24,786 nucleotides of DNA. Origin: a virus. Under the pieces are notes generated by a model. The model searched no databases, was not told the DNA's origin, and saw nothing but the letters and a program-made list of their open reading frames with translations. Below are positions 1 through 24,786 of this stretch, piece by piece; the first letter of the stretch is position 1; the number at the start of each line of letters is the position of its first letter. Made by a program: the position numbers and the translations under genes. The stretch is from positions 1-24,786 of IMG/VR virus record IMGVR_UViG_3300031841_000093. One strand, given 5' to 3'.

Positions 1-14
1 TAAGGACTGTAAAA

Positions 15-824
15 ATGGCTAATACTATAGACCAAGCCTTTATAAAGCAGTTTGAAACTGAAGTTCACATGGCGTATCAGCGTATGGGTTCAAAGCTACG
101 GAATACTATTCGCTCTACAAATGTGTCAGGGTCAACTGCACGATTCCAGAAAATAGGCACTGGAACAGCTTCAACAAAATCACGTAACGGTAATGTAACT
201 CCTATGGAGCTAGTACACACCAATGTAGAAGCATCAATGAGTGACTTCTATGCTGCTGAATTTATCGACAAGCTTGATGAGTTGAAAACAAATATCAATG
301 AGCGTCAAGCTGTAGCGCAATCTGCTGCTGCTGCTCTTGGTAGAAAAACTGATGAGCTTATCATTGCTGCTATGGATGCAGGTGCTAATGCCACTCAAAT
401 ACATGATACTGGCTCTGCTCTTGAAAAAGCGGATCTCCTATCATTGTTTGAAACAATGGGTACGGCAGATGTTCCAGAAGATGGACAACGCTATCTTGCG
501 ATGTCTCCAGCAGGATACGCTGATTTGTTCCAAATCAATGAGTTTGCCTCATCAGACTTTGTTGGACCGCAGAACCTACCATTCGCAGGTGGCATGACAA
601 TGAAAGAGTTCTTGGGTTTCAAGATCTTCTCAACGTCTGCTGTAGCAGGTGGTAAGAACTTTGCTTACCATACAAGTGCTGTAGGTATTGGCATCAACTC
701 TGATGTTCAAACTGAAGTAAACTATGTTGCTGAGAAAGTATCTCACTTAGCAACATCAATGATGTCAATGGGCGCGGTAGCTATCGATGATAACGGTATC
801 TACGAAGTCCTAGACAATAACTAA
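15..824 (+). CDS. Major capsid protein
   Basis: 269-aa protein that I read as the head shell subunit of a short-tailed phage. The N-terminus (TIDQAFIKQFETEVHMAYQR), the region where glycines and threonines alternate with RFQKIG near residue 45, and the helix-rich stretch DKLDELKTNINERQAVAQSA resemble the phage capsid family common in podoviruses of Proteobacteria (Pfam Phage_capsid_2 type, HK97 fold expected). An AAGGA ribosome site lies 8 bases before the ATG. The gene uses CGT for arginine and few rare codons, unlike the AGA-rich virion genes downstream, as expected for the most abundant virion protein. It is followed by a small structural gene and then a hairpin terminator, the same arrangement as T7 gene 10 and T-phi. 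Family assignment is from memory of sequence patterns, not a search. Confidence 0.87.
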   Translation: MANTIDQAFIKQFETEVHMAYQRMGSKLRNTIRSTNVSGSTARFQKIGTGTASTKSRNGNVTPMELVHTNVEASMSDFYAAEFIDKLDELKTNINERQAVAQSAAAALGRKTDELIIAAMDAGANATQIHDTGSALEKADLLSLFETMGTADVPEDGQRYLAMSPAGYADLFQINEFASSDFVGPQNLPFAGGMTMKEFLGFKIFSTSAVAGGKNFAYHTSAVGIGINSDVQTEVNYVAEKVSHLATSMMSMGAVAIDDNGIYEVLDNN

Positions 825-838
825 GAGGAGGATCTAAA

Positions 839-1102
839 ATGGCTTTTTCTGCATCTGGTCTAACTCGTATGGCAGGTGGTGGTGGTCATAGCCTTTGGTT
901 TTATGACTCAACTGATGCCATGACAGCGGTTCGCGCTTCTGGTTACTTTAATGACGCTGCTAGCATGTTGAATGTTGGTGACGCTATTTTTGTACTAGAT
1001 AGTGACGCTCCTACTCTCAGCGTATCATTAGTATTATCGAACACAGGTTCGGTAGTAGATATTGCTGACGGTACAGCTATTACTGTAACCGACACTGACT
1101 AA
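839..1102 (+). CDS. Small head-associated structural protein
   Basis: 87-aa protein beginning MAFSASGLTRMAGGGGHSLW. It lies 14 bases after the capsid stop behind a strong GAGGAGG ribosome site. The pattern (glycine run, LWFY, GYFNDAASMLNVGDAI, then a beta-rich Thr/Asp/Val tail) matches small proteins that usually sit directly after the capsid gene in podovirus genomes. By position it is likely a head decoration or stabilising protein, but I see no diagnostic motif. The gene ends just before a terminator hairpin, so capsid and this protein form one expression unit. Confidence 0.72.
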   Translation: MAFSASGLTRMAGGGGHSLWFYDSTDAMTAVRASGYFNDAASMLNVGDAIFVLDSDAPTLSVSLVLSNTGSVVDIADGTAITVTDTD

Positions 1103-1104
1103 TA

Positions 1105-1130
1105 GGGTGGGGGCGAAAGCCCCCCTCTTT
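1105..1130 (+). terminator. Intrinsic terminator after the capsid unit
   Basis: A perfect six-base-pair stem GGGGGC (1109-1114) and GCCCCC (1119-1124) is closed by a GAAA tetraloop and followed by CTCTTT. The stem is very strong and the T tract is short, so partial termination is expected. Downstream, CCTCT (1124-1128) can pair with AGAGG (1135-1139), the ribosome site of the next gene. The position between capsid and tail tube genes matches that of T-phi in T7. Confidence 0.6.
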
Positions 1131-1145
1131 ACATAGAGGTTTGTA

Positions 1146-1733
1146 ATGGCACTCAGTACTCCTGCTAATAGCGCAATTGATATTTGTAGTCGTGCTCTCA
1201 TCTTAGTTGGTGCAGAGCCTATTACGTCTTTTGAAGACGATACTACAGAAGCATTGATTGCAGGTAATATGTATGAAGATATTGCAAGAACCAATCTTAC
1301 ATCTACTAGGTGGAGATTTTCAACTAACCAAGCTGTATTGAATAGATTGTCTGACGCTCCTACTGGGAGATTTGATGCAGCATATCAATTACCTGATTAT
1401 TTATTTGTACATGCCGTAACCGTAAGAGATTTGCAAATAGAATATAATATCTATGGTAGCAAGATATTCTGCGATGCAGCACCAACTGACGAATTAATAT
1501 TAGATTATACATATAGAGCAGAAGAGGTTAATTGGCCTTCTTATTTTTCTGTATGTGTAGAATATGCAATGGCTGTTGTGTTTGCTACTGCATTGATAAG
1601 AGATACATCACTCGCAGGTTTGATGGAAAACCAGTACACAAGACTTTTAGCAAAAGCTAGATCTACAGATTCACAACAACAAACAACAAGAAAAGTTACA
1701 ACATCGAGGTTTATCACGAATAGGCGCAGCTAA
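1146..1733 (+). CDS. Tail tube protein A (T7 gp11-like)
   Basis: 195-aa protein with the typical start of this family (SAIDICSRALILVGAEPITS), followed by the acid-rich FEDDTTEALIAGNMYEDIAR and TRWRFSTNQ region. Family members form the ring that joins portal to tail nozzle in T7-like virions. Length agrees with T7 gp11 (about 196 aa). The start has AGAGG six bases upstream, and that site may be held in a small hairpin. The stop overlaps the next start as TAATG, so the two tail proteins are translationally coupled. Confidence 0.87.
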   Translation: MALSTPANSAIDICSRALILVGAEPITSFEDDTTEALIAGNMYEDIARTNLTSTRWRFSTNQAVLNRLSDAPTGRFDAAYQLPDYLFVHAVTVRDLQIEYNIYGSKIFCDAAPTDELILDYTYRAEEVNWPSYFSVCVEYAMAVVFATALIRDTSLAGLMENQYTRLLAKARSTDSQQQTTRKVTTSRFITNRRS

Positions 1734-4003
1734 TGCAAAAGGCACGAATACCAATTACAAACTTTCAGTATGGTGAGATTAGTCCGTCTTTGGTTTCAAG
1801 GACGGATTCTGCTATTTATAACTCGTCTGCACAATCAGTAAAAAACTTTTTTATAAGAACAGAAGGCGGTGTGGCTAAAAGAGGTGGGTTTCAAGCACTG
1901 CACGATTTTACTGGTGTAACAGAAGATACCTCAATAAGACAGCAAGTAAGATTAATACCTTTTATATTTTCAGATGATGAGCAATATGTAATAGCTTTTT
2001 CGCATCAGAAGTGTGAGATATTTTTTATTAACCCGACAACTGGCGCATTAAGTTTAGCAACTACACTTACTCAAGATGTAGACGGTGCATCATTACAATG
2101 GGATCAAGCATACTTGCATGAAATGACATATGCTCAAGGTGGTGATGTATTATTTGTTTGTCATAATACTTTTATGTGTCAACAGATAGTAAGAACTGGC
2201 TTAAATAGTTTTCAAGTAGAGCAGTTTACTTTTCAACTTCAAGCAGGGGATGCAAAGACTTATCAGCCGTATTATTCTTTTCAGCCTACTGGTGTAACCT
2301 TAGATCCGTCTGCTACTACTGGTAATGGTATTACGCTTACCACTAGTGCTTCATATTTTGATACAACAGGCAGTCAATCTGGTGGTAACTACCCTGATTC
2401 TAAGCATGTTGGTCTTACTTTAGTTTACCATGATGCTGAGATACTCATTACTTCTGTTCAGTCTGCTACTCAGGCAACTGGGAATGTGGTTGATGAGTTA
2501 TTCGTAGAATTAGATCCAAATGCTTTGAGAACTATTGATGGGTCTACTACAATAGAAATTACGCATGTTAATCATGGAATGGTAGCCAATGACTCTATTA
2601 CTATAAGAAATGCATCTGCTGTTGGTGGTGTAAATGCTGCACAGATAAATGGTTCAAGAACAATTCAAAAAGTAATTGATGAAAACAGGTACACTATTAC
2701 CGCAGGTTCGGCTGCTAATACTACTGAAGATGGTGGTGGTAATATACAAGTTGTAACTCATGCACCTACACAGCAATGGATGGAGCAGTCATACTCTTCA
2801 TTGCGTGGTTACCCTGCTGCTGTTGGCTTTCATGAGAATAGGTTGTGGTTTGGTGGTACGCTTTCACAACCTGATACTGTATGGGCTAGTAAATCTGGTT
2901 TATATTATAACTTTGATATTGGCGAAGCTGCTGATGATGATTCTCTAGAACTTGTTATGAGTATTGGTGAAGTGGCTACTATACGTCACTTTGTTTCTAA
3001 TAGAGATATACATATCTTTACCGCAGGTTCTGAGTTTTTTATTCCTACATTTGAAAACCAACCAATTACCCCAACAAACGCTAAAGTAAAAAGACAGACT
3101 TCTTTTGGCTCTACTTTTGTTAGGCCGCAACCTTTCTATGGTGCTACAATATTTAGTCAAGTTGGCGGTAAGATGATACGTCAGTTTGTGTTTGATGATA
3201 GTGAGCAAGCTTATAAGGCTGATCCTATCTCATTGCTTTCTTCTCATTTAATAAGCGACCCTGTTCAAATGTGTGTTGTTAGTGGCGCTGTAAACACGGC
3301 TGAGTCATTTGTTTTTGCTCAGAACTTTACTGGTGAGATTGCTGTTTATAATCTCAATCGTATTGAAGGAGTTGCAGGATGGACAAGGTTTGAGACTAAC
3401 GGATCATTTCATTCTGTTACTGCTATTGATAACCGTGTGTTCGCTGTTATTAAAACTGACCTTGGGTCAGGAACTAAAAGTTTTGTATTTACTGAACTAA
3501 ATCAAAACGTAAGTTTAGATCTTGGAAATGCATATACTGGTACGGCAGGAGTTTTTACTGTATCAAACTTTTTTGAGAATGGCGCTGAAGTCGATGTAAT
3601 AAGCGCCACAGACTACTTAGGTAAGTTTACTGTGTCTGGTGGCCAGATTGATGTTTCCGCTGTAGACGCCTCTCTCACAAGCTGTCAGGTAGGCTTTGGT
3701 TTTGATGTAGAGTTAAAGACTAACCCTATAGATGTGAATACCGCTATTGGCCCAGAAACAGGTCAACCTAGAAGTTTATCTAGAGTAATACTAGATTTAT
3801 CTGAGACCCTCTCTGTTTCGGTAAACAATAAGAAGTTAATAATAAGAAAAGTAAACAATGACTTTAGCCAACCGAGGCAAGCAGTCACAGGGAAAAGGGA
3901 GTTCTACTTACTGGGATATAATAAAGATCCTCAGATTACAGTAACGCAAACTGCACCTATGTTTATTCAAGTTAATGGTTTAGTCGCGGAGGTATCTTTC
4001 TGA
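1733..4003 (+). CDS. Tail nozzle / tube protein B-like
   Basis: 756-aa protein that by position and pattern forms the tail nozzle (T7 gp12 role). Residues about 9-55 carry a familiar phage signature: NFQYGEISPSLVSRTD, a KNFFIRTEGGVAKRGGF stretch, then beta-rich sequence. Residues about 265-345 hold an inserted module (ITHVNHGMVANDSITI, a GG turn, INGSRTIQKV, RYTITAG, GGGNIQV) of the type often labelled ubiquitin-activating E1 FCCH-like in phage tail proteins; here it is a structural beta domain, not an enzyme. A central RLWFGG and ASKSGLYYNFD region is also typical. The start is coupled to the upstream gene (TAATG) and the stop to the next (TGATG). Confidence 0.82.
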   Translation: MQKARIPITNFQYGEISPSLVSRTDSAIYNSSAQSVKNFFIRTEGGVAKRGGFQALHDFTGVTEDTSIRQQVRLIPFIFSDDEQYVIAFSHQKCEIFFINPTTGALSLATTLTQDVDGASLQWDQAYLHEMTYAQGGDVLFVCHNTFMCQQIVRTGLNSFQVEQFTFQLQAGDAKTYQPYYSFQPTGVTLDPSATTGNGITLTTSASYFDTTGSQSGGNYPDSKHVGLTLVYHDAEILITSVQSATQATGNVVDELFVELDPNALRTIDGSTTIEITHVNHGMVANDSITIRNASAVGGVNAAQINGSRTIQKVIDENRYTITAGSAANTTEDGGGNIQVVTHAPTQQWMEQSYSSLRGYPAAVGFHENRLWFGGTLSQPDTVWASKSGLYYNFDIGEAADDDSLELVMSIGEVATIRHFVSNRDIHIFTAGSEFFIPTFENQPITPTNAKVKRQTSFGSTFVRPQPFYGATIFSQVGGKMIRQFVFDDSEQAYKADPISLLSSHLISDPVQMCVVSGAVNTAESFVFAQNFTGEIAVYNLNRIEGVAGWTRFETNGSFHSVTAIDNRVFAVIKTDLGSGTKSFVFTELNQNVSLDLGNAYTGTAGVFTVSNFFENGAEVDVISATDYLGKFTVSGGQIDVSAVDASLTSCQVGFGFDVELKTNPIDVNTAIGPETGQPRSLSRVILDLSETLSVSVNNKKLIIRKVNNDFSQPRQAVTGKREFYLLGYNKDPQITVTQTAPMFIQVNGLVAEVSF

Positions 4004-4497
4004 TGAGTATTTTAAGTGTTTTAACTGCAAATCCTTTAGGCACTATTAGTACGTTATTGGGTTTTGCAGGTACAAAAAAAACCTATGACTACCAAAAAGC
4101 AGAAGCTGCAAGAAGAGCGGAGCTTGGTGTATTTGATGCTAGGCAAAAAGTTAATGAGTTATTCTTAGCTAAAGCTCAGGCAATAAGCGAAGGCAATCGT
4201 AGATTAGAGGATATGGAAAGAGCCGAAAGTCAAAACATTGCTATGTTTAGTGCAATGGGAAGGGACGATAGATCTGTAGATGCTTTTTTAAAAAAGAACA
4301 GACAGGTTGTAGCTGAAGATTTAGAAGATTTAGAACGCATGTCTAACTTGCAATCTGCTAAATATGCAACGGCTGCTACTCTTGATTATAAATATGGACA
4401 AGGCGCTGCATCAGGAATAAGGGCAGAAGCTAATATAAATCTATTAAGCAATCTATCTAGTTTATTAAAAAATATAGACATGACCCCAAAGGATTAA
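4003..4497 (+). CDS. Internal virion protein (gp14-like)
   Basis: 164-aa mostly helical protein with a hydrophobic start (MSILSVLTANPLGTISTLLG) and a long Ala/Glu/Arg-rich helical body (residues about 28-140). The position directly after the tail nozzle gene and before two very large genes is that of T7 gene 14, whose product is ejected and forms a channel at the outer membrane. Size is near T7 gp14 (196 aa). GGAGGT lies 10 bases upstream, and the ATG overlaps the previous stop in TGATG. Assignment rests on order, size and helical character. Confidence 0.7.
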   Translation: MSILSVLTANPLGTISTLLGFAGTKKTYDYQKAEAARRAELGVFDARQKVNELFLAKAQAISEGNRRLEDMERAESQNIAMFSAMGRDDRSVDAFLKKNRQVVAEDLEDLERMSNLQSAKYATAATLDYKYGQGAASGIRAEANINLLSNLSSLLKNIDMTPKD

Positions 4498-4500
4498 GTT

Positions 4501-7500
4501 ATGCCAGTAGTTAGGGAAAGAAGACAAGTAGGCAGTATAGGGCCAATAGGAGTTGTTAGCTCTAGGGGTGGCGATGCCGAGAGATATAGAAGATTAGCTA
4601 ACGCTACTGATAAACTAACTCAACTTGCTATTGGTGAAATGGGTAGGCAAACCCAGATAAGTGCAACTGAAAAGGCACAGCAACTTGATATAGAAAAGAT
4701 TACTACAATTAATCCTAAAACTGGTAAGCCAGAAGCTTTGGATTGGATTGGAGATAATAGATTTATTGGGAGAACTGGCGCAGAAGCTTATGAGAAAGCT
4801 GTTGCTGAAAGATTTCAATTTTCTATAGAAACAGAAATAAAAAACAAAGCGGCTGAAGTTGCTCTTAAATATGAAAATGATCCTGATGCTTTTCAATCAT
4901 ATGAAAGGGAAATGAACACATACCTTGATGGTATGCTAAGAGCTTCAGAGCAAGACGGCAAGGCCACTTCATATACAAATTATATTGCTGATACTGGTGT
5001 TCAATATGTTACAGCTACCAAGCTGAACATGATGCAGGAGCAAAATAGAAGAGAAAGGGCCAAGACTGCAAGCGAAGTTCTTCAAAAAAATGCAGTTAGA
5101 TTAGACCTAATTAGGCAGTATGCAAAAGATGGAAAAGATGTATCGCCTCTTTTAAATTCTGTTATAGATAGTATTTCTGATTTAGAAGAAGGTGCTCTTA
5201 TTGATCGAGGCAGTATAGATGAGTGGAGAAAGTTTACTGCAATATCTAATGCTGAAGGCGTTATTGACAGAGAGTTCAATAAAATAGGTAGAAAAAGCGC
5301 AGCAAAAATTGCTGAAGCAATACAAATACAAGATACTACTAATTTAGATGAATCAGAGCTAGCTGTTTACAATAGTATAACAGAACACATGATGCAGGAA
5401 ACAAAGCTTGATAGTGGCGAAACTGTAAGTGTTTTAGACTTTGAGGCTTTGGCAGGTGTTGCTACATATGCGAATCAGTCTGCTGCTGCTGAAGAAAATG
5501 ATTATCAGAGAGATCGTGATGCTAGTAGGTTTTACAATGATATAGAAGCTAGAAGATTTGTAACTGATAATGTTAATGACATCGATGCTGTTATAGATGA
5601 TTTTGATGAGTTTGACCCTGAGACTGCAAAAGAAAACGTATTAGGCAGGTTTGCTTCAGATACAGAAATTTTGGCTCAAAAATATGATGAGCTAGATTTT
5701 GATGTAACAAGATTTAATAAAGATAGAAATATAATAAGAAAGTCATATGCAAGAAAACTTATTATAGAGTTATATGATGAAATTGAAGGCTCTCCAAATG
5801 ACAGAGAGCAAAGAATAAATAGGGTTATTGTTGAAAGAAAGTCAGGAGACTTAACTGGAAAAGCTAAAGGTATGGCTGATGCTTTACTTGCTATGACAGG
5901 TGAAGAGCATATTAATATGCTTACAGAAATATCTAGAGAGTTTTCAAATGTAGACGCGAGAAATTCAGAAAAAAATAGAGCGGAAATAAGTTACTTTCAG
6001 CAAGAACTTTCTAATAACTATATAAAAAATATTTCTCAATCTGCTAGTTTTGTTACTGCTTCTGAGCTTCTTGCAAGCTTTGAGAGCAAAATAGTAAATT
6101 TTGATTATTTAAGCCCAACACAAAAAAAGGCTTATGTAAATAATGCTAGAGATGCTGCTGCTGCTGTTTTTATTGGCAAAAGATCTACAGAACTAGGTAT
6201 AGATAATTCTGCTGATATGGCTATTGCTGCCGCTTACGCAGCTAATCCAAATGACAAAGAGGGCGTTTCTCAGAAAATTATAGACATGGTTGATCGGGCA
6301 AAAACTATAGGCTCTACTGGCTTTGCTATTGAGTCAAGGCTTACTAAAGTGACAGGTATGCTTTCTGTAAGAGAGTCTAAAGATGCAATAAGAAGGCAAA
6401 AAGCAGATCTAAATAAATCTATAGCAAATGGTTTGCCAGTAAAAGATACTGATACACATAGAGAATATGTAGAGGATATAATTATTAAAGAAGCAGGAGA
6501 TGATATAAATTATTTTAGAAGTGTTGAAATAACTAATTTAAGAAACCCTGCAACTCAAATACTTTATAAGTCTATAGAATCTGGTGTTATTCCAGAAAGT
6601 ATGGCTCAAGACTTTATAAGAATTGCTAATGGTACTTCAGAATTATCTGACGAAGAAGCTAGAAGATTAATTTCTTTTTACTCACATTTTGCAAATCAAC
6701 CTAGAGAGCAAGGTTATGCTGACCTTTGGTTGAATACTAATTTAGATAAAGATACTAGAGCTAGGCTTGAAGCGATAAGTTTGGTAGCTCAGTCAACTTC
6801 TGCCGATATAACTGCTATAAATCAACAGCTTGCTATTGCTGATGATCCTTCTGTTCGATCTACTAGAAAAGAAGTTTTAGGTGGAGATATAAAAGAATTT
6901 CTTATTAGGGAATTGCCAGAAGCTGCAAATAACGCAGAAGCAATGGAAATGCTAACTCCTTTGGTAAAATATTTATATGCAACAAATCAAAATAGTGGGC
7001 AGCTTTCGGATACAATAAATAAGTTTTATAAAAAGTCATTTTTACCAAGTGAAGGTTACATGCTTGACTTTAATCATTCTACTGGTGATAGGTCTAAATT
7101 TTCTTTGGATGCAGTATTTAGGGGCAATGAGGAATTAAAAGTATTTTTTGTAAACAAGGTAAATACTGAAATACTTTTAGCTGCAAAAGAAACTGGCACA
7201 AAAGCAAAAACAATTTCTAACTCTGCAAGAAAAGATAGAGCATTTCTAATGCCATTACCACAATCTTCTGGGGTGGTTATGTATATGCTAATTGAGCAAA
7301 GAGGTGGTGGGCTGCATCCTGTTATTAATCCCAAAACTGGTATTCCGTGGCAATGGAGTACAGCAGAGCAAGATGTAATAAAAGAAGCCGAAAGACTTTC
7401 TGTAAAAACATTTAATGAATTACCTACAAAAGAAGAAGTGTTTGATCTTAGAAATTTATCAGGCCAAATACCTAAAGACATAACGTCTTCTGCAGGAGCG

Positions 7501-7554
7501 GAAGGTGTTTCTGTCCCACCAATAATAGAATTGCCAGAGCTTGTGGGTAGGTAA
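4501..7554 (+). CDS. Large internal virion protein (gp15-like)
   Basis: 1017-aa, highly charged, almost wholly helical protein. Early residues (GDAERYRRLANATDKLTQLA, DWIGDNRFIGRTGAEAYEKA) fit the large internal core proteins of podoviruses. No lysozyme or transglycosylase motif is visible. Position between the gp14-like and gp16-like genes suggests a gp15 role: periplasmic tube of the ejectosome during genome entry. AAAGGA lies seven bases upstream of the ATG. Codons are rich in AGA, ATA and AAA compared with the capsid gene. The stop directly abuts the next ATG, with no gap. Confidence 0.72.
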   Translation: MPVVRERRQVGSIGPIGVVSSRGGDAERYRRLANATDKLTQLAIGEMGRQTQISATEKAQQLDIEKITTINPKTGKPEALDWIGDNRFIGRTGAEAYEKAVAERFQFSIETEIKNKAAEVALKYENDPDAFQSYEREMNTYLDGMLRASEQDGKATSYTNYIADTGVQYVTATKLNMMQEQNRRERAKTASEVLQKNAVRLDLIRQYAKDGKDVSPLLNSVIDSISDLEEGALIDRGSIDEWRKFTAISNAEGVIDREFNKIGRKSAAKIAEAIQIQDTTNLDESELAVYNSITEHMMQETKLDSGETVSVLDFEALAGVATYANQSAAAEENDYQRDRDASRFYNDIEARRFVTDNVNDIDAVIDDFDEFDPETAKENVLGRFASDTEILAQKYDELDFDVTRFNKDRNIIRKSYARKLIIELYDEIEGSPNDREQRINRVIVERKSGDLTGKAKGMADALLAMTGEEHINMLTEISREFSNVDARNSEKNRAEISYFQQELSNNYIKNISQSASFVTASELLASFESKIVNFDYLSPTQKKAYVNNARDAAAAVFIGKRSTELGIDNSADMAIAAAYAANPNDKEGVSQKIIDMVDRAKTIGSTGFAIESRLTKVTGMLSVRESKDAIRRQKADLNKSIANGLPVKDTDTHREYVEDIIIKEAGDDINYFRSVEITNLRNPATQILYKSIESGVIPESMAQDFIRIANGTSELSDEEARRLISFYSHFANQPREQGYADLWLNTNLDKDTRARLEAISLVAQSTSADITAINQQLAIADDPSVRSTRKEVLGGDIKEFLIRELPEAANNAEAMEMLTPLVKYLYATNQNSGQLSDTINKFYKKSFLPSEGYMLDFNHSTGDRSKFSLDAVFRGNEELKVFFVNKVNTEILLAAKETGTKAKTISNSARKDRAFLMPLPQSSGVVMYMLIEQRGGGLHPVINPKTGIPWQWSTAEQDVIKEAERLSVKTFNELPTKEEVFDLRNLSGQIPKDITSSAGAEGVSVPPIIELPELVGR

Positions 7555-10500
7555 ATGGCTGTTGATTTAAGATATGCGATTGCTCCACTAACAACTTTAC
7601 CAGAAACGGCTGTTGAAGAATATGAGTATGATCCTACGACGTGGGATACTATTAAAGCACAGCTAGATTATAGTTATGGCGGTTTAATTGATTCTTTTAG
7701 AAACGAAGCAAGATTTAGACATCTTGACATGGATCTGGAATATAATCCTTTAGAAGATATAGAAGGTTATGAAGATTACTTTGACTCTCTTGTTTTTGCA
7801 AAAAACAGAGATCATATGGCTATTCTTAAAAGTCAGATAGATGAGCGCAATGAGTCTAGGGAAATATTAGCACAATCAAGTTTAATACAGAATTTAGCAG
7901 CAGGAATAGTTGATCCTATAAACTTAGTTGCTTTACCTTTTGGTGGCCCTACTATTGGTATTGCTAGATCATTAGCTAGAGGTGGTGTAGCCGCAGGGCT
8001 TACTCAAGCTGCAATCGAAGTTCCTCGACTAATGACTGACCCTACTGCAACAGGTGGAGAAGCAGGTTTAAATATTACTGCTACTGCGGTTTTTGGTAGC
8101 ATGATTTCTGGCGCTACAAGTATTCCTCTTAGCAGAAGAGCATTAGCTTTTCAGCGACATGAGCAAACTCACAAAGAGTTTATGGAATCTTTGGATATAT
8201 CTGAAGATGTCGGCAATATAACGGCAGATGATATTGCAAGCAAACTTAACAGAGAAGAAAGAAAGTATGGTGGTCTAAAACAAGAAGAAGTAATGGATTA
8301 CATCAAGAAAGAAGAAAAAGTTCTTTTTGGTATAGAAGAAAATATACCCTCTCTTGATGCAGAAATAAAACAGGCTCAAATAAATTTTGATATTGCCTCA
8401 AGAGAAAACATTTCAATAGCAGAGAGAATAGGTTTTCAGAGGGAACTACAAGCATTACAGAGTAAAAGAATTTCTTTAGGTAAGGCTCAACAGGAATCTT
8501 CTGAAATACTTAATAATTTAAAAAAGGAAAGAAGTATTAGATCATTTGAAGATGCTCAAGTTAAAGGGGTAGACGATGCTTATAGCTTAGATTCTAATTT
8601 ATTTATAGACAGTCCATTTTTTAAATTTGTTACTACACCATTTAAGAGAGTTCTTCAGTCTAACATTAGTCAATCTGCTAAGAAATCAATGTTAAAGCTA
8701 GCAAACGATAGTGGATTAGCAATTGCTGTAAATAGATTTGGTAAAATTGTTGGACCTTCTGTTTATCAGAAAGCAAAACTTATGGAAGCAGAGTGGGTTC
8801 AGACAGATTCTATATTAAAAAGAGTTTGGGGTAATAGCATTGGTGAGAAGCCAAAGGTAAAGCTAGGTATAAACTTTACAGATGTTATTGAACACGGTTC
8901 AAAAATAAAAGGTAAATTTACTGGCACTAATAAATCTAGAACTTATAATGACTTTCTTAAGCAAGCTAATGAAAAAAGAATAAATGGCATAAAAGGCGCT
9001 ACTGATTCTGAGCAACAAGCTATTGAAGCAATGAATGCTTTTTATAAAAACTGGGAAGATAGATTGGAGGACATAGGTTTACTTGGATCTTCTGGCAAAC
9101 TATCTGACGATATAGATTTTCTAAGAAAAAAAATTGATAGGCTTGAATTAAAACAAGCTAAGTACAAAAGCAAAAAACTTAAAACGTTTTACAAAAATAA
9201 AATTGCTAGACTAAAAGAAGAAATAGAAGAAAAAGAACTTACGTTAGAAACTATAAAAGATTATGATTTAAAACCTGCAAATGAAGATGTTTTTATGCCT
9301 AGATACTGGAATATCTCTGCAATTAAAAAAGACAGGGCAAGGTTGGAAAAAATTATAGCTAATTGGTATTCAGAGCACCCATATATTTATGCAAAAGTAA
9401 ATGGAAAATATGTTCGTCAAGAGCTAGACCCAGATCCAGATAAAATTAAAAGAAGAGCGCAGCAAACTGTTGATAATATTCTTGGCATTAAGGATGTAGC
9501 AGATCCAGAAGTTGTTGCTTATGGTTATGGCAAGTCAAAGCATCTTAGGCATAGAGAATTAGATATACCTAACAAGCTTGTTTATGATTTTATTGTTCAA
9601 GATCCAATGGCTATTATGAGAACTTATGCTCATAAAACCGCAGGTGTTTATCAATTTTATAAAGAGTTTGGTCGTAGAGATATTGTAGATGTTCTTGAAG
9701 ATCTTGAAGAAGATATGCTTATAGAAGGTAAATCTCAAAAAGACATTAATGTTTTTAGAAAAGATTTTAAGGCTATGTACGATAGGATTGTTGGTTCACC
9801 AATGAGCGATCCTAGTCGATGGGACAATCAAGTAGTAAATGTTATGAAAGATTTTGCATATCTAAATTATTTAGGTTCTGCAGGTTTTTCAGCTATTCCT
9901 GATTTTTCTAGAATTATTATGGAGCATGAGATTGGGGATGTTGTTAAAGGCTTAACTTCTATCTTAGATGAAAATGCTATGAAGCTTACAAAGGCTGATA
10001 GGGAAGCAGCAAATGAGGGCTTAGACATTATGGTTGGTAGCTCTCACCTGCGTATGACGGAACACATGAGCAATAATCCTATGCAAAATGGTGTATGGGA
10101 TGTAGCAAGAAATGTATACAGCATTGCAAACTTATTAGGTCCAATGACTGTTATAGCTAAAGAACTAGACAGTATTGTTAGGGGTCATACTCTAATGAAA
10201 CTTTCTCTAAAGTTGGCAAACAATGAGTCAATAAGTAATAAAGATGTAACATACTTAGCTAGATATAATATTGATAAACCAATGGCAGAGCGTATAGCAA
10301 AAATGCCATATCAAAAATCTGGAAGGGAACTCTTTTTAGCAAATACTACTGAATGGACAGATGCAGAAGCTACAGAAACATTTAGAAGTGCGCTGTCAAG
10401 TGGTATATTAAACACAGTAATGATGGGTACTCCTGCCGATAAACCAATTATTACAGATGGTGTTGTTTATGTTCCCCATAAAATTGCAAGAGCATTTGGT

Positions 10501-11079
10501 TATGAGGAAGATAGTATTGTAAAAGGTTATTCAAAGGTTGAGTCTGGATTGCTTGGATTGCCCTTTCAATTTATGAGTTATTCTTTTGCAGCGATGAATA
10601 AAGTAACTGGTGCTTATTCTCAGAATCAAATTAAAAATAGAATGGCAGGTGTATTTGCAGCAATGGGTCTTGGTTATCTTTCTGTTAAAATTAAAACACC
10701 AGACTTTGCTTGGGAAGATATGGACACCTCTGATAAGTTTATACGTGCTTTTGACCAAAGCGGATTACTATCTCTTTATTCTGATTTAATGTATACATCT
10801 ATTTCGACTTCAATGGCTCTTGGGCATGGCAATTATATGGAGGGATTAGTTTCTGCTAAGTTTCCTCAAGACCCAGACGCTATTGCTGCATTTACTGGTA
10901 TTATGGGCGCAGGTCCAAGCATAACAAGTGACCTTACGATTAACCCTGCTATTGATTTCCTCAATGGAGATTATGGCGAAGGTGCTAAAGATTTTATGAG
11001 AAGTTTGCCTTTTGCTAGGCTTTGGCTATGGAAAGATGAAATGAACTCGTTCTCATTAGGTCTTTCTCGTTCTTTTTAA
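7555..11079 (+). CDS. Large internal virion protein (gp16-like)
   Basis: 1174-aa protein, the largest in the window, in the gp16 position. Residues about 110-180 contain a hydrophobic, glycine-rich segment (LAAGIVDPINLVALPFGG, then GIARSLARGG) seen in many podovirus internal proteins. Residues about 514-570 form a strongly charged coiled coil, followed by MPRYWN. The C-terminus (LGLPFQFMSYSFAAMNKVTG and the final SLPFARLWLWKDEMNSFSLG) resembles gp16-type ends, and a membrane-contacting role is plausible. T7 gp16 has an N-terminal lytic transglycosylase; I see no such domain here. The ATG directly follows the upstream stop with only a weak ribosome site, so coupling is expected. Confidence 0.74.
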   Translation: MAVDLRYAIAPLTTLPETAVEEYEYDPTTWDTIKAQLDYSYGGLIDSFRNEARFRHLDMDLEYNPLEDIEGYEDYFDSLVFAKNRDHMAILKSQIDERNESREILAQSSLIQNLAAGIVDPINLVALPFGGPTIGIARSLARGGVAAGLTQAAIEVPRLMTDPTATGGEAGLNITATAVFGSMISGATSIPLSRRALAFQRHEQTHKEFMESLDISEDVGNITADDIASKLNREERKYGGLKQEEVMDYIKKEEKVLFGIEENIPSLDAEIKQAQINFDIASRENISIAERIGFQRELQALQSKRISLGKAQQESSEILNNLKKERSIRSFEDAQVKGVDDAYSLDSNLFIDSPFFKFVTTPFKRVLQSNISQSAKKSMLKLANDSGLAIAVNRFGKIVGPSVYQKAKLMEAEWVQTDSILKRVWGNSIGEKPKVKLGINFTDVIEHGSKIKGKFTGTNKSRTYNDFLKQANEKRINGIKGATDSEQQAIEAMNAFYKNWEDRLEDIGLLGSSGKLSDDIDFLRKKIDRLELKQAKYKSKKLKTFYKNKIARLKEEIEEKELTLETIKDYDLKPANEDVFMPRYWNISAIKKDRARLEKIIANWYSEHPYIYAKVNGKYVRQELDPDPDKIKRRAQQTVDNILGIKDVADPEVVAYGYGKSKHLRHRELDIPNKLVYDFIVQDPMAIMRTYAHKTAGVYQFYKEFGRRDIVDVLEDLEEDMLIEGKSQKDINVFRKDFKAMYDRIVGSPMSDPSRWDNQVVNVMKDFAYLNYLGSAGFSAIPDFSRIIMEHEIGDVVKGLTSILDENAMKLTKADREAANEGLDIMVGSSHLRMTEHMSNNPMQNGVWDVARNVYSIANLLGPMTVIAKELDSIVRGHTLMKLSLKLANNESISNKDVTYLARYNIDKPMAERIAKMPYQKSGRELFLANTTEWTDAEATETFRSALSSGILNTVMMGTPADKPIITDGVVYVPHKIARAFGYEEDSIVKGYSKVESGLLGLPFQFMSYSFAAMNKVTGAYSQNQIKNRMAGVFAAMGLGYLSVKIKTPDFAWEDMDTSDKFIRAFDQSGLLSLYSDLMYTSISTSMALGHGNYMEGLVSAKFPQDPDAIAAFTGIMGAGPSITSDLTINPAIDFLNGDYGEGAKDFMRSLPFARLWLWKDEMNSFSLGLSRSF

Positions 11080-11080
11080 T

Positions 11081-11102
11081 TGTGCGGATAGAATCGCTTT
11101 TT
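11081..11102 (+). terminator. Weak terminator-like hairpin after internal virion genes
   Basis: A short stem, GC (84-85) plus GAT (87-89) with one bulged G, pairs with ATC and GC (11093-11097) around an AGA loop and runs into five T residues (11098-11102). It lies two bases after the gp16-like stop. The stem is short, so efficient termination is doubtful. Confidence 0.3.
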
Positions 11103-11107
11103 GTGCG

Positions 11108-11136
11108 TTGCAGCTTTTTAAATTGATTTATATTCT
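11108..11136 (+). promoter_or_regulatory. Possible promoter for the tail fibre module
   Basis: TTGCAG (11108-11113) and TATTCT (11131-11136) are separated by 17 bases; TATATT (11129-11134) overlaps at 15 bases spacing. Each matches the sigma70 consensus only partly. It lies in the only sizeable gap between structural genes, 21 bases before the fibre start codon. TGTGCG followed by CTTTTT occurs twice here (from 11081 and from 11102), which could belong to a phage-specific signal. Confidence 0.3.
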
Positions 11137-11157
11137 GCACTCAAATGAGGATTTATT

Positions 11158-12936
11158 ATGACGATTAATATTGCAGATAATTCACCGCGTATTTCTTACA
11201 CAGTAGCGCAAGGGCAAACGCAAACAAGCTTTGCAGTACCATTTGAGTTTTTTGATAATGCAGATCTGAATGTATATGTAGATGGGACACTCAAAACAAT
11301 TACTACTGACTACACTGTTTCAGGTGGTGACGGTTCTACTGGTACTGTTTCTATGTCTGTTACAGGTAGCACTGGTGGGTCTACTGTTGTTATTACCCGT
11401 GATATTGAATTAGAGAGAACAACTGATTTTCCTGTTTCTGGCGCTTTTAACATTGTTGCACTGAATACAGAGCTAGATAGATTGGTTGCTATTGCTGCTG
11501 ACCTTGAGGATCAATCTAATCGTGCGTTGCAGCTTACAGATTTTGATGCTGCGGTGTCACTCGTCCTCCCCGATGTCGACACTCGTAAAGGAAAGACACT
11601 CGCTTTCAATGCATCAACTGGCGCAGTAGAAGCAGGACCAAGTATTACCGACGTACAAACTGTTTCTGCTGCGTCTACTGACATAGCATTACTTGCTGAT
11701 ATACAAGATGGGACTACAGCAACTAATGCAATAACTACTGTAGCTTCTAACAATTCTAATATATCTACAGTAGCAGGAATATCTGCAAACGTAACAACAG
11801 TCGCAGGTAATAATGCTAATGTTACAACAGTTGCTACAGATTTAAGCGGATCAGATACTATTGGAACTGTTGCAGGTTCTATATCAAATGTTAATACAGT
11901 TGGTAGTAGTATTTCTAATGTAAATACTGTTGCTACAGATTTGAGCGGTTCTAATAATATAGGAACTGTCGTTACTAATATTGCAAATATAAATACTGTT
12001 GGTGGTATTTCAGGTAATGTTACTACAGTAGCAGGTATCTCAAGTAATATAACTACTTTAGCAGGAATAAGTTCTGACATTACAGCAGTTGCTAATGTGG
12101 ATACTGAACTTACAGCCGTAAGTGCTAAAATTACAGAGGTTCAAACAGTTGCTAATGATCTTAATGAAAGCATTTCTGAGATAGAAACTGTTGCAAATGA
12201 TTTAACTTCTGGAAGTTTTATTGCAGGAACTGAATATGATTTTGGTTCTATTACAAACGCAACTACTGGAACGTCTGGTTCTCCTGATGGTTTTATAGTT
12301 ACTGTTTATAATAATCTTTCTGATATTACTTCTGTTGCAGGTCAGGTTTCAAACATATCAACTGTTGGCTCTATATCTAGCGATGTAACAACAGTAGCAG
12401 GTATATCTAGTAATGTAACAACGGTTGCAGGAATATCTAGTAATGTAACTAGTGTTGCAGGTGTAAGCTCAAGTATTCCTACAGTAGCAGGTATTTCTAG
12501 CGATGTGTCTACAGTAGCAGGAATATCAAGCAATGTTTCTACAGTAGCGTCTAATGTTTCTAGTATAAATGATTTTGCTGCTCGTTATCGAATTGGCACA
12601 ACAGACCCAACAACAAGTCTTGATGCAGGTGATATGTTTTATAACACCTCTACAACAACTTTAAAAATATATAATGGTTCTGCTTGGGAAGCAGGTGTAA
12701 CAGCAGGTTCTGGTTTCTTATCCCAGTCAAGCAACTTAGCTGATTTACAAAGTGCTTCAACAGCAAGAACAAATCTAGGTTTGGGAACTGCGGCAACATC
12801 TGCAACAGGCGATTTTGCGGCTGCTTCTCACACACATACATTATCTGAAATAACAGATAGTGGAACTATGGCATCTCAAAATGCCAATAATGTAAATATA
12901 ACTGGCGGCATCATTGATGGCGGCTCAATCGTGTAA
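11158..12936 (+). CDS. Tail fibre with gp17-like anchor and decapeptide repeats
   Basis: 592-aa fibre. Residues 1 to about 128 look like the T7 gp17 N-terminal anchor domain (FAVPFEFFDNADLNVYVDG, DYTVSGG, RDIELERTTDF, ALNTELDRLVAIAADLED), which attaches the fibre to the tail. Residues about 193-330 and 391-470 consist of ten-residue repeats of the form TTVAGISSNV; the second block has eight units in register. The end (ARTNLGLGTAATSATGDFAA, SHTHTLSEITD) is typical of phage fibres, but the protein stops soon after, without a receptor-binding head. The two following genes may supply that part. Weak SD with GAGG eight bases upstream of the ATG. Confidence 0.85.
   Translation: MTINIADNSPRISYTVAQGQTQTSFAVPFEFFDNADLNVYVDGTLKTITTDYTVSGGDGSTGTVSMSVTGSTGGSTVVITRDIELERTTDFPVSGAFNIVALNTELDRLVAIAADLEDQSNRALQLTDFDAAVSLVLPDVDTRKGKTLAFNASTGAVEAGPSITDVQTVSAASTDIALLADIQDGTTATNAITTVASNNSNISTVAGISANVTTVAGNNANVTTVATDLSGSDTIGTVAGSISNVNTVGSSISNVNTVATDLSGSNNIGTVVTNIANINTVGGISGNVTTVAGISSNITTLAGISSDITAVANVDTELTAVSAKITEVQTVANDLNESISEIETVANDLTSGSFIAGTEYDFGSITNATTGTSGSPDGFIVTVYNNLSDITSVAGQVSNISTVGSISSDVTTVAGISSNVTTVAGISSNVTSVAGVSSSIPTVAGISSDVSTVAGISSNVSTVASNVSSINDFAARYRIGTTDPTTSLDAGDMFYNTSTTTLKIYNGSAWEAGVTAGSGFLSQSSNLADLQSASTARTNLGLGTAATSATGDFAAASHTHTLSEITDSGTMASQNANNVNITGGIIDGGSIV
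11734..12567 (+). repeat. Intragenic 30-bp tandem repeats in the fibre gene
   Basis: DNA encoding the ten-residue units repeats with a 30-base period. The cleanest block is 12328-12567 (eight units); adjacent copies near 12390-12450 differ at only a few third positions. The first block, 11734-12145, is interrupted by TDLSGSDTIG-type and longer insertions. Such units can expand or contract by recombination and so change fibre length. Confidence 0.8.
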
Positions 12937-12946
12937 GGAATAAATT

Positions 12947-13498
12947 ATGGCAACTTCTATTAGATTACGCGGCGGTACAACATCACAGCACTCATCATTT
13001 ACTGGTGCTGCTAAAGAAATAACCGTTGATACAGATAAAAATACTATTGTAGTTCATGATGGTTCTACAGCAGGTGGTATTCCTCTTGCAAAAGCAAGTG
13101 AAGTATTTGGTGGTACATACACAGGTGATGTAGATATTACTGGTGAGTTAATTGTTGATAGCTACAACGAAACATATGCAGCCGTTACATCAAGCTCTAA
13201 CGCTACAACAGTCGACTGTGAGAACGGCAACGCCTTCAGCCACACATTAACTGAGAATACTACGTTTACATTTAGCAATCCCCCTGCGTCTGGCACTGCA
13301 TTTAGCTTTAGCATAGAGATCATCCAAGACGCATCAGCATCAGGCTACACCGTGACATGGCCTACCTCTGTAGATTGGCCTTCAGCTACAGCCCCAACCC
13401 TCACAGCAACGGCATCAGCGAAGGATGTGTTTGTATTCTACACAAGAGATGGCGGTACGAACTGGTACGGATTTACGGCAGGTCAAGCGTTAGGATAA
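12947..13498 (+). CDS. Short tail fibre protein with Mtd-like N-terminus
   Basis: 183-aa protein. Residues 2-50 (IRLRGGTTSQHSSFTGAAKE, ITVDTDKNTIVVHDGSTAGG) match the short N-terminal domain found on many fibre proteins and named after the major tropism determinant of Bordetella phage BPP-1. Residues about 70-183 are a beta-rich domain (TVDCENGNAFSHTLTENTTF, PPASGTAFSFSIEI, TWPTSVDWPSA, ending DGGTNWYGFTAGQALG) that recurs at fibre ends in marine phages. AAGGA, overlapping the stop of the preceding fibre gene, lies seven bases before the ATG. It probably forms part of the distal fibre. No reverse transcriptase or template repeat of a diversity-generating system is visible nearby. Confidence 0.75.
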   Translation: MATSIRLRGGTTSQHSSFTGAAKEITVDTDKNTIVVHDGSTAGGIPLAKASEVFGGTYTGDVDITGELIVDSYNETYAAVTSSSNATTVDCENGNAFSHTLTENTTFTFSNPPASGTAFSFSIEIIQDASASGYTVTWPTSVDWPSATAPTLTATASAKDVFVFYTRDGGTNWYGFTAGQALG

Positions 13499-13504
13499 AC
13501 CAAC

Positions 13505-15520
13505 ATGGCAAGTAAAAAGAAATTACTCCAAGCAGCCGCAGGTGCAGCAGGTGCTGAAGCTCTCGATATAGATGATGTGTTCAGCACTTATTTGTATGAG
13601 GGGACAGGGTCTTCGTTTTCAATAAATAACAACATAGACCTTAATGGCGAGGGTGGTCTGGTTTGGTTAAAAGAAAGAACCAGTGTCGGGTCTTTAGGTT
13701 GGCACTCTTTTTTTGATACAGCAAGAGGTACAGCAAAGTATTTATCTTCTAATAATAATAGTGCTGAAGCGTCTAGCTCAGGGGTAACTGCTTTTAATTC
13801 TAATGGTTTTACTTTGGGAGACACTGGCCTAGTAAATCAAAATACTGGTGATTTCGTCTCTTGGACATTTCGCAAAGCCCCTAAGTTCTTTGATGTTGTG
13901 ACATACTCAGGACAAAATACTGACTTGGCTCTTTCACATAACTTAGGGGTTGCCCCTGGCATGGTTATCGTGAAAAGAACGAATACAACTGGAAGTTGGG
14001 CTGTCTATCATAGAGGTTTAAACCTTTCAGACAATTTAATTTTAAATAACACTAGCGACACTGGTTCAAATAATTGGTGGACAACTACCGCACCTACTGA
14101 TACCACATTTAATTTATTAGGCAATAAAGCAAACACAAACCAATCGGGAAGTACTTATGTAGCCTACTTATTCGCACACAATGACGGTGACGGTGAGTTC
14201 GGCCCTGATAGTGACCAAGATATTATCAAGTGTGGAAGTTATACTGGTGTAAGTGCTACAGAAATAAGTGTAGACCTTGGGTTTGAACCTCAATGGGTTA
14301 TGATTAAAAGAGCTACTAGTGTTTCTTTAGCATCTTACGCAAGTTGGTTTATGCAAGATACAATGCGAGGTATGGTAGCCAAAGGCGCAGACGCTAAAGA
14401 TAATGTTTTATATGCAAACAAAAGCTCCGCTGAAGGTTTTAGAGGTGATGGAACTAGTTCTACAACAACTGAAATACAAATACACCCTAATGCTACTGGA
14501 TTTACTGTACCATCAACTAACAGCGTTGAAGTAAACCAAGCAGGTGAAACCTACATCTACATGGCAATCAGGCGTGGCCCACTCGCAGAGCCAGAGAGTG
14601 CGACTGATGTGTTTCAACCTCATATTTACACTGGTGATGGAAGCACAAGAAAACAAGACTTAAATATAACTCCTGACATGGTTATAAACATGAGCAGGAG
14701 TGTTTCTGGTGACTCAAATGCTCTCAACGATAGGTTAAGAGGATCTGGGAAAGAATTGTATACAAGTGGTACTGGAGGTGAAGTTCAGCAAAGTCTAGGT
14801 ATGCAGTTTGACTATACTAATGCAATAGAAGTGCAAGACTATAGAGACACTAATAACGCTACTTATCTCAATCTTTGTTGGAAGCGTGCGCCCTCGTATT
14901 TCGACTGTGTTTGCTACAGCGGCAACGGAACAGCAGGGCGTACTGTAAGCCATAACCTTGGTATACCACCTGAGATGATGTGGGTGAAGTGTCGAAGTGA
15001 GTCTCAAGCTTGGGTTGTATATCATAAAGGTATGGATAGTAGTGCGCCAGAAGACTATGGTATCTATTTAAATGATACTACAGGTAGAGTAGACTCAGCA
15101 AACTTTTGGAATGATACTGCACCGACATCATCTGTGTTTACTTTAGGAGTGGCAGGAAAAACAAACGGAAGTTCAAAAACCTACATAGCCTACCTTTTCG
15201 CTACTGTCCCAAATGTCAGTTTCGTTGGAAGCTATACTGGGAATGACAATGGATCAAACAGTCAGGTTATTGACTGTGGGTTTAGCAGTGGCGCTAGGTT
15301 TGTTCTAATAAAACTAACAAGTACAGGTGGCTATGACTGGTACGTCTTTGACACTGAAAGAGGCATTGTCGCAGGGGATGATCCATATTTATTACTAAAT
15401 ACTACTGGTACAGAGCAAACTGTAGCAGATATGATAGACCCAAATAGTTCTGGATTTGAGGTAACAGGTAGTACCTTAAATGTGTCAGGTGCATCATACA
15501 TCTTCTACGCAATCGCATAA
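13505..15520 (+). CDS. Modular tail/host-binding protein (six similar units)
   Basis: 671-aa protein with the start MASKKKLLQAAAGAAGAEAL seen in marine phage tail proteins (DUF7483-like, from memory). About six related units of roughly 100 residues lie in tandem (about 22-125, 126-225, 237-360, 367-463, 464-565, 566-671). Each tends to have a YSG or YTG turn, a hydrophobic stretch with IVK or WVK, an aromatic strand (WAVYHRG, WVVYHKG, WYVFDTERG), a GF-T or T-F-L stretch, and a TYIAYLFA-type end. The units look like beta-sandwich (lectin-like) domains, so surface sugar binding is a fair guess. TTAGGA precedes the ATG by nine bases. Confidence 0.7.
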   Translation: MASKKKLLQAAAGAAGAEALDIDDVFSTYLYEGTGSSFSINNNIDLNGEGGLVWLKERTSVGSLGWHSFFDTARGTAKYLSSNNNSAEASSSGVTAFNSNGFTLGDTGLVNQNTGDFVSWTFRKAPKFFDVVTYSGQNTDLALSHNLGVAPGMVIVKRTNTTGSWAVYHRGLNLSDNLILNNTSDTGSNNWWTTTAPTDTTFNLLGNKANTNQSGSTYVAYLFAHNDGDGEFGPDSDQDIIKCGSYTGVSATEISVDLGFEPQWVMIKRATSVSLASYASWFMQDTMRGMVAKGADAKDNVLYANKSSAEGFRGDGTSSTTTEIQIHPNATGFTVPSTNSVEVNQAGETYIYMAIRRGPLAEPESATDVFQPHIYTGDGSTRKQDLNITPDMVINMSRSVSGDSNALNDRLRGSGKELYTSGTGGEVQQSLGMQFDYTNAIEVQDYRDTNNATYLNLCWKRAPSYFDCVCYSGNGTAGRTVSHNLGIPPEMMWVKCRSESQAWVVYHKGMDSSAPEDYGIYLNDTTGRVDSANFWNDTAPTSSVFTLGVAGKTNGSSKTYIAYLFATVPNVSFVGSYTGNDNGSNSQVIDCGFSSGARFVLIKLTSTGGYDWYVFDTERGIVAGDDPYLLLNTTGTEQTVADMIDPNSSGFEVTGSTLNVSGASYIFYAIA

Positions 15521-15546
15521 TCAACTGACGAAAGGAGTATCAACTG

Positions 15547-16056
15547 ATGTCAGAATATCGTGAAAGAACAACAGGCGAAGTTAAAACGCAAGGGCAATGG
15601 AGAGCAGACTTTGCTCATATGTCATTGCCTCGTGTCTGGAAAGCAGCAACGCTAGACGCACTGAACCTAGACCCAGTATTTGCAAGCCCAGCCGCTACAA
15701 TAGGCGCATATCAAGTAAGTGTACGTGATGGTGTCGAGCAAGATGCTAACGGCAACTGGGTTGAGAAGTATGTCGCAAGGGATATGTTTACTGATACGAC
15801 TGAGGATGGTGTAACCACCACCAAAGCAGAGCACGAAGCTGCGTATCAGGCTACACTAGATGCTACTACAGCCGAAGGTCACAGAGTAACACGTAACAAA
15901 CTCTTAGCTGACACTGATTGGACACAGATAAATGATAGTCCTCTAAGCAACGAAGATAAAACTGCATGGGCTACTTACAGACAAGAACTACGTGGTATTA
16001 CTGATCTAGACGCATGGCCTAACTTAGCAGATGATGACTGGCCTGTAGCTCCATGA
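15547..16056 (+). CDS. Tail assembly chaperone-like protein
   Basis: 169-aa protein. The C-terminal part (RNKLLADTDWTQINDSPLSN, TAWATYRQELRGITD, ending AWPNLADDDWPVAP) is the conserved pattern of phage tail assembly chaperone-like proteins (Phage_tail_APC), commonly found next to fibre genes. The N-terminal half (GEVKTQGQWRADFAHMSLPR) is a less familiar domain that may read as a fibre accessory. AAGGAG nine bases before the ATG is strong. The stop overlaps the next gene in ATGATGG. Confidence 0.72.
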   Translation: MSEYRERTTGEVKTQGQWRADFAHMSLPRVWKAATLDALNLDPVFASPAATIGAYQVSVRDGVEQDANGNWVEKYVARDMFTDTTEDGVTTTKAEHEAAYQATLDATTAEGHRVTRNKLLADTDWTQINDSPLSNEDKTAWATYRQELRGITDLDAWPNLADDDWPVAP

Positions 16057-16286
16057 TGGAAAAGGTTGCTATCATAATTGCTATTTCTGTGCAGTTTGGT
16101 GGCCTTGTTTGGTATGTGAGTACACTTGATAATAGTGTAGAGACCAATGCTAGAGAGATAGCTAGACATGAGATCAGTATAAACAAACTAGAAGATACTG
16201 CTCAGTCTCAAGCTTTGATGTCAGCTAGAATAGATGAGAATATAAAAGCTATCCGTGAAACATTGGAGAAAATGGCGGCTGAGTAA
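16053..16286 (+). CDS. Small membrane/coiled-coil lysis-cassette protein
   Basis: 77-aa protein (or 76 from the second ATG at 16056). Residues about 4-24 (VAIIIAISVQFGGLVWYVST) are one membrane helix; residues 28-74 form a charged helical segment likely to be a coiled coil. This N-in, periplasmic-helix layout recalls inner-membrane spanins, though it is short for one; another small membrane protein type is possible. Both possible starts overlap the upstream stop, with no separate ribosome site, so expression depends on coupling. The stop overlaps the next start (TAATG). Confidence 0.6.
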   Translation: MMEKVAIIIAISVQFGGLVWYVSTLDNSVETNAREIARHEISINKLEDTAQSQALMSARIDENIKAIRETLEKMAAE

Positions 16287-16762
16287 TGGACCCAGTTTCA
16301 TGTGTAGCTTTGGCAACAGGTGCGTATAAAACGCTTAGGGCTGCTATAAGCACAGGAAAAGATATTCAAGAAATGACTGGAACTTTGTCCCAATGGGGCA
16401 AGGCTTTCTCTGATTTTAGTAATCTAGAAGAAAGAGAAAAGAACCCACCATTCTGGAAGAAAACATTCAAAGGGTCTGATGAAGAAACTGCACTAGAGAT
16501 CTTCGCAAATAAAAAAAAGATGGAACAAATGAGGGCAGAGATTAAAGATCATATCTCATTTACCTACGGACCAAGCGCATGGAAGGAAGTATTACATATA
16601 GAGTCTGAAATGCGTAAGAAAAGAAAGCAAGAGTTGTATAAGAAACAGGAACAAATTGATGCGGTTATTAACTTTGCTATTGGTACTGTTATCTTTGCTA
16701 TTAGTGGCGGCATTTTGTTTTGTTTGTTTTATTTTCTTGGCAAATATCAGGGTAGATGGTGA
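16286..16762 (+). CDS. Conserved C-terminally anchored phage protein
   Basis: 158-aa protein: a helical, amphipathic N-terminus (ALATGAYKTLRAAISTGKDI), a basic central helix (FANKKKMEQMRAEIKDHISF, YGPSAWKEVLHIESEMRKKR) and a membrane helix at residues about 126-150 (FAIGTVIFAISGGILFCLFY) near the C-terminus. I recognise the overall pattern from uncharacterised marine podovirus proteins found beside holin and endolysin genes. A role in lysis or membrane remodelling is inferred from position only. The gene is coupled on both sides through one-base stop/start overlaps. Confidence 0.62.
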   Translation: MDPVSCVALATGAYKTLRAAISTGKDIQEMTGTLSQWGKAFSDFSNLEEREKNPPFWKKTFKGSDEETALEIFANKKKMEQMRAEIKDHISFTYGPSAWKEVLHIESEMRKKRKQELYKKQEQIDAVINFAIGTVIFAISGGILFCLFYFLGKYQGRW

Positions 16763-16923
16763 TGTGGTTTTTAGTTTGGATGCAATTCCTGAATGGAACT
16801 TTTACTTACTATCAGATTGGAACTTATGGTTCAGAGGAGATGTGTGAGTTGGAGAAGGCAGAAGCGTCTGTTATAATTACTAATAACAATTCTGCTGTTC
16901 ATTGCTTATATACTAACAAGTGA
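16762..16923 (+). CDS. Small exported two-cysteine protein (53 aa)
   Basis: 53-aa ORF short enough to be missed by length filters. It starts at ATG within TGATG, sharing the final A of the upstream TGA, and ends at TGA 16921-16923. The product begins with a hydrophobic stretch (MWFLVWMQFLNGTFTYYQIG) and has two cysteines (C28, C48) flanking a small polar segment, as expected for an exported periplasmic peptide with one disulfide. It fills an otherwise empty gap between two coupled lysis genes, and GTGAGG at its stop provides the ribosome site of the next gene. I recall similar small ORFs at this spot in marine phages. Function unknown; a lysis accessory is likely. Confidence 0.6.
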   Translation: MWFLVWMQFLNGTFTYYQIGTYGSEEMCELEKAEASVIITNNNSAVHCLYTNK

Positions 16924-16931
16924 GGTTTTAC

Positions 16932-17177
16932 ATGGCGCATACTGTAGTAGATGATTGGAAGATAATACCGAGGCTGATGATGTTGGCTGTAACAGTTCTT
17001 ACATATCAAGCTGTTCATTGGTATATGGCATTACCTTCCCCAAGCTTAGAGCAATCAGGACTAGTGTCTGTTTGTATGGGCGCATTAACAGGATGCTTTG
17101 GCATTTGGATGTCGAAAGAATCAACACCAAGCAAGGGAGGTAACAATGTTACAATCACTGATAGGTCCGATTACTGA
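16932..17177 (+). CDS. Holin candidate 1 (two membrane helices)
   Basis: 81-aa protein from the ATG at 16932, preferred over an in-frame GTG at 16920 because GAGG lies six bases before the ATG. Two membrane helices are visible (about residues 15-34, MMLAVTVLTYQAVHWYMAL, and 43-60, LVSVCMGALTGCFGIWMS), followed by a polar tail. Size, topology and place just before a 3TM-type holin and the endolysin fit a class II holin. The last 32 bases overlap the start of the next gene. Confidence 0.62.
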   Translation: MAHTVVDDWKIIPRLMMLAVTVLTYQAVHWYMALPSPSLEQSGLVSVCMGALTGCFGIWMSKESTPSKGGNNVTITDRSDY

Positions 17178-17532
17178 GTTAGCAGGTGGTTGGCTGAAAG
17201 GTAAAGCAGATGCACAGGCGGCTGCTGCTAATCTAAAGCTAGTAGAGGCCGAGGCCAAAGCAACCATCATGAAGTCCGCTGCTACGAGTGAGGCTGAGTG
17301 GGAGAAGCTCATGGCCCAAGGCACTATGAACTCATGGAAAGACGAATATCTCGTTCTACTTTTCTCTATCCCACTTATTTTAGTGTTCACCGGTGAATGG
17401 GGGCGTAACGTCGTTGCAGAGGGCTTCACAGCATTGGAACAGATGCCAGAGTGGTATCAGTATACATTAGGTGTTATCGTAGCCAGTAGCTTTGCAGTGC
17501 GCTCTGCTACCAAGTTTTTTAAAAGGAAGTAA
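17146..17532 (+). CDS. Holin candidate 2 (Holin_3TM-like)
   Basis: 128-aa protein from ATG 17146, which has GGGAGG five bases upstream; an upstream ATG at 17098 in the same frame would add 16 unlikely residues. An Ala/Lys-rich helix (GGWLKGKADAQAAAANLKLV) precedes WKDEYLVLLFSIPLILVF (about 64-82) and a C-terminal membrane segment (WYQYTLGVIVASSFAVRSAT). This is the pattern of the 3TM-type holins also found in gene transfer agents (Pfam Holin_3TM family). It overlaps the previous holin candidate by 32 bases and ends one base before the endolysin start. Confidence 0.7.
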   Translation: MLQSLIGPITELAGGWLKGKADAQAAAANLKLVEAEAKATIMKSAATSEAEWEKLMAQGTMNSWKDEYLVLLFSIPLILVFTGEWGRNVVAEGFTALEQMPEWYQYTLGVIVASSFAVRSATKFFKRK

Positions 17533-17533
17533 A

Positions 17534-18007
17534 ATGGGATTTGAATTATCAAAAAGAAGTAACAACAGATTAAACACTGTTGATCCTCGTATGCAGTATG
17601 TTGTTCGAGAAGCGATCAAGCTAACTAAAGTTGACTTCGGAGTAATATGCGGCAAGCGAACTGAAGCAGAACAGCGTAAACTAGTTGAGTCTGGTGCAAG
17701 TCAAACAATGAAAAGCAAACACCTTGACGGAATAGCTGTTGATCTCATGGCTTACGTAGGGTCAAGAGCCAGTTGGGAACTCAATCTATATGATGATATT
17801 GCTGACGCAATGGCAGAAGCTGCACGTAAGTTTGACATCGGTGTATGTTGGGGCGCTGCATGGGCAACACCATCTGATCCATACCCAATGGACATATCCA
17901 AATGGGATGGGTCAATGGAAGATGCAATGAACGCATACGTTGATCTGAGAAGATCGCAAGGACGCAGACCATTCATTGATGGGCCACACTTCGAATTGAT
18001 AATCTAA
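17534..18007 (+). CDS. Endolysin, M15-type L,D/D,D-peptidase
   Basis: 157-aa protein from ATG 17534, preceded by AAAAGGAAG; an in-frame ATG at 17492 lies inside the holin gene and is unlikely. Zinc-peptidase motifs of the M15 family are present: SKHLDGIAVD (H63 and D70 as metal ligands) and DGPHFE near the end (catalytic acid D149, third ligand H152). The early GVICGKRTEAEQRKLVESGA also matches M15 endolysins such as T5-type peptidases. It should cleave peptide cross-links of peptidoglycan. No signal peptide, so release depends on the holin. The stop overlaps the last gene of the opposite arm. Confidence 0.87.
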   Translation: MGFELSKRSNNRLNTVDPRMQYVVREAIKLTKVDFGVICGKRTEAEQRKLVESGASQTMKSKHLDGIAVDLMAYVGSRASWELNLYDDIADAMAEAARKFDIGVCWGAAWATPSDPYPMDISKWDGSMEDAMNAYVDLRRSQGRRPFIDGPHFELII

Positions 18008-18222
18008 GTATTATCTGGATCTGTGCTCATTGAGTCTATGCCACGTTGTATCATGTCTTTGTTCATGGCGTGGCATACATCTAATAGTTGCATGTAAGCT
18101 TTAAGAAAGTGCTCCATTTCTTTGTTGCCAATCATCCATCGATCATGTGGCAAACCTCTGTGTGCTCTTTCAATAATTTTATTTGCAGTCTTGAAGTACT
18201 CAGGTAGTTCCATGTCTTTCAT
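18004..18222 (-). CDS. Unknown 72-aa phage protein
   Basis: Helical, charged protein of 72 aa (MKDMELPEYFKTANKIIERA, GNKEMEHFLKAYMQLLDVCH). The second methionine (18213) may be the real start, because TTGGA lies nine bases before it whereas the first ATG has no spaced site. The N-terminus overlaps the HNH gene by 23 bases. It is the last gene of the leftward arm, and its stop overlaps the endolysin stop tail to tail. Function not recognised. Confidence 0.55.
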   Translation of the reverse strand: MKDMELPEYFKTANKIIERAHRGLPHDRWMIGNKEMEHFLKAYMQLLDVCHAMNKDMIQRGIDSMSTDPDNT

Positions 18223-18550
18223 TCCAATGTAATATTCTATGACAATTGGGACAGAGTGGTATACACTTTGCTGCTTCTTTGTAAGCGCGAGAGTACTGTC
18301 CCTGATTTACAAACGTGCTTACTTCAGCTTCTTTTTTTGAGTCACCTCTATGATGGAAGTCAATCAAAGCAGGATGCTGTATACCACAATGCTGACAGCT
18401 AAGTGAAGCTTTAAATGCTAGCCAAGCATCATGTCTTTTTCTTTTATTTTTTTTATTTGCCGCAATAACTTTTTCTCTATTGCGTCGATACCATTTACGT
18501 CCATATTCACGTTGGTATTCTTTTCTTCTTACTGGGTCTTTAATCGGCAT
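18200..18550 (-). CDS. HNH endonuclease
   Basis: 116-aa protein. A strongly basic helix at residues 5-42 (RRKEYQREYGRKWYRRNREK) precedes an HNH domain: C52 and C55 (CQHC), the DFHHR core (H66, H67), then CPNCHRILHW with C100 and C103 as the second zinc pair and H104/H108. This fits small phage HNH proteins used as homing or packaging-linked nickases. It is not next to a terminase here. The start lacks a clear ribosome site and lies within the end of the upstream gene (11-base overlap), suggesting coupling. Confidence 0.82.
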   Translation of the reverse strand: MPIKDPVRRKEYQREYGRKWYRRNREKVIAANKKNKRKRHDAWLAFKASLSCQHCGIQHPALIDFHHRGDSKKEAEVSTFVNQGQYSRAYKEAAKCIPLCPNCHRILHWNERHGTT

Positions 18551-18785
18551 CTGTTGGTCTGGGCATTGGTTTGACCAATTGCTTTGACAGAAATGGTGTG
18601 CGTTGACAAGTCATCATTATTTTTTTGCCGTAGGTATCAACCAATTCAAAATATAAATCATCAAGCACTCCCTTGTTCATTGCTGCATAACAATGTTGTT
18701 CGCTTGGGAAGAGGACGCTTGTTGACATCCTCTCTCCCTCAACCCAGTAATGAATAACAAGAAAAGTCCAGAATAAATTTATCAT
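18540..18785 (-). CDS. Small exported two-cysteine protein (81 aa)
   Basis: 81-aa protein when started at ATG 18785, which overlaps the upstream stop as ATGA and has GGGA about seven bases upstream; a longer in-frame start at 18797 is less likely. Hydrophobic N-terminus MINLFWTFLVIHYW followed by a polar region with two cysteines (SEQHCYAAM and MMTCQRT). Layout is like that of the 53-aa protein in the lysis cassette (hydrophobic start, SE..C, second Cys some 20-30 residues on). Probably membrane-anchored or periplasmic. Function unknown. Confidence 0.55.
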   Translation of the reverse strand: MINLFWTFLVIHYWVEGERMSTSVLFPSEQHCYAAMNKGVLDDLYFELVDTYGKKIMMTCQRTPFLSKQLVKPMPRPTDAD

Positions 18786-19033
18786 TGCATTTCCCAAGGT
18801 GCTGTTGATAGTGTAACTGTTTTCTTTCTGTACACTGTATCACACTTTGTCATTTCTTCCCCATACTTTTTCTTGAATGATATTCCGTGGTAGTGTGCAA
18901 AGCGTCTAAGCTTGTCTTTGTCCATACCAATCTTTCTTGCTGTCTCTGCGACAGTGTGCTTGCTGCTGAACTTTAGTATTAGTTCTTTTACTTCACGCTT
19001 ATGGCGTACTTTCATTTGTGCATATGTTTCCAT
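18782..19033 (-). CDS. Small helix-turn-helix protein
   Basis: 83-aa basic protein with a probable helix-turn-helix at residues 26-48 (HTVAETARKIGMDKDKLRRF), flanked by a basic N-terminal helix (MKVRHKREVKELILKF). GGAGG lies five bases before the ATG, directly after the T tract of a terminator, so it is the first gene translated from readthrough or from an unseen promoter. Likely a DNA-binding phage regulator; target unknown. Confidence 0.6.
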   Translation of the reverse strand: METYAQMKVRHKREVKELILKFSSKHTVAETARKIGMDKDKLRRFAHYHGISFKKKYGEEMTKCDTVYRKKTVTLSTAPWEMQ

Positions 19034-19047
19034 TTATACCTCCTGAT

Positions 19048-19070
19048 AAAAAGACCTCCCCGAAGGGAGG
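19048..19070 (-). terminator. Strong intrinsic terminator (UUCG loop)
   Basis: On the minus strand a six-base-pair stem CCTCCC / GGGAGG (19070-19055) is closed by the very stable TTCG tetraloop, then TC and five T residues (19052-19048). This is a textbook intrinsic terminator for leftward transcription. It lies 57 bases after the SSB-like stop and four bases before the AGGAGG of the 83-aa gene. It should separate the recombination operon from four distal genes. Confidence 0.78.
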
Positions 19071-19126
19071 CCAGTTGTGTCAACTAGTAGGGAACGGAGA
19101 AGAAAACCTACTAAGCGTGACCGCTA

Positions 19127-19495
19127 TTAGAATGGGATCTCATCATGTCCTACTGATGATTTACCCTCTGAGTATTGACCCTTATCCAACTTGTCGGACA
19201 CAGAGAAAGACATATACGGCTTATCGTCCTTCATTTTCTTCCAAGCTGCAAGTCTTTTGTTGTCAAAAAGTGGCCCAGTGTAATCTGGTGAACCCTCTTT
19301 TATACCTTCATTCTGAAACAAGACGCCAACTTTCTGATATATCTCAACCACTTGTTTACCATCTTTTGTTTCATCCATAACACAAGTAACCTTCATGTCA
19401 GTACCATCACTGTTGATCTTACCCTGCAAGATAAGTCTCTGTGTTGGGAATGGTGTGAAGGCTGCGCCTGTATTTGTGTTGTCGTAATCTGCCAT
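19127..19495 (-). CDS. Single-stranded DNA-binding-like protein
   Basis: 122-aa protein from ATG 19495 (AGGAG eight bases upstream); a longer in-frame start at 19549 would translate the structured leader. Start MADYDNTNTGAAFTPFPTQR, then a beta-rich region (LILQGKINSDGTDMKVTCVM, QVVEIYQKVGVLFQ), and an acidic-hydrophobic end GHDEIPF that matches the C-terminal tip of bacterial SSB (DDIPF), used to recruit partner proteins. With the neighbouring ERF annealase and exonuclease it forms a recombination set. I infer SSB function from the tail and context; the OB fold is not proven by eye. Confidence 0.65.
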   Translation of the reverse strand: MADYDNTNTGAAFTPFPTQRLILQGKINSDGTDMKVTCVMDETKDGKQVVEIYQKVGVLFQNEGIKEGSPDYTGPLFDNKRLAAWKKMKDDKPYMSFSVSDKLDKGQYSEGKSSVGHDEIPF

Positions 19496-19589
19496 GCTTC
19501 TGGCTCCTCTCTCAAAGTTAAGTGGGTGGTTCTTGGGGAAACCTGCCACCCATCAGGCCAAATTGTCGTTAAGGATGTCTCCCCAAGAA
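19496..19589 (-). promoter_or_regulatory. Structured leader of the SSB-like gene, possible pseudoknot
   Basis: Between the ERF stop and the SSB-like start, the minus strand has TTCTTGGGGA (19589-19580) pairing over ten bases with TCCCCAAGAA (19539-19530). A CCTG/CAGG hairpin in its loop (19557-19542) exposes GGGTGG (19552-19547), which can pair with CCACCC (19529-19524) just beyond the long stem. The order of the four strands is that of a pseudoknot. The ribosome site GAGAGGAG follows about 15 bases later. Confidence 0.5.
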
Positions 19590-20021
19590 TTAGAAATTAA
19601 TCTCTTGAACATTCCCTCCTGTTCGCGGCTTACTTGGAGAGCCGCTCACCTTTCGGGAAGCATCGTTACCATCATCATCTTCAGTAGGAAGATTGAGAAT
19701 GGATAGTATACCATAACGTCTAGCGTAGGTAATAGCACTGCCCAAGCCCTGCATATCCTGCTTGCTCAAGACAACAGGCACTTTGGTCTGCAAAGTAAAC
19801 CCACTCTCATGGAATAGTTCAGTAGATACATACGCACCGAACTCATCCTTGCCGCAGATGTGACTCAGGAAGAACCCATTGTCTTGCAATGGTGGTGTTA
19901 CTGCTTCAATAACATCCTCAAGCGTAGCGTAGTTGCTTTTGAAGTGAGGATTGCTGCCTTTCTTTTTGATAGGCTGTATTTCATTACGCACTTTGATTAG
20001 TAACTTGACGTGATCTTTCAT
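19590..20021 (-). CDS. ERF-family ssDNA annealing protein
   Basis: 143-aa protein with the signatures of the ERF family: NPHFKSNYATLEDVIEAV (residues 24-41), PPLQDNGF, ELFHESGF, and MQGLGSAITYARRYGILSIL (90-109) followed by the acidic EDDDGND. ERF proteins bind single-stranded DNA and anneal complementary strands during phage recombination. A flexible tail ends in QEINF, similar in character to the SSB tip. AGGAG lies six bases before the ATG, and the start overlaps the exonuclease stop by four bases (ATGA), so exonuclease and annealase are made together, as in lambda Exo/Bet-type pairs. Confidence 0.9.
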   Translation of the reverse strand: MKDHVKLLIKVRNEIQPIKKKGSNPHFKSNYATLEDVIEAVTPPLQDNGFFLSHICGKDEFGAYVSTELFHESGFTLQTKVPVVLSKQDMQGLGSAITYARRYGILSILNLPTEDDDGNDASRKVSGSPSKPRTGGNVQEINF

Positions 20022-20788
20022 TGATTTCTCCTTGTTATTCTAAGTGATCCACGTTTGTCTCGTTTCACCGAGATCTGGTCGTTGTATACTTCTCGTTCGT
20101 TATCACCGACCATTTGCTTAAGGTCTTTCTTTGCGTTTTCAAAGACCCTATTCTTTTCGTAGTAGTTGACGTATGTGATTGCGGCATAGCAGAACTGGTT
20201 ATCTCTGCTTGCGTCTCGCACCACCATGTTGTCGATCGGGATGTGGTTTGTGCTGAGTGTCGGTGTGTCAATACCAATCGGCTCTTCATTGCGTAACACG
20301 TAACCCCAGAAGTCTGACACCACTGCCCACATTGAATTGAAATACTCATCATCGTATGAGACAAATGCTGACTCCCATTTATTGTTCCCAAAAATTACTG
20401 ACATCCATATACCCTCAGAGTTAGATAGATAGCAGTACAGTTGTAGTTGCGGCATGTAGTATTTGATAACATCATCCATGTTGTTGTAAGCATTGGTATG
20501 CTTTGCCTCTACTGGGTTGTGACCATTCATTGCGTCAACAGTACCCTTGACTTTGACTTTACCAATCTCTTGCTCGTAAGCAGATTGAAAGCCACCAAGC
20601 ACACACCCATGCTGATTAGCAAACCAATCCAAGTTGAACTGCTCAGTATGTACGCCAAGTTGAACAGCAATATTATCAGACAAATCTTCTGGCTCAACAC
20701 GACCGGTCTTTACCTGCCATAGTTCTAGCCAGTTACCCTGCATAATTTTTACACAGTCAGAACCGCCTATAAAACCTTTACGCTCCAT
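20018..20788 (-). CDS. YqaJ-type recombination exonuclease
   Basis: 256-aa protein with the lambda-exonuclease-like (YqaJ) PD-(D/E)XK pattern: IGGSD (7-11), GNWLELWQVKTGR (18-30), LGVHTEQFNLDWF with E49, GTVDA with D85, and VEAKHT with E94 and K96, then a YMPQLQLYCYL helix. Such enzymes chew one strand from double-strand ends to give tails for the ERF annealase encoded next. GGAG precedes the ATG, and the start overlaps the upstream stop (TAATG). Length fits the family. Confidence 0.87.
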   Translation of the reverse strand: MERKGFIGGSDCVKIMQGNWLELWQVKTGRVEPEDLSDNIAVQLGVHTEQFNLDWFANQHGCVLGGFQSAYEQEIGKVKVKGTVDAMNGHNPVEAKHTNAYNNMDDVIKYYMPQLQLYCYLSNSEGIWMSVIFGNNKWESAFVSYDDEYFNSMWAVVSDFWGYVLRNEEPIGIDTPTLSTNHIPIDNMVVRDASRDNQFCYAAITYVNYYEKNRVFENAKKDLKQMVGDNEREVYNDQISVKRDKRGSLRITRRNQ

Positions 20789-21087
20789 TAATTATCTCCG
20801 TCATTGTAAGGTCTTGTGTACTGCGTTTGTGCAGTAGGGTCAAGATATTTCTTGAAGTCATCTTCAGTTATATCTGTCATCTCAAGAAGTTGTTTCTTGC
20901 CTTTGCCTTTGAGCCAGTGCTCACCAACATCCTCTCCATTCTTAATTCGATTAGCCATAATCTTGTGCGTATCAATACGCCAAGTTGATTTGTAATATTC
21001 AGCAGCTAAACTTGGAGAGGTACTGGCACGTTTGACATGTGCATCCCAAGACGCACCATCACCTGACAGTCTTTTGAACTGAGCCAT
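20788..21087 (-). CDS. Unknown 99-aa protein in recombination operon
   Basis: 99-aa protein from ATG 21087 (GGGAGG seven bases upstream; start overlaps the upstream stop as TAATG). An in-frame start at 21102 is less likely. Charged and mostly helical (LAAEYYKSTWRIDTHKIMAN, HWLKGKGKKQLLEM) with an acidic TDITEDDF segment. The stop is coupled to the exonuclease start. Co-translation suggests a role in recombination or replication; I recognise no domain. Confidence 0.62.
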   Translation of the reverse strand: MAQFKRLSGDGASWDAHVKRASTSPSLAAEYYKSTWRIDTHKIMANRIKNGEDVGEHWLKGKGKKQLLEMTDITEDDFKKYLDPTAQTQYTRPYNDGDN

Positions 21088-21287
21088 TATGTTACCTCCC
21101 AATACAAAGCATAATGCTTCCCTTCTTTGTTAGCTATCATGGCTTTATCAATAACCATGCCGCTATCTTTTAGGTCTTTGATACGTGCTGCCAATCTAAA
21201 GCAGCCGAACATTTCTAATGCTTGTATTGCGTTGATAGTATAACCTTTTTCAAGGTGAGCTTTGATCGCTTTGTTCTGTGATTCCAT
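21087..21287 (-). CDS. Helix-turn-helix protein (HTH_39-like)
   Basis: 66-aa protein that is nearly all one winged-helix-like domain: QNKAIKAHLEKGYTINAIQA, LEMFGCFRLAARIKDLKDSG, then a strand pair ending ALYWEVT. This is the pattern of the HTH_39 domain common in phage and prophage genomes. GGAG lies seven bases before the ATG. The N-terminus overlaps the nuclease gene end by 38 bases. Likely a DNA-binding accessory; target unknown. Confidence 0.68.
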   Translation of the reverse strand: MESQNKAIKAHLEKGYTINAIQALEMFGCFRLAARIKDLKDSGMVIDKAMIANKEGKHYALYWEVT

Positions 21288-21603
21288 CTTGATTCTCCAT
21301 TAATTGTTCAAACATTTCACCAGACATAATTACTAATGTTTGCGGAGTTCCCCTCCGTCTTTTATAGAAGGCTATGTCTCGACCTTCTAATACTTTGAAT
21401 GGGCTTGGGAAGTTTGATACATCCCTATACTTTACTTCTCCCACCAATTCTTTTCCTTTGAGTTCGAGCTTGATGTCTCCCGAATACTCTCCTCCCAAGC
21501 TACCACTGAGCGGTTGCCTTTTCGCTTTGATCCCGATTTCCGTGAGCCATTTGACAAACCACTTTTCATGGTAAGTTCCCTTAGTTTTGTTTCTATTAGC
21601 CAC
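21250..21603 (-). CDS. PD-(D/E)XK nuclease, possible resolvase
   Basis: 117-aa protein starting at GTG 21603 with GAGG seven bases upstream. Motifs suit a small PD-(D/E)XK nuclease: KGTYHEKWFVKWL (E13), RQPLSGSLGGEYSGDI (D43), then VGEVKYR (E56, K58). Size and motif spacing resemble archaeal-type Holliday junction resolvases and phage relatives, and its place beside the exonuclease/annealase pair suggests junction or branch processing. The first half is overlapped by another ORF over 172 bases, and the end overlaps the HTH_39-like gene. Confidence 0.75.
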   Translation of the reverse strand: MANRNKTKGTYHEKWFVKWLTEIGIKAKRQPLSGSLGGEYSGDIKLELKGKELVGEVKYRDVSNFPSPFKVLEGRDIAFYKRRRGTPQTLVIMSGEMFEQLMENQDGITEQSDQSSP

Positions 21604-21752
21604 GGCTCATCCTCATAACAGTGCAAACATACAAACCAATGCTTTACCATTGTTGCTTCATGATTGCCTTTTAGTATTGCAACATACCAATATGTAGTGT
21701 CTCCACATAATTTGCATCTTGCTGGTTTACCTCTTAATCGCTTCGATGTCAT
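21432..21752 (-). CDS. Zinc-finger ORF overlapping the nuclease gene
   Basis: 106-aa ORF. Residues 1-50 look like a small zinc ribbon (CKLCGDTTYWYV, then HWFVCLHCYEDEPW) with two CxxC pairs. From about residue 50 the frame overlaps the nuclease gene for 172 bases and becomes Ser/Lys/Arg-rich, like an out-of-frame translation. The N-terminal part is probably genuine; whether the tail is made is uncertain. GGAAG lies nine bases before the ATG, and the start overlaps the XRE gene by 26 bases. A frameshift or sequencing error that hides an earlier stop cannot be excluded. Confidence 0.5.
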   Translation of the reverse strand: MTSKRLRGKPARCKLCGDTTYWYVAILKGNHEATMVKHWFVCLHCYEDEPWLIETKLRELTMKSGLSNGSRKSGSKRKGNRSVVAWEESIRETSSSNSKEKNWWEK

Positions 21753-21966
21753 ACTCTAACGCTTCCAACCAACACATTAACATAAAACCAGAAGGCATAC
21801 GCTTGAACTGCTCCCACTTGTGAACCAAAGATTCAGTGCAACCAATCTTACGCGCTAAGCTTTCTTGGCTTAAGCCCCTTTCGTGCCGAGCGTCTATCAA
21901 CAACCTGACCAGAGTCTCGTAGTTGTTTGGTACGCTTGGCCGCTTCGTCTCTTCTGTGCTGCTCAT
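21727..21966 (-). CDS. XRE/Cro-type regulator
   Basis: 79-aa protein with a classic Cro/CI helix-turn-helix: ARHERGLSQESLARKIGCTE, SLVHKWEQFKRMPSGFML (residues about 26-63). Likely a dimeric DNA-binding regulator of phage promoters. The ATG has no clear ribosome site and lies inside the 3' part of the upstream regulator gene (119-base overlap), so translation is probably coupled. Two inverted repeats in the promoter near 23545-23575 are candidate targets. Confidence 0.8.
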   Translation of the reverse strand: MSSTEETKRPSVPNNYETLVRLLIDARHERGLSQESLARKIGCTESLVHKWEQFKRMPSGFMLMCWLEALEYDIEAIKR

Positions 21967-22204
21967 CTATCGCATCTAAAACAGAACATGCAGTATCGAA
22001 TCGCATCTCTGTTGTTCCATTGATTGTTCGGTAGTATGTAGAAGTCGGAAGTCCTGCCATTTTAAATGCGTGGAATAAGTCTACGCCTTTAAGTTTTGCT
22101 TGATCTCTGACTGTATCTAGGTATGTCTGCATACTGCATATATGGAGCAACACCAAACCAGATGTCAAGGGCGACAATAGGGGAACACACACCGCCCATG
22201 ACAT
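21848..22204 (-). CDS. Second HTH regulator (repressor-like), start uncertain
   Basis: Core of 94 aa from ATG 22132: LFHAFKMAGLPTSTYYRTIN, GTTEMRFDTACSVLDAID reads as a repressor-like helix-turn-helix with a basic tail (RSARKGLKPRKLSA). Two starts compete. ATG 22204 has a strong AGGAGG ten bases upstream, right at the previous stop, and adds a hydrophobic 24-residue N-terminus. ATG 22132 has no ribosome site but lies about where a transcript from TTGACA (22168-22163) would begin, as in leaderless cI of lambda. The 3' end overlaps the XRE gene by 119 bases. Confidence 0.62.
   Translation of the reverse strand: MSWAVCVPLLSPLTSGLVLLHICSMQTYLDTVRDQAKLKGVDLFHAFKMAGLPTSTYYRTINGTTEMRFDTACSVLDAIDEQHRRDEAAKRTKQLRDSGQVVDRRSARKGLKPRKLSA
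22139..22168 (-). promoter_or_regulatory. Possible promoter giving a leaderless regulator mRNA
   Basis: Minus-strand TTGACA (22168-22163) is a perfect -35; CATATA (22144-22139) at 18 bases spacing is a poor -10. Predicted initiation falls at the A of ATG 22132. CTGCATA occurs twice in tandem (22127-22140) across this site. The -35 could be a chance match inside the longer reading frame. Confidence 0.3.
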
Positions 22205-22218
22205 TTTTGCTATACCTC

Positions 22219-22467
22219 CTATGTTATTTCATTCAAGTTTTGCCCAGACCCTAAACACTCTGGGCAATCAATTTGATCAACGTCAATAACTCCAACGTCA
22301 CGATCAAAACTCATTGGCCTGTGAACCTCACGTTCAATATAACCATCGCCACCACATTCTTTGCAGAACATATCTTCAACCTCTTTATGCTCAAGAGGTT
22401 CCCAAAAAACTTTTCTGAATATGTCATTCAACATGTGATCCATTGCATCAATATGGGATTTCGTCAT
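22219..22467 (-). CDS. Half DnaJ-type zinc-finger protein
   Basis: 82-aa protein with an N-terminal helical part (HIDAMDHMLNDIFRKVFWEP) and two CxxCxGxG motifs, CKECGGDG and CPECLGSG, the repeat of the DnaJ central zinc domain (which has four). Two repeats can bind one zinc. No J domain is present. Such fragments are known in several phages, and co-chaperone or protein-interaction roles are possible but unproven. GGAGG lies six bases before the ATG, and the start overlaps the upstream gene by 20 bases. Confidence 0.68.
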   Translation of the reverse strand: MTKSHIDAMDHMLNDIFRKVFWEPLEHKEVEDMFCKECGGDGYIEREVHRPMSFDRDVGVIDVDQIDCPECLGSGQNLNEIT

Positions 22468-22660
22468 TTAGTTCCTCCAAACTTTCTTGATAGCGTTCTT
22501 CCCACGCTGCTATTGCTCTGCGTTCAAACTTATCCGCATCGAATCTTGGGTTCATGCGTTTAAGTTTTTTTGATAGTTCCTTGATATTAGTAGGCCAGTG
22601 CATGAATGGTGCGATTTCATCCGCAACAAATTCAAAGTCTCTTCTAGTCCAACGTGCCAT
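22448..22660 (-). CDS. Conserved small phage protein with SSB-like tail
   Basis: 70-aa protein (MARWTRRDFEFVADEIAPFM, MNPRFDADKFERRAIAAWEE). The RWT.RDFEFVA start and NPRFD..KF segment occur in many phages in small genes of unknown function near replication or recombination genes. The end, LNDEIPY, resembles the SSB tip DDIPF. AGGAG lies seven bases before the ATG. Overlaps both neighbours slightly, as is usual in this operon. Confidence 0.65.
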   Translation of the reverse strand: MARWTRRDFEFVADEIAPFMHWPTNIKELSKKLKRMNPRFDADKFERRAIAAWEERYQESLEELNDEIPY

Positions 22661-22784
22661 TTGTTTTCTCCTGTTTGGTTGGCATTACAACAATAAGCTT
22701 ATCATCAAGCCATTGTTTATTTTCTTTTGTGTTGCCTATTTCTTTTAAGCACTTTTCTTTCAAAAGTTTTTCTAATTTATTCAT
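22644..22784 (-). CDS. Small 46-aa ORF
   Basis: Lysine-rich 46-aa ORF (MNKLEKLLKEKCLKEIGNTK, then WLDDKLIVVMPTKQEK). AAGGA lies eight bases before the ATG, one base separates it from the preceding stop, and its end overlaps the next gene by 17 bases. Placement, ribosome site and exact fit between neighbours support a real gene despite the small size. Function not recognised. Confidence 0.5.
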   Translation of the reverse strand: MNKLEKLLKEKCLKEIGNTKENKQWLDDKLIVVMPTKQEKTNGTLD

Positions 22785-22785
22785 T

Positions 22786-22956
22786 TTATTTTTCCTTCTC
22801 CCATTGTTTATGGAACTCTCTCCAAACTTTTATCTTTGCTTTTCTAATTGCAATGAAGTCAGATAAATAAATATCCTCAATGTTATCCCAAGTATCAAAG
22901 AGTTGAGTCACAGCATCATACAAATTACGATAAGCTCTTTCTTGATCTTTGTTCAT
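22786..22956 (-). CDS. Small 56-aa ORF
   Basis: 56-aa helical ORF (MNKDQERAYRNLYDAVTQLF, DFIAIRKAKIKVWREFHKQW) with several aromatic residues, unlike random translation. GAGG lies eight bases before the ATG, which overlaps the upstream stop (TGATG). Its stop is one base before the 46-aa gene. It fills a region otherwise without a gene. Function not recognised. Confidence 0.6.
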   Translation of the reverse strand: MNKDQERAYRNLYDAVTQLFDTWDNIEDIYLSDFIAIRKAKIKVWREFHKQWEKEK

Positions 22957-23303
22957 CAATCCATCCTCGTAATAAAATAATCATTCTCTTCTGGTACTGG
23001 CAGTGCAACGATAGCGTATTCGAAAAAGTAAACTGTTCCGACAGGTGTATCGTATGCAGCAAGATAATCCATATCATCATCTTCTTCGTATTCTGATATG
23101 AGTTTCTTGCCGACTAGCTTTGAGCCAAACTTATACAGTTTACCAAAGCCATACTGCTCCGTCATGTACTCAACTAAATTACAGTTCCCTCCTTCCTCTT
23201 CCCAGTAATGAAGGCAAAAGTCTCTCACCCAATAGGGTAAGAAACCTAATGCTTGCACAATGCGATCCGCAGGCGCATCAATATCTGGATTAAGCATTAA
23301 CAT
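22956..23303 (-). CDS. Conserved phage protein, 115 aa, unknown function
   Basis: The beginning (LNPDIDAPADRIVQALGFLP, WVRDFC) and the end (YAIVALPVPEENDYFITRMD) match a widespread family of small phage proteins found in early regions, where the closing TRMD is typical. The middle contains an acidic EEDDD segment. AGGAG lies seven bases before the ATG, and the start overlaps the upstream gene by 14 bases. No enzymatic motif is visible. Confidence 0.68.
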   Translation of the reverse strand: MLMLNPDIDAPADRIVQALGFLPYWVRDFCLHYWEEEGGNCNLVEYMTEQYGFGKLYKFGSKLVGKKLISEYEEDDDMDYLAAYDTPVGTVYFFEYAIVALPVPEENDYFITRMD

Positions 23304-23523
23304 TTTGATTCTCCTTTTCCATTGCTACCAATTCAGCAAGCTTTTTATTTGTTTCAATCATTTTCTTTATGACATCAATTGCAATCGTCTTTGTGATTGG
23401 AAAGTAAGCTTCCGTAATTAATTTTAAATCTCCCTTGTTTCGCAGTTGCTCAACAAGCTGAGAATATTCAAAAGCTAATTGATTAATTTTCCATAGTTGT
23501 TTTGAAGTCGCTGATTCCAACAC
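23290..23523 (-). CDS. First gene of the leftward early operon, 77 aa
   Basis: 77-aa helical protein started at GTG 23523, which has AGGAG six bases upstream. An upstream ATG at 23604 in the same frame would run through the promoter and is rejected. Sequence: ATSKQLWKINQLAFEYSQLV, then FPITKTIAIDVIKKMIETNK. Its leader begins about 25 bases upstream, after the promoter at 23583-23555. The arrangement suggests an early-expressed phage protein. Function not recognised. Confidence 0.62.
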   Translation of the reverse strand: MLESATSKQLWKINQLAFEYSQLVEQLRNKGDLKLITEAYFPITKTIAIDVIKKMIETNKKLAELVAMEKENQNVNA

Positions 23524-23544
23524 AATCTTCTCCTTTTCTATTGG

Positions 23545-23583
23545 TATCAAAGTGATAGTAACTGCACGTATGCAGCAAGTCAA
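23545..23583 (-). promoter_or_regulatory. Early leftward promoter with two operator-like palindromes
   Basis: Minus strand TTGACT (23583-23578), 17 bases, TACTAT (23560-23555): a good sigma70-type promoter with initiation expected near 23548. An inverted repeat CTGCA-N4-TGCAG (23562-23575) fills the spacer, and a second, TATCA-AAG-TGATA (23545-23557), covers the -10 and start point. Both are well placed for repression, probably by one of the two regulators encoded downstream. Confidence 0.68.
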
Positions 23584-23602
23584 GCCCTCTCCGCAAAGAT
23601 AC

Positions 23603-23659
23603 AAAAAGCGAGCGAAGCGAGCGCGAAATTTTTGGGAGGCCTTGCGACCTCCCTCGCTT
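23603..23659 (-). terminator. Composite hairpin / terminator-like element
   Basis: Minus strand: GGGAGGTC and GGCCTCCC (23653-23634) form an eight-pair stem (one G-T pair) with a GCAA loop. It is followed by CGCTCGC-type repeats and TTTTT (23607-23603). AAGCGAG (23659-23653) can instead pair with either of two CTCGCTT copies (23621-23615 and 23612-23606), the second running into the T tract. It lies just after the 164-aa gene stop and before the early promoter. Confidence 0.45.
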
Positions 23660-23661
23660 GA

Positions 23662-24156
23662 TCAAGCTTTCTTCTTAGCTTTGACCTCGTTATTATCTGC
23701 AAGCAGCGCATCCATCTCGCTGAACATTGCCTTGACATCATCAGGCAGTTCTGCGTCTGGCTTATCGCTGATTGTGGTAAACGTTGCACCAGTAAGCTCT
23801 TTGTATGCTGCCTGTGCTGCGGCAAGCTCTGACTGCATAACAGTCAAGGCGAACTTCTCAGCCTTGTATTTAGCCATAGATGATTGAAGCTTGTTAGTGC
23901 TTATCTCATCGCCTGAGTAGGAAGCGCGGTATCTGTTCATCCAAGTCTTAGCAGTTGCCTCTTGGTCTGCTTGTCTAGGAATCCAAAACTCTAGGTCTTG
24001 GATCTCTCGCTCTAGTTTACGCTTCGCATGAAACTTGAGCGTATCGACAACTTGCCAACCATCGGCCTTCGCAAAGCGGTCTAGGTTGTTGTTAGTAATA
24101 AATAGTTCTGTAGTATGAGTGTAAGTATCTACAATAGCTTTTATAACTTGTGACAT
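23662..24156 (-). CDS. Unknown 164-aa helical protein
   Basis: 164-aa protein from ATG 24156 (AGGAG seven bases upstream). An in-frame start at 24321 would add 55 residues of low plausibility. Begins MSQVIKAIVDTYTHTTELFI, followed by RFAKADGWQVVDTLKFHAKR and a long helical region with EKFALTVMQSELAAAQAAYK, an acidic ELPDDVKAMFSEMDALLADN part and a lysine-rich end. No enzyme motif recognised. It stands alone between a long structured upstream region and a terminator-like element, so it may be a separately transcribed early gene. Confidence 0.62.
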   Translation of the reverse strand: MSQVIKAIVDTYTHTTELFITNNNLDRFAKADGWQVVDTLKFHAKRKLEREIQDLEFWIPRQADQEATAKTWMNRYRASYSGDEISTNKLQSSMAKYKAEKFALTVMQSELAAAQAAYKELTGATFTTISDKPDAELPDDVKAMFSEMDALLADNNEVKAKKKA

Positions 24157-24602
24157 GTATTTTCTCCTATATCTATATATGTCTTTTCTTTCATTTGAAC
24201 CTGCCGAGGGAGTGGCAGGACAGGGGCGTATAGAAGTAGCGAGCAAGAGCCATATGCGCGGCAAGGCTGCGCCAAGCAAACTGCAATAGCAATAAACCAT
24301 GGCGGTGACCATCAAGAACAATTACGGAAGGTTCATGCAAAGCCGAGCGTTATGGCGCTCGGAACACCAACAAGTATGAAAGCCGTCATTGTACTTGTTG
24401 GACACTTGCCGTTGCTTCACAACGCCAATGACCTGCTACTCCCGAACAGGTCAAATCTCCCCCCTTCGAGGGGGGTAGGGGGGTGATAAAGAATCTCTTA
24501 TCTCTTCTCTTGCGTCAGGATGGAAGCCCGAAGGGTCGAGACTACAGGCTCGATTCACGACAGCCGTCTCGGACGCCCAAACATGTCAACCCATTGGACG
24601 CT

Positions 24603-24631
24603 ACGTCACTTTCATAATTACGCCACGTCAC
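24603..24631. repeat. Direct repeat ACGTCAC, 22 bp apart
   Basis: ACGTCAC occurs at 24603-24609 and 24625-24631, start to start 22 bases, which places both copies on the same face of the helix. Could be paired protein-binding sites. Short enough that chance remains possible. Confidence 0.35.
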
Positions 24632-24733
24632 ATATTGACAAGCTCTCAACAAAACTGGCATCAATGGGGGGAGAGAGGGAGAGGGGGGCTAGCAGTGGTA
24701 GCAATGGATAGTTCCCTTATATGATTGTTGAGT

Positions 24734-24771
24734 GCTTGAAGCGATCAGTTATCTGTTCAGCTTGAAGCGAT
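24734..24771. repeat. 12-bp direct repeat with internal palindrome
   Basis: GCTTGAAGCGAT occurs at 24734-24745 and 24760-24771, a 26-base period. The first nine bases (GCTT-G-AAGC) are a palindrome. Possibly iterons or operators; the series may continue past the window end. Confidence 0.6.
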
Positions 24772-24786
24772 ACGGCTAGATTGATT

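Follow-up and report, generated by a model that had tools for sequence, protein, structure and literature searches.

The window, the whole stretch of DNA that was analysed, is the complete 24,786-bp IMG/VR record IMGVR_UViG_3300031841_000093, and it comes from a podovirus that carries MCP, tail genes, terS and terL. The + strand encodes the capsid, tail and lysis proteins, and an early operon on the - strand runs leftwards from 24156. The structured core described here sits between the first gene of that operon (gene 1) and terS, which lies just outside the window and was placed via a relative, L023. Gene 1 is conserved among relatives (67-93% in A6); searches of PHROG and Pfam returned no match for it, its one close viral match is itself of unknown function, and its AlphaFold model is all-helical at low confidence (pLDDT 68). 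The first early genes of this phage group fall into seemingly unrelated families of 129-231 aa that share a late TG..[WY].P-like stretch, and in L134 the slot is taken by a 298-aa gene that by eye resembles ArdC.

The early genes of these phages overlap in kind with those of plasmid leading regions. The window encodes SSB-like, ERF and RecE/YqaJ proteins, L025 a DUF932 protein, and the isolate Pelagibacter phage EXVC031P Hodr both ArdC and an HTH-DnaT (DnaT-domain) protein. Tests of proteins from the window and from Hodr revealed no polymerase, helicase, primase or initiator, which would fit dependence on a start site recognised by the host; an RNA polymerase gene was likewise not found in the phage. 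GC skew in Hodr merely tracks gene direction, and direct DNA comparison of 23650-24786 with sequenced phages gave no match.

A preliminary description of the sequence had reported a dense series of nine hairpins at 24200-24574, in DNA richer in G+C than its surroundings and free of any credible open reading frame. The density is real: perfect local repeats with arms of at least 6 bases number 8, compared with 2.3 +/- 1.5 in dinucleotide shuffles (n=200; 0/200 reach 8), those with arms of at least 7 bases number 6 compared with 0.6 (0/200), and those with arms of at least 5 bases number 18 compared with 9.3 (1/200). The 10-bp perfect pair (24367-24376 with 24392-24401) is exact, the stem at 24537-24571 was likewise seen, the core has a GC content of 0.52 as against 0.41 in the early genes, and we too found no credible reading frame. 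Instead of nine separate hairpins, however, the region consists mainly of one long rod (module 1), a C6/G6 hairpin and a second domain (module 2), as listed in the table below. The rod has a minimum free energy (MFE) of -121 kcal/mol, and when both strands were folded against 100 shuffles it gave z -9.75 on + and -6.7 on -. Against 93 equal windows of the same contig (mean z -0.73, sd 1.56), it is a clear outlier. Sliding windows of 200 nt had masked the rod because they cut its arms, and windows of 264 nt resolved it. Pieces similar to the C6/G6 hairpin occur in several relatives, such as L012, L014 and L028.

Table. Features of the region between the early operon and terS (positions in the window)
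Feature	Position	Strand	Basis or remark
Gene 1 of leftward early operon, 164 aa	23665..24156	-	Template strand is the folding strand
Shine-Dalgarno AGGAGA of gene 1	24163..24168	-	Sequence
Module 1, 264-nt rod: ATTTGA...TCAAAT closing stem, three-way junction, terminal arm	24193..24456	+	z, shared fold, covariation
Invariant internal-loop motif GGAAGGTTCAT, 5' side	24326..24336	+	Invariant in all type A relatives
Invariant internal-loop motif ATGAAAGCC, 3' side	24376..24384	+	ATGAARGCC in all type A relatives
-35-like TTGTTG, non-template arm of folded duplex	24395..24400	+	TTG at gapless offset in 12/12 type A sequences
-10-like position, CACAAC in window, 17 nt past -35-like box	24418..24423	+	Weak consensus match in window
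C6-TTCGA-G6 hairpin, then second G6 run	24459..24475		Sequence
Module 2, Frpo/ssi homology domain GCGTCAGGATGGAAGCCCG...TTCACGACAGCC...GACGC	24512..24576	+	blastn to plasmids and F; covariation with F
Two TACGTCAC/CACGTCAC operator-like repeats	24602..24631		TGACGT-type sites recur here across relatives
Possible ordinary leftward promoter TTGTCA-N16-AATTAT, early operon	24614..24641	-	Score 9.3; not conserved across loci
TTGACA, near-constant distance from G-tract	24635..24640	+	Conserved across clade
Polypurine G-tract GGGGGGAGAGAGGGAGAGGGGGG ahead of terS	24666..24688	+	Conserved across IMG/VR clade, absent in Hodr

Scans with gene 1 and terS yielded related loci (L002-L017 and L031-L272), and the terS loci comprise 169 distinct upstream regions from a large clade of marine podoviruses. 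Almost every region tested carries structure in the slot between the first gene, which points left, and terS, which points right: in a set of 32 regions, most z values fall between -3 and -13 and the + strand has the lower energy in 31. Hodr has a structured slot too (z -10.6). The window's own rod, which we call type A, recurs at 77-97% in L133, L193, L194, L196 and L198, and a different, shorter rod with similar ends occupies the slot in L004-L010 and L012-L015. As judged from these sequence relationships, pieces of the region are exchanged between phages.

Covariation in homologues, which the preliminary description had proposed as a check, was found in the rod. Matches of the pattern search that lacked module 1 were dropped after blastn, and changes were counted on a gapless alignment drawn from two fixed invariant anchors, GGAAGGTTCAT and ATGAARGCC, because MAFFT misaligned remote type A members. 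The relatives have the same rod fold; both partners have changed in 10 of the 19 rod pairs (covariation score 0.586 vs 0.169 shuffled, and at most 0.09 in slid controls), and 94% of cells pair, compared with 72 +/- 3% in shuffles. The 10-bp perfect pair is not conserved among relatives; what they conserve is the pairing of TACTTGTTGG with the distant CCATCAAGAAC. Base stems reach further, covering the Shine-Dalgarno sequence, start and first codons of gene 1 in 64 of 142 loci, and their arms pair better with their own partners than when swapped (-80 vs -46 kcal/mol). At the extreme, in L246, L227, L088 and L152, the right arm repeats the whole of gene 1 in inverted form, the gene-length repeat of L246 having 357 paired positions, 32 G.T and 1 A.C. 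Giant inverted repeats are also listed for L086, L075, L179-L183, L108 and L110; in such repeats the first early gene recurs, wholly or for the most part, as a diverged inverted copy that makes up the intergenic region and is kept pairable on one strand.

The preliminary description had left the strand open, and mismatches within the helices now assign it. Helices were predicted on both strands and their G.T and A.C mismatches counted on +, where every A.C corresponds to a G.T on -. Across 54 clusters, the ratio of G.T to A.C on + was 84:25 in rods (sign test 34:6) and 58:2 in base stems, and the plasmid and ICE loci with the module 2 motif, described below, gave 28:4 on the same strand. The bias is absent from the control, coding DNA of gene 1 (29:46). 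The excess of G.T in rods and base stems therefore identifies + as the strand whose fold matters, by a test that is blind to whether the folding molecule is RNA (G.U) or single-stranded DNA (G.T).

What kind of element this may be is indicated by module 2. A blastn search with 24500-24580 matched 3,023 plasmids (up to 81% over 69 nt, E 4e-10), of which 2,521 are predicted conjugative. Plasmid F is matched at two sites 5.4 kb apart (E 1e-7 and 2e-5) that fit Frpo2, upstream of ssb, and Frpo1, and the positions and spacing agree with the published Frpo1 and Frpo2, single-stranded-DNA promoters required in vivo for early leading-gene expression (PMC9849209). Frpo elements are known by the thousand in conjugative elements (PMC11541004). 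When phages and F are taken together, module 2 is 97% paired vs 88% in shuffles, with compensating changes. A relaxed motif matched 78 bacterial contigs, and at 72 of these loci a leftward gene with a Shine-Dalgarno sequence starts to the left of the motif, at a distance that is nearly always 200-500 nt. The strand bearing the motif is the template for the nearby genes in the window and equally in F and IncF plasmids, where these are ssb or genes next to it (ssb, psiB, ardA), so that the motif on + and a gene start to its left on - form a common orientation. On these matches, homology of module 2 to plasmid Frpo/ssi is close to certain. Together with its variants, the module is recognised by pattern in at least 43 of the 169 phage regions, Hodr not being among them.

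Searched against sequenced phages, the F motif matched a Sphingopyxis phage and a gokushovirus only. In the gokushovirus WZ-2015a, an ssDNA phage (L356, 1601-1665), the Frpo-like module is on the virion strand just after VP1, between VP1 and VP2, and is perhaps a complementary-strand origin. The Sphingopyxis phage VSN-002 (L357), which has its Frpo-like module at 4001-4060, is a dsDNA phage with telomere resolvase, ERF and YqaJ proteins. Frpo-like modules also occur in beta- and gammaproteobacterial contigs resembling ICEs (L276-L353), where neighbouring genes, which we name from their start sequences, are presumably DUF932-like and RadC-like.

The region shares several features with Frpo1 and Frpo2 of F and with ColIb-type and other conjugative Frpo/ssi elements (PMC9849209; PMC11541004): the homologous module 2, an adjoining long and imperfect but stable stem-loop on one strand (here the 264-nt covarying rod), a folded strand that is the template of the first-expressed genes, starting some 250-450 nt away, the same G.T strand bias, and SSB among the neighbours. 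It differs from them in that its carrier is a tailed dsDNA podovirus and not a conjugative leading region, a location that belongs to the known distribution of these elements and not to their mechanism. It differs also in that no sequence similarity between module 1 and the Frpo hairpin of F was detected, module 2 alone being similar, and in that module 2 goes unrecognised in many relatives. Type A relatives keep promoter-like boxes in the folded arm, with a TATnAC-like -10 (TATTAC, TATACC, TATGAC or TTACAC) 17 nt after the fixed TTG. The corresponding CACAAC of the window is far from TATAAT and is the weak point of a promoter reading, against which it also counts that ordinary leftward promoters are present in some loci.

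Between the early and late units, relatives carry TGACGT/ACGTCA operator-like repeats. Their G-tracts take the form GGGGGGAGAGAGGGAGAGGGGGG, G7-N6/7-G7 or GGGGGGGAAGAGGGAAGGGGGGG, and one contig (L032, 1-90) ends in a long C run where the G-tract belongs, probably through a sequencing or assembly failure there.

We interpret the region, which lies upstream of the early operon, as a phage-borne element of the Frpo/ssi type that would act on single-stranded DNA as promoter and primer site, and put the probability of this reading at roughly two in three. It predicts promoter or primer activity in the phage and presumes a stage with a single-stranded + strand, for example rolling-circle or strand-displacement replication. 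That strand would fold into the rod together with module 2, host sigma-70 RNA polymerase would start on the folded duplex and copy the + strand leftwards, and the product would be early-gene mRNA, an RNA primer for complementary-strand synthesis, or both.

A narrower form of the same reading, in which the element is a complementary-strand replication start only (an ssi or primosome site) without early transcription, is possible but doubtful. Frpo is reportedly a primer site as well, to judge by the title of a 1997 paper by Masai and Arai, and the virion-strand copy in the gokushovirus, the failure to find replication enzyme genes in the phage and the DnaT-domain protein of Hodr all agree with replication. 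Against it, the element is followed directly by the first early gene, the base stem reaches that gene's ribosome-binding site in relatives, and type A keeps promoter-like boxes in the folded arm. The preliminary description had offered a replication or packaging region as one of its two suggestions, and the replication half is near the mark, priming of DNA synthesis being a further role of Frpo. A cos or pac packaging signal appears extremely improbable: the region adjoins terS, but its one-strand bias, its Frpo homology and the tie of its position to gene 1 all speak against packaging. A primer RNA of the ColE1 kind, forming an R-loop at the G-tract, would suit a phage in which no polymerase or initiator gene was found and a conserved G-rich tract follows the structured region; it is nonetheless very unlikely, as no consistent rightward promoter precedes the rod, Hodr lacks the G-tract and the homology points to Frpo.

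The other suggestion had been a large ornate RNA like GOLLD. Transcribed from +, such a structured noncoding RNA would account for the strong fold, the covariation and the G.U bias, and a few loci (e.g., L033 and L046) have T-runs after the rod. Like GOLLD, ROOL and OLE (PMC12286853), the region is large, strongly folded and gene-free; unlike them, it has no Rfam match. Searches of the window and 20 relatives at gathering and permissive thresholds returned nothing above the gathering score, no rightward promoter consistent across loci was found ahead of the rod, and module 2 matches a DNA element of plasmids, so the ornate RNA is unsupported, although the structural excess and the covariation are real and no credible reading frame was found. 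In relatives, moreover, the 5' arm falls within gene 1 and can take up the whole of it, and we regard this reading as improbable. A structured leader on the - strand controlling translation of gene 1 would sit directly upstream of the ribosome-binding site, and the stem does cover the Shine-Dalgarno sequence and start codon in relatives. On that strand, however, base-stem mismatches number 8 G.U vs 137 A.C, and because they are A.C rather than G.U, an RNA of - strand sequence would fold worse, which leaves the leader with very slim odds. Proximity to terS also raised the CBASS-activating cabRNA of staphylococcal phages, another structured nucleic acid near that gene, which was rejected: cabRNA lies within the terS/terL coding sequence (PMC10686824), whereas the element here is upstream of it, with no promoter found for the favoured strand.

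Apart from conjugative elements, two phage systems invite comparison with the proposed Frpo/ssi-type element. Phage N4 is a dsDNA podovirus whose early promoters are template-strand hairpins for a virion RNA polymerase. The present phages resemble it in being dsDNA podoviruses with hairpins on the template strand of early genes, but the hairpins of N4 are very small and serve a polymerase that the phage injects, whereas those described here span hundreds of nucleotides and belong to a phage in which no RNA polymerase gene was found. The complementary-strand origins of phiX174 and G4 are ssDNA hairpins that start complementary-strand synthesis. They serve ssDNA genomes, unlike the element studied here, and the gokushovirus copy of module 2, after a capsid gene, can be likened to them by its position.

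Single-stranded-DNA promoters have been described for conjugative elements, whose DNA enters as one strand (PMC9849209; PMC11541004), and we found no report of them in phages in the literature searched. Comparing G.T with A.C mismatches in stems offers a simple, sequence-only test for the working strand of any DNA hairpin. A bolder proposal, which we advance as speculative and rather unlikely, is that in a widespread clade of tailed marine dsDNA phages the first genes are read from a genome that is single-stranded during entry or immediately afterwards, as happens in conjugative plasmids, with one strand bare before dsDNA expression and with some members folding the whole first gene into a hairpin of >400 bp. 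More generally, a Frpo homologue placed ahead of early genes in the right orientation, and bearing the same strand mark, suggests a functional single-stranded stage in these phages, and it offers a direct test of how transcription and replication start in polymerase-less pelagic phages.
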